From assembly GCA_951828535.1 (NCBI GenBank), contig OX639990.1:855300-919299 (forward strand): a stretch of 64,000 nt of DNA, written 5' to 3'. The notes below the pieces were generated by a model that did not search any database, was not told the DNA's origin, and saw only the letters and a list, made by a program, of their open reading frames with translations. Below are positions 1 to 64,000 of this stretch, in pieces. A program made the position numbers and the translations under genes. This stretch comes from an uncultured Candidatus Entotheonella sp. (GTDB taxonomy: Bacteria > Tectomicrobia > Entotheonellia > Entotheonellales > Entotheonellaceae). Positions within the stretch are counted from its first letter, which is position 1, and each line of letters starts with the position of its first letter.

Positions 1-3000
1 CCTTCCTCCAGATTATCCAGGAACGGTGAGGCCGCCAGCGCTTGCACGCGGCCGTGCCAGAGGCGTTGGCGGGCGTGGCACAGATATAAATGGGCCTTGG
101 CCCGCGTTATCCCCACGTAGAACAGCCGGCGTTCTTCATCGAGGTCCGCCTGGCTGCGCTGACCCCATACGAGCGGCAGCAGGCCGTCTTCGCACCCCAC
201 GATGAAGACGACCGGGAATTCCAGACCCTTGGCAGCGTGGAGCGTCAGCAGGGAGATGCGGTCGGCCCGCGGGTCCCACGTGTCCACCTGGGTTCCCAAG
301 GCCAACTCGGCAAGAAATCGCTCGACATCGTTCTCACACGCAGCCGCCAAAGGCTGCAAGAGGTCGAACGCTTCGCGGCAATCGGCAGCCTGTGCAACGG
401 TATCTGACTCGCCATCGGGCACGCGGGACGTGATAGCGGCGGCGAGCTGCTCACGCAGGAAACCTGCACCCTGTCGCTGCAGCAGGGCATCGAGGAGCGG
501 GGGAACGCCGGGGTGGTCCATGAGAAGGCGATGCGAACGGTGCTGGAACGGCATGCCGGAGCGATGCAGCGCCTCGACGAGTGCCGGCGCCTGGGCTTCC
601 GTGCGGTAGAGCACGGCAATGTCCGCAAACGATAGGTTGCCGCCGGCGGCCTCCGCGGCCCGCCCGCTATCGATTGAAAAAAACGAATGACCGCCGAGAA
701 GTTGCTCAACGGAACGGACCACAAATTCCGCCTCTGCTGCCTCACTGGCGGCCTCATGCAGGATGATACGGCGTGGCTCCGCCGAATGAACAGAAATAGA
801 TATGGGTTGGAAGGCGGACTGCGCCATGAGTTGGCTTGACAGCGTGACGATGTGAGGCTCGGAGCGAAAATTGCGCTTCAATCGCACCACCTGCGCGTGC
901 GGAAAATCGTCCTGAAAGCGTTCAAAAAAGCGCACATCGGCGCCCCGAAAGCCATAGATCGCCTGATTCGCATCGCCAATCGCGCACACATTGCCGTCTG
1001 CTGGCACAAGTCGCTTGATCAAACGCACCTGTTGCTCGTCAACGTCCTGATACTCGTCGATAAACAGCCAGGGGTGACGCTGACGATATGATGCCTGCAA
1101 GTCTGGCTGCGAACCCAGCATGTCGGCCGTTAGACCAACGAGGTCGTCATAGTCCACCAGGTTGCGAAGGGTCAGTTCGCACTGATAAGCCTCGCAGGCA
1201 TGCGCCAACCTGTCCGCCTCGGGAGCAGTTTGGGTCCGCTTTGCGTTCGAGATCACTGTCAGCAAGCGGCGCGCTTGCGGCTCGGAAACGTCCAGCGCCT
1301 CCCGCAAGATATTAAGGCGTTGCACCGGCGTCGCAATACGAAAGCCGCGCTGCAGGCCGGCTGCATTCCAGTGTTCCCGGAGGATGGAAAGACCCAGGGC
1401 GTGAAACGTGAAGATGGGAATGTGCGCCCAGACATCGGGGAGCAGGGTTTGCAGGCGAGAGCGCATCTCGTCCGCGGCTCGCCGTGTAAACGTAATCGCC
1501 AGGCAGTGGGCTGCGGGCACGCCGCGGTGACGAACAAGATGGGCGATACGATGGGTCAAGGTCCGGGTTTTGCCGGAGCCGGGTCCGGCCACGATGAGAA
1601 GGGGGCCCGTCCCAGCCTCGACGGCTCGGCGTTGATCCGCATCCAGTTCAGGGACGGCCTCATTTCTTTGTGGATAGGCAACCGGTGCTTCCTGCGCCCT
1701 CGCACCGGGGTGCGGTGCCGGCTCCTGCGTGATGGGAGCGGCTGGTGAGCGGTTGTCCGCCGGAACCGAAGTCAGCGCCGTGGCATCCGCAAACAAAGAC
1801 GCCCCGACGATGTGATGGCGCAATTCGTCAGCCTGAAAAAGCCGGATCGTCCCGTAGACGCCGTCGAAACCGGCTTCCCGGATGACGCGGTGCTGACGCA
1901 GGCGGGTGATCGCCTCGGCAAACAGGGATGACGTCACACGCCTGATGTCATCCAGCGGCACCTCCGTAAGCAGGGGTAGCTCGGGGCCGAGCTGACCCAG
2001 CAACTGTTCATAGTGATGGCTCACGCGCTTGCTCTTGCTGCCGACCTGGTGGAGTTCCGACAGCACTTCGGGCAGCGGCACGAGGCTCTGTACGCTGCCG
2101 GCCGTGGCAGGCGGCGCGTCGTCCAGACGATCGGACAACGCTTCCACGCGGTGCATCACGCCAACCGTGAGCGCCTTGCCGCACACCGAGCAGGTGCCCC
2201 CGGCGGCACGGGTCTGGCGGGGCGACAGCCGCACCTGGCAAGAACGGTGTCCGTCCAGGTGGTATTTGCCCTCTTCCGGGAAGAACTCGACGGTTCCCGC
2301 GTATCCCCGGCCGGTCTCCAAAGCCCTGCGGATAGCAAAGTAGTCCAGATCACTGGTAAACACGCAGGCTTCTCTGCCCAGTTTTTCAGGCGAGTGAGCA
2401 TCCGAGTTGGAAACCAACCGAAAGCGGTCCAGAGACGATACCCGCCAATTCATCGGCGGGTCCGACGACAGGCCGGTCTCCACGGCGAAAATGTGCGGCG
2501 CCAAGTCAGCGTAGCACAGATCGATCGAGTCAAAGCCTGACTTCGAGCCCAGGGCGGCAAACCACGGCGTCCAGATATGAGCGGGTACGAGATACGCCCC
2601 AGGGCCCGATTCCAGAACAATGTCCAGGAGGTGGCGGGAATCGAGGCCCAAAATGGGCCGCCCGTCCGAGGCCAGATTGCCAATCTTGCCGAGACGGTGA
2701 ATCACCCCCTCAGCGGTCGTAAAGTCGGGCGCATAGATGAGATGATGGATTTTGCGGGTCGTCTCGCCCTTCTTGTAAATCGTCGATATCTCAACGGACA
2801 GCATGAAGCGCGTGGGGCCATGACAGGCACGCGGCAGTCGGCTGGCGACGGCCCGTTCCAGGTCCGGTCGCAAGCGGAACAGTCCGGGCTCTGCGGGGAT
2901 CAGGTTGTCTTTGAGTTCGGCCAGCCAGGCCGGATGGGTGAAATCCCCGGTGCCGACGACGGTGATGCCCTTCTTGCGGGCCCACAACGCCAAGTGTTCG

Positions 3001-3068
3001 AGGTCGCAGTTACGGCTGGTAGCCCGTGAGTATTTGGAGTGCACGTGCAGGTCGGCGTAGAAAGCCAC
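1..3068 (-). CDS. EndoQ-like PHP nuclease fused to UvrD/Rep helicase (3' end outside window)
   Basis: One uninterrupted frame of 1022 codons runs off the left edge, so the C-terminus is missing. It starts at GTG 3068, eight bases after AAGGAG. Residues 1-200 form a PHP metal-hydrolase domain (ADLHVHS, then GTGDFTHP). A zinc-binding segment follows (CSVC at 293-296, then TVGVMHRVE), which is the signature of endonuclease Q, an enzyme that nicks DNA at deaminated bases. From about residue 480 there is a UvrD/Rep superfamily 1A helicase: Walker A GPGSGKT near 495, a DEYQDVDE box near 675 and FYVGITRAK near 985. By family knowledge the protein would find and nick lesions and unwind DNA in cytoplasmic repair. 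It is divergent from dctQM with a 190-bp gap. Domain calls are confident; the coupled activity is inferred. Confidence 0.9.
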   Translation of the reverse strand, partial: MAFYADLHVHSKYSRATSRNCDLEHLALWARKKGITVVGTGDFTHPAWLAELKDNLIPAEPGLFRLRPDLERAVASRLPRACHGPTRFMLSVEISTIYKKGETTRKIHHLIYAPDFTTAEGVIHRLGKIGNLASDGRPILGLDSRHLLDIVLESGPGAYLVPAHIWTPWFAALGSKSGFDSIDLCYADLAPHIFAVETGLSSDPPMNWRVSSLDRFRLVSNSDAHSPEKLGREACVFTSDLDYFAIRRALETGRGYAGTVEFFPEEGKYHLDGHRSCQVRLSPRQTRAAGGTCSVCGKALTVGVMHRVEALSDRLDDAPPATAGSVQSLVPLPEVLSELHQVGSKSKRVSHHYEQLLGQLGPELPLLTEVPLDDIRRVTSSLFAEAITRLRQHRVIREAGFDGVYGTIRLFQADELRHHIVGASLFADATALTSVPADNRSPAAPITQEPAPHPGARAQEAPVAYPQRNEAVPELDADQRRAVEAGTGPLLIVAGPGSGKTRTLTHRIAHLVRHRGVPAAHCLAITFTRRAADEMRSRLQTLLPDVWAHIPIFTFHALGLSILREHWNAAGLQRGFRIATPVQRLNILREALDVSEPQARRLLTVISNAKRTQTAPEADRLAHACEAYQCELTLRNLVDYDDLVGLTADMLGSQPDLQASYRQRHPWLFIDEYQDVDEQQVRLIKRLVPADGNVCAIGDANQAIYGFRGADVRFFERFQDDFPHAQVVRLKRNFRSEPHIVTLSSQLMAQSAFQPISISVHSAEPRRIILHEAASEAAEAEFVVRSVEQLLGGHSFFSIDSGRAAEAAGGNLSFADIAVLYRTEAQAPALVEALHRSGMPFQHRSHRLLMDHPGVPPLLDALLQRQGAGFLREQLAAAITSRVPDGESDTVAQAADCREAFDLLQPLAAACENDVERFLAELALGTQVDTWDPRADRISLLTLHAAKGLEFPVVFIVGCEDGLLPLVWGQRSQADLDEERRLFYVGITRAKAHLYLCHARQRLWHGRVQALAASPFLDNLEE

Positions 3069-3183
3069 GGCAGGAGCTCCTTGAGAAGCCAGGCGCCGCC
3101 CGAAGCGAGGGGTAGGCGGCACAGGTAGGCAGGGTAGCGCAGCCCCATGGGGCAGTCAATGCGCCCTCGGCGCCGCTTTGGCG

Positions 3184-3189
3184 TATAAT
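3184..3189 (+). promoter_or_regulatory. Candidate -10 box upstream of dctQM
   Basis: A perfect TATAAT lies 70 bp before the dctQ start in the divergent gap. No good -35 box is seen 16-18 bp upstream, so this is a weak call. Confidence 0.35.
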
Positions 3190-3259
3190 GCGGGGCTTTC
3201 CGGGACTCGCAAGTCTGCCGCCTGAACGGACCTTGAACCCGACAGGGGAGGGGAACGGC

Positions 3260-3778
3260 ATGAAATTTCTTTCCGCCGTCGTGCGCGGAATCGACCGCCT
3301 GAACGAAATGGTGGGGCAGAACATCGCCTGGTTCACCCTCATCCTGGTGCTGGTGACCACCTATGACGTGGTCATGCGCTACCTGTTCGACATCACCTAC
3401 GTCTTCATCCAGGAGCTGGAGTGGCACCTGTTCGCCGTCCTGTTCCTGATCGCCGCCGGGTACACGCACCTCAAGGGCGACCATGTACGGGTCGATATCG
3501 TGCACGCCAACCTGTCGCCGCACGCGAAAGCCTGGGTCGAGCTCGTCTTCGGCATTCTGTTCCTCTTTCCCACCTGTTTCCTGCTGATCTGGACGTCAAT
3601 CCCTTTTGTGATCAATTCCTGGTCGGTCATGGAGGGCTCGCCTGACCCCGGCGGCATTCCGGCGCGCTACATCCTGAAAACCGTCATTCCAGTCGCCTTC
3701 GCGCTGGTGGCTTTACAGGGCGTTTCGGCGACGCTTAAGAACCTGTTCGTGGTGCTGGGAAAGGAACTACCGCAATGA
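3260..3778 (+). CDS. dctQ: TRAP transporter small permease (DctQ)
   Basis: 172-residue inner-membrane protein with four predicted membrane spans, the size and layout of DctQ, the small subunit of tripartite ATP-independent periplasmic (TRAP) transporters. These use an ion gradient to take up organic acids. The start at ATG 3260 follows a GGGAGGGG ribosome site; a longer frame from 3188 has no such site. Its TGA overlaps the ATG of dctM (ATGA), so the two are translationally coupled. The matching periplasmic binding protein is not adjacent. The only dctP in the window is at 16810-17889 on the other strand. Confidence 0.9.
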   Translation: MKFLSAVVRGIDRLNEMVGQNIAWFTLILVLVTTYDVVMRYLFDITYVFIQELEWHLFAVLFLIAAGYTHLKGDHVRVDIVHANLSPHAKAWVELVFGILFLFPTCFLLIWTSIPFVINSWSVMEGSPDPGGIPARYILKTVIPVAFALVALQGVSATLKNLFVVLGKELPQ

Positions 3779-5097
3779 TGACCGATCTCCTTCCGGCACT
3801 GATGTTCGTGGTCTTCAGCGTTTTGATTCTGGCGGGCTACCCGATCGCCTTCACCATCGGCGGCACGGCCTTGGCCTTCGGGCTGTACGGCTTCGGACTG
3901 GACTTCTTCAACCTGTTGCCCCTGCGCATCTGGGGCATCATGACCAACTTCACCCTCATCGCGGTCACGCTTTTCGTCTTCATGGGCGCGACGCTGGAGC
4001 GTTCCAGATTAGCCGAGGACCTGCTGGAAACCATGGGCCTGGTTCTGGGACGGCTGCCGGGCGGGTTGGCCATTTCGGTCGTCGTCGTGGGCACGCTTCT
4101 GGCGGCGTCCACCGGCATCGTCGGCGCTACCGTCACCACCATGGGCCTGATCGCGCTGCCCACCATGCTGCGGCGCAACTACGACAAAGGGCTCGCGTCA
4201 GGCGTCATTTGCGCCTCCGGCACCCTGGGGCAAATCATCCCGCCGAGCATCGTCCTCGTCCTGGTGGGCGACATCCTGGGCGTGCCGGTTGGCGATCTCT
4301 TCCTCGGCGCGCTCATTCCCGGTGTCAGCCTGGCGGCTCTGTATATCCTGTATCTTCTTGGCGTTTCATTCTTCCGCCCACACACCGCACCGCCGATTCC
4401 CCGTGAAGAGCGCACGGCGATTTCTTCCCGCGAACTCCTGGGGCGCATCGGCAAGGTACTTGTCCCGCCCCTGTTCCTGATGCTGGCCGTGCTCGGCTCC
4501 ATCTTCTTCGGCATCGCGGCGCCCACCGAGGCGGCGGCCATGGGTGCCTCAGGAGCCCTTCTGCTCAGCATTTTCAGTGGCAGATTTAATTTCAAAATGC
4601 TGAAGGAGGTCATGGAAACGACCACGCGCCTCACCAGCATGGTGTTCATCATACTGGTGGGCGCCACCGCCTTCGGTCTGGCGTTTCGCGGCCTGGGCGG
4701 CGACGCCCTGATCCACGACTTCGTCGATCAGCTCGCCCTGCCCAACTGGGCCATTTTCGCCTGCATCATGGGCGTGGTGTTCCTGCTGGGGTTCTTCCTG
4801 GACTACATCGAGATCGCCTTCATCCACCTGCCGGTCATCGCGCCCATTCTGAGCGCCATGGGCTTCGACCCGCTGTGGTACGGCGTCCTGCTGGGCATCA
4901 ACCTGCAGACGTCCTTCCTCACGCCGCCCTTCGGGTTCGCGCTGTTCTACTTCCGCGGCGTCGCGCCGGGGCAAGTCACCACCGGGCAGATTTACCGCGG
5001 CATCATTCCGTTTGTGATTATCCAGATCATCGGGCTGATGCTCGTCGCCTTCTACCCGGAGCTGTCGACGTGGCTGCCGCGTTACGTGTTCAACTGA
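3775..5097 (+). CDS. dctM: TRAP transporter large permease (DctM)
   Basis: 440-residue, strongly hydrophobic protein with about twelve membrane segments, the usual length of DctM, the transport-catalysing subunit of TRAP systems. The internal glycine- and proline-rich stretches (GTLGQIIPPSIVL, LTPPFGFALFYFRG) are typical of the family. It overlaps the end of dctQ by four bases and is the last gene of the pair. About 225 bp of non-coding sequence separate it from the converging Sel1 gene. The substrate cannot be read from the permease; the TakP-like binding protein at 16810-17889 would suggest 2-oxo or other organic acids if it belongs with it. Confidence 0.92.
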   Translation: MMTDLLPALMFVVFSVLILAGYPIAFTIGGTALAFGLYGFGLDFFNLLPLRIWGIMTNFTLIAVTLFVFMGATLERSRLAEDLLETMGLVLGRLPGGLAISVVVVGTLLAASTGIVGATVTTMGLIALPTMLRRNYDKGLASGVICASGTLGQIIPPSIVLVLVGDILGVPVGDLFLGALIPGVSLAALYILYLLGVSFFRPHTAPPIPREERTAISSRELLGRIGKVLVPPLFLMLAVLGSIFFGIAAPTEAAAMGASGALLLSIFSGRFNFKMLKEVMETTTRLTSMVFIILVGATAFGLAFRGLGGDALIHDFVDQLALPNWAIFACIMGVVFLLGFFLDYIEIAFIHLPVIAPILSAMGFDPLWYGVLLGINLQTSFLTPPFGFALFYFRGVAPGQVTTGQIYRGIIPFVIIQIIGLMLVAFYPELSTWLPRYVFN

Positions 5098-5322
5098 GGA
5101 AGGCGCCAATCAGCCTTTGCGCGTAGGTGCCTGCATTTTTCAGACGGGAGGGATGGATAGCGGAGGCAGGCCATGGGTATAGCAGTAACGGTGTGGTGCA
5201 CGAGGAGGCTCACGGAGCTACAGGTACGGTGTTCATCTCATCAGTCCTCTCCGGGCAGCAGCGACCTCGTCCCAACTTCTGATAGCCCCGTGTTATGTCA
5301 ACCTCATAAGCAGCGGTGCGGG

Positions 5323-6063
5323 TCAGTTTCGGAATGGCAGCACGTACTTTTCCCAGTATTCGCGCGAGAGCTCCTGTGCGCGGGCCAGTTCTTCGCGGGT
5401 CATGGATTCAGCGATAATTTCCTTGAAACCAATACCTAGCTCATGGCCTTGAGCGGCGGCGATGTTGTACCAAGCATAGGCTTGCACATCATTCTCCGGC
5501 ACGCCCCTGCCCATGTCACACATGAGACCCAAATGGAACTGCGCCATCACCTCGCCCTGTTCGGCCGCCTTTCGGTACCACCTCACCGCTTTGGTATCGT
5601 CCCGCTGCACATCGATATACGGCAAAGCACCGCCAGTGGCGTACCGGAAGCCAATCCAGAATTGCGCACGAGGATGCCCCTGCACGGCGACCATGCGGTA
5701 CCACTTCGCGGCTTCGGCATAGTCCTGTTGCACACCCTCGCCGGTTGCGTACGCGGCGCCCAGGTAATATTGCACCCAGTCGTGTCCCTGTTCGGCGGCC
5801 TTGCGGTACCACCTCGCGGCCTCGACATTGTCTTCCCTTACCCCCTCCCCGTAGTCATGCACCCAACCCAGGTTGTATTGCGCCGAGGCGTCCCCCTGCT
5901 CGGCCAGCGGGCGCCATTCGTCCAGGGCCGCCGCGAAATCACCCCGCTCAAACGCTTCCACCCCGGTCTTAAAATCCGCTGCCAACGCCTGAGCGCACAG
6001 AGCACCGATCAGCAGCGCGGTCAGCAAAGCGTATCCCCTGAGTGACAGTGTCGGTCGGTCCAT
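5323..6063 (-). CDS. Secreted Sel1-repeat (TPR-like) protein
   Basis: 246 residues from ATG 6063, which has GGAG about nine bases upstream; an in-frame ATG at 6093 would add ten residues. A hydrophobic N-terminal segment ending in ALAA looks like a Sec signal peptide. It is followed by about five Sel1-like repeats, visible as repeated AxWYRKAAEQGH and AQYxLGxxYxxGxGV blocks. Such proteins are helical scaffolds for protein-protein contact in the periplasm or at the cell surface. No catalytic residues are seen. It converges with dctM and lies just outside the AT-richer cassette region that begins at about 6.1 kb. The partner is unknown. Confidence 0.8.
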   Translation of the reverse strand: MDRPTLSLRGYALLTALLIGALCAQALAADFKTGVEAFERGDFAAALDEWRPLAEQGDASAQYNLGWVHDYGEGVREDNVEAARWYRKAAEQGHDWVQYYLGAAYATGEGVQQDYAEAAKWYRMVAVQGHPRAQFWIGFRYATGGALPYIDVQRDDTKAVRWYRKAAEQGEVMAQFHLGLMCDMGRGVPENDVQAYAWYNIAAAQGHELGIGFKEIIAESMTREELARAQELSREYWEKYVLPFRN

Positions 6064-6139
6064 TTGTCCCCGCTCCCCAACTTCAAGTTGCAATCAGGGG
6101 TGATGTCCCTGAATACTCCCTCATTTTCAAAGTCGAGCT

Positions 6140-6622
6140 ATGATCATTTCGAAAACGGAGCACCCGAGTGAAAACCGGCACACTAAGGTTCATTTGCCGC
6201 ATGCGTGGCTGATCACCTGGATGGGCACGGAGACATGGGCGCGGCCGGACAATTGGCGCAGTATCATGGCGATAATCAGCGGTTGGCGGTCTCAGAACTT
6301 TATTGAAGAGGTCCTGTGGTTGCTTGATTCACGAGCAAAAAACTCAGGTTACGCCATGGCATACTACGCAAATCGTCGCCGAGAGTTTGGATTGCCATAT
6401 CGCTGCGGACCCGGCATAAGGACCAGGGGCTCGAACGCGTGGCTATATGCAAGACAAGTGACCGACCTGCAAGGGACCAGGGACGACAAGCATGAGACGA
6501 TAAAGTGGGCTGAGCCTGAGGACTGGCGAAATGACCCGGATACACATCAACTGGTAATTCGCTCGGTTACAAGAAGCCTCGACGAAAATATCGGCGGTGA
6601 ACCGTATAACCGATGGATCTGA
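6140..6622 (+). CDS. Hypothetical protein, first cassette ORF
   Basis: 160-residue soluble protein, rich in Trp and Arg, that I do not recognise. Codon use and base composition are visibly more AT-rich than the flanking genes. Its 3' end overlaps an attC-like recombination site (6604-6720), the usual position for a gene cassette in an integron. It has no signal peptide or membrane span. The start at ATG 6140 is the first in frame and has no strong ribosome site. It is probably a single-gene cassette whose 5' boundary I could not find. Confidence 0.5.
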   Translation: MIISKTEHPSENRHTKVHLPHAWLITWMGTETWARPDNWRSIMAIISGWRSQNFIEEVLWLLDSRAKNSGYAMAYYANRRREFGLPYRCGPGIRTRGSNAWLYARQVTDLQGTRDDKHETIKWAEPEDWRNDPDTHQLVIRSVTRSLDENIGGEPYNRWI

Positions 6623-6720
6623 TGTGCGTTTCGTTTGAGGTCGAGAATTTTTCGGAGTTTCGGTTTCCCCTTCCAGAACTCTGCGCTCCAGTTGTCATGT
6701 TCCGATAAGGGCGGTTATGT
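6604..6720 (+). repeat. attC-like site 1
   Basis: R''-like GTATAAC (6604-6610) sits in the tail of the preceding ORF, and R'-like GTTATGT (6714-6720) lies 117 bp away. Their extended arms TATAACCG and CGGTTATG pair at seven of eight positions. The right end CCGATAAGGGCGGTTATGT recurs at 7720-7741 and, degraded, at 8335-8355. The length is inside the known attC range. The ATG of the next frame (6717) lies inside R'. Confidence 0.5.
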
Positions 6721-6752
6721 TATTTTTTCCGGCTTTCGGAGTAGGGGCAAAT

Positions 6753-7166
6753 ATGAACAATAAGCAAAAGCACCTCGAATTCATCCAGGGCGTGATCAAT
6801 CGCCTTGCGACCACCTCGTTTCGAGTGAAGGGATGGGCTGTTGTTTTGGCTTCCGCGTTGTTCGTCCTGATGAAAGAAGGGCTAGGTGGGCCTCCTGTGG
6901 CTTTGGTCCCCGTGTTGCTTTTCTGGGGGCTGGATGGGTATTTTCTATGGCAGGAACGCCTGTTCCGAGCACTTTACGATCACGTCCGGGTACTAGAAGA
7001 AGGCTCAGTCGACTTCTCAATGGACGTGAGCGCGTTTAGAAATGATTGGAAACAAACTTGGATTGGCGCAGTCTGGTCGATTACGTTAATCCTGTTCTAT
7101 GGGGCTCTTGCCGTCGTCGCCGTGGCGGTGGCCTTACTGTTCAATACTATTGGGAAGGATACGTAA
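6753..7166 (+). CDS. Small membrane protein paired with TIR gene
   Basis: 137 residues from ATG 6753 (in-frame ATG 6717 would add twelve). It has two or three membrane segments: about residues 24-40 and 45-62, and one near the C-terminus. Between them lies a conserved-looking WxLDGYFLWQERLFRxLYD block. I recall this kind of protein next to MTH538-type TIR genes, but its activity is not known to me. One base separates its stop from the TIR start, so the two form a translational unit and probably a two-gene cassette. A membrane effector or anchor for the TIR protein is a reasonable inference. Confidence 0.6.
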   Translation: MNNKQKHLEFIQGVINRLATTSFRVKGWAVVLASALFVLMKEGLGGPPVALVPVLLFWGLDGYFLWQERLFRALYDHVRVLEEGSVDFSMDVSAFRNDWKQTWIGAVWSITLILFYGALAVVAVAVALLFNTIGKDT

Positions 7167-7167
7167 C

Positions 7168-7665
7168 ATGGCCCGGAGAGTGTTCTATAGCTTTCATTAC
7201 AAACCTGACAGCCAGCGGGCCGCCCAAGTCCGTAATATCGGCAGCATTGAAGGGAATGAATCCGCAACGGACAACGATTGGGAAACCGTGACGAAGGGCG
7301 GCGACGCTACTATCAAGAAATGGATCGCCGATCAGATGAACTACCGCACCTGCACGGTCGTACTGGTCGGATCGAATACCGCGAATCGCAAGTGGATCAA
7401 CCACGAAATTGTTAAGTCTTGGGATGAAAATATGGGCGTTGTAGGCATCCACATTCATGGGCTGAAGAATCTGGATAGCGAGACTTCCTCAAAGGGCAAG
7501 AATCCATTTGAGTACCTCACCCATGTAAATTCTGGAAAGAGGCTTTCGTCAATCGTGAAGTGTTACGACCCGGGTGGCCGGACTAGCCGAGAGAAATACG
7601 ATTGGATTTCAAAGTATCTGGCGGACGCGATTGAAGAAGCTATTGATATCCGACGGAACAACTAA
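7168..7665 (+). CDS. TIR-like (MTH538/DUF1863, ThsB-type) protein
   Basis: 165-residue cytoplasmic protein from ATG 7168, preceded by AAGGA. The N-terminal RVFYSFHYKPD, the central CTVVLVGSNTANRKWINHEI and the later GVVGIHIHGLK are hallmarks of the MTH538 TIR-like family, which includes ThsB of Thoeris anti-phage systems. Family knowledge: such TIR proteins make nucleotide-derived signals from NAD+ after phage sensing. Here the usual ThsA partner is absent, and the co-transcribed partner is the small membrane protein at 6753-7166. The stop codon lies inside the attC-like site 7660-7741. A defence role is inferred from family and partner, not shown. Confidence 0.75.
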   Translation: MARRVFYSFHYKPDSQRAAQVRNIGSIEGNESATDNDWETVTKGGDATIKKWIADQMNYRTCTVVLVGSNTANRKWINHEIVKSWDENMGVVGIHIHGLKNLDSETSSKGKNPFEYLTHVNSGKRLSSIVKCYDPGGRTSREKYDWISKYLADAIEEAIDIRRNN

Positions 7666-7741
7666 CGGGTAGGTCTCTAGGGATGAAAGCATCGGATTTC
7701 GTGGAAGGAGGTTTCTTCTACTTCCGATAAGGGCGTTATGT
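7660..7741 (+). repeat. attC-like site 2
   Basis: R''-like AACTAAC (7660-7666) overlaps the TIR stop codon, and R'-like GTTATGT (7735-7741) lies at the right end, 82 bp in total. Internal arms ATCGGA (7691-7696) and TCCGAT (7723-7728) can pair. The right 18 bases match site 1 apart from one missing G. The start codon of the next ORF (7738) is inside R'. Confidence 0.5.
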
Positions 7742-8325
7742 CAATTTGGTTTGATCCTGAGATTCAAGTATTGACAGATTGGACGATGCAAATCCTCACC
7801 CTGCTTGGAACATGGCTCTCTGGACTTGGCACCCTTGCTGCTGCCTTTATTGCACTGTGGCTAGGTCTTCGTGGAAGCAGGGTTAAGTTGAGGGCCTTTG
7901 CTGACCTTCGCCTTGTGGCTGCTGACCTTCGCTCTGTGGTTGGTACTGGCGAGTTGGAGAGAGGTTTGTATATCCAGGTCACAAATGGCGGTGAGCGGCC
8001 AGTTACCATTATCAGTGTCGGCTGGTGTGTGGGCTGGCGTGTGAGTAAAAGGTGGAACAGACGATTTGCCATTAACCCGACAGCTCTCAATCAGTGTCCT
8101 AAAACATTGTCACATGGGGAATCAGCGAGCTTCTATACGTCTTTTTCGGAACAACCGGATTGGATGAGAAACTTTAGCGCCGCTTTTATTAAGAACACCA
8201 CTAGAAGACATGTAAAGACACTTCGTGTGCAGATCCACACGTCGGTAGGTCATACAGAAAACGTAATCCCTGCAGAGAGCTTTCTGAAAGAATTAGAAGA
8301 AGCTGGCAAGTCAGGGGACTGTTGA
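7738..8325 (+). CDS. Membrane-anchored hypothetical protein, third cassette
   Basis: 195 residues. One N-terminal membrane segment (about residues 17-44, WTMQILTLLGTWLSGLGTLA and on) is followed by a soluble domain of about 150 residues with beta-rich character (LYIQVTNGGERPVTIISVGW). This type of small anchored domain is common among orphan integron cassettes, but I do not recognise the family. The first ATG lies inside the R' end of attC-like site 2, so the recombination site would supply the start codon; GGAGG at 7707-7712 is too far away to be its ribosome site. Base composition matches the other cassettes, not the genome. Confidence 0.5.
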   Translation: MSIWFDPEIQVLTDWTMQILTLLGTWLSGLGTLAAAFIALWLGLRGSRVKLRAFADLRLVAADLRSVVGTGELERGLYIQVTNGGERPVTIISVGWCVGWRVSKRWNRRFAINPTALNQCPKTLSHGESASFYTSFSEQPDWMRNFSAAFIKNTTRRHVKTLRVQIHTSVGHTENVIPAESFLKELEEAGKSGDC

Positions 8326-8334
8326 GCGTTCATG

Positions 8335-8355
8335 TTCTGATAAGCCGGTAAATGT
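8335..8355 (+). repeat. Degenerate third copy of cassette boundary motif
   Basis: TTCTGATAAG followed by CCGGTAAATGT, ten bases after the 7738-8325 stop codon, resembles the right ends of attC-like sites 1 and 2. The R' core is damaged and no R'' partner was found, so it may be a decayed site. Confidence 0.35.
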
Positions 8356-8570
8356 AAACTTTAGCTTCACCGCAAACCCGCGTGGATGCCGGTCTTACGC
8401 CATTTTGCCGCGGAGACTTCCAGAACGCCCCACCGGGAGTTGCGAAAGGGGCGATTTCGCCCGCAATCGGTGGGACGTCAAGCGCACGATCAGCCCTCTT
8501 TTGGCGGCCAGGTGGGGAGTTCTAAGCGGCCGCGAGCCGCGGTCGCCAATCCGCCAGCGGGACCGCATGC

Positions 8571-8795
8571 CTACTCGGCAGCCCCGGCGCTCTGGGCATC
8601 GAGACGCCCTTCAATGCGGGAAACCCGGCGGTCGTAACTCATAATCGCCTCAAAAACCTTGTCGAAGCGTGCATTGACGGCTTCAAAGCCCACGTTGGTT
8701 TCAGCCTGCATGCGGTCCATGCGGTCGTTCAAGGCGTCGATGCGCGCGTCGACACCGTTGAACAGGGTAACCATCGCCACGAACAAACCCACCAA
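8571..8795 (-). CDS. Short coiled-coil protein (possibly 5'-truncated)
   Basis: 74 residues beginning at a TTG. The protein is an amphipathic helix with heptad spacing (RIDALNDRMDRMQAETN, then FEAVNARFDKVFEAI), so a coiled coil is likely. Its first half resembles the protein at 16337-16585 (MVGxxxAMVxxxNxVDxRxD, then ARFDAV). The two share orientation and lie at the two edges of the 8.6-16.6 kb accessory block. No catalytic motif is visible. The frame continues upstream without an ATG, so it may be the remaining end of a longer gene. Function unknown. Confidence 0.35.
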   Translation of the reverse strand: MVGLFVAMVTLFNGVDARIDALNDRMDRMQAETNVGFEAVNARFDKVFEAIMSYDRRVSRIEGRLDAQSAGAAE

Positions 8796-8800
8796 AGGAA

Positions 8801-8926
8801 GACGAAATTCAAAGGCTCCTGGACCTCAAGGTCTCAAAGGCGCTGATTGCCAAGATCACCGGGGTAGATCGCTCAACGATCTATCATTTCATGCGCTCTC
8901 GCCATCTCATTCCCCGAGCTCAATGA
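8801..8926 (+). pseudogene. Helix-turn-helix remnant of a recombinase
   Basis: Forty-one codons before a TGA read EIQRLLDLKVSKALIAKITG followed by VDRSTIYHFMRSR. This is the C-terminal helix-turn-helix of a Hin/resolvase-type serine recombinase or a similar DNA-binding domain. There is no start codon and a stop lies shortly upstream in frame, so only the tail survives. It sits beside an ISKra4 and an integrase remnant. Confidence 0.45.
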
Positions 8927-9139
8927 CGCCAACGACACTGGCTCACCGAAAGACGCCGGCCGTCAACTCAGCAAGGCTTAACACAGTTTTCTGTTCCATT
9001 ACTACTCAAAGGCCGAAAACAAAGATGAGGACCGAAGAGCGCAATCCGACGCCATGGCAGGGCAGAAAACGCCATCCAGTGAAACGCGGGTTTTCCTCTC
9101 CCCGGATTCTGGAAAACCCCTCGGCTGGAGAGGGCGGCC

Positions 9140-9709
9140 ATGAAATTCGAGATCACCCTGCGCGTGACAACCCCGGACGGTGAGATACGGGAGCGCGAGG
9201 TCATCATTCTCGACAAGGGACATGATCGGCACGAAGAGACCGGCCACTCAAATTCGGATGAAGCGGAAGCCGTGGATCGGCTTCTGCGCCGCATCAAAGG
9301 CTGCCTGTGGAATGGGAATCTGCACGACGGCCGTCGTGCGATCACGGAACTCGTCTTGGATCCGGAAGGCATCAAGACCGACTACCCGGGCATGAAGGCA
9401 CTCAGGAAAGCTGCCGGCGAGTTCGATACCTACATCCGCAGCAACGCGGGCTCGATTCCCAACTATGCCGAGCGGCGGCGCTACGGCGAGCGTGTTCCCA
9501 CCGGGTTTGTGGAGAGTGCCATCAACACGGTTGTCGGCAAACGGTTTGGCAAGGGTCAGCAGATGCGGTGGTCGAATGGCGGGGCGCATCTCATGCTGCA
9601 AGTCCGGACGCGGACCCTCGACGGCACGCCCAGGGAGAAGTTCGAGCAGGGGTGCCCGGGAATGAAGGCCGGGGACAGGTCAGCTAAAGCTGAACCACGC
9701 GCTGCCTGA
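9140..9709 (+). pseudogene. ISKra4-family transposase with internal deletion
   Basis: 189 codons in one frame. The first 25 residues (MKFEITLRVTTPDGEIREREV) look like an ISKra4 transposase N-terminus. From about residue 40 the sequence jumps to the conserved C-terminal part: NYAERRRYGERVPTGFVES, then KRFGKGQQMRWSNGGAHLML. Full-length enzymes are roughly 400-500 residues, so the central catalytic region is missing while the ends are fused in frame. It cannot be an active transposase. It marks past insertion at the left edge of the biosynthetic block. Confidence 0.75.
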
Positions 9710-9723
9710 CTGTCCCACACTTT

Positions 9724-9960
9724 TTGGTGCTCCCGCGCAAGGCCCTGGACCCTGCCAAGGCGGTGGCGGGCAAGGGCTCGCTGATCCCGTCGTCGCTGTC
9801 GTACAAAGACTACCGTGACGGCCTGCGGCAGAGTCCCCGCCAGAGCATCGGGCTGAACGGCACGCACGGTTTTCGTCATGCCTACGCCCAGGACCGCTGC
9901 GAGGTTCTGGCGGGGTTTGCCTGTGCGGCGCGCGGAGCCCCAGCATGTTACGACGCTTCA
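9724..9960 (+). pseudogene. Tyrosine integrase remnant (Integrase_1-like)
   Basis: The segment SLIPSSLSYKDYR followed by NGTHGFRHAYAQDRCEVLAG resembles the catalytic part of tyrosine integrases, where HGxRHAYAQ carries the active-site HxxR. The N-terminal half and the catalytic tyrosine are missing, and the frame runs into the 3' end of the PaaK-like gene. It starts 15 bases after the ISKra4 remnant. It is evidence that the neighbouring block came in on a mobile element. Confidence 0.5.
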
Positions 9961-9962
9961 GA

Positions 9963-11282
9963 TTATGAACTGCGTTCCACGACAAATCGGCGCGCCTTCA
10001 TCTCGAAGCGCGGCAGCGTGCCGGCGGGGACCGGCGTGACCTGGACGTTCAGGCTGAGCGCTTTCCGCAGGTTTTGCGACACCAGCGCCGTCACCGCGGC
10101 CTCATCGGCGCCGCGGCCCACCTCGACCTCCACGGCGAGCGCGCGCATCGAGGCTGCCGTCCGCACCGTGCAGCGGTACTCGACTACTGTGTCGATTGCG
10201 CCCAGAACCTCTTCGACGGCAGCCGGATAGACGTTCGTCCCGCGGATGTTGACCATGTCGTCGGCACGCGCCACAACGCCGCCCACGAGGCGCACGAAGG
10301 TACGCCCGCAGGCGCACGGCTCGTGCGTCGCGACGACCAGATCGCCCGTGCGGTAGCGGATCAACGGGCTGGCGGTGCGCCCGAGGTTCGTGATGACCAG
10401 CTCGCCGCGGCTGTCATCCGCCGCCGGCTGTCCCGACTCCGGGTCGAGCATCTCGGCGATGTACTCGCGTTCATTGACGTGCAGGAACCCCGGGGCCTCC
10501 CGGCACTCGAAACTGATGGGGCCGACCTCGGTCAACCCGTGGTGGTCGATGATCCGCGCCCCCCAGCCGCGCTCGATCCGCTGGCGCGTGGCCGGAATGC
10601 TGCCGCCCGGCTCGCCGGCGACGATGACGGTGCGGACGGTAGTATCGGCCAGCGCGTCGTCGACGCCATCCGCCTCGCGCGCCACGTCGAGCAGCCGCAG
10701 CGCGTAGGTCGGCGTGCAGCAGACCACGGTGGGCGCCAGCGACCTAATCAGGGCGAGTCGCTGGTGGCTCGTCATCCCGCCGGCCGGAATGGCATGCGCC
10801 CCGAGCTGGGTGGCCGCGTCGAACGCCGTCCAGAATCCGAGGAACGGTCCGAAGGAGAATGGGAAGAAGATGCGGTCGTCGGCGCCGACGCCGGCGCCGC
10901 GGTAGACCGCCTGCCAGCAGTCGAGCATCCACTGCCAGCTCTCCGTCGTGTCGAGCCAGCGCAGCGGCCGGCCGGTCGTGGACGAGGTCTGGCTGTAACG
11001 GGTGTAGCGCACGAGCGGCTCGGTAAGCACGGTGCCCCACGGCGGCGCCTGGGCCTGATCGGCCACCAGCTCCGCCTTGGTGGTGAAGGGCAGCGCGGCG
11101 AGATCACGCGGCAGGACAAGCTGCGCGGGATCGATGCCCGCATCCGTCAGTTTGCGGGTGTAGAACCGGTTCCGTGCGTGGATATGGCCGAGCAGCCGTG
11201 TCAGGCGCTCGCCTTGAAGCGCGGCCAGCGCCTCGCGCGGCAGCCGCTCGGTTGCTGGAACCGCCCCGGCGTCCCGGGTCAT
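9963..11282 (-). CDS. Phenylacetate-CoA ligase-like adenylate-forming enzyme
   Basis: 439 residues from ATG 11282, the usual PaaK length; an upstream frame start at 11387 gives an Arg/Pro-rich extension that looks non-coding. The ATP/AMP signature SQTSSTTGRP, the HHGLTEVGP block, YRTGDLV and a Cys pair in EPCACGRT are all present, and a PaaK-type C-terminal domain follows. Such enzymes activate aryl or aliphatic acids as acyl-AMP and then as thioesters. Codon use is extremely GC-rich. It is downstream of and on the same strand as the halogenase, O-methyltransferase and hydrolase genes, so it may load or activate an aromatic acid. The substrate is unknown. Confidence 0.8.
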   Translation of the reverse strand: MTRDAGAVPATERLPREALAALQGERLTRLLGHIHARNRFYTRKLTDAGIDPAQLVLPRDLAALPFTTKAELVADQAQAPPWGTVLTEPLVRYTRYSQTSSTTGRPLRWLDTTESWQWMLDCWQAVYRGAGVGADDRIFFPFSFGPFLGFWTAFDAATQLGAHAIPAGGMTSHQRLALIRSLAPTVVCCTPTYALRLLDVAREADGVDDALADTTVRTVIVAGEPGGSIPATRQRIERGWGARIIDHHGLTEVGPISFECREAPGFLHVNEREYIAEMLDPESGQPAADDSRGELVITNLGRTASPLIRYRTGDLVVATHEPCACGRTFVRLVGGVVARADDMVNIRGTNVYPAAVEEVLGAIDTVVEYRCTVRTAASMRALAVEVEVGRGADEAAVTALVSQNLRKALSLNVQVTPVPAGTLPRFEMKARRFVVERSS

Positions 11283-11624
11283 GGAGCGTCCGTCCCGGAG
11301 CCGCCGTTCGCGGGGGGTAGGCGTCGGACGATTTCCGGCGGGCTGCCGACCGCGGCCAGCGGTTGGCCGGGCTGCCGCCGTACGCACGTTTTGGCACCCC
11401 GCGGGCTCTGCAGGGGCTCGCCGCGGCGCAAGCGGCGCTCGCGGGTCATGTCAGCACCGTTTTCTGCACATTGTTCGCCATTTTCGCCGTCATATTGGCC
11501 TTTTCAGCCCGATCGCCGGGTTTTCAAGCTGCAAAACCCGCCGGCGGCACAAACTCACCGCCGCCCGGGTGCTGGCCCCCTTCCGCCATCTGACGCTCTG
11601 GAGACCCGTTTCGTCCACGGGCTG
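11283..11624 (-). other. Gap between halogenase and ligase genes
   Basis: 342 bp without a convincing gene. It holds the perfect inverted repeat at 11517-11540 and an AT-richer patch near 11490 that could carry a promoter for the ligase gene. Confidence 0.4.
11517..11540. repeat. Perfect 8-bp inverted repeat, terminator or operator
   Basis: CGGGTTTT and AAAACCCG are separated by eight bases, just 3' of the halogenase gene and 235 bp upstream of the ligase start. It could end halogenase transcription, though no U-run follows, or bind a dimeric regulator. Confidence 0.4.
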
Positions 11625-12962
11625 CTAGGCGCTGACAGCCGGCGGGTCGACCGCCGAGGCGCCGGTCGATGGCTCCCGCGCCAAGAAGTCGCGGAGCGCG
11701 TCGATCAGCGGACCGAGATCGGAGAAAACGTTGCCGACCAGCGCGTCGACCAGCCGCGGGTGCATGTCCGGGTAGGCGCGGATGAACTCGCGGAAGCTGA
11801 ACCCCTCATTGTAGAACGACAGCACGAGCTGCCGGAACTGGTCGAGCGCCCAGCGCATCTTGCGTCCGTACTCCTCGAACGTCGCGGCGGTAACCCCGCC
11901 GCTGTCGAGACCCTGGTGGACGGCGTCCGCCGCCATCTCCCCGCTCTTGAGCGCCATGAACAGGCCGGTCGAGAAGACCGGGTCGAGGAACGAGAACGCG
12001 TCGCCCGCCAGACAGAAGCCGTCCCCCCCGATAGCCTCGGCCCGGTAGCTGAACTCGCCGGTGACGCGCACCGGCTCGACGCGCGTTCCCGGCCGCAGGT
12101 GGTCCTCGATCCAGATGCACGCCGCCGCCTCGCGGGCGAAGATTTCCTCGGGGTCGCGCGTGTCGCGGTAGAGATAGTCCTTCTCGGCCACGACGCCGAC
12201 GCTGACGATGTCGTCCGGCAACGGGATGTACCAGAACCAGCCCTTGTGCGGGATGTAGGCGACGGTGGTGGCGCCCGCGTCGAGCCCTGGGTCGCGCTTG
12301 GCGCCGCGGTAGTAAGTGAATATGGCGATCTTGTTCAGGTCGGGGTCGCGCCGCTTCATGCCGAGCCTGGAGGCCAGGAACGAGTTGCGTCCGGAAGCGT
12401 CGATCACCGCGTCGGCCGAGAACGTCTCGGATCCGCCCCCGGTCAGGTCAGCCCGGACACCGACGGCGCGCTGACCTTCCATGAGCACCTCGCGGACCGC
12501 CGCCCCCTGGCGCACCTCGACGCCCTTGGCGCGCGCGTTGTCGAGCAGCATCCGGTCGAAGTCGCTGCGAAGCACCTGCCAGGTGGTGGCGCAAGGGTGC
12601 TTGATGGTCTCGAAGAAATAGAATGGCTGCGACACCTTGCCGGAGGTCGGGACGAATTGCACGCTGTATTTCTGAGGACAGGCGGCTTCCTTGAACCAGT
12701 CGAGCACGCCGAGCCGCTCGAACGTAAACCAAGTGTACGGCATCAGCGATTCGCCGATGTGGTAGCGCGGAAAGCGCTCGCGCTCGATGACCACCACGCG
12801 CCGGCCGTGCTGTGCCAACACCGTCGCCGCCGTCGCGCCCGCGGGCCCGCCGCCGATGACCGCGCAGTCGTAGCGCTGAGCGCGGGTCATCGCATTCACC
12901 TGATTACCAGCGGCAGCGTCTGTCGCCACTTGAGGATCGCCAGTCGGCTTGTCTTTTTTCAT
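11625..12962 (-). CDS. Flavin-dependent halogenase family protein
   Basis: 445 residues starting at ATG 12962 behind AGGAAG. The N-terminal FAD site is GGGPAGA (37-43). The halogenase fingerprint WxWxIP is intact as WFWYIP (242-247), and a lysine in PQKYSVQF (K98) lies where family members have the catalytic lysine that carries the chloramine intermediate. GESLMP (70-75) and GDAFSFLDPVFSTG (320-333) complete the fold. Length fits the shorter phenol/pyrrole-type halogenases rather than tryptophan halogenases. It would need a separate flavin reductase, which is not in the cluster. Chlorination or bromination of an aromatic or carrier-bound substrate is likely; geranylgeranyl-reductase-like oxidoreductases share the fold but lack WxWxIP. 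Confidence 0.8.
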   Translation of the reverse strand: MKKDKPTGDPQVATDAAAGNQVNAMTRAQRYDCAVIGGGPAGATAATVLAQHGRRVVVIERERFPRYHIGESLMPYTWFTFERLGVLDWFKEAACPQKYSVQFVPTSGKVSQPFYFFETIKHPCATTWQVLRSDFDRMLLDNARAKGVEVRQGAAVREVLMEGQRAVGVRADLTGGGSETFSADAVIDASGRNSFLASRLGMKRRDPDLNKIAIFTYYRGAKRDPGLDAGATTVAYIPHKGWFWYIPLPDDIVSVGVVAEKDYLYRDTRDPEEIFAREAAACIWIEDHLRPGTRVEPVRVTGEFSYRAEAIGGDGFCLAGDAFSFLDPVFSTGLFMALKSGEMAADAVHQGLDSGGVTAATFEEYGRKMRWALDQFRQLVLSFYNEGFSFREFIRAYPDMHPRLVDALVGNVFSDLGPLIDALRDFLAREPSTGASAVDPPAVSA

Positions 12963-13033
12963 GATCTCTTCCTGTTACCAGCCGCCGTCGGCCAAAGTCG
13001 CACCACAATCGGTCCGCCCACCGTAGCGCGGCG

Positions 13034-13321
13034 TTAATCGCCCTCGGCAATTATCATGTTCGTGTTGGACGACCTGTTGAGCATCTCTCTGGCGTGAGTG
13101 GCGTCCGGCGAGTTTCTCCATTGTCTCGCCTGCTCGGCGCTGTCAAACTCCACCACCACGAGGCGATGAGGTTGCCAGTTGCCCTGCAGGACTGTCGTGG
13201 CACCGGCGCGCACGAGATACCTGCCGCCGTGCGCTGCAACCGCTGCCGCCGCCTGCTCCAGAAAACCACGGTAGCTGGTAGGGTCGGTTACCTCGATATC
13301 CATGATCACGTAGGCTGCCAT
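13034..13321 (-). CDS. DUF1330 dimeric alpha/beta-barrel protein
   Basis: 95 residues. The pattern AAYVIMDIEVTDPTSYRGFL, then GGRYLVRAG and LVVVEFDSAEQARQW, is characteristic of DUF1330, a ferredoxin-like dimeric barrel related to small monooxygenases and cyclases. Its ATG at 13321 follows GGGAGGAATGATGAC, and this leader is the first unit of a triplicated 44-bp repeat. The stop lies 71 bp before the halogenase start on the same strand, so the two may be co-transcribed. Family function is not settled; a role in handling the halogenase substrate is only a guess. Confidence 0.8.
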   Translation of the reverse strand: MAAYVIMDIEVTDPTSYRGFLEQAAAAVAAHGGRYLVRAGATTVLQGNWQPHRLVVVEFDSAEQARQWRNSPDATHAREMLNRSSNTNMIIAEGD

Positions 13322-13451
13322 GTCATCATTCCTCCCGGCGGCGAACTTGACGGTCGCCGCATCATGTCATCATTCCCCCCGGCGGCGAACTTGACGGCCG
13401 CCGCATCATGTCATCATTCCCCCCGGCAACGAACTTGACGGCCGCCGCATG
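13320..13451 (-). repeat. Three tandem 44-bp repeats over the DUF1330 leader
   Basis: Units at 13320-13363, 13364-13407 and 13408-13451 differ at only a few positions. On the minus strand each carries a GGGRGGAATGATGACATG ribosome-site/start block and a hairpin with GGCGGC/GCCGCC arms. The unit next to the gene supplies its real ribosome site and start. Confidence 0.9.
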
Positions 13452-14011
13452 GCGAGTCCATCCTAGCATAATATCTAGTGTAGTGTCCGAACACAGCCTC
13501 CTATGCGGCGACGGCGGCAAGGCCCTTCCGGGCTCGGTCCACCGTCTCGAGGATCTGTGCCGCCGACTTCGTCCACACCGACGTGGTCCCGTTCGACCAG
13601 CCCAGGTAGGGATGCATGCCCGTCAGCTCGGTTTCGAGGCGCATGCCGCCCTCGTAGCGCCGCTCGACCGCCGGCTCGCCCGCGAGCGTCTGGATGTCAC
13701 CCTGGCCCCAGAACTGCCAGCCCAGCCCCACGCGAACAGGAACTCCGGGCCGCCCATCGGCGCGCCCCCGCCGCCGCCCGCGAAGCCTCCGAGGCCCCCG
13801 AGGCCGTTCAGGCCCAGGGCCGCCGCCAGATCCGGAAGGGGCAACCGCGGTGGGTCAGCGGTTCGGATCTTCGGCAACAGATTCAGTTAATCAACAAGCT
13901 GTTCGAGGTGCCTGCATGAGATGGAGCCCGGTCGACTCGACCCATCGCACTCTTGCCACCATTTGAAAGTTTCAACACATCCTTCAATGGCTCTTGTTCG
14001 ACAATGCCGAG
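13452..14011. other. 560-bp gap with degraded coding remnants
   Basis: No intact gene. It contains the GTGTAGTGTCCG motif (13478-13489) and two overlapping minus-strand frames that look like pieces of one gene. One is at 13501-13731 (MHPYLGWSNGTTSVWT block); the other is at 13623-13877, with a Gly-rich segment. Neither matches a family I know. A frameshifted relic is plausible. Confidence 0.4.
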
Positions 14012-15061
14012 TCAAGCCGTCTGGCGCGCCTCGATCAGGTTGAGCGCCGACGATGTCGGCACGATGCGCATCACGTCGAACCCGGCTGCCTGCAACAGCG
14101 ACCGATGCTGCTCTTCGGTGCGTTCGCAACCGCCGGCCAACAGCAGCATATGCAAATCGAATGCGACCACTACAGTGTCGGCGAGCGACGCGGTGATCTG
14201 TTCGGGCATGACCGGCTCAATCAGCAGCAGGCGTGAATCTCCGCTCATGGCCATGTGGCAGGCTCGCAGGATGGTCATGCTCCTATCGTCGTCCCAATTG
14301 TGAATCACGTTCTTGAGCAGGTATAGGTCGCCCCCCACGGGCACCGACTTGAAGAAGTCGCCACCGACGAACCGGCAGCGATCCGACAGCCCGGTCTGCG
14401 CAATCAACCGTTCCGATCCCTCACGGCACGTGGAGCGATCGAAGACGACGCCACTGGCGTCGCCGTACCTCATGAGTATCGCCATGAGGAGCGCACCGTA
14501 GCCCCCACCGACATCCACGATGACGTGGGCATCCGAAAAGTCGAAGGCATCGGCGACCACCTGCGCCTGGACGATGCTCAGTTCCGTCATCGCCTGGTTG
14601 AAGACATTGAAACCGGCCGGATCGTCGGCCAGCCACTCGTGGACGCCTTTCCCGGCGACCAGTTCCGGAGCCGTTTTCCCCGTGCGAACAACGTCCAGCA
14701 GCCTACCCCACGCCGACCAGACGCTCCCTCGGCCCCGGAGCAGCGCCAGCGAGCGCATTGAGCCCGGCGTCTCCGCGCAAAGTAATCGTCCCCCCGGCAT
14801 GAGTGCGAAGGTATCGGACTCGGACGCGCTGCACAATTCGAGGCAAACGAGGGCGCGCAGCAGCCGATTCGTGGTCGCGAGCGGAACACCAATCTCGTTT
14901 GCTATCTCGGCGCCGGAACGCGGCCCGGCGTGGAGTTTCTCGAAGACCCCGAGCGAGACTGCGGTATAGATGACCTGGGGCACCCAGGCCCCCATGATCA
15001 TCTGTGAGAGCGCCAACGACACCTGAGGTTCCCCTCGTTCACGTTCCGGCAATGTCCGCAT
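14012..15061 (-). CDS. SAM-dependent O-methyltransferase (COMT/hydroxyneurosporene type)
   Basis: 349 residues from ATG 15061, with GAGGTGG upstream; a GTG at 15076 is an alternative. An N-terminal winged-helix dimerisation domain (ANEIGVPLATTNRLLRAL) is followed by a class I methyltransferase fold with motif I VIVDVGGGYGALL and the family's LKNVIHNWDDD block. These enzymes methylate phenolic hydroxyls in natural-product pathways, in the cytoplasm, using S-adenosylmethionine. It lies on the same strand as the halogenase and ligase genes, between them and the alpha/beta hydrolase. It is therefore a plausible tailoring enzyme of the same aromatic product. Confidence 0.85.
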   Translation of the reverse strand: MRTLPERERGEPQVSLALSQMIMGAWVPQVIYTAVSLGVFEKLHAGPRSGAEIANEIGVPLATTNRLLRALVCLELCSASESDTFALMPGGRLLCAETPGSMRSLALLRGRGSVWSAWGRLLDVVRTGKTAPELVAGKGVHEWLADDPAGFNVFNQAMTELSIVQAQVVADAFDFSDAHVIVDVGGGYGALLMAILMRYGDASGVVFDRSTCREGSERLIAQTGLSDRCRFVGGDFFKSVPVGGDLYLLKNVIHNWDDDRSMTILRACHMAMSGDSRLLLIEPVMPEQITASLADTVVVAFDLHMLLLAGGCERTEEQHRSLLQAAGFDVMRIVPTSSALNLIEARQTA

Positions 15062-15184
15062 GCGAATCCACCTCACAGCACTTCCGGCCCCGTGGCAGGT
15101 GACCGGCGATTCAGTTTACCACCGACAGGCCGCAGGTCGGCTGCCTGAAGGTTCCCCGATGGAAGGCCCCAAGGCGAGTCCGGC

Positions 15185-16114
15185 TCACGATGTCTCCGGC
15201 CCGCCGCCGGTCAGGTCCGCTGTTGCGCCCTTGCATCGGTCGCTCTCCAGGGTGTCGAGGAAGTCCCGCACCAACAGCGCACACTCCCCGGGCTTCTCGA
15301 GTTGCAGGAAGTGCGTTGCATCGGGCAGGAAATCGTAGTCCAGCTTCACGATCTCGTTCAGATCGACGCTTGGAAGGAACGAGAAGGGGAGCACCGGATC
15401 GCTGCCGATTACCCTTACGGGACACCGGATACGGTCGAAGTCAACGCGCGTTGACCAAGCGATGCTCTCCTCGTATATTTTGGCTTCGAACGCAGGCGGA
15501 CAACAGAGCGTGAAGCCCGTCGGCCCGCGCGGCCGGAGCGTTGCCTGCGCGAGCCGCTCGACGGCTCTCGGCGGCAGCAAGCGAAACGGCGCGGCGCTCC
15601 GGTAGACGTCCGCCAGATCCTCCCACGTGTCGAAGTCCGCCTGCCGCTGCCGCGCCTGCTCGACCCGCTTCCGCCTCATCTTCAGCAGGCGGCTCGCCGA
15701 GTCCGCATCCGGCGCGACCGGCGGATCGAACAGCACCAGGCCCGCATAGCCGTGCGCTTCCGCGCCCGGCAACAGGCACAGGAGAGCGGTCAACGAGTGG
15801 AAGACACCGACCCGCGGCCGTCGGCCGAACGTCCGGTCGATGGCCTGCGCGACAGTCACGGTGTCGTCGATCAGTTGGGCCACGTTGTGCGTGGCGAGAT
15901 CTCCCACCGGATTCCGCCCGTGGTTCCTGACGTCGTAGAGGATCAGATCGAACCGGTCCGAGAGCAGCCTCCAGAACGACTCATAGGCGTCGATCGCCAA
16001 GCCGTTGCCGTGACTGACCACAAGCCGCAAGCCCTTGGGGTTCCCAAGCCTCCGCAGGATAATGGGTGCGCCGTCGCTCATGCGGATCTCATCCGTTGTC
16101 ATCCTCTCGCGCAT
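15185..16114 (-). CDS. Alpha/beta hydrolase
   Basis: 309 residues from ATG 16114 (AGGGG seven bases upstream). The oxyanion segment SHGNG, a nucleophile elbow in GVFHSLTAL with serine in FHSLT rather than strict GxSxG, and the late histidine in PDATHFLQLEKP give the usual catalytic order of the fold. It could cleave an ester, thioester or C-C bond. It is the most upstream gene of the minus-strand run containing the methyltransferase, 123 bp away. The GTGTAGTGTCCG motif that also occurs at 13478 lies just upstream of its start. Confidence 0.8.
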   Translation of the reverse strand: MRERMTTDEIRMSDGAPIILRRLGNPKGLRLVVSHGNGLAIDAYESFWRLLSDRFDLILYDVRNHGRNPVGDLATHNVAQLIDDTVTVAQAIDRTFGRRPRVGVFHSLTALLCLLPGAEAHGYAGLVLFDPPVAPDADSASRLLKMRRKRVEQARQRQADFDTWEDLADVYRSAAPFRLLPPRAVERLAQATLRPRGPTGFTLCCPPAFEAKIYEESIAWSTRVDFDRIRCPVRVIGSDPVLPFSFLPSVDLNEIVKLDYDFLPDATHFLQLEKPGECALLVRDFLDTLESDRCKGATADLTGGGPETS

Positions 16115-16809
16115 CGGTCAACCCCTAGAGTGTAGTGTCCGCAAATATAACCTTGTTAAGAGTTCGTCCCGAAATAAGGCATTGTTTTTCATAGCTCTAC
16201 CAATCCAAAGACGAGAAGATCTGCGCTGGTGATGAAGGAGCCGCGTTTGGGCGGTATTAACGGTCATCCCGCTGTCCTTTGGGATTCGCCAGTGGCGGCT
16301 TGGTCATGCCAGCGAATCACAACCTACCGAAATCGCTCAACTTATTTTGGGCCAGACTCTGAGATGGTTCAGCGTATCGGAGCCGATCTCCAGCATCGAA
16401 TTGGAGAACGTCACGCTTCGATTGCCATCATCCATCACAATTCCTTGAAATGCCTGTGCTTCAGCAATCGTGGCCCCCGCCGCGAGCACCGCATCAAAGC
16501 GGGCGTTGGTATCTGTCTGCATGCAGTCCAGTCGCCCGTCAACCTGATTGAGCATCATGACCATCGCCTCCAGCACACCCACCAAGGGCGATGTTGCCGA
16601 TTACCTTCCAGACCACGTAACCCTCCTCTCCATCGCGTCCGAATCCGCGCGATGGTTCGGCCTGGAACACCTCAATAACCAAGTCACAGATTGCGTGGGG
16701 CGCCACCGGGGCCTTACAGTCCAGGTTGTCCGATTCCTATTGATACCCCTGCTTCCGCGGCGCTGCCGCTCTGGCGGTCCGCCGTTCGATGGTCATGTTG
16801 CCTGCGCCC
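16115..16809. other. Gap holding a short coiled-coil ORF
   Basis: Begins with the second GTGTAGTGTCCG copy (16130-16141), then an AT-richer stretch. The only plausible coding piece is the coiled-coil frame at 16337-16585. Plus-strand frames across this region have no recognisable content. Confidence 0.4.
16337..16585 (-). CDS. Short coiled-coil-like ORF related to 8571-8795
   Basis: 82 residues starting at TTG. The first 34 residues (MVGVLEAMVMMLNQVDGRLD, then TNARFDAVL) resemble the N-terminus of the protein at 8571-8795, including the TTG-GTG-GGT start region at DNA level. The C-terminal half is different and looks like non-coding read-through. It is likely a truncated copy. Both copies face the same way and bracket the 8.6-16.6 kb block, so they could mark its ends. 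Confidence 0.3.
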   Translation of the reverse strand: MVGVLEAMVMMLNQVDGRLDCMQTDTNARFDAVLAAGATIAEAQAFQGIVMDDGNRSVTFSNSMLEIGSDTLNHLRVWPKIS

Positions 16810-17889
16810 CTACCCCCTCACGAGCCGGTGATACGCGCCGTCCGTCATTTCCGCCCAGGGGCTGATTTGCGCCTGGAACTTGGTGAACGACTCGTGCACC
16901 TTCTTGGCCATGGGGCTCCTGTTGGCCTCCTCGGCCAGCACGTCGCGCGCCAAGGTGCGCAGGTTGCCCATCACCTCGGCGGGGAACGGCAGGATTTCGA
17001 CCTGTCCCTGGTACCTGGTCCTGAGGGTGTTGAGCGCGACGACGTTCTTCGCCTCGTACTCCGCCAGCATCTGCTCGCTGCAGTAGCTCGCCGCGTAGTC
17101 CAGAATCGCCTTCAGGTCGGCTGGCAACTCTTCATAGGCTTTGCGGTTAAAGGTGAACTCGCCGGTGGTGCCGGGCTCGTGCCAGCCGGGGTAGTAGTAG
17201 TAGCTTGCCGCGTTGTGCAGGCCGAGCTTCATGTCGTCGTGCGGCCCCACCCATTCCGAGCCGTCGATAACCCCGCGTTCGAGGGCCGGGAAGATTTCAC
17301 CGCCCGGGGTCAGCACCACCGTCGTGCCCGCCTCGGCGTACACCTTGCCGCCCAGGCCGGGAATGCGGAACTTCAGGCCTTGGAGATCGGCCATTGATTC
17401 CAGCTTGTTTTTGAACCAGCCGCCCATCTGGTTCCCCGTGGTGCCCGCCGGACGCGGAATCAGGTCAAACGCCGCGTAGGTTTCTTCCCACAGCTTGAGC
17501 CCGCCGCCCTGGTAATACCAGGCGTACATGCCGCGCGGATTGAGGCCGAACGGCATCGCCGTGAACCATTGCGTGGCAGGTTCCTTGCCTGCCCAGTAAT
17601 AAGCGGCGGCGTTGAACATCTGCAACGTGCCCTGCAACACGGCATCGAAAACGCCGAACGCCGGGATCAACTCGCCCGCCGCGTATACCTGAATCTTCAG
17701 CCGCCCTTCGCTCATTTCGTCAACGACCTTGGCGAAGCGCACGGCATTGCCCTGCAATACGTCCAAAGCCGGCGTCCAGCTCGTCGCCAGCCGCCAGCGG
17801 TACTTCTTCTGCGCCTGCACTGCCGGAGCCGCCAGCACCACCCCTGCAGCCCCCAAACTCAAGTTCCGAATCAACGTGCGTCGCTGCAT
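16810..17889 (-). CDS. dctP: TRAP transporter periplasmic binding protein (DctP/TakP type)
   Basis: 359 residues behind GAGGAAGGTC. A twin-arginine-like or Sec leader (MQRRTLIRNLSLGAAGVVL, cleavage after VQA) exports it to the periplasm. The mature part begins YRWRLATSWTP and carries family blocks GLKFRIPGLGG, DGSEWVGPHDD and SYYYYPGWHEPG. The last is typical of TakP-like receptors for 2-oxo acids and related organic acids. It is the obvious partner for dctQM at 3260-5097, although about 11.7 kb of accessory DNA and a strand change separate them. An independent origin cannot be excluded. Confidence 0.9.
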   Translation of the reverse strand: MQRRTLIRNLSLGAAGVVLAAPAVQAQKKYRWRLATSWTPALDVLQGNAVRFAKVVDEMSEGRLKIQVYAAGELIPAFGVFDAVLQGTLQMFNAAAYYWAGKEPATQWFTAMPFGLNPRGMYAWYYQGGGLKLWEETYAAFDLIPRPAGTTGNQMGGWFKNKLESMADLQGLKFRIPGLGGKVYAEAGTTVVLTPGGEIFPALERGVIDGSEWVGPHDDMKLGLHNAASYYYYPGWHEPGTTGEFTFNRKAYEELPADLKAILDYAASYCSEQMLAEYEAKNVVALNTLRTRYQGQVEILPFPAEVMGNLRTLARDVLAEEANRSPMAKKVHESFTKFQAQISPWAEMTDGAYHRLVRG

Positions 17890-18236
17890 GACCTTCCTCC
17901 TTACGATGTCTCCGTCACCTCACCGCACGTCGTTCCGTGCGCCTGCCGCAAAATCCATTTGGTCAAGAATAAAGCCGCTGTATCGTAGTTGCCGCCTGCA
18001 TTCCAGTCAACGTGCGGAGAGGTGGGGCGACGGTGCAGAATCCCCTGTGACAGTCAGACGGTCAGAAGATGCGCCGATGCAATTCTGTTTTACTGAACAT
18101 AAATGGGTCGGGTAGTTGTAAGCTTTGGGTGATTACGAATTGATGAACGGGTCGAGGCGACGACGGCTGGATTGCCCCGGTCAGCGAAGTGGAGGTATGA
18201 TGATGCAATTGACTTCGTAGGACTTCAGGAGGACTC
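17890..18236. other. Gap upstream of dctP and the toxin-antitoxin pair
   Basis: 347 bp with no gene seen. It separates the divergent dctP and antitoxin genes and must hold both promoters; I see no clear consensus boxes. Confidence 0.4.
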
Positions 18237-18458
18237 ATGGGTCAGATTACTGCACGGTTACCCGATACCGTTGTCGACGCGCTGGACGCGGCCGCGAGCC
18301 GACTCAAGCGCAGCCGGGCTGAGATCGTTCGTCAAGCGGTCGAGCGTTACCTAGAGGATTTCGACGATCTTTCGATTGCCATAGAGCGGTTGCAGGACCC
18401 CAGCGATCCGGTACTGGATTGGGAACAAGTCAAACGTGAGCTTTTCGATACGGATTAA
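18237..18458 (+). CDS. Ribbon-helix-helix antitoxin (RelB/CopG-like)
   Basis: 73 residues from ATG 18237 with AGGAGGACTC in front. The N-terminus GQITARLPDTVVDALDAAA followed by RSRAEIVRQAVERYL is a ribbon-helix-helix DNA-binding fold. The acidic tail (DWEQVKRELFDTD) is typical of antitoxins that wrap their toxin. The toxin gene starts 23 bp before this stop codon, so the two are coupled. Antitoxin-toxin complexes of this class repress their own promoter, expected in the 17890-18236 gap. Confidence 0.85.
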   Translation: MGQITARLPDTVVDALDAAASRLKRSRAEIVRQAVERYLEDFDDLSIAIERLQDPSDPVLDWEQVKRELFDTD

Positions 18459-18702
18459 GGGCAGAGCAGCCAGGGAACTGGGGCACATTGCGAAGGCGGA
18501 CCGAATACGGCTTGTCGGGGCCATCGACCAGTTGTCGGAGAACCCTTTCCTGGGCAGTGCATTGAAGGGAGAGTTGCGGGGCCTACGACGGCTTCGCGTC
18601 GGCGATTATCGCGTGCTTTACGAAGTACAGGAGGACGCGCTCATCGTGCTGGTCGTTCGTGTCGCCCACAGGCGGCAGGCTTATCGCAGGAGAATGAACT
18701 GA
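18436..18702 (+). CDS. RelE/ParE-family toxin
   Basis: 88 residues from GTG 18436, overlapping the antitoxin. The sequence RIKGRAARELGHIAKADRIR, then LKGELRGLRRLRVGDYRVLYEV and VVRVAHRRQAYR, is standard for RelE/ParE toxins. The basic and Tyr residues that make RelE an mRNase are retained (RVGDYRVLY, AHRRQAY). It could cleave mRNA on the ribosome (RelE) or poison gyrase (ParE); length and the GDYRVLY core favour RelE. As an addiction pair it would stabilise the neighbouring accessory DNA. Confidence 0.88.
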   Translation: MSFSIRIKGRAARELGHIAKADRIRLVGAIDQLSENPFLGSALKGELRGLRRLRVGDYRVLYEVQEDALIVLVVRVAHRRQAYRRRMN

Positions 18703-18863
18703 ATTCCCGTCAGACTTCGTGCGAAGCAAGGCGCCAAGGCCGCTCCGGGCGTTCGCGGGCAACACCAATAATGCCGCCAGAAGGGCCGATCGCCTTTTCA
18801 TGATGGTCTCCTCAAGCCTTGGTGATCGAACGGCGGGATGGATTTCAGGCAACGAATTTGCGA

Positions 18864-18902
18864 TTCCCTCTCACCCTCCGAGAGGGTTGGGGTAAGGGGA
18901 AT
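18864..18902. repeat. GC-rich palindromic intergenic repeat
   Basis: CCCTCT (18866-18871) and AGAGGG (18881-18886) pair around nine bases, followed by TTGGGGTAAGGGG. This resembles the short palindromic repeats scattered between genes in many GC-rich genomes. It lies between the toxin gene and the converging enolase-family gene. Confidence 0.5.
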
Positions 18903-19000
18903 TCGCTCACTCTCCACATGCCCCGGTGGTGATAATTCATTGTTTGCGAAGCGTTTGGGTTCCATGAAATGCGAAGGCGGGCATGTACTGGAATGCCGGG

Positions 19001-20140
19001 TTAGGGCGCCTCGATCAAGTCCCGCCGCAGCTCGACGCCGAGACCGGGGGCCTGGGGAACGGGGAGGCAACCGTCCGGGCCGACAGCGGGAGGGTTCTGA
19101 AGAATGGCAAAGCCGTGGCGGTAGTCGCCGATTGGAGGGTCGTGGAGGATTTCCAGATAGGGGGCGTGGGGGCAGGACGCGACGAAATGCAAATGGGCGA
19201 TGAGGCCGAAGTCCCAGGCGCCGTGGTGGGGGACGACCTGCTTGCCGAAGGCGCCGGCCAGGACGCCGATCTTGCGGACCGTGGAGATGCCTTCGAGGAC
19301 GAGGCATTCGGGCTGCAGGATGTCGTACACGTCGTTTTGCAGCATGTGCCGGAATTCGTGCAGACCGGTATTGTTCTCGCCGCCGGCGATGGGCAGCTCG
19401 ACACGCCGCCTCAGTTCCGCCAGCTGGTCGAAAGCAAAGCGGGGCAGGGGCTCTTCCAGCCAGGCGCAGTTGAGCCTCTGTAGGGCGCGGGCAGTCTCGA
19501 CGGCGCGGCGAAAATCCCAGCGCACGCCGGGTTGCCAGCCGCCGGCAGATTGCGCCTGGTTGGCGTCCACCATGATCACCATGTCATTGCCCACCGCCTC
19601 CCGCACGGCCTCCACGGTTCGGATGTCTTCCTGCATTGTCTGATGGTGGAGCCGTACCTTCAGCGCCCGCCAGCCGGCCTGCTGCAAGCCTGCCGCCTGC
19701 TGCGCCCGCTCCTCGGGGGTGGAAAGCCGCATCAGGCTGGCGTAGGGCACAACCCGGTCGCGCCCGCCGCCCCACAGCTTGTACAACGGCTGGCCGCAAA
19801 GCTTGCCGATCACGTCCCACAGCGCGATGTCCACCCCGGCGGTGCTCTCGTAGGGCAGACCCGCGGCGAAGTAGCCTAGGACGGCGTCATGCCGCTCAAT
19901 GTCGAAAGGGTCCTGGCCCACCAACTGTTCCCGCAAGGCGGGCAGAAGCACAGCGCTACAGCCGGGCCCGATGCCGACCAAGCCAGCGTCGGTGTGCACC
20001 TCGACGTACGAGCCGCCGCCGATGCGCAGCGGCCAAGTACCGCCCGGGTCCCACGCCGGCTCAACGACGCCCACCTGCCGCTCCGTCCGCAAGCGAATCA
20101 ATCGCACGCCGGTGATCCGCGTGCCCGGTCTATCTTGCAT
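19001..20140 (-). CDS. Mandelate racemase/muconate lactonizing enzyme (enolase superfamily)
   Basis: 379 residues from ATG 20140 behind GGAGG; a longer frame to 20215 lacks a ribosome site. A capping domain is followed by a TIM barrel with ALKVRLHH (general base region), metal ligands in MVDANQ, WLEEPL and GGENN, and VPHHGAWDFG carrying the barrel histidine. That pattern points to the mandelate-racemase subgroup, which abstracts the alpha-proton of a carboxylate, usually a sugar acid, for racemisation or dehydration. It diverges from the crotonase gene with about 100 bp between. Substrate not predictable from sequence alone. Confidence 0.88.
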   Translation of the reverse strand: MQDRPGTRITGVRLIRLRTERQVGVVEPAWDPGGTWPLRIGGGSYVEVHTDAGLVGIGPGCSAVLLPALREQLVGQDPFDIERHDAVLGYFAAGLPYESTAGVDIALWDVIGKLCGQPLYKLWGGGRDRVVPYASLMRLSTPEERAQQAAGLQQAGWRALKVRLHHQTMQEDIRTVEAVREAVGNDMVIMVDANQAQSAGGWQPGVRWDFRRAVETARALQRLNCAWLEEPLPRFAFDQLAELRRRVELPIAGGENNTGLHEFRHMLQNDVYDILQPECLVLEGISTVRKIGVLAGAFGKQVVPHHGAWDFGLIAHLHFVASCPHAPYLEILHDPPIGDYRHGFAILQNPPAVGPDGCLPVPQAPGLGVELRRDLIEAP

Positions 20141-20242
20141 TGCCTGACCTCCACCAATTCGGACGGCATGGCGTGCTAAAATGGATTTCTTCTCATCTGG
20201 AAACAGCCTCAGCACTGCACCAGCGCAACCGAAGGGATACGC

Positions 20243-21043
20243 ATGTCCGAAAACATTTTACGAATCGAACTGCAGGATAAAATCGCAATTCTGACTTTGA
20301 ACCGCCCCGAGCGGCTGAACGCCCTGAGCCCGGACCTGCGCCAACAACTGGAGCAAGCCTGTCAAGACATACGCCACAACGACGACATCTGGGCCGTGGT
20401 TCTCACCGGAGAGGGGAGGGGGTTCTGCTCGGGCGTCGACCTACGCGCCGCGGCGGCCGCCACGGACGACATCGGCAGCCGTCAGGAGCGCCTCGACATG
20501 TACGGCTGGACCGGGCGCCAGGCCATGGCCGTCTACCGCACCCTGGACAAGCCCATCGTGGCCGCGGTCAACGGCGTGGCGGCAGGAGCCGGCATGTCCC
20601 TGGCATTGGCCTGCGACCTGCGCGTCGGCTCGCCGCTCACACGCTTCAAAACGGTGTTCCTCGAACGCAGCCTGAGCCCGGACTCCGGCATGTCGTTCTT
20701 CCTGCCGCGCATCGTCGGATACAGCCGCGCCTGCGACCTGATCTACACCAGCCGCTTCGTGGAAGCCGAGGAAGCGCATCGTATCGGCCTGCTCGACCGC
20801 CTGGTGCCTGCCGAGAACCTTCTGGACGAGGCCCTGGCGGTGGCACGGCAGATCGCCTCCTGGCCGCCGGTGGCCATGCAAACCGCCCGCCGCGTCCTGC
20901 AGCAGAGCATGGAGGCCGGCCTGGAAGCGCAACTGCGCCACGAATCCTACGGGCTGATCCTGGCGCGCCGCGCGCCGCATGACGTCGAGGAGTCGCGGGC
21001 CTCATTCACGGAACGCCGGGCACCTAGTTTCACAGGAAGATAA
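20243..21043 (+). CDS. Enoyl-CoA hydratase/isomerase family protein (crotonase fold)
   Basis: 266 residues. The two oxyanion-hole segments, GFCSGVDL and NGVAAGAGMSLALACDL, are intact. In the active-site stretch ERSLSPDSGMSFFLPRIVG one glutamate position of hydratases is Asp, as in isomerase-like members. It acts on CoA thioesters in the cytoplasm. Neighbouring genes for acyl-CoA dehydrogenase and an HMG-CoA-lyase-like enzyme suggest a shared beta-oxidation or branched-chain acid pathway, although they are on the opposite strand. Confidence 0.9.
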   Translation: MSENILRIELQDKIAILTLNRPERLNALSPDLRQQLEQACQDIRHNDDIWAVVLTGEGRGFCSGVDLRAAAAATDDIGSRQERLDMYGWTGRQAMAVYRTLDKPIVAAVNGVAAGAGMSLALACDLRVGSPLTRFKTVFLERSLSPDSGMSFFLPRIVGYSRACDLIYTSRFVEAEEAHRIGLLDRLVPAENLLDEALAVARQIASWPPVAMQTARRVLQQSMEAGLEAQLRHESYGLILARRAPHDVEESRASFTERRAPSFTGR

Positions 21044-21056
21044 GACACAGCGCGCA

Positions 21057-22004
21057 TCAGAGCGCAGCGAGACGTTCTTCAACCGCGTGCGGCACGGCGT
21101 AGCGGCGGTCCCACGGCCCCGCCTTCATAACCTGGCCCGGCAACGGGCGGCCGATCACCTCCTCGAGACGCTGCGCCGCGGCGACCAACTCGTCGAGATC
21201 GATCCCCGTCTCCACGTCCATAGCGTGCAGGCAGTGCACCAGATCCTCGGTGCAGACGTTGCCCGTCGCGCCAGGGGCAAACGGGCAACCGCCCAGGCCT
21301 GCCACCGATGAGTCGAAAGATTGCACCCCGCACGACATGGCAACCAGGATGTTGGGGATCGCCATACCTCGCGTGTTGTGGGTGTGCAGGTTCCACTCGA
21401 TGCCCGGAAACTTGGGAATCAGATATTCCAGAATCCTTTGCACCTGCGCCGGGTTGGCCATACCCGTCGTATCCGCCAGGCTGATGCCCTGAAAGCCCAG
21501 ATCGACCAGACGCGCCGCGATTGCCTCGATTTTTTCCAATGGAATGCGGCCCTCAAACGGGCAACCGAACGCCGTCGAGATGCCGCCCTGCACCGGGATG
21601 CCGGCATCGCGCGCCACCGGCGCCACTGCGGCCAGCTTGTCCAGCGATTCGGCTACCGTCATGTTGACGTTGGCGAGATTATGGCTTTCGCTCGCCGACA
21701 GTACCGTATGCAGCTTGTCCACTCCCGCCTCGATGGCCCGCATGGCCCCCTTCTCGTTGGGAATCAAAGCGGCATACACCGTGCCCGGACGGCGCTCGAT
21801 GCCGGCCATCACCTCGGCGGCGTCCCGCATCTGCGGCACCGCCTTGGGGTGCACGAATGACGTGACCTCAATGCGCGGCAGACCCGCCGCGGTGAGACGA
21901 TTCACCATATCGATCTTTGTCTCGGTGGCAATGAACTCCGGCTCGATCTGAAACCCGTCCCGCGTTCCCACCTCGCAAATCGCAACTCGCTCTGGCATCG
22001 ACAT
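21057..22004 (-). CDS. Hydroxymethylglutaryl-CoA lyase-like enzyme
   Basis: 315 residues from ATG 22004 behind GAGGAAACG. The TIM-barrel motifs of the HMGL family are all present: EVGTRDGFQ near the start, FGCPFEG, the metal-binding LHTHNTRG, and GLGGCPFAPGATGN with the catalytic cysteine. Family members cleave 3-hydroxy-3-methylglutaryl-CoA or related beta-hydroxy acyl-CoAs to acetyl-CoA and a keto acid. The GTRDGFQ form instead of GPRDGLQ indicates a divergent subgroup, so the exact substrate is open. It follows the acyl-CoA dehydrogenase by 28 bp in a two-gene operon. Confidence 0.9.
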   Translation of the reverse strand: MSMPERVAICEVGTRDGFQIEPEFIATETKIDMVNRLTAAGLPRIEVTSFVHPKAVPQMRDAAEVMAGIERRPGTVYAALIPNEKGAMRAIEAGVDKLHTVLSASESHNLANVNMTVAESLDKLAAVAPVARDAGIPVQGGISTAFGCPFEGRIPLEKIEAIAARLVDLGFQGISLADTTGMANPAQVQRILEYLIPKFPGIEWNLHTHNTRGMAIPNILVAMSCGVQSFDSSVAGLGGCPFAPGATGNVCTEDLVHCLHAMDVETGIDLDELVAAAQRLEEVIGRPLPGQVMKAGPWDRRYAVPHAVEERLAAL

Positions 22005-22032
22005 ATCGTTTCCTCATGATGAAAAGCCGCCG

Positions 22033-23199
22033 TCAGTAAGAGCGCGGCATCCCCAGCACGTGCTGCCCAACGTAGGCCAGTACCAGGTTGTTGTTGACTG
22101 GCGCCGTTTTGTACAGGCGCGTCTCGCGAAACTTGCGCTCCACATCGTACTCCGACGCAAAACCGTAGCCGCCGTGGCAGTCCAGGCAGGCATTGGCCGC
22201 CTCCCAGGCCGCCTCGGCAGACAGGTATTTCGCCATGTTGGCCTCCGGGCCGCACGGCTCGCCGGCGTCGAACATCGCCGCTGCCTTGAGGCGCATCAGG
22301 TCGGCCGCTTCGACGGCCATGTGCGCCTTGGCAATTGGAAATTGCACCCCCTGGTTGGCACCGATCGGCTTGCCGAAAACGACGCGTTCCTTGGCGTACT
22401 GCGACCCCTTTTCCACGAACCAACGCCCGTCGCCGACCGACTGCGAGGCCACCAGCACGCGCTCCGCGTTCATGCCGTCCAGGATGTGCGAAAACCCCTT
22501 GCCTTCGACGCCGACCAAGCTGTCCGCCGGAATTTCTACGCCGTCAAAAAACAGTACGTTGGTGGAATGATTCAGCATCGTCTGCAGGGGCCGCGCCTCA
22601 AAACCCGGCAGGTCGCGGATGTCGATCAGAAACACGGACAGTCCGTCCGTGCGTTTGCGAACCTCGCTCAGCGGCGTCGTGCGCGCCAGCAACAGCATCA
22701 GATCCGACTGCATGACACGCGAAATGAAGATCTTCTGGCCGTTGACCACGTACGCGTCGCCTTGCCGCACCGCCGTCGTTTGCAGTTGCGTCGTATCAGA
22801 ACCGGAATTCGGCTCCGTCACCCCGAACGCCTGCAGCCGCAAGGCGCCGCTGGCAATCTGCGGCAGATAGCGCGCCTTTTGCTCGTCCGAGCCGTGCCGC
22901 AGCAGGGTGCCCATGATGTACATCTGCGCGTGACAGGCCGCCGCGTTGCCGCCGGAGCGATTGATCTCCTCCAAGATCAGGCCACCCTCGAGGATGCCCA
23001 GGCCGCTGCCGCCGTAAGCTTCCGGGATCAGCGCCGCGAGATAGCCCGCCTTGCTCAACTCCTGCACGAACGCCTCGGGATACTCGCGCTTGGCGTCCAA
23101 TTCCCGCCAGTACGACCCCGGATAGAGTTGGCACAGGTCCGCGACAGCCTTTTTCAGCGCCTGTTGCTCCTCGGTGAGGGTGATGTGAATGTCTACCAT
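22033..23199 (-). CDS. Acyl-CoA dehydrogenase
   Basis: 388 residues from ATG 23199 (GGAG four bases upstream is tight but the best candidate). The standard three-domain flavoprotein is seen: helical N-terminus, the FAD/substrate segment QAFGVTEPNSGSDTTQLQT, and a C-terminal helical domain ending LYKTAPVNNNLVLAYVG. It would oxidise an acyl-CoA to the 2-enoyl-CoA and pass electrons to ETF. It is the first gene of the operon with the HMGL-like lyase. Seventeen bases separate it from the R3H ATPase gene upstream on the same strand. Confidence 0.92.
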   Translation of the reverse strand: MVDIHITLTEEQQALKKAVADLCQLYPGSYWRELDAKREYPEAFVQELSKAGYLAALIPEAYGGSGLGILEGGLILEEINRSGGNAAACHAQMYIMGTLLRHGSDEQKARYLPQIASGALRLQAFGVTEPNSGSDTTQLQTTAVRQGDAYVVNGQKIFISRVMQSDLMLLLARTTPLSEVRKRTDGLSVFLIDIRDLPGFEARPLQTMLNHSTNVLFFDGVEIPADSLVGVEGKGFSHILDGMNAERVLVASQSVGDGRWFVEKGSQYAKERVVFGKPIGANQGVQFPIAKAHMAVEAADLMRLKAAAMFDAGEPCGPEANMAKYLSAEAAWEAANACLDCHGGYGFASEYDVERKFRETRLYKTAPVNNNLVLAYVGQHVLGMPRSY

Positions 23200-23216
23200 G
23201 ATGCTCCTGTATCCTT

Positions 23217-24767
23217 TCAAACCCTTGGATAAATGATGACGCGGCGATACGGCTCGATGTCCTTGCTTTCCGAATTCAGTTCGTACAGCCCGGCGAGTTC
23301 GTGCTGCACCCGCCGCAGGTAGGCATTGCGCGGCGCCAACTCCACCGGGCGGCCGCTGGCCATAGCCTCATGCGCGCCGGCCTCCGCTTCCAGCCGGGCC
23401 ATCTCCGTCTGATGGCTGCGGTCCTGCTTATGGGCACGATGGTCGCGCCCCTCGGCACGGTGGCCGACCTCGGCGAGGAACAACTCCATCTGTGTGGCCG
23501 TGTTGTGCCGGATGCTGTAGAAGGGCATGCCGCGGGCGCGCGCTTCCTGCAGTCGCTTGGGCTGGCGCTTCTCCTGAGATTTCAGCGTCAGAACGACGTC
23601 GGCCTGTTCGAGGTCATCGACCAACGAGGCCGCCACCCGACTGTTCTGAATAGCCCTCTGCAAGCGTCCGCGATTCACCGCATAGGGAAAGATGCGTTGG
23701 TGCTGACGGCGGGGTGGAGACGGCGGCTCCGGATAGTGCGGCTCCTGCAGAATGGGACCCGGCGGCGGCACCACCTCAAAGCCGCCTTCCACTTTCCGGA
23801 CGCGCAATTCCGGGCCGTGGCCGTGGCCGCGCAGCAGCCCGTCGACCACTTGCGCCACGTCGTGATGCACGGCCAATCTGTCGCGTTCCTGAATTTCAAT
23901 CAGCACGTCGAACGTCGGCGGCGCCTTACGCTCCAGAACGGTCTTGCGGGTGCGGCGGCGGCGGGCTTCTTCGTCGGAGAGGGTGACGGCCTGAATACCG
24001 CCAACGAGGTCGGCGAGGGTGGGATTGCGGACCAGGTTTTCGAGGGTGTTGCCGTGCGCCGTAGCAATGAGCTGCACGCCGCGCTCGGCAATTGTACGAG
24101 CGGCTAGCGCCTCTGCTTCGGTACCGATTTCGTCGATGACGATCACCTCCGGCATGTGATTCTCCACCGCCTCGATCATGACCGCGTGCTGCGTGCTCGG
24201 CATCGGCACCTGCATGCGCCGCGCCTGCCCGATGCCGGGATGCGGGATATCGCCGTCGCCGGCAATTTCGTTGGACGTGTCGACGATGACGACGCGTTTG
24301 CCCACCTCGTCCGCCAACGTCCGCGCGGCTTCGCGGAGCAGCGTTGTCTTGCCAACCCCGGGCCGTCCCAGCAGCAGCAGCGATTTGCCGCTTTCGATCA
24401 CGTCGCGCAGAATGGCAACCGTGCCGAACAAGGCGCGGCCGACCCGGCAGGTCAAGCCGACAATGGCCCCAGCGCGATTGCGGATAGCCGAGATGCGGTG
24501 CAGGGTGCGTTCAACGCCGGCGCGGTTATCCTGGCCGAACGCCCCTACATGCGCCGTCACGTGGTCCAGGTCCTCGCGCATCACCTGTGTCTGCGACAGC
24601 GCTTCTTTAGAATCCGTAAAACGCGCCTCGGGCAGACGCCCCAGGTCAAGCACAACCTCCAGCAGCTCCTCCCGCTGCGGGTGGCCTTCCAGTGCCACCC
24701 GAATACGCGTGGGCATCACGTTCATCAACAAATCCAGTCCATCGGCAACACCGATCCGAGTATCCAT
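23217..24767 (-). CDS. Ycf45/SpoIIIAA-like AAA ATPase with C-terminal R3H domain
   Basis: 516 residues from ATG 24767. Residues 1-60 form an N-terminal segment. The central ATPase domain is related to SpoIIIAA and Ycf45 (Walker [10 protein letters not shown], then [20 protein letters not shown] and [12 protein letters not shown]). The C-terminus is an R3H-type single-stranded nucleic acid-binding domain ([16 protein letters not shown]). This architecture is best known from cyanobacteria, plastid genomes and some deep-branching phyla. A role in nucleic acid metabolism is assumed, but the activity is not known. A possible diverging promoter for the LLM gene overlaps its upstream region. Confidence 0.82.
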
Positions 24768-24817
24768 CAACAAGGGTCGCTCCAGTCTCTGGTAATGGCG
24801 GGCTGAAAGGTCGCAGC

Positions 24818-24823
24818 TATAAT
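24818..24823 (+). promoter_or_regulatory. Candidate -10 box for the LLM gene
   Basis: TATAAT 70 bp before the start of 24893-25876 in the divergent gap. No convincing -35 element. Confidence 0.35.
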
Positions 24824-24892
24824 AACAAATGCACGGTATCCACACCTATCGCAGCGGCCTCTGTCTAGCAAGCTTTGTAGGGGAGAAATCGC

Positions 24893-25876
24893 ATGGCCCG
24901 ACTCGGCATGGTGCTCTATCACGGTCTTGAGAGCGGCGCGGCGCTGGAATCATATGCCCGCGCGGCAGAAACGGCAGGGTACGAGTCGTTGTGGGTGACC
25001 GAGCGCTACTTCCACGAGGAAACCTTCACGCTCCTCGGCTTTCTGGCCGCGGTGACGCAACGATTGAAACTGGGGGTAGGGGTCACCAATCCATACACCC
25101 GGCATCCGGCCCTGCTTGCGATGGCCAGTGCGACCCTGGATCGCGTATCTGGCGGGCGGTTCATTCTGGGAATGGGAAGGAGTGAACCCTTCATCATTCG
25201 CGACCGCCTGGGACTCGACTACCGCCAGCCGCGCACCGTGCTCGCCGAGGCCGTCGGCAACATCCGGGACCTGCTCGCCGGCAATCGAGTGGACACCACC
25301 GGCGAGCAGATCACCATGCGCGACACCCGCCTCGCCATTCTGCCCGTGCAGCAGCCGATGCCCATCTATCTCGCCGCCCTGGGCCCGCGGGCCCTGCGGC
25401 TGGCTGGTACCGTTGCCGACGGCGTCATCCTCAACGCCTACGTGCCGACCGGCTACGTGCGCTATGCCGTGCGGGAAATTCGGGAAGCCGCCCGCCAAGC
25501 GGGGCGCCATCCCGAAACCATCGACATTACCTGCATGCTCGTCGTACGGCTGACGCCGGACGCCGGAGCACTCATGCCCGGACTCAAGCAGCGCCTGGTG
25601 CGCCTCCTCGCCGAGCCTCACGTGGGCGAAATTCTGTTGGCGCAGGGCGGCTTCGACACCGACATTCTCAAGCCCCTGCGGACTGCAGCGTCCCACACCG
25701 GTGCCAATACGGCCCAACTGATCAGCGATGACATGGTGGAAGCGTTTTACCTGATCGGCGACGACGCAACGTGTAGGGCCCGCATCGCCGAGTACCGTGC
25801 CGCCGGTGTCGATGCACCCTTGCTGCTGCCGCGTCTGGAAGATTACATGCAGGTGGCCGACGCGCTGCGGCCCTGA
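24893..25876 (+). CDS. LLM-class flavin/F420-dependent oxidoreductase
   Basis: 327 residues, behind GGGGAG. A luciferase-like TIM barrel is indicated by the N-terminal YARAAETAGYESLWVTERYF, the LGVGVTNPYTRHPALLAMA block and the C-terminal DATCRARIAEYRAAGVDAP. The pattern resembles 5,10-methylene-tetrahydromethanopterin reductase-like and F420-dependent members more than alkanesulfonate monooxygenases. Substrate and cofactor (FMN or F420) cannot be decided. It converges with the trehalose synthase gene, leaving only two bases between the stops. Confidence 0.85.
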   Translation: MARLGMVLYHGLESGAALESYARAAETAGYESLWVTERYFHEETFTLLGFLAAVTQRLKLGVGVTNPYTRHPALLAMASATLDRVSGGRFILGMGRSEPFIIRDRLGLDYRQPRTVLAEAVGNIRDLLAGNRVDTTGEQITMRDTRLAILPVQQPMPIYLAALGPRALRLAGTVADGVILNAYVPTGYVRYAVREIREAARQAGRHPETIDITCMLVVRLTPDAGALMPGLKQRLVRLLAEPHVGEILLAQGGFDTDILKPLRTAASHTGANTAQLISDDMVEAFYLIGDDATCRARIAEYRAAGVDAPLLLPRLEDYMQVADALRP

Positions 25877-25878
25877 CC

Positions 25879-28092
25879 CTACGCGGAAAGCTCGGCCAGC
25901 GTTTGCAGCAGGGCGACGGCATCAGCCGGCGTTGGCAAGACGAATTGCGCCCCGGAGAATCCCGTCCCCGTCTTGATTGTCCATTGTTCCGGCGGCACCG
26001 ACTCGAAGAGAGCCTCGTCGGAGTGTTGCCCGCCAACGGCCATGATGAAATCCGCCCCGGCAGCGGCGATGATCTGCGCCCCGACCATGCCCTTGTGAAT
26101 CTCGGCCCACTTGATCTCCACCAGCTTGTTGCCCCGCTGCACCTGGAGACCGCCGCTGCCCAGCATGGCTTGTAATTGGCCATAAAGCTCATGCGCCTGC
26201 CACAAACCGAATTCGGGGTCGGCGAGATGATACTGCCAGCCGAGCGAATGACCCCTCTCTTCCAATACGGAACCGGGAGTGCGCGCCACTGCGTCCTCCA
26301 GGATCGGCATTACCGTGGCCTTCCAATCGTCATCCAAGTCGGGCAAAGTCTGTCGCCAGGGCACCTGCGGGCTCTCCCGAATCCAGCCACCCTCCTCGGC
26401 CACCAGAGCAGCACCGCACGAGCCGAACCAGTTCGCCATGGTGTCTCGGTCCCGCCGGCTTAAAACGGCCACGGTGTTGCGCGCGTCGCGGCTCACCGTC
26501 TGCAAGGCATCCAACAGATCGGCACCCGGCGCGGTGCGGTACCAGCGTTCCACGGACGAGGCCGGAGCACCGTCATACCCCAATAGCAGGACGCGCTTCT
26601 CCGCCTTGGCATAGGTGACGAGCAACCGCCGCTGCGCGGTATCGTTCAGCACACACGGCGTGCGCTGCGTCTGCACGCTTGCCAACTCGTCCAGGAATTT
26701 CTGCGCCCAAGCGTGCACCGTATGCCCACAAACGCGCCGGTGCAAGGCGCCCATCCTGTCGGCCAGCGCCTCGTCGGATGACGACAGCACTTCGTGCATG
26801 CGCGCCGCCATGGCCTCGGTGTCGTAGGGATTGACGAAGAACGCCTCGCCCAACTCCGATGAGGCCCCGGCAAATTCGCTGAGAATCAGCGCCCCGGCGC
26901 GCTCCTTCTGGCACACGGCGTATTCCTTGGCAACCAGGTTCATGCCATCGCGCAACGGTGTGATCAGCGCGATGTCAGCCCGGCGCAGCAGGGCGCAGAT
27001 CTCGGCAAACGGCAGGTTGCGATGCACGTATTGCACCGGCGTCCAGGTGGTCGTGCCGTAGGTGCCGTTAATCTCGCCCACCAATTCGTCCACTTGGCGC
27101 CGCAGGTCCTGGTAGGCCATCACTTGCTCGCGCGACGGCACCGCCACCTGCACCAGGGTCACCGCCCCCCGCCACTCGGGGTGCGCCCGGAGCAGACGCT
27201 GATAGGCGCGCAAGCGGCCTGGAATGCCCTTGGAATAGTCCAGCCGGTCCATGCCCAGAATGACCTTGCGGTCTTCCATTGCCTCATCCAACCGCCGCGA
27301 CTCCTCAAGCGTGTCGCTATCCGAATCCAGCGCGTTGATGAATTGTTGGGGATCGACACTGATGGGGTGCACCGCGCAGCGCACCGGGCGTCCTTCGTAG
27401 GACAGCGCGTTCATGTCGGCGGCAATGCCCAGAACCCGATACACGGAGTACAGAAAGTTTTGCAGGTTGTTGAACGTCTGGAAGCCCACCACGTCGGCGC
27501 CCAGAAGGCCGCGCAGCAGGACCTCGCGGCAGGGCAGCACACGAAAGAGCTCGGAAGGCGGGAAGGGGGTATGCAGGAAAAAGCCGATCCTGGCCTCCGG
27601 GAAACGTTGGCGCAGCATGCCGGGCAGCAGGAAAAGGTGGTAATCGTGCACCCAGATCAGCTCGTCGCCGCGCACCTCCTCGGCCACCGCGTCGCAGAAC
27701 AAGCGGTTGACCTGCACGTAGGCCTCCCACTCGTCATCGTCGTAGACTACGTGCGCTTCAAAGAAGTGGCACAGCGGCCATAGCGCGCCGTTGCTGAATC
27801 CGTAGTAATACCGTTGAACCTGCTCGTCGGTGAGGTAGACGGGAGCGAAGCGGTAGGTGTCATGCAGAAGGCGGGTCAGTCGGCGACGGTTGTCATCCGA
27901 CTCGTAAGCGCTGCCGGGCCAGCCGAGCCACAGACTGTTGCCCGCTGCGTGTGGGTGGGAGAGCGCAGTGGCTAAACCGCCAGAACTGCGCTCAATGGTG
28001 AATTCGTCGCCATCTTGATGGATGGTAACCGGCAGGCGATTGGAGACGATGAGAAGTCGGGACGCCGCTGCGGTGCCGTCACTCTGGGCCAT
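25879..28092 (-). CDS. Fused trehalose-6-phosphate synthase/phosphatase (OtsA-OtsB)
   Basis: 737 residues. The first 470 form a GT20 trehalose-6-phosphate synthase (SNRLPV, SSGGLATAL with the UDP-glucose loop, HDYHLFLLPGML, LDYSKGIPGRL, LRDGMNLVAKEY). The rest is an OtsB-type HAD phosphatase domain (LLLGYDGAP, where the usual first catalytic motif LDYDGTL reads LGYDGA; AVGGQHSDEALFE near the end). The synthase makes trehalose-6-P from glucose-6-P and UDP-glucose, and the phosphatase would release trehalose for osmotic and stress protection. The altered first HAD motif (Gly for the nucleophilic Asp) suggests the phosphatase half may be inactive, as in many fused synthases. Confidence 0.92.
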   Translation of the reverse strand: MAQSDGTAAASRLLIVSNRLPVTIHQDGDEFTIERSSGGLATALSHPHAAGNSLWLGWPGSAYESDDNRRRLTRLLHDTYRFAPVYLTDEQVQRYYYGFSNGALWPLCHFFEAHVVYDDDEWEAYVQVNRLFCDAVAEEVRGDELIWVHDYHLFLLPGMLRQRFPEARIGFFLHTPFPPSELFRVLPCREVLLRGLLGADVVGFQTFNNLQNFLYSVYRVLGIAADMNALSYEGRPVRCAVHPISVDPQQFINALDSDSDTLEESRRLDEAMEDRKVILGMDRLDYSKGIPGRLRAYQRLLRAHPEWRGAVTLVQVAVPSREQVMAYQDLRRQVDELVGEINGTYGTTTWTPVQYVHRNLPFAEICALLRRADIALITPLRDGMNLVAKEYAVCQKERAGALILSEFAGASSELGEAFFVNPYDTEAMAARMHEVLSSSDEALADRMGALHRRVCGHTVHAWAQKFLDELASVQTQRTPCVLNDTAQRRLLVTYAKAEKRVLLLGYDGAPASSVERWYRTAPGADLLDALQTVSRDARNTVAVLSRRDRDTMANWFGSCGAALVAEEGGWIRESPQVPWRQTLPDLDDDWKATVMPILEDAVARTPGSVLEERGHSLGWQYHLADPEFGLWQAHELYGQLQAMLGSGGLQVQRGNKLVEIKWAEIHKGMVGAQIIAAAGADFIMAVGGQHSDEALFESVPPEQWTIKTGTGFSGAQFVLPTPADAVALLQTLAELSA

Positions 28093-28163
28093 GATGTCGT
28101 CCTTTCCACAAACCCGCCAAGCCGCGTTGGATACCGAGCGGAGTCTACGGTTGACGATGGCTG

Positions 28164-29270
28164 TCAGTTTTCCGGCATTTCGCCCAGGGCCAATTCGACT
28201 GTCTGACGCTCCTGCTGGCGCAGAAATTCGATCCGCACCTTCTTGCCGATTGGGCTGGCCGCAACAGCCGTTTGCAGATCGAAGGGCGAATTCACCTCAC
28301 GACCGTCGAAGCCGACGATGATGTCGCCGATGGCGAGGCCGGCCTGCTGCGCCGGCTGGCCTTTCAGAACCTCATGTATATAGGCGCCGCGCGGCGATTC
28401 AAGCCCCAGGCGGATGATCATGTCACGGTCGAGCGGGTCGATGCGCACGCCCAGGTAGGCGCGCTTTACATGGCCGTAATCATGAAGCTGCGTAAGCGAG
28501 GCTTTGACGGCGTTGATCGGAATGGCGAAACCCATGACGCCGCGCCGGATGGTGGCGGTGTTCACGCCAACCACCTCGCCGCGCATGTTGAGGAGCGGCC
28601 CGCCGCTGTTACCGGTGTTGATGGAGGCGTCCGTTTGCAGGTAGCCGCCGACCACGCTGGAGCGCAGGAAATTGCGCCGCTTGCCGCTGATCATCCCGAA
28701 CGTCACCGAGTGCTCAAAGCCGAACGGGCTGCCGATAGCCACGACAAATTCGCCGACCTTTAGTGCGTCCGAGTCCCCCAGCGGCACAACAGGCAGCGGG
28801 GTTTCAGTTTCGATCTGCAACAGCGCCATGTCGCCAATTGTGTCCCGTCCCAACACCTTGGCGCGGGCCTGGGTGCCGTCAAAAAGGCGGACGTGAATGT
28901 CTTCCTTGTCTTGTACCACGTGCTGGTTGGTGATCGCCAGCCCATTGGCCTTGATGATAAAGCCGCTTCCGGTGATTGGCGTGCTGGGGTCCGGCACCGG
29001 GGGGTGGTTGCGCGGCAAGTCGGGAGCAGCGCCCTCGTCGCCGCGCACCTGCAGGCTGATGATCGCCGGCAGCACTTGTTCGGTCAGATCCAACAGGGCG
29101 TCGTTCAGTTGCTGCAGGGTCGGCACGGCCGGTTGCCGGGCGGCCTGTTCGGTCCACAGCCGCTGGGCTTCTACACCGGCCGCGCTGGCAGCCAGAAACG
29201 CCAAGCCGATCAGCAGGAGACCGGCACGGCTGAGCGTGCGGCAGGAGTTGAGCTTACGATGAGTCAACAC
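28164..29270 (-). CDS. HtrA/Deg-family periplasmic serine protease with one PDZ domain
   Basis: 368 residues. An N-terminal signal/anchor (LLLIGLAFLAASAAGVEA) targets it to the periplasm. A trypsin-like domain follows with complete triad: His in ITNQHVV, Asp in GDMALLQ, Ser in TGNSGGPL. One C-terminal PDZ domain (GLAIGDIIVGFDGREVNS) closes the protein, as in DegS-type or single-PDZ HtrA. It would degrade or check misfolded envelope proteins. The 34 bp to the rhodanese gene upstream suggest one transcript with it. Confidence 0.93.
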   Translation of the reverse strand: MLTHRKLNSCRTLSRAGLLLIGLAFLAASAAGVEAQRLWTEQAARQPAVPTLQQLNDALLDLTEQVLPAIISLQVRGDEGAAPDLPRNHPPVPDPSTPITGSGFIIKANGLAITNQHVVQDKEDIHVRLFDGTQARAKVLGRDTIGDMALLQIETETPLPVVPLGDSDALKVGEFVVAIGSPFGFEHSVTFGMISGKRRNFLRSSVVGGYLQTDASINTGNSGGPLLNMRGEVVGVNTATIRRGVMGFAIPINAVKASLTQLHDYGHVKRAYLGVRIDPLDRDMIIRLGLESPRGAYIHEVLKGQPAQQAGLAIGDIIVGFDGREVNSPFDLQTAVAASPIGKKVRIEFLRQQERQTVELALGEMPEN

Positions 29271-29304
29271 GGTGAACCTCCTGATGTGACGCCGACAGCG
29301 GGCC

Positions 29305-29700
29305 TTAGCCAGGCTCCAAGGAAAAGCCCTCGTCGAGCCAACCCGTGACCCCTCCGATCATCATCTTGACGGGCCTGCCGAGGCAGGCCCGCCGAATCGC
29401 CGCACGATACGCGCCGTTGCAGTGCATTCCGGCACAATAAACAACGAAAATGGTATCCGACGGGTATTTTTCCAACCCCGCTTCGCATATCTCCCCATGC
29501 GGCAGGCTGGCGCTTCCCGGCACATGGCCTTCCCGAAAATTCTCACGGCTACGCACGTCAAGCAACACGAAATCCGCCTTCCCTCCATTCATTGATTCAT
29601 GCACGTCCCAGCAATCGGTCGTCAATCCCATCTGCGACTCGACATACGCGACGGCGACAGCCGAGGAAGCCGGTGGAATTTCGGTCACGCGTGTGGTCAT
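29305..29700 (-). CDS. Rhodanese-like sulfurtransferase
   Basis: 131-residue single rhodanese domain. FVLLDVRSRENFREGHVPGS opens the fold, and the active-site loop is VYCAGMHCNGAYRA with the catalytic Cys in YCAGMHC. A second Cys sits in the same loop, so sulfur or persulfide transfer is plausible. It is cytoplasmic, with no leader. It lies between the helical-repeat gene (12 bp upstream) and the HtrA gene on the same strand, so the three may form an operon of protein-quality or redox genes. Confidence 0.88.
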   Translation of the reverse strand: MTTRVTEIPPASSAVAVAYVESQMGLTTDCWDVHESMNGGKADFVLLDVRSRENFREGHVPGSASLPHGEICEAGLEKYPSDTIFVVYCAGMHCNGAYRAAIRRACLGRPVKMMIGGVTGWLDEGFSLEPG

Positions 29701-29712
29701 TGCTAAGCATCC

Positions 29713-31299
29713 TCAAATGATCAGACGCGGCTCACCGCTCGGGTCAGGCGGCGCAGCGGCAGAAGGTGTAGAGAAGGGCATCACGATGCGGCTTCCCGGC
29801 CGCTTCTTGGCGCCTTCCAGGCTGCGTTCCAATAACGCACCGGCGAAGGGATTGAGGCGCAGGCGGTCCGGGTTGTCATCGAGCAAGGACTCCGCCGCCG
29901 CCAAAGCCCACAGGGCCTCCAGGCGCCGCTCCGTTTGCAGGAAGTAAAAAGCCGTTTCCTCTATGCGCAAACGCATGATGGCGCGCGATTCTTCCCCCAG
30001 CACCTCCTGCATGGCGCTCTCGAAGACGCGATCAACTCGCTCGCGCCGCATCGCCTCGCTGACCACAATCTTGCTTTCGTCGATCTCCGCCAAGGCGTCA
30101 GCGTAGGCCTGCACCACCGACTCCGGCAGGGTCCAGCCGGCCATCTCCGGCAGTTCCAGCAGGTCGCTGGCGTGGGCGTCCTGCGCTCTGGCCAATTCCA
30201 GTTCTTCCGGGCTGAGTGCCTCGTAAATCGCACCGGTTTCCGGCATCGTCTCGGGCTCCCCTATGAGGTCGCGCAGCATGAAGAATTCCTCCGGCACAGG
30301 CGTTCGCGTGGCTAGGTTCATCTGCTGCACCAAGGCGATCTGACGCTGGCAGTGGGCGGGGTCCAGATCGATAAGCGGCGCCTGCGCTTGTACCGACTCG
30401 AGCATCTCGGGCAACTCGCGCCGGCTCATCTGGAGTGCCTTGGCAAAACGAATGCCCGTGCCGTAGTTGAGAACCAGATAAGCGATCTGATAGCCGCCAC
30501 CCGGTCGGGTGCGGATCATCAGGATCATACGGTCCCCGGAGCCGTCGATGAAGCTTGCCAGGCAGCGCTCCAAGCGACTTGCAGTGCCGCCTAGCACAAC
30601 ATGGCGCGGTGCCTGATTTTCGTTGAAGACGACGCCCCGCGACTTGAGGCGATGCAGGGCTTTCTTGGTGGCTTTTTGCAAGGCTTTGGGAGGGGATTCC
30701 GAGAGAATGTCCATCAGTAACATGGCACTGCTGGTCAGCGGGATGGCAGCAAGCCCGTCCACCAGCGTTGGCAGATCCGATGCCTGAACCCCCGGCCGCA
30801 CCGTGCGCAGCACCGCCAATCCTCGTACCGGATCGCTCGAGGCAACCTGACGCGCCACGTCCACCACCAGGGTCAAGGGCAAAGCTAAGACCGAGGCTGC
30901 CAGCGGCGCGGTCAGCGTCTCGTCGTCGGTAAGTTCCGGCGGCTCGTCCGCGCCCAGTTGCTGCACCACCCCGACCGCTTGCCGCAGCGCCTCAAGGTAG
31001 TCCGCATCCACCGGCCCTCCCAGAGTCTCCAGGATCGCAAGGGTCTCAGCCCGAACCACCAGGGATACATCGGAAGCGCGGCTCCACCGTTCCAGCATCG
31101 GCATCAGATCAACCGCTTCGTCAGCTCTCACGGCCGCCAGAACGACCCGTTGCTGCACTCCGTCGAGTCGCTGGAATCGCTGCGAAATGAACTTGTCGAA
31201 ATCCGCGTACTCCCGACGCAAGTGCCGCACGTCAGCGTCGGCCTCCTCAGCCAAGGCCGCGATACGTTGCGCCAGGGAAGGTTTGACCACGCTGTTCAC
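29713..31299 (-). CDS. Large uncharacterised helical protein (HEAT-like)
   Basis: 528 residues, soluble, almost entirely alpha-helical with leucine-rich amphipathic stretches at intervals of 35-45 residues in the first half, which resembles HEAT-type repeats. The middle (HVVLGGTASRLERCLASF, then GGYQIAYLVLNYGTGIRFAK) looks like a small alpha/beta insertion. I recognise no catalytic motif and no family name. It has no signal peptide. It is the first gene of the minus-strand run leading to the rhodanese and HtrA genes and starts 109 bp from a tRNA gene. A scaffold or quality-control role would fit but is only inferred from context. Confidence 0.6.
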   Translation of the reverse strand: MNSVVKPSLAQRIAALAEEADADVRHLRREYADFDKFISQRFQRLDGVQQRVVLAAVRADEAVDLMPMLERWSRASDVSLVVRAETLAILETLGGPVDADYLEALRQAVGVVQQLGADEPPELTDDETLTAPLAASVLALPLTLVVDVARQVASSDPVRGLAVLRTVRPGVQASDLPTLVDGLAAIPLTSSAMLLMDILSESPPKALQKATKKALHRLKSRGVVFNENQAPRHVVLGGTASRLERCLASFIDGSGDRMILMIRTRPGGGYQIAYLVLNYGTGIRFAKALQMSRRELPEMLESVQAQAPLIDLDPAHCQRQIALVQQMNLATRTPVPEEFFMLRDLIGEPETMPETGAIYEALSPEELELARAQDAHASDLLELPEMAGWTLPESVVQAYADALAEIDESKIVVSEAMRRERVDRVFESAMQEVLGEESRAIMRLRIEETAFYFLQTERRLEALWALAAAESLLDDNPDRLRLNPFAGALLERSLEGAKKRPGSRIVMPFSTPSAAAPPDPSGEPRLII

Positions 31300-31408
31300 C
31301 CTGCTGTCCTCATATGTTGCGCCGGGCGGCGAAGGTAACTGCCGGAGGGTCTTTTGCCTTTTGACAAGTGCTGGTTTATAGTGGGCGGGATCATGACCTA
31401 TGGGGAAA

Positions 31409-31480
<72 letters not shown>

Positions 31481-31498
31481 GGCAAAAACAAGGGTTGT

Positions 31499-31527
31499 AT
31501 CCTAGTTAACGCGGTCTGGGTCGTCAA
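31499..31527 (-). promoter_or_regulatory. Sigma70-type promoter for tRNA-Thr
   Basis: On the minus strand TTGACG, a 17-bp spacer and TAGGAT end 19 bp before the tRNA. Confidence 0.6.
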
Positions 31528-31592
31528 GGACGATTTTCGCCGAAGCTCTCCATGTCGGATTGGGATTCCTCATTGGGAAAGGGGCTCAGCGT

Positions 31593-31781
31593 ATGGTAAT
31601 GCCATTGTTCGTCAGTGGTCTGATCATCGGATTTCTCATCGGAGTGTTTTCCTGCTATACCCTTATCCAATGGCTAAGCCGCCAACGTGTGCGCGGGAAA
31701 AAACGCGAAGTTGATCAATTGACTGATCAGTTTCAGGAACTCTTCCGGAAGATTGATCAGGACAACAATCCAAACGCGTGA
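31593..31781 (+). CDS. Small single-pass membrane protein
   Basis: 62 residues from ATG 31593 with AAAGGGG upstream. One membrane span (about residues 4-25, PLFVSGLIIGFLIGVFSCYT) is followed by a basic stretch and a short charged helix (REVDQLTDQFQELFRKIDQ) that could form a coiled coil on the cytoplasmic side. The layout resembles small envelope or LapA-like proteins, but I cannot name a family. Eighteen bases separate it from lutA, so it may be carried on the lut transcript. Confidence 0.55.
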   Translation: MVMPLFVSGLIIGFLIGVFSCYTLIQWLSRQRVRGKKREVDQLTDQFQELFRKIDQDNNPNA

Positions 31782-31799
31782 GCCCATGGAGAAGGACCC

Positions 31800-32585
31800 A
31801 TGACCGAACCCACCGGCCGCCGACGGCCGACGCGGGTAGCCCTGTTCGTCACCTGTCTGGGCGACGCCTTCTACCCGCAAGTGGGAGAAGCTACCGTACG
31901 CCTGCTGCACCGCCTGGGAATTGCCGTCGATTTTCCTCTTGGCCAAACCTGCTGCGCCCAACCCGCCTTTAATGCCGGCTTTCATGACCAGACCCGCCTG
32001 GTCGCGCAACGCAACCTAACTCTATTCGCCGATTACGAATACGTCGTCGTGCCTTCGGGTTCCTGTACGGCGATGATCCGCCTATTTTATCCCGATCTGT
32101 TTGCCGAAGACCCCCACCTGCATCAGCAGGCCAAGTCGCTGGCTGCGCGCACCTACGAATTGTCGGAGTTCCTGTTCAACGTTGTCGGCACCGACGACGT
32201 TGGCGCGGCGTTCGCTGGCAAGGTGGCCTACCACGCCTCTTGCCATTTGCAGCGCGAACTGGGTGTCACCGAAGCTCCGCGGCGACTGATATCCCGGGTT
32301 GCCGGAGTCGAGGCGTGCGACGCCGAGATGTCGGAGCAGTGCTGCGGCTTCGGCGGCACGTTCGCGGTGAAATACCCGGAGATTTCCAGCGCCATGCTTG
32401 AGAAGAAGATCGCCAGCCTGCAGCGGGCCGGGGCCGATACGCTGGTGTCGTGCGACGCCGGCTGCCTGATGCACATCGCCGGACGGCTCCGACGGCAGGG
32501 GATGGACGTACGGGTCATGCATCTCGCCGAATTACTGAACACCGGTCACAGCGCCGAGGAGCCGCACCATGCATCTGGGAACTGA
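31800..32585 (+). CDS. lutA: L-lactate utilization protein LutA (CCG-domain Fe-S protein)
   Basis: 261 residues, the usual LutA/YkgE length. Two cysteine-rich CCG domains are visible: CLGDAF and GQTCCAQPAFN in the first half, then HASCHLQRELG, EQCCGFGGTFAVKYPEIS and DAGCLMHIAG. With LutB and LutC it forms an iron-sulfur complex that oxidises L-lactate to pyruvate in the cytoplasm. The frame ends 17 bases inside lutB, so the genes are translationally coupled. No LutR-type regulator or lactate permease is nearby. Confidence 0.92.
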   Translation: MTEPTGRRRPTRVALFVTCLGDAFYPQVGEATVRLLHRLGIAVDFPLGQTCCAQPAFNAGFHDQTRLVAQRNLTLFADYEYVVVPSGSCTAMIRLFYPDLFAEDPHLHQQAKSLAARTYELSEFLFNVVGTDDVGAAFAGKVAYHASCHLQRELGVTEAPRRLISRVAGVEACDAEMSEQCCGFGGTFAVKYPEISSAMLEKKIASLQRAGADTLVSCDAGCLMHIAGRLRRQGMDVRVMHLAELLNTGHSAEEPHHASGN

Positions 32586-34017
32586 GGGCTTTCAAGAGCA
32601 CGCCAGACAGGCCCTGAAAGACGAGCCGCTGCAAAATGCCCTGCACCTCCTGACCAACGAATTCGTACCCCGGCGGGTGGCGGCCATGCAGGCGCTCGGT
32701 GACCCCGAGGCGTTGCGCACCCAGGCACGCGCCGTCAAGGAGCAGGCGGTTGCCCAGCTCGATACGTATCTGGAGCAATTTGCCGACAACCTGGACAAGC
32801 TAGGTGCCCACGTGCATTGGGCGCACGACGACGCCGAGGCGCGCGATATCATTACCAGCATTGCCCAACAGGCCGAGGCCAAGGTCATCGTCAAGGGCAA
32901 GTCGATGGCCGCCGAAGAAATTCACCTCAACCCGCACCTGGAAGAACTGGGATACGAGGTCCTGGAGACCGACCTCGGCGAATACATCATCCAGCTCGCC
33001 GAAGAGACGCCATCGCACATCATCGCGCCTGCCATCCACAAGACCCGGCAGCAGATCGCCTCGCTGCTGCACGACAAGCTCGGTGACCCGTACACCGAAG
33101 AACTGACCGACATGACGCAGATTGCCCGCCGCGCTTTGCGCCAGCAGTTTCTGCGCGCCGATGTGGGCATCACGGGCGTCAACTTCGCCATCGCCGATAC
33201 CGGCTCGATCGTCCTGGTCACCAACGAGGGCAACGGGCGCTTGTCGTCCACCCTGCCGCGGGTGCACATCGCGCTGATGGGCATGGAGAAGATCATCCCG
33301 CGGCTCGACGACCTGCCGGTCATGTTAAAAGTGCTGACGAACAGCGCCACCGGTCAGAAAATATCCAGCTACGTTACCATGATCACCGGGCCGCGGCGGG
33401 CGCACGACCTCGACGGCCCCGAGGAACTACACGTGGTCGTCATGGACAACGGACGTTCGAACATCCTGGGCAGCGAGAATCGCGAGGCGCTCTACTGCCT
33501 GCGCTGCGGCGCCTGCCTCAACGTCTGCCCGATCTATCAGAATATCGGCGGGCACGCCTACGGCTGGGTGTATCCCGGTCCGATCGGCGCCGTGCTGACC
33601 CCCCTGTTCACCGGCCTGGACACGGCCAAGCATCTGCCGCGCGCCAGCACGCTGTGCGGCGCCTGCCGCGAGGCGTGCCCGGTCAAGATCAACATCCCGC
33701 ACATGCTGCTGAACCTGCGGCGCCAGAGCGTCAGCCGCGGCGGCGCGCCGGCTGGCGAGGCGCCACTGTTTTCGCTGTGGGCGTGGGTTATGCGGCATCC
33801 GGGGCTCTACCGATTGGGTCTGAAACTGGCACGGCTTGGGCAGATGCCTTTCGCACGGCGGGGTTGGCTGGGGAAATTGCCGCCGCCGTTCCATAGCTGG
33901 ACCAAGTCGCGCGACTTCAAGGCCGTTGCGCCTCAGTCCTTCCGGGATCGCTGGCAGACCACCCTGCAATACGAGCAACCCAGCCGCAACGGCGCAGGTG
34001 GAGGGCATCATGAGTAG
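32569..34017 (+). CDS. lutB: L-lactate utilization protein LutB (ferredoxin-like Fe-S subunit)
   Basis: 482 residues. An LUD domain fills the first 300 (IVKGKSMAAEEIHLNPHLE, then ITGVNFAIADTGSIVLVTNEGN). It is followed by two 4Fe-4S binding segments, CLRCGACLNVCPIYQ and LCGACREACPVKI. Length and order match LutB/YkgF. It overlaps lutA by 17 bases at its start and lutC by eight at its end. In B. subtilis all three Lut proteins are needed for growth on L-lactate; the same role is expected here. Confidence 0.93.
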   Translation: MHLGTEGFQEHARQALKDEPLQNALHLLTNEFVPRRVAAMQALGDPEALRTQARAVKEQAVAQLDTYLEQFADNLDKLGAHVHWAHDDAEARDIITSIAQQAEAKVIVKGKSMAAEEIHLNPHLEELGYEVLETDLGEYIIQLAEETPSHIIAPAIHKTRQQIASLLHDKLGDPYTEELTDMTQIARRALRQQFLRADVGITGVNFAIADTGSIVLVTNEGNGRLSSTLPRVHIALMGMEKIIPRLDDLPVMLKVLTNSATGQKISSYVTMITGPRRAHDLDGPEELHVVVMDNGRSNILGSENREALYCLRCGACLNVCPIYQNIGGHAYGWVYPGPIGAVLTPLFTGLDTAKHLPRASTLCGACREACPVKINIPHMLLNLRRQSVSRGGAPAGEAPLFSLWAWVMRHPGLYRLGLKLARLGQMPFARRGWLGKLPPPFHSWTKSRDFKAVAPQSFRDRWQTTLQYEQPSRNGAGGGHHE

Positions 34018-34732
34018 CCGGGAGGCCTTTCTGGCGCGTGTGCGGCAGGCTCTGCAAACGGGAGGGCAATCCCATCATGCAGAAGCGGCACCCGCGGAGA
34101 ATGGGGAAATCGTTCCGTTAGTGACAGAAGGCGAGGACTTGGCAGCACGCCTGCAGCGTGAACTGGAGGGCGTGGGCGGCAGCGTGGCGCGGGTCAAGCA
34201 CGTGGCCGAGGCGGCGCAGTACGTCACCCGTCTGGCCAAGGAGAAGGGCGCCGAGGTCGTGGTGCGCTGGCAATCGGATTTGTTGGATACGCTGGAGATC
34301 GACGACGCGCTCCGGGCCGGTGGCGCCAACGTTCACACCGCTTCGCCGGCGAGCGAAGCGGAGGCCGGCAATCGCCGTCAGGAAATGCGCGACTTGCTGG
34401 CCCGCGCCGACCTGGGCCTTTCGGGGGTGGATGCCGTCATCGCCGAAACGGGCACCCTGATGCTGACGGCGCAGCCCGGCCAGATGCGCGGCGTCTCGCT
34501 CCTGCCGCCCGTGCACATCGCCGTCGCCCGCACGGACCAGGTGGTCGCCACCTTCGCCGACGCCCTGCGCGCCGTTCGGCAATCGGGGGAGGACATGCAG
34601 CAGAATCTCACCAGCTGCATCTCGTTCGTCACCGGCCCCAGCCGCACCGGCGACATCGAGCTCAAGCTCACCGTCGGCGTGCATGGTCCGGGTGAGTTGC
34701 ATCTCGTCCTGCTTGACGAGCCCAGCACCTGA
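34010..34732 (+). CDS. lutC: L-lactate utilization protein LutC (LUD domain)
   Basis: 240 residues from ATG 34010; the longer frame beginning at 33836 only reads across lutB. The LUD domain is shown by RADLGLSGVDAVIAETGTLM and the C-terminal SFVTGPSRTGDIELKLTVGVHGP block. It is the third component of the lactate oxidation complex. It overlaps lutB by eight bases, completing the three-gene unit. The next gene (HpaB-like) follows after 84 bp and has its own ribosome site, so it may or may not share the transcript. Confidence 0.93.
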   Translation: MSSREAFLARVRQALQTGGQSHHAEAAPAENGEIVPLVTEGEDLAARLQRELEGVGGSVARVKHVAEAAQYVTRLAKEKGAEVVVRWQSDLLDTLEIDDALRAGGANVHTASPASEAEAGNRRQEMRDLLARADLGLSGVDAVIAETGTLMLTAQPGQMRGVSLLPPVHIAVARTDQVVATFADALRAVRQSGEDMQQNLTSCISFVTGPSRTGDIELKLTVGVHGPGELHLVLLDEPST

Positions 34733-34816
34733 TTGCCGTAGGCGCCCTCCAGATTCTTGGTTCCCAGATCTGACGATAACACCTCAAAGCGACGTGAGCA
34801 GAAGGGAAAAGGCTTC

Positions 34817-36268
34817 ATGCCGGCACGGACGGGACAGGATTACATCACCGGGTTGCGGGAACATCCGCCCGAGGTCTGGCTGCGGGGTGAACGGATTACG
34901 GACGTCACCACGCATCCGGCGTTACGCGGGGGTGTGCAGGCTGTGGCCGCTCTCTACGACTTGCAATCCCGCGCCGAGCTGCGTGATGAGATGACCTATG
35001 TGTCAGCGACCAGCGGCGACCGGGTAGGGTACTCCTTCATCATTCCGCAGACGCAACCCGAACTCCAGCAGCGCGGCAGGATGATGATGCGCTGGGCGCG
35101 CACCGGATGCGGCATGCTGGGGCGGTCGCCGGATTTTCTGAACGTCAATTTCGCCGCCTGGAGCGCCGCAGCGGATTATTTCGCCCAGAACCGTCCGGCC
35201 TTCAAAACGCACGTCCGGCAATACTACGAGTACATCCGGGAAAACGATCTGACTTTGACCCATGCCCTGATCAACCTGCAGCGCCGGCGCACCTCGGGCC
35301 AATCTCAACTGTCCGAGGGCGTGGGGTTGCGCGTGGTGCGGGAAACGGACGCCGGCCTGGTGCTACACGGCTCGCGTATTCTGGCGACGCTGGGGCCGAT
35401 CGCCGACGAACTCGCCGTCTACTCGCCCCGTTTTGGAGGCGGGAACGCCGCCGGATCGGAAGCCTACGTGCTCAATTTCGCCATTCCCTGCAGCACGCCG
35501 GGCGTCAAATTTCTGTGCCGCGAGAGTTTCGATATGGGCCGCTCGCACTTCGATCATCCCTTGGGCTCGCGCTTCGAGGAGATGGACGCCACGGTCTTTT
35601 TCGACGATGTCTTCGTGCCCTGGGAGCGGGTCTTTTTGTTGGGGGACGCGGATTTGCTCAATGAGATGCCGCGCGCCACCAACTCGTCGGTGCACACGGC
35701 TCATCAGGGGGCGGTCAAGAACGTGGCGAAGAGCGAGTTCGTGCTGGGCGTGGCCCTGCTCATGGCGCGCACCCTGGGCTCGGAGGAACTGCCGCAGGTG
35801 AAGGAACGTCTGGCCGAGCTTATGACCTACACGGAGGTCATGAAAGCCTCCTTGCGCGCTGCCGAGGTGGACGCGCGGGTCGATCAGTGGGGCGTGATGT
35901 GTCCTGACGATCTGCCGCTGGAAGCCATCCGCACGCTGTTCATGAGCGTCTATCCTCGTATGGTGGAGATTTTGCAACTCCTGGGATCGAGCAGTTTCAT
36001 GGCCCTGCCTTCCGAGGCCGATTTCGAGACCCCGTTGGCGGCGGAGATCGAGCGGTATCTGGCCACGGATACGGCCTCCGCTCGGGAGCGGGTTCAATTG
36101 TTCCACCTGGCGTGGGACGTCGCCTGTAGCGCGTTTGGCGGCCGACAGGTACTCTACGAGCGGTTTTTTGCCGGCGATCCGCTGGCCCGCGCCGGTTTCT
36201 TGTACAGTATGTATCCCAAGGAACCATTGATGGAGCGTATCCGAGAGTTTCTCGGTAAGGATAGTTAA
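34817..36268 (+). CDS. 4-hydroxyphenylacetate 3-hydroxylase family (HpaB-like) FADH2 monooxygenase
   Basis: 483 residues from ATG 34817. The frame opens TGQDYITGLREHPPEVWLRG and carries the HpaB/PvcC/vinylacetyl-CoA isomerase family blocks GRSPDFLNVNFAAW, the substrate-loop SRILATLGPIADEL and FFDDVFVPWERVF. Members bind reduced FAD and hydroxylate phenols ortho to the hydroxyl, yielding catechols. The partner flavin reductase (HpaC) is not in the window. The next gene, an extradiol dioxygenase 18 bp away, would cleave the catechol, so this is probably step one of an aromatic pathway. Confidence 0.88.
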   Translation: MPARTGQDYITGLREHPPEVWLRGERITDVTTHPALRGGVQAVAALYDLQSRAELRDEMTYVSATSGDRVGYSFIIPQTQPELQQRGRMMMRWARTGCGMLGRSPDFLNVNFAAWSAAADYFAQNRPAFKTHVRQYYEYIRENDLTLTHALINLQRRRTSGQSQLSEGVGLRVVRETDAGLVLHGSRILATLGPIADELAVYSPRFGGGNAAGSEAYVLNFAIPCSTPGVKFLCRESFDMGRSHFDHPLGSRFEEMDATVFFDDVFVPWERVFLLGDADLLNEMPRATNSSVHTAHQGAVKNVAKSEFVLGVALLMARTLGSEELPQVKERLAELMTYTEVMKASLRAAEVDARVDQWGVMCPDDLPLEAIRTLFMSVYPRMVEILQLLGSSSFMALPSEADFETPLAAEIERYLATDTASARERVQLFHLAWDVACSAFGGRQVLYERFFAGDPLARAGFLYSMYPKEPLMERIREFLGKDS

Positions 36269-36286
36269 CGCAACAAGGAGGCACAC

Positions 36287-37201
36287 ATGGAGCGCGTGAC
36301 CCAACTTGGGTATCTGGGGATAGGGGTAAGTGATGTTGAAGCTTGGGAACGCTTTGCGACCCGGACGCTTGGCTTGCAAGTACACGAGCCGGACGCCGAT
36401 GGCACCTTGTTCCTGAAAATGGACGAGTACCATCACCGGTTCGCCCTGCGAGCCAACGGGCATGATGACGTTGACTACGTGGGCTGGGAGGTCGCCGACG
36501 AACATGCCCTCAAGGCAATACAGGCGCAATTGGAAACCGCGGGGGTCGAGGTGACGGCCGGCGCCGCAGACCTGGCGGCGCAGCGGCGGGTTGTGGATCT
36601 CATTGCCTTCGACGACCCGGACGGATTGCGCACCGAAATTTTTTACGGTCCGCTGGTGAACTACGACCAACCCTTCGCCTCGCCACGCGCCATTTCGGGT
36701 TTTGAAACCGGCACGCAGGGGCTGGGGCACATCGTGCTGGTGGTGGAGGACGTAGGACAGAGTATTCACTTCTACCGCGACGTGCTCGGCATGCGCATCA
36801 GCGATTTCGTGCAAACTTCCAGGATGGCCCCGGCCGGGAGCGCCTCGCGCCGCATGGCCTTTTTCCACTGCAACCCGCGCCACCACTCGGTCGCGTTTCT
36901 GGCTGCGTCGATCAAGCCCCGCCTGCGGCACTTCATGCTGCAAACGCAATCGCTCGACGACGTCGGCTCGACGTACACGCTGTGCCAAGACCAGGGCGTG
37001 CCGATCAACCGCACCATGGGGCGGCACACCAACGACCACATGGTGTCGTTCTACATGGCGTCGCCGTCGGGCTTCGAGGTCGAATACGGCTGGGGGGCGC
37101 GCACCGTGGACGACAGCACCTGGCAGGTGCAGCAGCACACGACGGGCAGCATTTGGGGACACCGCACCCCAACGGATCAGCCGGTCGCCGCGCAGGGTTA
37201 G
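36287..37201 (+). CDS. Extradiol ring-cleavage dioxygenase (BphC/VOC type)
   Basis: 304 residues behind AAGGAGGCACAC. Two vicinal-oxygen-chelate repeats are seen. The Fe(II) ligands sit in the C-terminal repeat: His in GLGHIVLVVED, His in RLRHFMLQT and Glu in GFEVEYGWG. His in HHSVAF and Tyr in SFYMASPSG fit the catalytic site of type I extradiol enzymes such as 2,3-dihydroxybiphenyl dioxygenase. It would open a catechol ring next to the hydroxyl groups. It follows the HpaB-like hydroxylase directly and precedes an AhpD-like gene by 45 bp, suggesting one operon. Confidence 0.9.
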   Translation: MERVTQLGYLGIGVSDVEAWERFATRTLGLQVHEPDADGTLFLKMDEYHHRFALRANGHDDVDYVGWEVADEHALKAIQAQLETAGVEVTAGAADLAAQRRVVDLIAFDDPDGLRTEIFYGPLVNYDQPFASPRAISGFETGTQGLGHIVLVVEDVGQSIHFYRDVLGMRISDFVQTSRMAPAGSASRRMAFFHCNPRHHSVAFLAASIKPRLRHFMLQTQSLDDVGSTYTLCQDQGVPINRTMGRHTNDHMVSFYMASPSGFEVEYGWGARTVDDSTWQVQQHTTGSIWGHRTPTDQPVAAQG

Positions 37202-37246
37202 GTCCAGGAAGACAAGGGATTCGAACGGCAAGGAGAGAAACCATTC

Positions 37247-37687
37247 ATGGCGACAATGACTGAAGAACGGGTGGCAACCGTCCGCATGGTGAGCGAAGAC
37301 GAGGCAAGCGGCAAGGTGGCGGCGATATTCGCCGACATCAAGGCCACCAAGGGACTGTCGTTCGTGCCCAATTTCTGGCGCGTTCTGGCGACGAACCCCG
37401 ACCATCTGGAACTGGTGTGGACGAACCTGAAAACCCTTATGCACCCGGAGACCGTCGGGCGCCCGTCGCGGCTTGACCCGCTGACGCGTGAGATCATCGC
37501 CCTGGCGGTGTCGGCGACCAACGGCTGCGCGTACTGCACCAACTCGCACACCGCGGCGGTGCGCAAGCTGGGCCTGGATATCGAGGCGCTAGGCGAGGTG
37601 ATGGCCATTGTCGGGCTGTTCAACACCACCAACACCCTGGCCGATGGCTATCAGGTCGAACCCGACGTGCTGCCACCGCTGGACTAA
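37247..37687 (+). CDS. AhpD-like/carboxymuconolactone decarboxylase-domain protein
   Basis: 146 residues. The active-site signature CAYCTNSHTAAVRKLG, with CxxC and a following histidine, is that of AhpD-like peroxidase-related proteins. The segment AIFADIKATKGLSFVPNFWRVLATNP matches the same family. Such proteins reduce peroxides or act with ring-cleavage pathways. Its place after the hydroxylase and extradiol dioxygenase suggests protection from, or handling of, pathway intermediates. It is the last gene of that set, before a 515-bp intergenic region. Confidence 0.85.
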   Translation: MATMTEERVATVRMVSEDEASGKVAAIFADIKATKGLSFVPNFWRVLATNPDHLELVWTNLKTLMHPETVGRPSRLDPLTREIIALAVSATNGCAYCTNSHTAAVRKLGLDIEALGEVMAIVGLFNTTNTLADGYQVEPDVLPPLD

Positions 37688-37839
37688 CGCCCATTACTTT
37701 GCAGGTCGGATTAGAGCACTTTTGGATCATAATGGCTTGACATTAAAGCGGTTTTCGCATGCCTATATAGGATATCCGCAGTAGTGTAAGGCGTCGGACA
37801 AAGACGTGCACCCGATCAGCCCTGCGCCTGAGTTGGCGT

Positions 37840-37936
37840 AACCCCCCAACCCCCCTTGTCAGGGGGGCTTTGGAGGGGTTGTCCTTGTGCCCTTGCGGTC
37901 TTCAGAAATTCCCCCCTGATAAGGGGGCAAGGGGGG
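37840..37936. repeat. Inverted pair of C6/G6 hairpin repeats
   Basis: Copy A has CCCCCC-TTGTCA-GGGGGG (37850-37867) flanked by outer CCCC/GGGG arms. Copy B has CCCCCC-TGATAA-GGGGG (37911-37927). Copy B is the reverse complement of the core of A (CCCCCCTGAYAAGGGGG followed within a few bases by another G-run). Short dispersed palindromes of this kind are common in large GC-rich genomes. Confidence 0.7.
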
Positions 37937-38070
37937 TCCGATCCCCGACAACAAATCCCTGGCCGAAAAGGCGCGTCAGAACCGCAAAAACCCAACCCCC
38001 GCAGAACCCATGGGCTGGACGAGGGCCTGCAAAACAAACGCCTAATGACCACCGACGCGCCCCGTATGCC

Positions 38071-38100
38071 CACCTCGCAAATTGGCCGATCTGCGAGGTG
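38071..38100. terminator. Perfect 9-bp inverted repeat, possible terminator
   Basis: CACCTCGCA and TGCGAGGTG with a 12-base loop, between the convergent AhpD-like and ogt genes. There is no T-run, so intrinsic termination is uncertain. Confidence 0.4.
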
Positions 38101-38202
38101 ACGACAACATACAAATGACCGCCTTGGAGCATTGAGCGATTCAATCAGAACCAAAAACGCTCTAGCGCGGTGTAATCCGACCAATGATTCGGTCGGGTGC
38201 GC

Positions 38203-38706
38203 TTACACAAGCAGGGCGCCTTCGTGTTGCAGCAGGCGCCGCTTGACTGCGATGCCGCCGGCATAACCGGTTAGCCGGCCGTTGGCACCCACGACCCGGT
38301 GGCACGGAATGACGATGGCCACCGGGTTGCGCCCGTTGGCATGGCCCACAGCGCGCACCGCCGCTGGCTGCCCAATCCGCTCGGCGATCTCCCGGTACGT
38401 TGTCGTCGTGCCCCACGGAATCTGCCGCAATTCTCGCCACACCCGTTGCTGAAACGGCGTGCCTCCAGGCGCCACCGGTAACGTGAAGCGTTGACGACGC
38501 CTCTCGAAATACTCCTGCAACTGCTTCCGCGCCTCGTCGAGAATCCCCTGATCTTCCTGCCAGTCCGGCTCCGGCCGCACCGGACGCTCACCGTCCTGAA
38601 ATTCGACATGCGTCAGTCCCTGAACGGTGCCGGCGATGCACAATGCGCCGAAGGTTGTTTCAAGAAGGGTGTACCACACAGGTACAGCAGGGCACGACGT
38701 AGACAT
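38203..38706 (-). CDS. ogt: Methylated-DNA-protein cysteine methyltransferase (Ogt)
   Basis: 167 residues from ATG 38706 behind GGAG. The acceptor-cysteine motif is intact as [11 protein letters not shown], with the DNA-binding wing [23 protein letters not shown] and the C-terminal [16 protein letters not shown]. The protein transfers methyl or alkyl groups from O6-alkylguanine to its own cysteine, a one-time repair reaction. Length fits the Ogt class without an Ada regulatory domain. It stands alone, diverging from the Uma2 gene. Confidence 0.95.
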
Positions 38707-38827
38707 AAGCGCGTCTCCTGTTTCGCAAAAGGTTTGGGTTGTTCAACTCTGCTTGTGGATTGACATTCCACAGGCAGCCATCTGCTTTATGCCCGAAGGC
38801 GAGCATCGTGCCGTGAGGTCTCAAGCG

Positions 38828-39367
38828 ATGACAAGGCCGCAACCCGTGACGACCCCCTTATCACCACGTTACCAGTGGAGCGCCAACGAATACCAAGGCA
38901 TGCTCAGGGCCGGGGTGTTCGACGAGATCAAGTTGCTGGATGGCGACGTTGTCATCACCGGCGCCGCTTGCAAACCGTACCGCTGGACACTGGATGATTA
39001 TGAGCAACTTGTCGCTCTGGGGATGCTTGAAGACAAGCGCGTCGAGCTTGTGCAGGGAGAGATTCTTGTCCTGTCGCCCATGGGTGAACCCCACGCTCCG
39101 ACCATCACACAGTTGAATGAGAGCCTGAGCCCGTATTGCAACTCACGGACGGGGTATCGCCTTCGCATTCAGATGCCCCTTGCCCTGCCTTCCTTGACTT
39201 CCGAACCCGAACGCTGCCTCGGAGTGCACCGGCACCCCGTCCCCGACCCTCAATTCTTCAGCGCCTGGCGCTATCAGGATTGCCAGGTTTTTCACCCTGC
39301 CGAGCAGGTTGCCCCCTTGGTGGCGCCTGAAATCGTCGTGCCAGTTGCGGCGGTGTTCCCAGCTTAG
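38828..39367 (+). pseudogene. Uma2-family (DUF820) nuclease gene, duplicated N-term and internal deletion
   Basis: 179 codons from ATG 38828 behind GAGG. The family's N-terminal motif occurs twice in a row: YQWSANEYQGMLRAGVFDE, then YRWTLDDYEQLVALGMLEDK with VELVQGEILVLSPMG. After RIQMPLALPSLTSEPE the frame becomes unrelated for some 30 codons and then resumes with a family-like C-terminus (YQDCQVFHPAEQVAPLVAPE). The middle, which carries the PD-(D/E)XK catalytic acidic and lysine residues, is missing. The product is therefore unlikely to be an active nuclease. Uma2 genes are abundant and unstable in many bacteria. Confidence 0.6.
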
Positions 39368-39531
39368 CACCCCATCCCCTCCGTTCCAGTTTGCAAAGGT
39401 ATGTCGTACCGTCCAGTCGCGAAAATTGTCACGGCAAGGCTGCGTTCTTATTCCATTGGCCCTGAAAAGGCGATACAGTGGCGCCCCAGACCAATTTCGC
39501 ACGTCATCCCCTCTGCGGAAAGGAGCACACC

Positions 39532-40716
39532 ATGGATGCGGGCAACGATCATTCCTCCAACATAACCCGACGGGATTTCGTCAAGACCTCATCGGCCCTG
39601 GCGGTCATGGCAACCCTTGGCGAGGCGCTGGTTGAGCATTCGCAAGTAGCGCTGGCGCAGACGTCCGACAACGGCGAAGGCCCGAGGGTGCAGACGGTTC
39701 TGGGCCCGATTTCGCCGGAGGACCTCGGCGTCACGCTCATGCACGAGCACGCCCCGGTGATCGACTGGTCGGAGCTGTACGGCCATCCCATCGCCCCGAT
39801 TGAAGGCGCGTTCCGCCAACAAGTCATTGACCAGGCGGCAAGCGGCTTGCAGGCATTTCACAATCAGCTCGACGGCTGGGCCAAAAGCGGCACGATCGTC
39901 GAGGTGACGCCGATCCGGGTGGGTCGCTACCCCGATCTGATCGTCGACATGGCCAGGAAAAGCCCGGTCCACGTCGTCGGCTGCACCGGGTTCTGGGGCG
40001 AGGCGCTGGCGCCCATGCACCTGTGGGCCGCCGCCATGTTGGTGCAGCCCAACGGCATCGAGCAGGTCACGCAGCTCTACGTGAAGGAAATCACCGAAGG
40101 GATGGAAGACCCATACGGCGAGCCCGGCGCCGGCTTCACGGACGTCAAAGCCGGCATCATCAAGATCGCCACCAGCACCTATCTGACCGCCCTGGAGCGG
40201 CACGCCAATACGGCGGCGGGACTGGCCTGCATCGAAACGGGCTGTCCGATCAGCGTCCACACCACCGACGGCGGCGGCCTGGAGATGGCCCAATTACTGC
40301 TCTCCCTGGGTGTCAGCCCGCAGAAGATCATCATCGGGCATCAAGGCTACAAGGATGACCGCGAGAACGTCCGGGCCACGGACTATCACAAGCAACTGGC
40401 GGACCTGGGGGTGTGGGTGCAATTCGACCGCATTGGTTACCCGAATTACCCGGTGGAAGACCGCGCCGAGTACATCAGGCCGCTGCTGGACGCGGGCTAT
40501 GAAGACCAGCTCCTCCTGAGCCACGACACCGTTCCTTATTTTTACCGGACGTTCTGGCAGGAGGAGAAGCGCGAGTCGGATTGGTGGCTGTTCAAGGAAG
40601 ACCCGTGGACGCTGATTCTCTCCGAGGTGGTGCCGAAGCTCAACGAGGCAGGTATCACAAAACGGGTGGTCAGCAAGATTCTGATCGACAATCCGAAGAA
40701 GGTTCTGGCGTTCTAA
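39532..40716 (+). CDS. Tat-exported phosphotriesterase-family amidohydrolase
   Basis: 394 residues from ATG 39532 (AAAGGAG upstream). The leader TRRDFVKTSSALAVMATLGE is a twin-arginine signal, so the enzyme folds with its metals in the cytoplasm and works in the periplasm. The binuclear metal site of the PTE family is visible: HEH at 71-73, a lysine in the AGIIKIATS block, histidines in ISVHTTDGGG and IIIGHQGYKDD, and Asp in LLSHDTVPY. True substrates of such proteins are usually lactones or esters rather than organophosphates. It stands alone; a bidirectional hairpin separates it from the converging ABC genes. Confidence 0.88.
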   Translation: MDAGNDHSSNITRRDFVKTSSALAVMATLGEALVEHSQVALAQTSDNGEGPRVQTVLGPISPEDLGVTLMHEHAPVIDWSELYGHPIAPIEGAFRQQVIDQAASGLQAFHNQLDGWAKSGTIVEVTPIRVGRYPDLIVDMARKSPVHVVGCTGFWGEALAPMHLWAAAMLVQPNGIEQVTQLYVKEITEGMEDPYGEPGAGFTDVKAGIIKIATSTYLTALERHANTAAGLACIETGCPISVHTTDGGGLEMAQLLLSLGVSPQKIIIGHQGYKDDRENVRATDYHKQLADLGVWVQFDRIGYPNYPVEDRAEYIRPLLDAGYEDQLLLSHDTVPYFYRTFWQEEKRESDWWLFKEDPWTLILSEVVPKLNEAGITKRVVSKILIDNPKKVLAF

Positions 40717-40731
40717 TGTCGAGTTGAGGCT

Positions 40732-40765
40732 CCGAAGAGCCGTGCGTCGCGCTCCGGCTCTTCGG
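40732..40765. terminator. Bidirectional hairpin terminator
   Basis: CCGAAGAGCCG (40732-40742) and CGGCTCTTCGG (40755-40765) are a perfect 11-bp inverted repeat between the convergent amidohydrolase and permease genes. No long T-run, but position and strength fit termination from both sides. Confidence 0.7.
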
Positions 40766-40772
40766 CTCTTCC

Positions 40773-41606
40773 CTAACCCTTAACCGACCCCATGCTGAGG
40801 CCGCGGATGAAGTAGCGGCTGAGGAAGGCGAACAGGGCCAGCAGGGGCAGGCAGATCATGGTCGAACCCGCCATCAGCTCGCCCCAGTTCGCGTCGTAGG
40901 CGTCGTCGATGGAAGCGAGGCCATAAGGCAGGGTCTTGAGCTCATCGGAGGTGATGAGGATGAGCGAGAAGACGAAATCCGACCACGACAGCACGAAGGC
41001 GAACAGCACGACCGTCAGCACGCCGGGCAAGGTCAGGGGCATGATGATGCGGTAGATGGCCTGCAGGCGCGAACAGCCGTCGATGAACGCCGACTCCTCC
41101 ACCTCGAACGGAAAGTTCTTGAAGAATCCCCACATCAGCCACACACCGAGCGGCAGCGTAAAGGTGCTGTGCGTCAGAATGAGGCTCAGGCGCGTGTCGT
41201 CGAGGCCGATCTTCACCAGGAAGATGTAAATCGGAATAGCCAGCAGCAGGGCAGGAAACATGTACGCGAAGAGCATGGCCCGCACCATGAGCATCATGCC
41301 CGGCAGGCGGCTGCGCACCAGGGCATAGGCCATCGGCGTCACCACCGCCACGGTGAGCACGGTGGTGCCCACGGCGATGAGAATGCTGTTGACGTAATAC
41401 GTCGGGAAGTCCGTCAGGCTGAGAATGGTCTTGTAGCCCTGCCATGAATACGGCCCCGGCAGCAGCAGCGGCTCGAACAGGGAGCGCCCGGCGCGCAGGC
41501 CGGAAACCACCATCCAGTACATCGGAAACAGCGAGTAGAGGGTCACCGCAATGAAGAGGAGCAACAGGAAAACGCGGCGGATCAGAACCCAGTTCTTTTT
41601 GCGCAT
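40773..41606 (-). CDS. ABC sugar transporter permease (MalG-like)
   Basis: 277 residues with six membrane spans. The EAA loop (EVEESAFIDGCSRLQAIYRI and following), where the ATPase docks, is well conserved for carbohydrate-uptake family 1 importers. It starts at the base next to the malF-like stop, so it is coupled to it. No ATPase gene is nearby, so a shared MsmK-like ATPase elsewhere is expected. Its 3' end is seven bases from a strong hairpin. Confidence 0.92.
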   Translation of the reverse strand: MRKKNWVLIRRVFLLLLFIAVTLYSLFPMYWMVVSGLRAGRSLFEPLLLPGPYSWQGYKTILSLTDFPTYYVNSILIAVGTTVLTVAVVTPMAYALVRSRLPGMMLMVRAMLFAYMFPALLLAIPIYIFLVKIGLDDTRLSLILTHSTFTLPLGVWLMWGFFKNFPFEVEESAFIDGCSRLQAIYRIIMPLTLPGVLTVVLFAFVLSWSDFVFSLILITSDELKTLPYGLASIDDAYDANWGELMAGSTMICLPLLALFAFLSRYFIRGLSMGSVKG

Positions 41607-42542
41607 TTAGTGCTCCTCCAGCGGAAACATCCGGAAGTAAATCCAGATCAGCAGGGCCAGGAACACGAAGATCGACGTGGCGATGGCGGTGCCGCCGCCG
41701 ATGTCGAACATGTCGAAGGTCTTGACGTAGGCCAGAATGGGCAGGTGCTCGGTGGTGGTGAGCGGGCCGCCGTTGGTCATCAGCCACACGATGTCGAATT
41801 TGTTGAACATGAAAATGGTGCGCAGCATGACGATGACGATCAGCACCGGCTTGAGCACCGGCAGGGTGATGTGAATGAGGCGCTTCCAGGCGTTGGCGCC
41901 GTCCACCGCGGCGGCATCGTACAGATCGTCGGAGATGGTCTGCAGGGCCGCCAGGAAGGTGATGGTGACGAACGGCGTCCAGTACCACACGCTGACGAAA
42001 ATGATGGAGAACCAGGCCGCCACCGGCGAGCTGAACCAGGCAATGGGGCCGACGCCGACGTTCTCCAGGAAAACGTTGAAGATGCCGTAGTTGATGTTGA
42101 GGAGCCACTTCCAGATGTATACCACCACCACGGTCGGCAGGATATACGGTGCCAGCGCGGCGCTGCGCAGCCAGTTGCGGCCGCGAAATTCCTGGTGCAG
42201 AAGCAACGCGATAGCGATGCCGATAACCACCTGCAGGGCGACCGTGGCCACGGCGTAGAACAGGCCGTGCCAGAAGGCCTGCCAATAACGCGGCTCGGAA
42301 AACACCCGGATGTAGTTGCCCAGCCCGACGAACGTCGGCTCGTCGATAAAGCTTTCGGCGTGGAAAAAACTCAGTTGGATGGCGTAGATGACGGGGATGA
42401 ACAGCGCCCCGATGCCGAGCAGCATGCCGGGCGCCAGGAAGGCGAGAAAGATCTTGCGGTCGCGCCGCTCCAGGGGGCCGGCGCTGGAGACCTCTCGCGG
42501 CGCTGGCAGCGCCACCGAAGCCGTGCGGCGCAGGGTAACCAT
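41607..42542 (-). CDS. ABC sugar transporter permease (MalF-like)
   Basis: 311 residues with six membrane spans and the docking loop LYDAAAVDGANAWKRLIHITLP. The N-terminal cytoplasmic stretch is short, as in most sugar permeases other than E. coli MalF. It is the middle gene of the importer: four bases after the binding-protein stop and directly abutting the malG-like gene. It would form a heterodimeric channel with MalG-like for a mono- or oligosaccharide. Confidence 0.92.
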   Translation of the reverse strand: MVTLRRTASVALPAPREVSSAGPLERRDRKIFLAFLAPGMLLGIGALFIPVIYAIQLSFFHAESFIDEPTFVGLGNYIRVFSEPRYWQAFWHGLFYAVATVALQVVIGIAIALLLHQEFRGRNWLRSAALAPYILPTVVVVYIWKWLLNINYGIFNVFLENVGVGPIAWFSSPVAAWFSIIFVSVWYWTPFVTITFLAALQTISDDLYDAAAVDGANAWKRLIHITLPVLKPVLIVIVMLRTIFMFNKFDIVWLMTNGGPLTTTEHLPILAYVKTFDMFDIGGGTAIATSIFVFLALLIWIYFRMFPLEEH

Positions 42543-42546
42543 GGCC

Positions 42547-43902
42547 TCAGCTCCTCGTGGTAAAGTCCCGGATTTCCTCGGCCGCGGTGTCCACGGCCTC
42601 GCTCGGGGTCATGCGTTTCATCAGCACCCGCTGGTACATCTTGGGAATGACGCCGGCTATCGCGAGGCGTGCATGGTTCGGCGACGGTCTGGGGCCCTGA
42701 AAATCGATGGAGCCAGCCAGCGTCGTATCCGTGTTCATGAAGCCGCGCATCGTTTCAACGGCTTCCCAGTGCTTCTCGATCAGCGGATGACTGCGCCATT
42801 TCTCGTTCTCGTAGGTGGAGAACTGGGTCGGCTGGTAATGCAGCGGTACCGTGAGCTGGTAGTCGATCAGGCGCTCGGTGGCAAGGAACCAGCGGAAAAA
42901 ATCCACCGTCAATTCGGAATTTTCCGTCTTGCCGATGGAAAAGCCGTCGTCCCCGTACGTCACCGCCCGGCGCCCGCCGTCGGGCCCCGGATAAGACATG
43001 ATGCCGTATTTGTCGGCCAGTTCCGGATTGCGGTCTTCAATGGTGTGGATGGCGCGGCCGGTGTACGAGGTGATCGCTGACAGGCCGGACGAGAAGTTGA
43101 TCAACATGTCCTTCAGACTCGCTTCCATCGGCCCCGGCGGTGTGTATTTCGCCACCTCGGCAAGGAACTCGAGCGTTCGGATGGCTCGCGGCTTGTTATC
43201 GTCGGAGTCCAGGACGACGTTCCACTCGTTGTCGTAAAACTGCACCCCGGCAGCCCACAGGAATGCCGTGTTGCCCCAATTGGTGTGTAACCCGCCGAAA
43301 GGCAGGGTGATGGCGTAACGCTTGCTCGCCGGGTCGTTGAGGGCGCGGAGCACTTCCAGAAACTCGTCCCAGTCGTTGGGCACCTGCAGGCCCTTCTCGG
43401 CGAACAAGTCTTTTCGGTAGAGCAGGTAATTGAAGTTGTAGTCGTAAGGGTAGAGCCAGTAATCGTCCTGGAATAAGCGTAGGGCGCGCGGCCCGAAATC
43501 ATCTTCGCCAACTTCGCGGATGATGTCGGTAAGGGGGACGAGCTGGCCTTGCTCGGCCAGCAGGATGGCCAGGTTGGTAAAGTAGATGATGAAGTCGTAG
43601 GGCCTGCCGGCCTTGATGGCGGTGGTCACCTTGGTAACCGTCTGCATCACCGGCACGGTTTCGATCTTCACCCGCACGCCGGTTTCGGCCCGGTAGGTCT
43701 TGGCCATTGCTTTCAGGAAGGCAATGGTGTCGGGGTCCGTTTCGTTGTTGAAAATGCGGATCGTGCCCTTTCGGGCGTACACCCGCTGCGGCATGCCGGC
43801 GGACCCCAGCAACGCCGCCCCGCCCGCGGCGCCTAGCGTGTGCAGAAAACGACGGCGCGGCATGGCCGTGCTGAACAGTGGCGATGGACGCTGACCAGCC
43901 AT
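42547..43902 (-). CDS. Extracellular solute-binding protein, carbohydrate type
   Basis: 451 residues behind GGGAGAGGAAGC. A twin-arginine-like leader (MPRRRFLHTLGAAGGAALLG) precedes a mature domain typical of family 1 binding proteins (GTIRIFNNETDPDTIAFLKA, later SLKDMLINFSSGLSAITSY). It captures a carbohydrate in the periplasm for the permeases downstream. Its gene is first of the three-gene importer. A damaged VOC gene and the linalool-dehydratase-like gene lie upstream on the same strand, and a GH105 gene diverges beyond them, so a plant-type or sugar-acid oligosaccharide is a reasonable guess. Confidence 0.9.
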   Translation of the reverse strand: MAGQRPSPLFSTAMPRRRFLHTLGAAGGAALLGSAGMPQRVYARKGTIRIFNNETDPDTIAFLKAMAKTYRAETGVRVKIETVPVMQTVTKVTTAIKAGRPYDFIIYFTNLAILLAEQGQLVPLTDIIREVGEDDFGPRALRLFQDDYWLYPYDYNFNYLLYRKDLFAEKGLQVPNDWDEFLEVLRALNDPASKRYAITLPFGGLHTNWGNTAFLWAAGVQFYDNEWNVVLDSDDNKPRAIRTLEFLAEVAKYTPPGPMEASLKDMLINFSSGLSAITSYTGRAIHTIEDRNPELADKYGIMSYPGPDGGRRAVTYGDDGFSIGKTENSELTVDFFRWFLATERLIDYQLTVPLHYQPTQFSTYENEKWRSHPLIEKHWEAVETMRGFMNTDTTLAGSIDFQGPRPSPNHARLAIAGVIPKMYQRVLMKRMTPSEAVDTAAEEIRDFTTRS

Positions 43903-44057
43903 AGCTTCCTCTCCCTTGCTTTTGCCTCGACGTTCTGAAGCCGGATCACACCCTTAACCCAGACTTAACGGGCGGCATCCTATCACACGCTTGCCGGGAA
44001 GAAAATCTGGCCGCCGTTTGTAGCCGTGAGCCCACCTAGTTTCTCCGCCGGCAGGCT

Positions 44058-44411
44058 TCACGTTCCGCTGCCAGCGCCTTCGACTTGGGAAAGGATGTTG
44101 ATGATTTTTCCAAATGGATCGCGAACATGAAAACGCCGCACGTCCTACGGTTCGGTGATAATGCCGTAGGGTATGTCGAGCCCGGCCCGCCTTGCCTGCT
44201 CATAAACTGCACCACCATCGTCGGCCTCGACGGAAACGTCGGGGACCCGAGTTCCGGAGCCACCCTCAACGGCAACGCCGAGTTGTGGGGACGTCATGTC
44301 AGATGCGACAAGCGCCAACCAACTCTGCACCGTCTCCCGCGCGCCTGACGTAAGCAGGGTCGGGGGGTTGCCCGAAGTTCGCGCGCACGCGAGCAAGGCG
44401 GGTGTTGGCAT
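44058..44411 (-). pseudogene. VOC/glyoxalase-family gene with in-frame amber and lost N-terminus
   Basis: The frame reads SWLALVASDMTSPQLGVAVE, then RRAGLDIPYGIITEP, then a TAG stop, then DVRRFHVRDPFGKIINILSQ to a TGA at 44058. Relatives read EPWGVRRFxVRDPFGKLxN, so TAG replaces the Trp codon TGG. The N-terminal beta strand with the first metal ligand is not in frame either. The gene therefore has at least two lesions and is dead. Confidence 0.7.
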
Positions 44412-44451
44412 CCCAAGCCGTCGGAAATCCCGGATATTGAAACCTTCTTGA

Positions 44452-46008
44452 TCAGCGAGACTGCGTGATCAAGATGACGTGCTCGCCAACGGTGGTGGTG
44501 ATCTCCAGGCCGTCTGCAACGACGCGCCAATCGTCAGACGGACAGCCGTCGATTTCGACTTGGCACGATGCCGGATCGATGTTGGCGACGCGGAATGCCG
44601 TCGGCTGGCCGGCCGCGTGGGGAAGGCCGGCGTCGGTGGCAATAACAAGGCGGCGGCGGGCGACGTCATAGCGGGCCTGCGAGAGGCAGACGGTCGGGAA
44701 ATCGACGCCATACACCGTAGGCTCTTCGAATTTGCGGAAGTTGGGCTGGTCGAACAGCCGTCGCCAAGCGCCCTCGGACAGGGCTTCGGCCATCATTCGG
44801 GTGGCGTTGAATTGACCGCGCGGGTGGGGCTCGTTGAGTCGGAACCCCCAAGTGAATTCGCCGGTCGCTGTATCCCAGGCGGGTTCGTGGTGCCCTTCGC
44901 AGTGGGTTGCGAGCTTGTCGTAGATGGCGGTGTCGCCAAACTCGCGGGCCAAAATGAGGCCCCACAGGGTAAAGCGGGGATTGCCGCGCGGCTCGCGCAA
45001 CGGGGCGTCGGTCATCCAGCCCAGGCGTTCAGCGGCGGCGGCGAAAATGAGCTCGGCCACCTGTGGCTTCTGCGGCGCGAGGTAGACCGCCATCATCAGG
45101 GCGCTTTCAGGACCGCGGCGGTGGTCGTAGCGCAGGATGGGGTCGTAATACAGGGTCAGGGTGTCGCCCAGCTTGCCGTCCCGCAGCCCCACGTAATGCG
45201 TTTCGGCATGCGGCCACCACTGCTCGAACACCCCATGCCAACCGGTGCCGAAAAGCGTGTCATACAGCCCCAGACCGAGGCCGGCGGCGCTCAGTCAAAC
45301 GGGCCAGATTTTGGTGTTCTCGCAGTGACACCCCTCGTGCCGCGCGCCCCATTGGTCGGCCAGCAACTCGGCGATGGCGTGGTGCGACCACGTAAACGTA
45401 TGGGCGCCGTCGCGGATCATCTCGAACGGCTGCTCCCACTTGCCTTCGCCCGAAACGTATCGGTGCAGGCCGAGCATCAGCAGAAAGAAGCCTTTGAAGA
45501 ACAGGTTGCCGTCGGCGCCGATAGGGTCCATCTGCAGCCCCCACGGCTCGATGCCGTTGGCCGTCCAGCCCGGCACGTCGTACTTGCCGCGCAGTTCCGG
45601 GGCCATGAAATACGCGTACCACCCCTCGGGGTATGACCCCCGCCGGGGGTCAGGACCGATTTGTTCCAGCCAGTCCCTGGCCGCCCAATAACCGGTGTGG
45701 CGATGGATCAACTCATCCAGAACACGGCTGTATACCTCACGCCAGGCCGGCGTGGCTTCGGCCATCAGGGCCATAGCGTAGCTGGACTCGATTAGATCGA
45801 AACGGTGCCACGACAGCGTTGGCTCGTTGCTGACGGCGTCCCAATGCGGGTGCGGCCGCCCCTCCTTGCTCCAATCGTCCGGCGTGGTGGCCTTGCGATA
45901 CAGATAGCGCAGCCACCCCCGGCTACGCGCCGAGGTGGCAGGATAACCCGCGGCCGTCCGGCTCATCGTCTCCTCCACATCAATCGGTCCCGAATCGTTC
46001 ATCCCCAT
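44452..46008 (-). CDS. Linalool dehydratase/isomerase-family protein, candidate selenoprotein (in-frame UGA)
   Basis: 518 codons from ATG 46008 (GGGAGGG eight bases upstream) to the stop at 44452, with one in-frame TGA at 45295-45297 (codon 238). Both halves belong to one Ldi-type alpha,alpha-barrel protein: DPIGADGNLFFKGFFLLMLGL (161-181) before the TGA; LYDTLFGTGW and LILAREFGDTAIYDKLATH after it. In Castellaniella linalool dehydratase, as I recall it, Cys171 and Cys180 lie in the active site. Here C229 keeps the first (CEN) and the TGA falls exactly nine codons later, on the second; the intervals to the YDxLxGT block also agree. A SECIS-like hairpin follows. Selenocysteine insertion is therefore the best reading; a recent TGC-to-TGA nonsense mutation is the alternative. 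The family's KGH histidine is Phe (FKGFF). Unlike periplasmic LinD it has no signal peptide. Neighbours are a sugar importer and GH105, so the substrate need not be a terpene. Confidence 0.72.
45265..45297 (-). promoter_or_regulatory. UGA codon plus bacterial SECIS-like hairpin
   Basis: On the minus strand UGA (45297-45295) is followed by 11 nt and then CGGCCUC-GGUCU-GGGGCUG (45283-45265). This gives a seven-pair stem (two G-U) closed by the loop GGUCU. E. coli fdhF also has 11 nt between its UGA and the upper stem, and a GGUCU loop that SelB reads. Confidence 0.65.
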
Positions 46009-46259
46009 CTCCCTGACCCTCCCCCGCGTAGGGGGAACGTGGTGCGCTGGAGGGTCTAATTTGCATCACCCGTACCAGGATAGAGGGACAGCTTTACAAA
46101 CGAGGACTTAGCTTCCGGCACGCCCGGACGGCGTGTCAAGCCTGCGATTGACATCGCGCCGAACCCCATGCTACCAAGTGGTGCGCCGCTGACAAGGATT
46201 AATGCCGCCAAGGCGGACGCGCAACCATGATCACCAATCTGCCTGGAGAATGAATCCGT

Positions 46260-47975
46260 ATGGAGTCGAAGCCCTCACCCATCATGAAAGACCTGCGACC
46301 GTTGATCGCCGCCTCCGATGGCCTGTGGAGCCTGGACGCGGTCGGTCTGACGCGCTCCCAAACGGCCATCCCGGCGCTGCTGCATGGCGAGGCGTACGTG
46401 ACGGAAACGCCCCGCACCCGCGTGTTGCTGCTCAGCGGCCTGTCCGGCGAAAAAGCCGACACCGCACTGGCTCTGGATGCCATGAAGATCTACCTCGACG
46501 GCGGCGAGACACTGACTGACACCGTGGCCCTGAGTGCCGTGCCGTGCGCCAATCCGGATGGCATGACGCTGGGCGTCGCACCCGAAAACGGTGCCGGCGG
46601 ACGTCCCGCCGAGGATTACCCACCCATCGTGGGTTTCTTCAACGATCGCCGCAACCCGGAGCAGAGGTATCTGTGGCGTTGGATCGGCCTGCAAGCGCCC
46701 GATCTCATCCTCGAAGTCCAAATTGGCGAGGCGGTGTCCTGGGTATCATCGGCCTCAGCGATCCTGTTATTGCCCACCATCGAGGCCACCCGAATGGAAG
46801 AGACTGCCGGCAGCCTCCTGGCGGCGCTCGGTAGCCACATGGCAAACGGCCTTGGCGCCGTGCCCGGCCTGCGGCTCACCACCCCCGCCGCCGCGTTGCG
46901 GGAGGAACTAGGCCGCCTGTGGTCGGTACTGCAGCAAACTCCCGGGCTGCGCACCTCGCCGGCCCGCCGGGAACTGTACAACCGCAGCACGCGGACGCCC
47001 TTGGGCATCGCCCGCCTGCTGGCCACCATTTACGGCCACAGCCTCGAACCCGTGGTGTACACGCAAGGCATGAGCCTCAGCGCGCGGCTGCGGCTGGCGC
47101 GTCTCGATCCCACCTATTCCGACCCGTCGGCCGATATCGCGGAGATCGTGGCGCCCTACGTGGACGGCAGCAAGCCGTGGTTCGAGAGTGAGCCCGGCAC
47201 GCCCGCTCTGGCGGGACTGATCTGGGCCATGCAACTCGCCGAGTCGACCCGAGAGCGCCGCTATGCCGATCTGGTCGTGCAAATGGCCGACCGCTATCAG
47301 CCGGATGCCGAGGGGGGTGCGCCGCGGCCGTCCGACGCCGATTTCCGCACCGAGGACATGTTCATGAACGGCGCCATGCTGGGCCGCGCCTTCCGGTTGA
47401 CCGGCGAGACGCGCTACCTCGACCTGCTCACCAAGTTTCTGCTCGCGGCCCGCACGCAGCAGGACGACGGCCTGTTCTGGCACGCCCGCTCGACGCCCTG
47501 GTTGTGGGGGCGCGGCAACGGGTTCGCGGCGTTGGGTTATTCCGAAACGCTGACGTACCTGCCCGAGGACCACCCGGACCGCGGGGCATTGATCGAGCAA
47601 CACGTACGCCACCTGGAAGCCTTGCGCAGCCGCCAGCACCCCTCCGGCATGTATCCCCAGGTGCTTGATACGCCCGGCTCGTATCTCGAATTCACCGCCA
47701 CCTGCATGGCGGGCTACGCCATGGCTCGCGCCCTGCGCCGCGGCTGGCTGGATGAGTCGTACCAAGCCTCCGTAGACCGCGCCTGGCGGGGCGTCACCGA
47801 GCGCATCGACGACGCTGGCGGCTTGATCGATTGCTGCACCGATACCGGCGCTCAGGACAGCCTGCAGGCGTACCTGGACCGCCCAGCCGTCTTCGGCGGC
47901 GACAACCGTGGCGGCTCGATGGCCATGTGGTTCGCGCTGGAGATGGAACAACTGAGGCGATCGCAAGGGAAATGA
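46260..47975 (+). CDS. GH88/GH105-family unsaturated uronyl hydrolase with M14-like N-terminal domain
   Basis: 571 residues. From about residue 285 to the end it is an alpha6/alpha6-barrel of the YteR/GH105 type: RTEDMFMNGAMLGRAFRLTG with the catalytic Asp, GLFWHARSTPWLWGRGNGFA, and GMYPQVLDTPGSYLEFTATC. Such enzymes hydrate 4,5-unsaturated uronic acid ends left by polysaccharide lyases. Residues 1-190 resemble a zinc carboxypeptidase (M14) fold (LLLSGLSGEKADTALAL, PCANPDGM), but the metal-binding HxxE is not conserved, so this part is probably non-catalytic. No signal peptide is seen. It diverges from the linalool-dehydratase-like gene. Confidence 0.8.
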   Translation: MESKPSPIMKDLRPLIAASDGLWSLDAVGLTRSQTAIPALLHGEAYVTETPRTRVLLLSGLSGEKADTALALDAMKIYLDGGETLTDTVALSAVPCANPDGMTLGVAPENGAGGRPAEDYPPIVGFFNDRRNPEQRYLWRWIGLQAPDLILEVQIGEAVSWVSSASAILLLPTIEATRMEETAGSLLAALGSHMANGLGAVPGLRLTTPAAALREELGRLWSVLQQTPGLRTSPARRELYNRSTRTPLGIARLLATIYGHSLEPVVYTQGMSLSARLRLARLDPTYSDPSADIAEIVAPYVDGSKPWFESEPGTPALAGLIWAMQLAESTRERRYADLVVQMADRYQPDAEGGAPRPSDADFRTEDMFMNGAMLGRAFRLTGETRYLDLLTKFLLAARTQQDDGLFWHARSTPWLWGRGNGFAALGYSETLTYLPEDHPDRGALIEQHVRHLEALRSRQHPSGMYPQVLDTPGSYLEFTATCMAGYAMARALRRGWLDESYQASVDRAWRGVTERIDDAGGLIDCCTDTGAQDSLQAYLDRPAVFGGDNRGGSMAMWFALEMEQLRRSQGK

Positions 47976-47980
47976 GGGTG

Positions 47981-48436
47981 TCATGAGCCGGAAAGGGGCA
48001 CGCCTTGACGGATCAGCCAGACCCAGACGACATATCTGAGGAACTTGCCAGCCAACATGTAGAAACCGACCTGCCAAACCGGGCTGCGCACGAAACCTAG
48101 GGCGACGGCCAGCGGGTCACCCACGACCGGTAGCCAGCAGAGCAGAGCGGCTCGGCTGCCGTAACGGTCGGCCCACGCCTTCACCTTGGCAACCGTATCT
48201 CGGTTGCGGGCAAACAGCCTCTCCACCCATGTCCACTTGCCGACATAGCCCACAAAGTAAGACGTCATGCCGCCCAGAGAATTGCCGGCGGATGCCACAA
48301 TCACACACACCACGGGATCGAATCCGCCAATCACCATGGCGGCCAGGACGGCTTCCGAGCTCATGGGAAGGATTGTCGGCGCCAGAAATGACCCCAGGAA
48401 CAACCCGCCGTAGCCCAATACTTCACTGTCAGCCAT
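47981..48436 (-). CDS. DedA/YqaA-like membrane protein (VTT domain)
   Basis: 151 residues with four or five hydrophobic segments. APTILPMSSEAVLAAMVIGG, the glycine-rich NSLGGMTSYFVGYVGKW and the arginine-containing LLCWLPVVGDPLAVALGFVR match the YqaA branch of the DedA/VTT superfamily, which is linked to lipid movement across the inner membrane. It is short, as YqaA proteins are. Its stop faces the GH105 stop with five bases between them; it lies 24 bp downstream of the efflux pump gene on the same strand. Confidence 0.85.
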   Translation of the reverse strand: MADSEVLGYGGLFLGSFLAPTILPMSSEAVLAAMVIGGFDPVVCVIVASAGNSLGGMTSYFVGYVGKWTWVERLFARNRDTVAKVKAWADRYGSRAALLCWLPVVGDPLAVALGFVRSPVWQVGFYMLAGKFLRYVVWVWLIRQGVPLSGS

Positions 48437-48460
48437 AACCCGTCCAACGGTTGAGTCAAC

Positions 48461-50017
48461 TCACCCTCTGCGCGTGGCCCGGCTGGTGCCGCTGCCGAGC
48501 AGCAACAGGAACGGCAGGCCGAATACGAACATCATGCCCATCATCCAAAACACGTCGTTATACGCCATCATGGTTGCCTGTCGGTCCACGACGTTTTCCA
48601 GCAGTTGCAGCGCGCTCGACTCCGCCGTGCCGGGCGGCAAACCGCGTGCCGTCAGGCTGCCTGTCAGGCCGTCCAGCGTCCGCGCCGTTTCGGCGTCGTA
48701 GGGCGTCACGTGATCCACCAGCCGGGCGCGGTGAAAGGTGGAGCGGTGCATAATCTGATTGGCTACGAAGGCGTAACCGATATTGCCGCCAATGCGGCGC
48801 GACAGCGTGAACATCCCGGAGGCGGCGATCAGCAGATGCGGCGGAATGGTGCTCATCGTCGCCGCCGACAGGACGCTGAACATGAACGCCATGCCGGCGC
48901 CGGTCATCAGCAGCCCCGGCAGCATGCGCTCCCAGCCGACCTCCAGGGTGAAACGCGACATGTCGAGATACCCGGCCATCATGATGGCGGTGCCGAAGAA
49001 GGCCAACAGGCGGCTATCCAGGCGTCCGTAGACCTTTCCGGCGATGGGCGCCACGAACAGCACGACCAGCATACGCGGCATCTGAATAAGACCGGAATCC
49101 AGTACCGTGTAGCCGCGAATCTGCTGCAGAAACAGGGGCAGAATGAAGATGCTGCCAAAGGTGGTGAGGCCGAAGAACAACCCCATCGACACGCCGCCAA
49201 CGAAGGGCAGGTTCTTAAGCACGCGCAGGTTGACCACCGGCTCCTCGACCCACAACTCCCACAGCACCAGCGCCGTCAGCGACACCAGCGCAATCGCCGC
49301 GGCGCAGATGATGAAGGTCGATTGGAACCAGTCCTCGCGCTCGCCGCGCTCGAGGAACAACTGCAAGGTCGTCAGTCCGACCACCAGCAGCACGATGCCC
49401 AACACGTCAATGCGCGCCAGGCCGCGCTCGTAATACGACGCCTCGGGCAGGAAGGCCAGCACCAGGAGCACGCTGATGATGCCGATCGGAATGTTAATGT
49501 AGAAGATCCACGGCCAGCCGTAGGCATCGGTCAGCCAGCCGCCCAGCACCGGGCCCATGGCCGGCGCCAGCACCACGCCCATCATGAATATCGCCATCGC
49601 CGTGCCGCGCTTTTCCGCCGGAAAGATCTCCAGCATGATGGCCTGCGCCATGGGAATCAGAGCGCCGCCGCCGAGCCCCTGCAGCAGGCGGGTGATGATC
49701 ATCATCTCCAACGAACGCGCCAGCCCGCTGAGCACCGAGGCGACCGTGAACAAGCCCAGGCAGTACAAGTAAAAACGTTTGCGCCCCAGCAACTTGGTGA
49801 ACCAGGAAGCCATCGTCACCATGACGATCTCGGCGATGCTGTACGACACCGCCACCCAGGTAATGGCATCCAACGTCACCCCAAAGGTGCCCATCATTTG
49901 CGGCATCGCCACGTTGACGATGGTCAGATCGATCACCGAGACATACGTGGCCAGCATCACCGTGACCGAAATCAGCCATTTTCTGGCCGTCGAATACGTT
50001 ACCGCCTGTTCCGCCAT
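48461..50017 (-). CDS. DHA2-family MFS drug efflux pump (EmrB/QacA type)
   Basis: 518 residues with 14 predicted membrane spans. The N-terminal IDLTIVNVAMPQMMGTFG is motif D1 of the 14-TMS DHA2 family. SYSIAEIVMVTMASWFTKLLGRKRFYL contains motif A, and GWPWIFYINIPIGIISVLLV is the family's motif C/D2 region. It would export hydrophobic toxicants by proton antiport. No EmrA-type membrane-fusion gene is adjacent, and no regulator is seen, so it may work alone. Confidence 0.93.
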   Translation of the reverse strand: MAEQAVTYSTARKWLISVTVMLATYVSVIDLTIVNVAMPQMMGTFGVTLDAITWVAVSYSIAEIVMVTMASWFTKLLGRKRFYLYCLGLFTVASVLSGLARSLEMMIITRLLQGLGGGALIPMAQAIMLEIFPAEKRGTAMAIFMMGVVLAPAMGPVLGGWLTDAYGWPWIFYINIPIGIISVLLVLAFLPEASYYERGLARIDVLGIVLLVVGLTTLQLFLERGEREDWFQSTFIICAAAIALVSLTALVLWELWVEEPVVNLRVLKNLPFVGGVSMGLFFGLTTFGSIFILPLFLQQIRGYTVLDSGLIQMPRMLVVLFVAPIAGKVYGRLDSRLLAFFGTAIMMAGYLDMSRFTLEVGWERMLPGLLMTGAGMAFMFSVLSAATMSTIPPHLLIAASGMFTLSRRIGGNIGYAFVANQIMHRSTFHRARLVDHVTPYDAETARTLDGLTGSLTARGLPPGTAESSALQLLENVVDRQATMMAYNDVFWMMGMMFVFGLPFLLLLGSGTSRATRRG

Positions 50018-50202
50018 CGCGCCCTCCGTGCCAATTGTGATGAATTAACCAACCATTTTTTCTATTATGACACCGCCGCCTTTGGAATACCCGACAGCCA
50101 TGGGAAGCTCGGTTGGCCCGCCTTTTTCGTTTATCCGGTCCGGCGTTATGTGTAGAATGGCACCGTTTTGCCGAGCTTCGGGCCGTTCAAAAGGGAGACA
50201 CC

Positions 50203-51153
50203 ATGCTGGCCTACACCGTGCGGCGCCTGCTGAACCTCATTCCCATCCTGTTCCTGGTTACCGCCTTCCTCTTTTTTATCTTCCGCTTCCTGCCCGGTGG
50301 ACCCATCGAAATGATGGTGCCGCCCGACGAAGTGCTCGACGAGGAAGTCCGCCTCATTCTGGAAAAAGAATTGGGCCTAGACCGTCCCATTCTGGTGCAG
50401 TATTTCGATTGGCTGTGGCGCGCTTTGCAGGGTGATTTCGGGGAATCGATCTACAGTCAGCTACCGGTCGGCAGCCTCATCATGGAACGCTTTCCGGCCA
50501 CCCTGTACCTGGCCCTTGCCGCCGTCGTGCTCGCCATTGCGGTGGCCATTCCCATGGGCACCATCGCCGCGCTACGTAGAAACACCATGACCGATTACGT
50601 CGCCATGGGCACCTCGGTGTTCGGCCTCACGGTGCCGAATTTCTGGCTCGCCCTGATGATGATCCTGCTGTTCTCGCTCGGCCTGCGCTGGCTGCCGAGC
50701 ATGGGCTACGTCGATCCGACGCAGGATTTCTTCGGCAGCCTGAAGCATTTCATCATGCCGGCCATTGTGCTGGCGGCTTATCCATGCGCCGTGGCCACCC
50801 GCATGACCCGATCCAGCATGCTGGACGAACTCAACAAGGACTACGTCTACACCGCCCGCTCACAGGGCCTGCCGGAATGGAAGATTATCTTCAAGTACAC
50901 GCTCAAGAACGCCCTGATTCCCACCATCACCATCGTGGGCTTGCTGTTCGCCCGCCAGTTGGGCGGCACCATCATCATCGAATCCATCTTCGGTTGGCCG
51001 GGCGTCGGGCTGTTGATCTTCGAGCACATCAACGCGCGGGATTTTCCGGTAGTGCAGGGTGCCGGGCTGCTTCTGGCCATCTTTTTCGTCGGCATCAACC
51101 TCGCGGTCGATCTGATGTATCGCCTGGTCAACCCGCGCGTCGAGCTGAGTTGA
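50203..51153 (+). CDS. Dipeptide/oligopeptide-type ABC permease (DppB-like)
   Basis: 316 residues from ATG 50203, which has AAGGGAG in front; the frame extends to 50113 without such a site. MLAYTVRRLLNLIPILFLVT is the standard DppB/OppB opening. Six membrane spans and the docking loop EWKIIFKYTLKNALIPTITIVG follow. It pairs with the DppC-like gene 28 bp downstream. No ATPase genes (DppD/DppF) follow, so the importer must borrow them. The family also imports nickel, glycosides and heme, not just peptides. Confidence 0.93.
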   Translation: MLAYTVRRLLNLIPILFLVTAFLFFIFRFLPGGPIEMMVPPDEVLDEEVRLILEKELGLDRPILVQYFDWLWRALQGDFGESIYSQLPVGSLIMERFPATLYLALAAVVLAIAVAIPMGTIAALRRNTMTDYVAMGTSVFGLTVPNFWLALMMILLFSLGLRWLPSMGYVDPTQDFFGSLKHFIMPAIVLAAYPCAVATRMTRSSMLDELNKDYVYTARSQGLPEWKIIFKYTLKNALIPTITIVGLLFARQLGGTIIIESIFGWPGVGLLIFEHINARDFPVVQGAGLLLAIFFVGINLAVDLMYRLVNPRVELS

Positions 51154-51181
51154 ACCGGGCAGGGGGAGGGAAGACACGCTC

Positions 51182-52159
51182 ATGGCTTCGGACAGCGTCG
51201 CACGCGACGTCAGCAGTCGCCTGCTGAATCAGGAAGACATAAGGGTTGAGGCGCCGACTCTGGTCACCCGGCTGCGCCGTACCGGGGCCTACCTGAAAGA
51301 CATGGCCGGCGAATTGTGGAAGAGCAAGCTGGCTTCCTGCGGCGCCTTCATTGTTCTGGTGATGATCCTGGTCGCCATTTTCGCCGACGTCTTGGCCCGC
51401 CACGATCCCTTCAGCATGACGGACGCCGCCCTGGCGCCCGTCAGTTGGGAGCACTGGTTTGGTACCGATCCGTATGGCCGCGACATTTGGTCGCGGGTGG
51501 TGCACGGGGCGCGGCGGGCCATGGTCATCAGCGCCTCCGCAGTCTTGCTGGGCATCCTGCTCGGCGTGCCGCTCGGCGCCGTATCCGGCTACTACGGGAC
51601 CACCACCGTCCACGTCGCCGGCCGCCAAGTGCGGGTGCCGCTGGACAACATTATCATGCGCCTCGTCGATGCCTGGCTGGCGATTCCCGGCATTCTGTTC
51701 TTCCTGCTGGTGGTGGCCATATTCGGGGGCAGTGATCTGGTGCTCATCATGACGCTTGGCGTCGCCCAGGTGCCGCTGCTGGCGCGACTGGTACGCGGCA
51801 GCGTACTGTCTGAGAAAACCAAGGAATACGTCGAGGCGTCACACATCATTGGCGATTCCAACCTCAACATCACTTTTCGTCAGATTCTCCCCAACTGCCT
51901 GTCGCCCATCATCGTACAGGCCAGCGTGTCTGTCGGCTTTCTGATTATCGTTGAGGCTGCCCTGGCCTTTCTGGGGCTCGGCGCGCAACCGCCCACCCCG
52001 GCGTGGGGCGCCGACCTCAACGAGGCGAAGAATTTCATGGAAACCTATCCGCTGCTGACCATCTTTCCAGGTCTGGCTCTGTCGCTTACCGTGCTGGGAT
52101 TCAACCTATTCGGCGACGGTCTGCGGGACATCCTCGACCCTCGTCAAGTCGAACAATAG
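51182..52159 (+). CDS. Dipeptide/oligopeptide-type ABC permease (DppC-like)
   Basis: 325 residues. A cytoplasmic N-terminal stretch of 55 residues is followed by six membrane spans. The DppC hallmarks include WFGTDPYGRDIWSRVVHGAR in the periplasmic loop and EASHIIGDSNLNITFRQILPNC as docking loop. An insertion near residue 140 (YYGTTTVHVAGRQVRVPLDN) is longer than in E. coli DppC. It sits between the DppB-like and binding-protein genes, with 12 bp to the latter. Confidence 0.93.
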   Translation: MASDSVARDVSSRLLNQEDIRVEAPTLVTRLRRTGAYLKDMAGELWKSKLASCGAFIVLVMILVAIFADVLARHDPFSMTDAALAPVSWEHWFGTDPYGRDIWSRVVHGARRAMVISASAVLLGILLGVPLGAVSGYYGTTTVHVAGRQVRVPLDNIIMRLVDAWLAIPGILFFLLVVAIFGGSDLVLIMTLGVAQVPLLARLVRGSVLSEKTKEYVEASHIIGDSNLNITFRQILPNCLSPIIVQASVSVGFLIIVEAALAFLGLGAQPPTPAWGADLNEAKNFMETYPLLTIFPGLALSLTVLGFNLFGDGLRDILDPRQVEQ

Positions 52160-52171
52160 GAGTTGCAAGGC

Positions 52172-53785
52172 ATGACACCAATCGAAACGGCGGACGCGAC
52201 ATTACGCCTGAGCCGCCGCGAGTTCGTGGCCGCCGCAGGCGGCGGCATTGTTGGCTTGGCGGCGCTGGGTCTGCCGCCTGAGGCCGCTCAGGCGGCGACG
52301 CAACCGAGCTACGGTGGCTCGATCAAGATCGGCCTGCGGGGTGACGTCAGCCGGCTGGACCCCCACCATTTCTTCCCGCCGTATCCGACCTCCAACGCGT
52401 TGTCGCTGATTTACAACGGCCTCACGGAGGCCGATTACGACACCAACGTGGTGCCCGCTCTGGCGCACGCCTGGGAAACCTCGAAGGACGGCCTGACCTG
52501 GACGTGGCACATCCGCAAGGACGTCATCTTTCACAACGGCCGGCAGATGACCGGCGCTGACGTCAAGGCCAACCTGGAGCGCGTCCTGAACCCCAGAACC
52601 GGCGCGGTGATTCGGGGGGAATTAAGCATCATTGACAAAATCGAGTTGCTCGACGACTTCACCCTGCGCACCACGCTGAAAGACAAGTACTACCCGCTGC
52701 CGGCCATGCTGACCAACCGCTGGGTGCCGATCATCGACCCGCAGAGCCTCGACTCGATCAAGCAACACCCCATCGCCACCGGCCCGTTCAAGTTCGTCTC
52801 CTGGAAGCGCCTGCACACCACCGTGATGGCCCGCCACGACACCTACTGGGAAAAGGACCCCGACGGCAACGCGCTGCCGTATCTGGACGAAATCATCGGC
52901 AAGCCATTGGCCGACGACACCGTACGGCTGACCGCTCTGCGCACCGGCGAGGTCGATATGATCGACGCCGCCAGCTACCGCGACCAAGCGCGGTTCAGCG
53001 AGTGGACGGACACCTTCGACACCTACCAGATCAAGGCGCTGGGCACCATCTGGTATTACTTCAACGCTCAACGCCCGCCGTTCGACGACGTGCGGGTGCG
53101 GCGCGCGGTGGCCATGGCGGTGGACAAGCAGGACATCATGCGCAAGACGCTGTTCGGACACGGCGAGATCATGGATCAGTTCTACACCGAGGCGTCGCCG
53201 TGGAGGCTGCCCGGCGTGTCGTCGTGGGAGTTCAACCCGGACGAAGCCAGGCGGCTGCTCAAGGAGGCAGGTGTCAGACCGGGCACGCGGCTGACCATGA
53301 TCACGTTCAACCGCTACAACTACATCAAGGAAGGCGCGCAGATCTTCCAGCAGAATCTGCGGCAGATCGGCTTCATGGTGAACCTGAAGATTCTTGATTG
53401 GGGACAATTGACTGCGGCCCGCAAAAGCCGCGAGTGGGACATTCTCGGACTGGGCAGCGCCTATCGGATGGACCCGCACGAGTATTACTTCAAGGAATTA
53501 AGCTCCGGAAGTCCGGCTTCGAAGCAAACCTACGGAGGCTGGGTGAACGCCGATTACGACAAACTCATCGCTGCGGCGCGGCGCACGGAGCACAAGGCGG
53601 AGCGCGTTCAGTTGTATGCCGAGGCCGAAAATTTGATTCACGCCGAGGCGCCGAAAGTCAGAACGATCAGCGCCCACAACCTGTCCGCGTGGCACAAGCA
53701 CGTCAGGGCCTACCGCCCCAACATCGCCGGCAATATCACCTACAACGCCGGCGGCTTCCGGACCGCCTGGCGCTCGCCTGCTTAG
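52172..53785 (+). CDS. ABC peptide-type substrate-binding protein (SBP family 5)
   Basis: 537 residues from ATG 52172 with AGGAG upstream. The leader has a twin-arginine motif (LSRREFVAAAGGGIVGLAAL). The mature part is a family 5 receptor: GGSIKIGLRGDVSRLDPHHF, the signature NGLTEADYDTNVVPALAHAW and WTWHIRKDVIFHNGRQMTGADV. It delivers an oligopeptide or other medium-sized polar ligand to DppBC. Placing the receptor last, after both permeases, is unusual compared with dppABCDF. Confidence 0.93.
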   Translation: MTPIETADATLRLSRREFVAAAGGGIVGLAALGLPPEAAQAATQPSYGGSIKIGLRGDVSRLDPHHFFPPYPTSNALSLIYNGLTEADYDTNVVPALAHAWETSKDGLTWTWHIRKDVIFHNGRQMTGADVKANLERVLNPRTGAVIRGELSIIDKIELLDDFTLRTTLKDKYYPLPAMLTNRWVPIIDPQSLDSIKQHPIATGPFKFVSWKRLHTTVMARHDTYWEKDPDGNALPYLDEIIGKPLADDTVRLTALRTGEVDMIDAASYRDQARFSEWTDTFDTYQIKALGTIWYYFNAQRPPFDDVRVRRAVAMAVDKQDIMRKTLFGHGEIMDQFYTEASPWRLPGVSSWEFNPDEARRLLKEAGVRPGTRLTMITFNRYNYIKEGAQIFQQNLRQIGFMVNLKILDWGQLTAARKSREWDILGLGSAYRMDPHEYYFKELSSGSPASKQTYGGWVNADYDKLIAAARRTEHKAERVQLYAEAENLIHAEAPKVRTISAHNLSAWHKHVRAYRPNIAGNITYNAGGFRTAWRSPA

Positions 53786-53868
53786 AAGATGCAGACGGTT
53801 GTCCGGCCCTTGACCCAGGGGAAGCTGTCAGATTGACTTCGGCCTTGCGCCACAATCAACTCCATCAG

Positions 53869-54219
53869 CTACCTAAGCGGATTTACGCCTTGCGCTCCAT
53901 GGCATCCCGTCCAATCAGCGGCATCCATATTGGAATCACACGTAGCAGGTAACGGACAACACCAGAATGTGGGACCAACATTGCAGCATTTGTGCTCTGC
54001 CGGACAGAAGATACGAAACTGGCAATAAACCTTAACGGTTGCCAGAATGATGGGTCCTTCTCCGTTCATTCCTGCGTCCGTCAATTCAGTGGGTTTACAC
54101 TGAGTCTCACTTTGTAAATCTACTTGACTTGGAGCCTCAGTAGGCGAGTCCGCCCAGACTGGTCCGACGTTCAACGCAAAAATAACGGCAGTCAAAAAAG
54201 TTAATGCTGTCGAGACCAT
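53869..54219 (-). CDS. Small secreted cysteine-rich protein (granulin-like Cys pattern)
   Basis: 116 residues, with GGAGG ten bases before ATG 54219. Residues 1-23 are a clear Sec signal peptide. The mature protein has nine cysteines (41, 66, 72, 78, 79, 87, 88, 94, 106), including two CC pairs in HKCCNVGPTFWCCPLPATC. That spacing recalls half of a eukaryotic granulin module. A small disulfide-stabilised extracellular protein is likely. I do not know its role; toxin, inhibitor or adhesin are all possible. It is separated from the binding-protein gene by about 83 bp and faces it. Confidence 0.6.
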   Translation of the reverse strand: MVSTALTFLTAVIFALNVGPVWADSPTEAPSQVDLQSETQCKPTELTDAGMNGEGPIILATVKVYCQFRIFCPAEHKCCNVGPTFWCCPLPATCDSNMDAADWTGCHGAQGVNPLR

Positions 54220-54885
54220 AGATTTGGTACCTCCGTAGAAAAGGGACGGTGGGACTGTGTCTTCAAGGCCGGCCGCAAGGTCTCAGGAGGTCCCTTGCGT
54301 AGCACCAGCATACAAAGTCATGTTAAGCCCTGGACAGGCCAACCCGCCAGACTTTTTCCTTGATCGAATCGTGCAATAGATTGCACGGCCCGCCGGTGAT
54401 TCGCCGTTTCGGAAGGCACGGGTTTGAGGCAACCCTGAATCTTAATAAATTCGCCGGCGGTGAGACCAGGACGATATTCGGCACCGTGCAGATGGATAAG
54501 AGCGGCTGGAATAGGACCCTGTCCGTCCATCTCGCACACCAACCGAATCCGCACACGGTGTTCGCTACCGGAGCCGAGGCCCTCCGTCCCGCCTGCGGTA
54601 ACGACGTATTCACCGCCGGTGCCAAGCTGAGCGTCCAATTTCAGCCCGCTGCACGGCGCGACGGCTTCCTAACGTCAGATGCAAGCCGCCGGGGAGCAGG
54701 CGACAACTTCGGACCCGTGACGGCGGGGAGCGTCCGGTGAGCCCGTTCCGTTAACGCTTCCGGTAGGGCCTCCCTTCGGATTTACCTTTGCGGTTGGTCC
54801 GGCCGTCCGAATCCGGGTATTCGATGGCGGGCGTCACAAGCGTGGACCGTGGCATCGCAGAGCCTTTTGCAGGAAAATTCCGGGA
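54220..54885. other. 666-bp region without a convincing gene
   Basis: Overlapping frames exist on both strands (54318-54638 minus, 54360-54740 plus), but none has a recognisable domain or a clear ribosome site. A small acidic protein on the minus strand cannot be ruled out. Confidence 0.4.
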
Positions 54886-56295
54886 TCAGATAGCCGCTTC
54901 TCGGCGCACCTCCAGCATCTCGTCAACACGGGTGAATTTGACGCGCGGCGTGCCGATTTCCTTTCCCTTGGACACTTCCACCTTGTTGAGCTGCAACCAG
55001 TCGGCGTAGGAAAAGAACCCGGGCTGGCGCTCCCGCACCAGCTTGGCGGCGGCCTCGGCCGTGGCGCCGGGCGGCTGCAGCACCTTGCCGTCGGCCAGAT
55101 CGGCGACCATGCATTTGACCGTTTGCAGGGCGTCGGGCTTGTTCGTACCAATGATGCCGGTGGGGCCGCGCTTGATCCAGCCGGCCGCATAAACACCGGT
55201 CACCGGCTCCTGCCTGTCGGCGTCGAGCACGCGGCCTTCGTCGTTGGCGATAACGCCGCGGCGGTCGTCGAACGGCACGTTGGGCAGCGGTACGCCGCGA
55301 TAACCGACCGAGCGGAAGACCATATCGACCGGCAATTCCTCAAACTGCTCGGTGGCACGGGGACGCAGGGTGCCGGAATCGGTGGCGTACAGCTCGTTCT
55401 TCACCAGCCGCATGGCCGTCAGCCGTCCGGTATCGTCACCCATCAGAGCCGTCGGCGACACCAGGAAACGAATCGCCAGGCGGCGCGTCTTGCCCTCCGG
55501 TTGCCGCCCCGCAGACTCCTGCAACATCGCAACCTTGCGGCCCGCGGCGCGGTCGGAGCCACTGTTCAGCGCCGCCTGGCTCAGATCGTCCAGAGCCGCT
55601 TCGTCGGGACGCACGATCAGATCCGCGCCGGGCAGTTGGCCCAGCTCACGCAACTCGGGGTTGGTAAAAGCCGCCTGCGCCGGGCCGCGCCGCCCCAGCA
55701 TGGTCACTTCCTTGATGCGGCTGTCGCGCAATGCCGTCAGGGCGTAGTCGGCGATGTCCGTTTTGGCGAGTTCTTCGGGGGTGCGGCAGAGGATGCGTGC
55801 GACGTCCACGGCGACGTTGCCGACGCCGACAATCGCAACCCGCTCGCACGAGAAATCGAACTGCAGGTCGCGGAAGTCAGGATGGCCGTTGTACCAGGCC
55901 ACGAAAATAGTAGCCGGGTAGCTGCCGATCAAGTCCTCGCCGGGGATGTCCATGCGGTTGTCGGTGGGGGCGCCGGTGGTGAAGACGATCTGATGGTAGA
56001 GCCCGCGCAGGTCGTCGAGGCTCAGGTGGGTGCCGTATTCAACATGGCCGTAGTAGCGGAATTGCGGGCGGGCGGCGATCTTGTCGTAGGTGGCCGACAC
56101 CGCCTTGATCTTCTGATGGTCCGGGGCCACGCCGCCGCGCACCAAGCCGTACGGCGTCGGCAGCCGCTCCAGCATGTCGACCTCGACGACCAGGCCATCC
56201 TGATTCAACAGGTGCTCCGCGACGTAGAAGCCGCTCGGACCTGCCCCGATGATCGCCACGCGCAACGGCTGCGCATTCGTGCCCGGCTGTGCCAT
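54886..56295 (-). CDS. Ferredoxin/adrenodoxin-NADP+ reductase (FprA-like)
   Basis: 469 residues. FAD-binding AIIGAGPSGFYVAEHLL opens the protein, followed by the family's PTPYGLVRGGVAPDHQKIK. A second Rossmann site for NADP(H) follows (AIVGVGNVAVDVARIL), and near the C-terminus comes AGWIKRGPTGIIGTNKPDA. It matches mitochondrial adrenodoxin reductase and mycobacterial FprA in length and order. It moves electrons between NADPH and ferredoxin, for example for P450 or Rieske oxygenases. No ferredoxin gene is adjacent. It diverges from the LLM monooxygenase gene, for which it could supply reducing power only indirectly. Confidence 0.93.
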   Translation of the reverse strand: MAQPGTNAQPLRVAIIGAGPSGFYVAEHLLNQDGLVVEVDMLERLPTPYGLVRGGVAPDHQKIKAVSATYDKIAARPQFRYYGHVEYGTHLSLDDLRGLYHQIVFTTGAPTDNRMDIPGEDLIGSYPATIFVAWYNGHPDFRDLQFDFSCERVAIVGVGNVAVDVARILCRTPEELAKTDIADYALTALRDSRIKEVTMLGRRGPAQAAFTNPELRELGQLPGADLIVRPDEAALDDLSQAALNSGSDRAAGRKVAMLQESAGRQPEGKTRRLAIRFLVSPTALMGDDTGRLTAMRLVKNELYATDSGTLRPRATEQFEELPVDMVFRSVGYRGVPLPNVPFDDRRGVIANDEGRVLDADRQEPVTGVYAAGWIKRGPTGIIGTNKPDALQTVKCMVADLADGKVLQPPGATAEAAAKLVRERQPGFFSYADWLQLNKVEVSKGKEIGTPRVKFTRVDEMLEVRREAAI

Positions 56296-56457
56296 TCTCC
56301 ACCCCTACCCGCATGTTTAGAAATCGTCATGGGCCTTGCGCGGCGCGCCTCGGCGCGGCTCCAACCCGCTTAGCGGCGGCCATTATACTGCATTGACATG
56401 GCGGCACAATGCCACTAGGTTGATAGCAATTCCACCCACTCAAGCAAGGAGGCCGCC

Positions 56458-57540
56458 ATGGAAGTCGGATACTTCGCAATGCCCCTGCACCCCCCCGGCG
56501 CCGACCCGACCCACACCCTCCAAGACGACCTGGCCCAGATCGTCATGCTCGATGAACTTGGCTACAAGGAGGCCTGGATTGGCGAGCATTTCACCACCGT
56601 GTGGGAGAACATTCCGGCGCCCGACCTGTTCATCGCCATGGCCCTGGCAAAGACCCAGCACATCGTCCTCGGCACCGGCGTGTCGTGCATGCCCAACCAC
56701 AACCCCTTCATGCTGGCGCAGCGCATCGCCCAACTGGACCACCAGGCGCGCGGCCGCTTTCACTGGGGGGTCGGCTCCGGCGGCTTCCCCGGCGACTTCG
56801 AGGTGTTCGGCTTTGACCCCGCAACCGGTGCCCACCGCGGCATGACCCGCGACGCCATCGACCTGGTGCTACAGCTCTGGGACGATCCCAAACCGGGGCT
56901 GTACGAACACCCCTACTGGCGCTTTACCATCCCCGAGCCCGTAGACGAAATCGGCCTTCGCCTGCACCTCAAGCCGTACCAGAAACCGCACCCGCCCATC
57001 GGCGTGGCCGGCGTGTCGCCCAAGTCGGATACGCTCATCCTGGCCGGCGAGCGCGGCTGGATCCCTCTCAGCATCAACCTTGTGCCCACGGACACCCTGC
57101 GCACCCATTGGGAAGCCGTGCAAGAGGGCGCCGCCAAGTCCGGCCGGACGCCGGACCCGCACGCCTGGCGCATCGCCCGCGAGGTGTACGTGGCGGAGAG
57201 CAGCGCCGAGGCGCGTCGTGAGGCCCTCGAAGGCGTGCTAAGTCGTGATTTTCAGCAGTACTTCAAACCGCTGCTGTCCAGCATGAACATGCTGGGCCTG
57301 ATGAAAACCGATCCCAACATGGCCGACAGCGAGGTGACGCCGGAATATCTCGTCGACAACATCTGGGTCGTCGGCAGCCCCGACGAAGTGGCGCACAAGC
57401 TGCGGCGGCTGCATCACGACGTGGGCGGCTTCGGCGTGCTGCTGGCCATGGCGCACGAGTGGCAGCCCAAGGAGCGTTGGCAGCGGTCGATGACGTTGCT
57501 GGCCCGCGACGTCATGACTCAACTCTCCGATCTCAACTGA
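56458..57540 (+). CDS. LLM-class flavin-dependent monooxygenase
   Basis: 360 residues behind AAGGAGGCCGCC. The luciferase-like barrel is indicated by EVGYFAMPLHPPG, LGYKEAWIGEHFTTVWEN, LGTGVSCMPNHNPFMLAQRI and HWGVGSGGFPGDFEVFG. It resembles the FMNH2-dependent alkane or terpene monooxygenases of this class more than F420 enzymes. Eleven bases separate it from the UxaA/SuyB-like gene, so the two are co-transcribed. In that context an oxygenolytic step on a sulfonate or polyhydroxy acid is possible. A flavin reductase is not encoded nearby. Confidence 0.87.
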   Translation: MEVGYFAMPLHPPGADPTHTLQDDLAQIVMLDELGYKEAWIGEHFTTVWENIPAPDLFIAMALAKTQHIVLGTGVSCMPNHNPFMLAQRIAQLDHQARGRFHWGVGSGGFPGDFEVFGFDPATGAHRGMTRDAIDLVLQLWDDPKPGLYEHPYWRFTIPEPVDEIGLRLHLKPYQKPHPPIGVAGVSPKSDTLILAGERGWIPLSINLVPTDTLRTHWEAVQEGAAKSGRTPDPHAWRIAREVYVAESSAEARREALEGVLSRDFQQYFKPLLSSMNMLGLMKTDPNMADSEVTPEYLVDNIWVVGSPDEVAHKLRRLHHDVGGFGVLLAMAHEWQPKERWQRSMTLLARDVMTQLSDLN

Positions 57541-57551
57541 GGATGCACCCC

Positions 57552-60239
57552 ATGGCACACGTGTACGACTTTCACGACGTGGCGCGATTGCCAGCCCCTG
57601 GCGACAACGTCGCCATTGCCTCGCGGCGGCTGGAGGCGGGCGCCGAGGTAGTCAGCGACAGTGAGCGGTTCCGGCTGGATCACACCCTGCTGGTCGGCCA
57701 TCGCTTCGCCCGGCAACCCATCAACACCGGCGCCGCGCTGCTGTCGTGGGGCCTGCCGTTCGGTTACGCCAGCCGAGACATGGCGCCTGGAACCTACGTC
57801 TGCAACGCGAGAATTCTCGAGGCCCTGCGCGGCCGCAACGTCGACTTCGACCTGCCGACCGAGGCCAATTTCACCGACAAGATCACCCCATACCTGCTGG
57901 ACGAGGCCCACTTCCAGCCGGGCGAGCAGGTCGCGCGCTACGACGTGCCGGGCACCTTCCTGGGCTATGCGCGCGGCGGGGCACGAGGCGTCGGCACCCG
58001 AAACTACGTCGTCATCCTCGGCACCTCGTCGCGGACCGCCGGGTACGCCCGCGCCCTCGAAGACCGATTTCGTGGCGTGGTGGGCGACTATGCGAACGTA
58101 GACGGCGTCGTCGCCGTGGCGCACACCGAGGGCGGCGGTAGCGAGCAGCCCAACAACCTCGACTTCGTGCTGCGCACCCTCAGCGGCTTTATGGTGCACC
58201 CCAACGTCGGCGCCGTGTTGGCGGTGGACTATGGCACCGAAACGATCACCAACGCCCGGCTCCGCGACTACATGGCGGCGCACGATTACCCTTTGGCGGA
58301 CGTGCCGCACCACTTTCTCAGCCTTGCAGGGCGATTTCAGGACGACCTGGAACGCGGCGAGGAGTCGGTCCGCGGCTGGTTGCCGCAGGTGAACGCCGTC
58401 ACGCGCAGTGAACAATCCCTGGCGCACATCAACGTGGCGCTGCAATGCGGCGGCTCCGACGCCTTTTCGGGGATCTCGGGCAATCCGCTGTCCGCCTGGG
58501 TGGCGCGGGAGATTATCCGCCACGGCGGCGCCGCCAGCCTAGCGGAAACCGATGAATTAATCGGTGCCGAGGGGTATGTGCTCCAAAACGTGCGCAACCT
58601 ACCGACGGCGCGGAAATTCCTGGCCACCGTCGCCGAATTCAAAGAGCGTGTGGCCTGGCACGGCCATACCGCCGAGGGCAACCCGACCGGCGGCAACATG
58701 TTTCGCGGCCTGTACAACATCGTCCTCAAATCCCTCGGCGCCGCCATGAAGCGCCACCCCGAGGTGCGTTTGGATTACGTCATCGACTACGGCGAGCGCA
58801 TGCTGCAGCCGGGCTACTACTTCATGAACAGCCCCGGCAACGATCTGGAGAGCATCGCCGGGCAGGTAGCAGCCGGCGCCAACATGATCTTCTTCATTAC
58901 GGGCAACGGCTCCATCACCAATTTCCCCTTCGTGCCAACCCTCAAAGTAGTCACCACCAGCCAGCGTTTCGAGATGCTGGAGCGGGACATGGACGTGAAC
59001 GCCGGGGCGTATCAGGACGGTACGCCGATGGACGAGTTGGGCAAGAGCATGTTCGATCTCACCGTGGCGGCGGCGTCCGGCACCTGCACCAAGGGCGAAA
59101 GGGCAGGGCACGCGCAGGTGTCGCTGTGGCGCGACTGGCGCCAGACAGATGACAGCAAGCTCGAAGGTCTGCAACAGGCCCCATTGCCCAGCGGTACGGC
59201 GTTATCGGTCGCGGGACCGGCGGCAGCGCCGAAGCAGACCTTCCAGGCCGTGCGGACTGACGACGGCGTCGTCACGGATCAGATCGGCCTGTTGCTACCC
59301 ACCAGCCTGTGTTCCAGCCAGATTGCGCGGCTGATCGCCAACAAGCTCAACGCCACCTTCACCGGCAACCCCGGGGTGTCGCGCTTTGTGGCGCTGCCGC
59401 ACACCGAGGGTTGCGGCGTGTCCAGCGGCGCCTCGGAGGCCATGTACGCGCGCACCACGCTGGGCTATCTGACGCACCCGCTGGTGCGTTTTGGCCTGTT
59501 GCTGGAGCACGGTTGCGAGAAGACGCACAACGACTACATGGCCAATCAGCTCGCTCACCACGGCGTGGACCGGCAACGATTCGGCTGGGCCAGTGTGCAG
59601 ATGGACGGCGGCATCGAACAGGTGACCGAGAAGGTCGAAGCGTGGTTCGACGCGGCTCTGGGCGGGCTATCCGGCCCCGAGTGCGCTGATGCCGGTGTTG
59701 GCGCGCTGCGCCTGGGATTGCTGGACAGCGGCGCGGTGCCCGCCGCCGCGGCCGAGCAACTGGCCCACCTGACCGCCGCCGTCGTCAGCGCCGGCGGCAC
59801 GGTGGTGCTGCCGAGCAACGCCTCCCTGCTGTCCTCGGCGGCGTACCTCGACAACCTGCGGGCGAACTCGCCGATCCAGACGTCGCTGGCTTATGGCCAG
59901 ACCGCCACGCCGGGCTTGCACGTCATGGAGACCCCCACGCATCACTGGGTGGAAACGCTGACTGGTCTGGGAGCCACAGGCGTGGAAATCATGCTGGCGC
60001 ACGTGTCCGGCCCGCCCATGCAGGCGCATCCCATGATTCCGCTCCTGCAGGTGGCCAGCGGCGCGGAAACGGATTGGTCAGCGGACATGGACTTGATGCT
60101 CGTCGATGACGCCTCGTGGACCGAAGCCCTCTTGCCCTTGGTTCTGTCTGTCGCCTCCCGGACGTACGTGCCGAAGCTGTACGAGCAGGGGAACACCGAT
60201 TTTCAGGTGTCGCGGGGCCTGTTGGGCATTTCGATGTGA
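57552..60239 (+). CDS. Double UxaA/SuyB-like lyase (SAF domain + two UxaA-type halves)
   Basis: 895 residues from ATG 57552; the frame further upstream is the end of the LLM gene read in another phase. Residues 10-95 form a SAF domain. An altronate dehydratase/sulfolactate sulfo-lyase domain follows (GVGTRNYVVILGTSSRTAGY near 146, VAVAHTEGGGSEQPNN near 190, YYFMNSPGNDLESIAGQVAAG and FFITGNGS later). From about residue 565 the same start motif recurs (GLLLPTSLCSSQIARLIANK, then VALPHTEGCGVSSG and GLLLEHGCEKTHNDYMANQL). UxaA and SuyAB normally total about 500 residues, so this is close to twice the usual size. It would eliminate water or sulfite from a polyhydroxy or sulfo acid. Confidence 0.85.
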   Translation: MAHVYDFHDVARLPAPGDNVAIASRRLEAGAEVVSDSERFRLDHTLLVGHRFARQPINTGAALLSWGLPFGYASRDMAPGTYVCNARILEALRGRNVDFDLPTEANFTDKITPYLLDEAHFQPGEQVARYDVPGTFLGYARGGARGVGTRNYVVILGTSSRTAGYARALEDRFRGVVGDYANVDGVVAVAHTEGGGSEQPNNLDFVLRTLSGFMVHPNVGAVLAVDYGTETITNARLRDYMAAHDYPLADVPHHFLSLAGRFQDDLERGEESVRGWLPQVNAVTRSEQSLAHINVALQCGGSDAFSGISGNPLSAWVAREIIRHGGAASLAETDELIGAEGYVLQNVRNLPTARKFLATVAEFKERVAWHGHTAEGNPTGGNMFRGLYNIVLKSLGAAMKRHPEVRLDYVIDYGERMLQPGYYFMNSPGNDLESIAGQVAAGANMIFFITGNGSITNFPFVPTLKVVTTSQRFEMLERDMDVNAGAYQDGTPMDELGKSMFDLTVAAASGTCTKGERAGHAQVSLWRDWRQTDDSKLEGLQQAPLPSGTALSVAGPAAAPKQTFQAVRTDDGVVTDQIGLLLPTSLCSSQIARLIANKLNATFTGNPGVSRFVALPHTEGCGVSSGASEAMYARTTLGYLTHPLVRFGLLLEHGCEKTHNDYMANQLAHHGVDRQRFGWASVQMDGGIEQVTEKVEAWFDAALGGLSGPECADAGVGALRLGLLDSGAVPAAAAEQLAHLTAAVVSAGGTVVLPSNASLLSSAAYLDNLRANSPIQTSLAYGQTATPGLHVMETPTHHWVETLTGLGATGVEIMLAHVSGPPMQAHPMIPLLQVASGAETDWSADMDLMLVDDASWTEALLPLVLSVASRTYVPKLYEQGNTDFQVSRGLLGISM

Positions 60240-60257
60240 CGGGGGGAGGGGAACGCG

Positions 60258-60986
60258 TTACCAGATCAGGAATTGGATGCCGAACAGCACCAGCATCCCC
60301 AGCACCAGGCGTCGGAAGAACGCCCGGCTGATGTGCGGCAGGACCAGGCGGCCGACGTACACGCCAACCAACATCGCCACCCCCATGCCGACAGCCAGTG
60401 CCAGCCGGTCAGCGACGAAGAAGCCCTGCTGCCAGTACAACACGGTGCGCTGCGCGTTGCCGAGCAGGAAGAACAACGCGACCATGGCGATCAGGTCTTC
60501 CTTCAGCAAACCGTAACGCAGAAAAATTACCACCAGCAGCGGCCCGGCGATACCAATGCTGCCCAGCAGGGCACCGGCAACGACACCACCCAGGGGCAGC
60601 AATCCGACATGGGGCGTGGCTCGGTCCTCGTTGCCGTGCCAGCATTCGTAGGCTGCAAACGCCAACAGGAAAACGCCGAGCATGCGGCGCAGGGCGGCTT
60701 CGGTAAGAACGTCAAAAAGCATCGCGCCGGCGTAAATGCCGGGCACCACGCCAAGGAAGAACAGGGCGGCCAGGCGCCAGTGCAAATGCCGTCGAAACAG
60801 CCAGCAGCGCAGAGCCACAGCCAGCAAGTGTGCCGGGGCGACGAGCGGAATCACCACCTTCAGATCGAGGAACAGGCTGAGCACCCCGTACATGATCATG
60901 CCCGCGCCGATGCTGGTGATAGTGGTTACCGTCGACGCCAGCAAGGCACCGCCCAGAGCCACGAGCCACAGGGAGAAGTCGAGCAC
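60258..60986 (-). CDS. TauE/SafE-family sulfite/organosulfonate exporter
   Basis: 242 residues with about eight membrane spans. LLASTVTTITSIGAGMIMYG and the internally repeated LGGVVAGALLGSIGIAGPLLVV are typical of TauE/SafE proteins, which export sulfite, sulfoacetate or related anions in sulfonate degraders. It converges with the UxaA/SuyB-like gene and is divergent from the sulfopyruvate-decarboxylase-like gene. A sulfite-releasing pathway needs exactly such an exporter. Confidence 0.88.
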   Translation of the reverse strand: MLDFSLWLVALGGALLASTVTTITSIGAGMIMYGVLSLFLDLKVVIPLVAPAHLLAVALRCWLFRRHLHWRLAALFFLGVVPGIYAGAMLFDVLTEAALRRMLGVFLLAFAAYECWHGNEDRATPHVGLLPLGGVVAGALLGSIGIAGPLLVVIFLRYGLLKEDLIAMVALFFLLGNAQRTVLYWQQGFFVADRLALAVGMGVAMLVGVYVGRLVLPHISRAFFRRLVLGMLVLFGIQFLIW

Positions 60987-61138
60987 GGCGAAGCACCTGC
61001 CGGGAACAGGGTTGCTGGGGCGGGATGGGACAGCCTGAAGGCCATACTAACACGCCGACGCCGCGGTAGCCGTAAGTCGGACTAGCGTAGCGCAATCCGA
61101 CACGCCACAGTGGCAGCCAGATTCAGAGGGAGGACCTG

Positions 61139-61651
61139 ATGCCGGTATCGGAAACGAATTCGCAGATCATCTACACGGCCTTGAAGGATTGCGGCGTGCG
61201 ATTGATTTCCGTCCTGCCGGAAACATGGCTGGTGCACTTGGTGACGCTGGCCGAGGCGGACGCTGACGCCACCCTAGTGCGCTTAGCCAAGGAAGAGGAG
61301 GGTATCGGCATTTCCGCCGGTGCACACCTTGCAGGCATCTCGTCGGCCATGCTGATGCAGAACCACGGCCTGCTGGCCAGCCTCAACGGCATCGTGTCGC
61401 TGGCGCAACTCTACCGCATCCCGCTCCTCATGCTCATCAGCCTGCGGGGCGGGTTTGGCGAGGAGCACCCCTGGCAGACGGAAGGCGGCATGGTGACCGA
61501 GGCGCTGCTGGAAACCCTGCGCGTGCCGTTTGAACGGCTGCAGGCGCCCGGTCACGTCGCCCAGCGCGTCCGTGAGGCGCAGACCCTGGCCAACGCGGCG
61601 CTGCGACCCGTGGCACTGCTGCTCTGCCGTGAACTGATGTGGGAAGATTAA
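61139..61651 (+). CDS. Sulfopyruvate decarboxylase alpha-like ThDP-binding (PYR-domain) protein
   Basis: 170 residues behind GAGGGAGGACC. This is only the pyrimidine-binding half of a thiamine-diphosphate enzyme, the size of ComD. The activator glutamate lies in AKEEEGIGISAGAHLAG, and MLMQNHGLLASLNGIVSLAQ and PLLMLISLRGGFGEEHPWQ are conserved in sulfopyruvate and phosphonopyruvate decarboxylases. The beta half (ComE, with the GDG Mg/ThDP motif) does not follow. Instead an IS30 remnant lies about 180 bp downstream. The enzyme may find its partner elsewhere, or the operon may have been broken. Sulfopyruvate would yield sulfoacetaldehyde. Confidence 0.85.
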   Translation: MPVSETNSQIIYTALKDCGVRLISVLPETWLVHLVTLAEADADATLVRLAKEEEGIGISAGAHLAGISSAMLMQNHGLLASLNGIVSLAQLYRIPLLMLISLRGGFGEEHPWQTEGGMVTEALLETLRVPFERLQAPGHVAQRVREAQTLANAALRPVALLLCRELMWED

Positions 61652-61830
61652 ACGCGGTGACACGTTGGATTACGATGGCAGCGAACCGCCTGGTAGCCAT
61701 TGCGTCGAGGAAATTCAGGCATCAGAACGCCCATGAACCACGAGGCCAAGATCGGCCACTGGTGAGAATTGTAATGCTGACGGGGAAGGCCATGCTGGTT
61801 TATTCAGCGGGGTGGAAAGCAGTCATATCG

Positions 61831-62170
61831 GTGCTGTTCTTCGTCGCGTCGCCGAGGCCGTCAAAGGGCTTCTGGCCGGCTTGCCGCCACAGTGACGTCA
61901 AACGGTCTCACCTTCGACAATGGAACGGAGTTCGCCAGACTTTACCGGCTCCATGATCTCGGTATCGAGCCCTTTTTCTGTGAGGCGCATGCCCCGTGGC
62001 AAAAGGGCGGTGTGGAAAATGCCATGGGCCGCATGCGTCGCAGCAACCCTGTAAGACGGACTGGCGCTCTTGCCAGAGAACCGCTTTACGGAGCTGATGC
62101 AGGCGTGTAGCAACCCGCCTCGTAAATGCCTCTTACCGGCGTTCAGCCGGGACCTTCTGGAAACACGGGT
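61831..62170 (+). pseudogene. IS30-family transposase fragment, frameshifted
   Basis: Three pieces in different frames read as an IS30 C-terminus: AVLRRVAEAVKGLLAGLPPQ; then TFDNGTEFARLYRLHDLGIE, FFCEAHAPWQKGGVENAMGR; then LPENRFTELMQACSNPPRKC. The catalytic Asp (DNGTEF) and Glu (GGVEN) of the DDE core can be recognised. At least two frameshifts and the missing N-terminal half make it inactive. Confidence 0.75.
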
Positions 62171-62194
62171 TGCCTCTGTAATGTAAATCCACGA

Positions 62195-62210
62195 TCCGGC
62201 TTCCGCCGGA
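62195..62210. repeat. Short palindromic intergenic repeat
   Basis: TCCGGC-TTCC-GCCGGA followed by GTGACGG. This hairpin type is frequent as a dispersed intergenic repeat in many genomes. Confidence 0.5.
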
Positions 62211-62274
62211 GTGACGGCGTCTATTTTCAGACACTCACACCGCTTGCAAGGCCCGCGGGGAATGCCGGCCGCGT

Positions 62275-63822
62275 CTACGACTGCGGCTTGATCCAGGCCG
62301 TGCGGTAGTCCTGCGGGGTGATGGCTTTTTCGAGGAGGGCGATGGTGTCGATGACGAGGGAGCGTTGCGGTTCGCTCAACTCGTGGCTGACCTCGTGGAG
62401 AATGTTGCGGACGATATTCCAGTTCTCGGTCAGCTTGAAGGACCTGACGTCGGCCTCCAGGGCCTCGACGAGCGTGGTGCATTGACGCCGCAGGCCGGCG
62501 GGGTTCTTGCCGTCGCAGGCTTGGGCGAAAATGACGATAGCGGTCAGCCATATCTTGCCGCCCCAACCGGCCCATTGGATGCCGCGGCCGGCGGCTTGCC
62601 CGGCCGCCTGCCACTGTTGGGCGGCGAGGCGGGCAAAGGCCAGCGCGAGGTGATTGCTGACGTGGCCGGAGTAGCGTTCAATGGCGCCCTGAGCTTTCTT
62701 GACGGCGTCGTCGAAACGCCGCAACTGCACCAGAACGCGGCTTTCGGCGGCCAGGAGATGGGCGTGGAACTTGACGGGGATATTGGACAGCCCATCCTCG
62801 TAGGCGTCAAGGGCCTGGTGCAGCGCCTTGTGCGCCTCTTCCGTTGAGGTGGTCTGGCTGGCCCGCCGTTGGTAGAGCGCACCGCGCAGCCGGTAGATGT
62901 TGTAATCCTTGCGGTTCTTGCTCTGCACGGTGGCCAGGTCGCGGATCACCAGGTCTTCGTCCTCGGGCAGGCCGCGGCGGAAATACGCCTCGGCGCGGCT
63001 GACGAAGCATCCGACGTCCGCCGGGTTGCGGTTTAACCCTTCGGTGGCGAGTTCAATCGCGTTCTCATAATTGCCGGTACGCGTTTCGAGGTCGAGGAGC
63101 TGGTAACGCACGGCGCTGTTGTAGGGGTTCAGTTCCAGCGCCTCACCCAACGTCTGCTTGGCGGTCTGCGGCTCCAGTTCGCTCTGCACGGCACCCAGCG
63201 CCATGAGGTCTTCCTGGCGCCGCTCGCCCCGTGCCTTGATGACCTGCAGCAGGTGCGCCTCGGCGTCGGCATGGCGTCCCAAGGCCTGTTCGCACTGAGC
63301 CACCAGGGACAACTGGGTGACGTTATCCTCCGTGAGGCCGGCCAACAGGTGGGGTAGGGCTTCGGGGTAACGCTTGGCACCGTGCAGCGCTTCCCCCAGC
63401 GCCCAGCGTCCGGCGCGGTGCTCGGGGTGCTGCGCCACGGCGCTTTGCAGCGCCTTGACGGCATCCTCGGGGCGGCGTTGCCACAGCAGGATCTTGCCGG
63501 GCAGCAGCCATTCGTAATGCGCCAGCGTCTCCTGCAACTCAGCCACCGCCTGGCTGTTTTGCAAGGCTTTCTCGGTAACCCGCACCAGCCGGTTATCCGT
63601 GCCGCTCCATTGCTCTTGGGTCGCTTGCTCCTCGCTCAGCAGCAATTTTTCCAGGTTTTGGGTGCGGTAGAGCAGCACGCCCACCAGTGCTACGAGCAGC
63701 AAGGCCGACAGGGTGAAAGGGGCTACGGAAGGGATGAGGTACGTGAGAGGGTCGCTGCCCAATGCACTGGCAAGCGTGACCAAGGCCGTCAGGAACAACA
63801 GGATAAATTGAAGCCGCCGCAT
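62275..63822 (-). CDS. Membrane-anchored TPR protein
   Basis: 515 residues from ATG 63822 (AAGGCGG upstream); a GTG at 63864 would add 14. Two membrane spans (about residues 4-20 and 33-51) are followed by a short coiled-coil segment rich in Gln and Glu (EKLLLSEEQATQEQWSG). A long array of tetratricopeptide-like helices follows (LLWQRRPEDAVKALQSAVAQ, ALGEALELNPYNSAVRYQLL, LATEGLNRNPADVGCFVSRA). This layout is seen in envelope assembly scaffolds such as LapB-like proteins, although the rubredoxin-like metal site of LapB is absent. Partner unknown. AT-rich sequence beyond 63865 probably holds its promoter. Confidence 0.75.
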   Translation of the reverse strand: MRRLQFILLFLTALVTLASALGSDPLTYLIPSVAPFTLSALLLVALVGVLLYRTQNLEKLLLSEEQATQEQWSGTDNRLVRVTEKALQNSQAVAELQETLAHYEWLLPGKILLWQRRPEDAVKALQSAVAQHPEHRAGRWALGEALHGAKRYPEALPHLLAGLTEDNVTQLSLVAQCEQALGRHADAEAHLLQVIKARGERRQEDLMALGAVQSELEPQTAKQTLGEALELNPYNSAVRYQLLDLETRTGNYENAIELATEGLNRNPADVGCFVSRAEAYFRRGLPEDEDLVIRDLATVQSKNRKDYNIYRLRGALYQRRASQTTSTEEAHKALHQALDAYEDGLSNIPVKFHAHLLAAESRVLVQLRRFDDAVKKAQGAIERYSGHVSNHLALAFARLAAQQWQAAGQAAGRGIQWAGWGGKIWLTAIVIFAQACDGKNPAGLRRQCTTLVEALEADVRSFKLTENWNIVRNILHEVSHELSEPQRSLVIDTIALLEKAITPQDYRTAWIKPQS

Positions 63823-64000
63823 GATCCGCCTTATTAGGACTTGCGTCCCCAATTGCCTATTCACGAATTGTCAAAAAAAACGTTCGGTTATTCTATCACA
63901 CCGTCGTGCAGGTTCATACCACCCGGGCGGTCCGTCCCTCAGCCGCAAGGTTGCTTTTTCTTTCCCTCGTGAGTGATTTGATATATGGTGACAGCAACGC

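Follow-up and report, generated by a model that had tools for sequence, protein, structure and literature searches.

The linalool dehydratase/isomerase (Ldi) of Castellaniella defragrans is a member of the family PF18566 with several structures available (PDB 5G1U, 5HLR, 5I3T, among others). In this enzyme, Cys170 and Cys179 must be reduced, the replacement of either one by Ala or Ser leads to inactivation, and a capping disulfide joins Cys48 to Cys101 (PMC6600392). The two catalytic cysteines perform acid/base (or covalent) chemistry on an alkenol. They are cited here as Cys170 and Cys179, and correspond to Cys171 and Cys180 in the numbering of a preliminary description of the locus under study.

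A 2026 inventory lists 119 prokaryotic selenoprotein families, most of them redox or thioredoxin-like, with a small subset carrying two or three selenocysteine (Sec) residues; it cites Haft and Tolstoy 2025 and includes families from that work (PMC13188914). No Ldi, PF18566 or dehydratase entry was found in this inventory, in agreement with the preliminary statement that no described selenoprotein was known in the Ldi family, and no paper linking linalool dehydratase with selenocysteine was found in the openly accessible journal literature. A candidate for such a protein is described here from a window of 64,000 nucleotides (the whole stretch of DNA analyzed), which is part of a 3.62-Mb single-contig genome (G000) of the same genus as OY282375.1, Candidatus Entotheonella sp., a group of sponge-symbiont-type bacteria.

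An Ldi-Like Gene With One In-Frame TGA

The candidate gene occupies positions 46008-44452 of the minus strand, from an ATG (46008-46006) to a TGA stop (44454-44452). When the TGA at 45297-45295 (codon 238) was read as Sec, no other internal stop was present in the 518 codons. The preliminary description had reported one TGA interrupting a gene of this length; its coordinates were right, the frame is single and continuous, and the strand, which had been left unstated, is the minus. The similarity to Ldi claimed for both sides of the TGA was also recovered, since the Pfam Ldi match (61.8 bits) covered residues 159-380 and ran through this codon. The other two scores obtained with the profile, 68.2 and 45.4 bits, also exceeded the curated cut-off of PF18566 (26.1 bits). 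No NCBIfam model covered the protein, and a structure prediction from two sequences gave a mean pLDDT of 43.2.

Chance occurrence was surveyed over approximately 118 kb of the same genome, which contained 3077 TGAs in all frames, 201 of them with 60 open codons on each side. Among these 201, the TGA of codon 238 ranked second by the coding score of the weaker flank. Furthermore, the orthologue of a genus-mate (G002, OY282375.1), assembled separately and with 86% amino acid identity, carried a TGA at the same codon, and the suspicion that the TGA might be an assembly error was therefore refuted.

The Catalytic Columns and the Cys-Form Homologues

The catalytic segment aligned without gaps to that of the Castellaniella Ldi, with a Cys-Glu followed by the second Cys nine residues on, which confirmed the spacing of nine that had been proposed between Cys229 and the TGA. 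Cys229 (TGC, 45322..45324, minus strand) lies on the column of the first catalytic cysteine of Ldi (Cys170/171), and the TGA, read as a putative Sec238, on that of the second (Cys179/180). An additional Cys227 (45328..45330, minus strand), recognized from the sequence and the alignment, is found two residues ahead of the first catalytic column; the intact Sec forms share it, and the Streptomyces homologue described below has Pro at this position. In an alignment of seven proteins in which Sec was written as C, Cys229, Glu230 and position 238 were invariant, among a few dozen invariant columns.

The CE...C arrangement, identically spaced, recurred in three Ldi-like proteins that are distant and come from unrelated genomes. 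A further homologue, encoded on a Streptomyces plasmid (WP_331743850.1, hypothetical protein), is full-length, with the motif HCENTKIWP-C and identities of 43.5% to the window gene and 36.6% to its paralogue. Unlike the Sec forms, this protein (HCENTKIWPFC) has an ordinary Cys at both columns, and its gene has no SECIS-like hairpin. The column of codon 238 was Cys in every Cys-form homologue seen (the Castellaniella Ldi, the Streptomyces protein and those of the three distant genomes) and TGA in the second species of the genus, as anticipated for a position that alternates between Cys and Sec.

The window gene differs from the Castellaniella Ldi in its putative Sec at the second column, in an added C-terminal part beyond the Ldi match and in its N-terminal half. 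No Cys was found ahead of residue 227, so the Cys48-Cys101 disulfide of Ldi cannot form in the same way. The N-terminus, MGMNDSGPIDVEETMSRT, was judged by eye to be without a hydrophobic segment, and no signal peptide was evident.

A Paralogue With Two TGAs

An Ldi-like paralogue, 62% identical to the window gene, was located in the same genome (G000:C1:3254616-3256142), about 3 kb from selD. It reads EGCQ-U-ENTKIWPQ-U-LAGAGLG, with one TGA at each of the two catalytic-Cys columns and none elsewhere, and would therefore be a putative double-Sec form. The three TGA positions across the two genes thus all fall on the two catalytic-Cys columns.

The copy of the paralogue in G002 (L028, G002:C1:1719000-1733000, about 6380-7840) has kept both TGAs and the hairpin described below, and is frameshifted; it has lost 18 nt immediately past the hairpin and carries another deletion at its 3' end. 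This copy is probably decaying in that genome, unless assembly errors account for these lesions.

A SECIS-Like Hairpin Downstream of the UGA

A SECIS-like hairpin with a 7-bp stem was found at 45265..45283 (minus strand). Its loop, GGUCU, occupies 45276-45272 and begins 18 nt past the UGA. The hairpin, CGGCCUC-GGUCU-GRGGCUG, followed the UGA of the second Cys column at the same offset in all four copies; copies A and B are related, and hence their hairpins are not independent. An equally good hairpin arose in 0.2-2.2% of synonymous resamples. The motif TGA-N18-GGTCTG occurs nine times genome-wide, and only in the two Ldi-like genes does it lie within a long frame that is open both upstream and downstream, the paralogue being counted as open upstream apart from its own first TGA. 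Over longer stretches the stability of the hairpin was ordinary (z about 0), and the codon conservation at the hairpin was significant only in part (p 0.0045-0.19), with other stretches equally conserved. No SECIS match was returned by Rfam.

The loop hexamer GGUCUG lies exactly 18 nt past the UGA, as in the SECIS of Escherichia coli fdhF, a comparison made with a 41-mer that matched fdhF exactly. Unlike fdhF, the protein is unrelated, the stem is different and position 17 is G instead of U. In the E. coli SECIS, a bulged U at position 17 is important.

Additionally, the first UGA of the paralogue is followed by a separate 8-bp hairpin whose loop contains the second UGA; this hairpin is absent where that first codon is TGC. 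It is possible that the two overlapping hairpins are used sequentially.

Selenocysteine Machinery and Distribution

The presence of selA, selB, selC and selD had been put forward as a point to verify, and the whole set was encountered in the genome: a tRNA-Sec with anticodon UCA, a selA (606 bits) adjoining selB, a selB whose match spans positions 1-580 of the 581 in the model, and selD. The selD product (G000:C1:3248000-3263000, L027; near the double-TGA gene) has 754 aa, with a pyridine-nucleotide-disulphide oxidoreductase domain fused at its N-terminus. Formate dehydrogenase is a common Sec client. The formate dehydrogenase-like genes of this genome had no internal TGA, nor did its CMD families, and the Ldi-like genes would thus give the Sec machinery something to serve in a genome whose formate dehydrogenase-like genes lack this codon.

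All five genomes of the class had a tRNA-Sec above the cut-off. In the three outside the genus (G001, G003 and G004), no Ldi-like gene was seen, and other selenoproteins therefore probably exist there. The Sec form was detected in two genomes only, both of one genus. No other was found in a sample of 386 genomes of relatives, which contained only the three distant Cys forms. The phylum of one genome (G044) was covered by only three genomes. Viral contigs and phages yielded no Sec form, and plasmids only the Streptomyces Cys form. Since automatic annotation would truncate genes of this kind, the family may be hidden elsewhere.

Genomic Neighborhood and Possible Substrate

The genes around the window gene were intact and in the same order in G002. 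Downstream on the minus strand lies a sugar-type ABC importer (40773..43902), composed of a solute-binding protein (43902-42547) and two permeases (42542-41607 and 41606-40773), with its order conserved in G002. A glycosyl hydrolase family 88-type protein (46260..47975, plus strand) is the divergent neighbor, also conserved in G002, and a member of the phosphotriesterase family (amidohydrolase-like) that bears a TAT signal (39478..40716, plus strand) is another conserved neighbor. Farther along, at 34757-37687 of the plus strand, an HpaB-type hydroxylase, an extradiol-dioxygenase-like protein and a CMD protein stand in a row and probably form an aromatic degradation cluster. Elsewhere in the genome, the motif TGAGCAAAACCRCCCTCACTTGGTCTG was present twice, about 1.45 kb apart (L051 and L052; G000:C1 about 506800-508300), which suggests a duplicated segment unrelated to Sec.

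As a working guess, the substrate would be an imported sugar-derived compound or a small alkenol, the idea of a sugar coming solely from the neighboring genes. Linalool is an unlikely substrate because neither a signal peptide nor the cysteines of the capping disulfide were evident; for the same reasons, a cytosolic location is probable, as is a function other than that of a linalool enzyme.

Discussion

The genes and genomes compared here make it very probable that the window gene encodes a selenoprotein of the PF18566 superfamily, in which the UGA of codon 238 would be decoded by SelB and tRNA-Sec, directed by the GGUCU hairpin 18 nt downstream. We strongly infer the incorporation of Sec at this codon. 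The preliminary description had recognized, in a TGA at the catalytic Cys of an Ldi-like enzyme, the pattern of a selenoprotein; this proposal was supported, and nothing on which the data could have overturned it (the decoding machinery, the codons of relatives or the assembly) spoke against it.

A recent nonsense mutation in a decaying pseudogene would agree with the state of the G002 copy of the paralogue, which is frameshifted and deleted. Nevertheless, the TGA of the window gene has been kept in two species at a dS of about 0.4, with dN/dS values against the G002 orthologue of 0.11 before the TGA and 0.24 after it, the latter indicating that the downstream part is under protein-level selection. 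The 518 codons contain no other lesion, the synteny is intact and all three TGAs lie on catalytic-Cys columns, and we regard a pseudogene as highly improbable.

Still less credit can be given to a split enzyme, in which translation would terminate at the TGA and re-initiate at a GTG about 22 codons on (45231). Two open reading frames of 237 and 259 aa, delimited mechanically, are compatible with it, but the codons between the TGA and the GTG align without gaps to the close homologues, the decayed G002 copy excepted, a catalytic residue would be lost and the catalytic segment cut, and the two TGAs of the paralogue, nine codons apart, are explained by no split. A reassigned or leaky TGA, read as one of the standard amino acids such as Trp, Gly or Cys, is just as implausible: nothing specific was found in its favor, many genes of the genome terminate in TGA, from which it follows that this codon is not reassigned, the TGA-reading tRNA identified is the tRNA-Sec, and the column is Cys in all of the Cys-form homologues.

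Taking the selenoprotein reading forward, Sec238 would replace the second catalytic cysteine of Ldi, and the alignment suggests that the paralogue would have Sec at both positions. The enzyme would be a hydro-lyase/isomerase working with a selenolate in place of a thiolate, its chemistry probably being a (de)hydration or isomerization by acid/base or covalent catalysis. A selenolate has a lower pKa than a thiolate and is a better nucleophile. The nearby Cys227 may guard the selenium, perhaps in a resolving role. As far as the sequences can tell, there is also a fair likelihood, lower than that of the selenoprotein itself, that an uncultured symbiont-type lineage possesses a hydro-lyase/isomerase family with Sec at one catalytic Cys and a sister enzyme with Sec at both. 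The latter would have a di-selenol site of non-redox character, acting by acid/base or covalent catalysis; its two UGAs, separated by nine codons, would be served by SECIS hairpins that overlap and may be used in sequence.

A Sec version of a paired-Cys enzyme that forms and cleaves C-O bonds would, if true, be a natural test of what selenium gains in acid/base or covalent catalysis, and the one-Sec and two-Sec pair of a single genome, together with the two-Cys form of Streptomyces, makes a ready comparison series. These proteins would share with the known prokaryotic selenoprotein families the same logic of Cys/Sec pairs, and they appear to constitute a family absent from the 2026 inventory, with a chemistry unlike that of most known selenoproteins.
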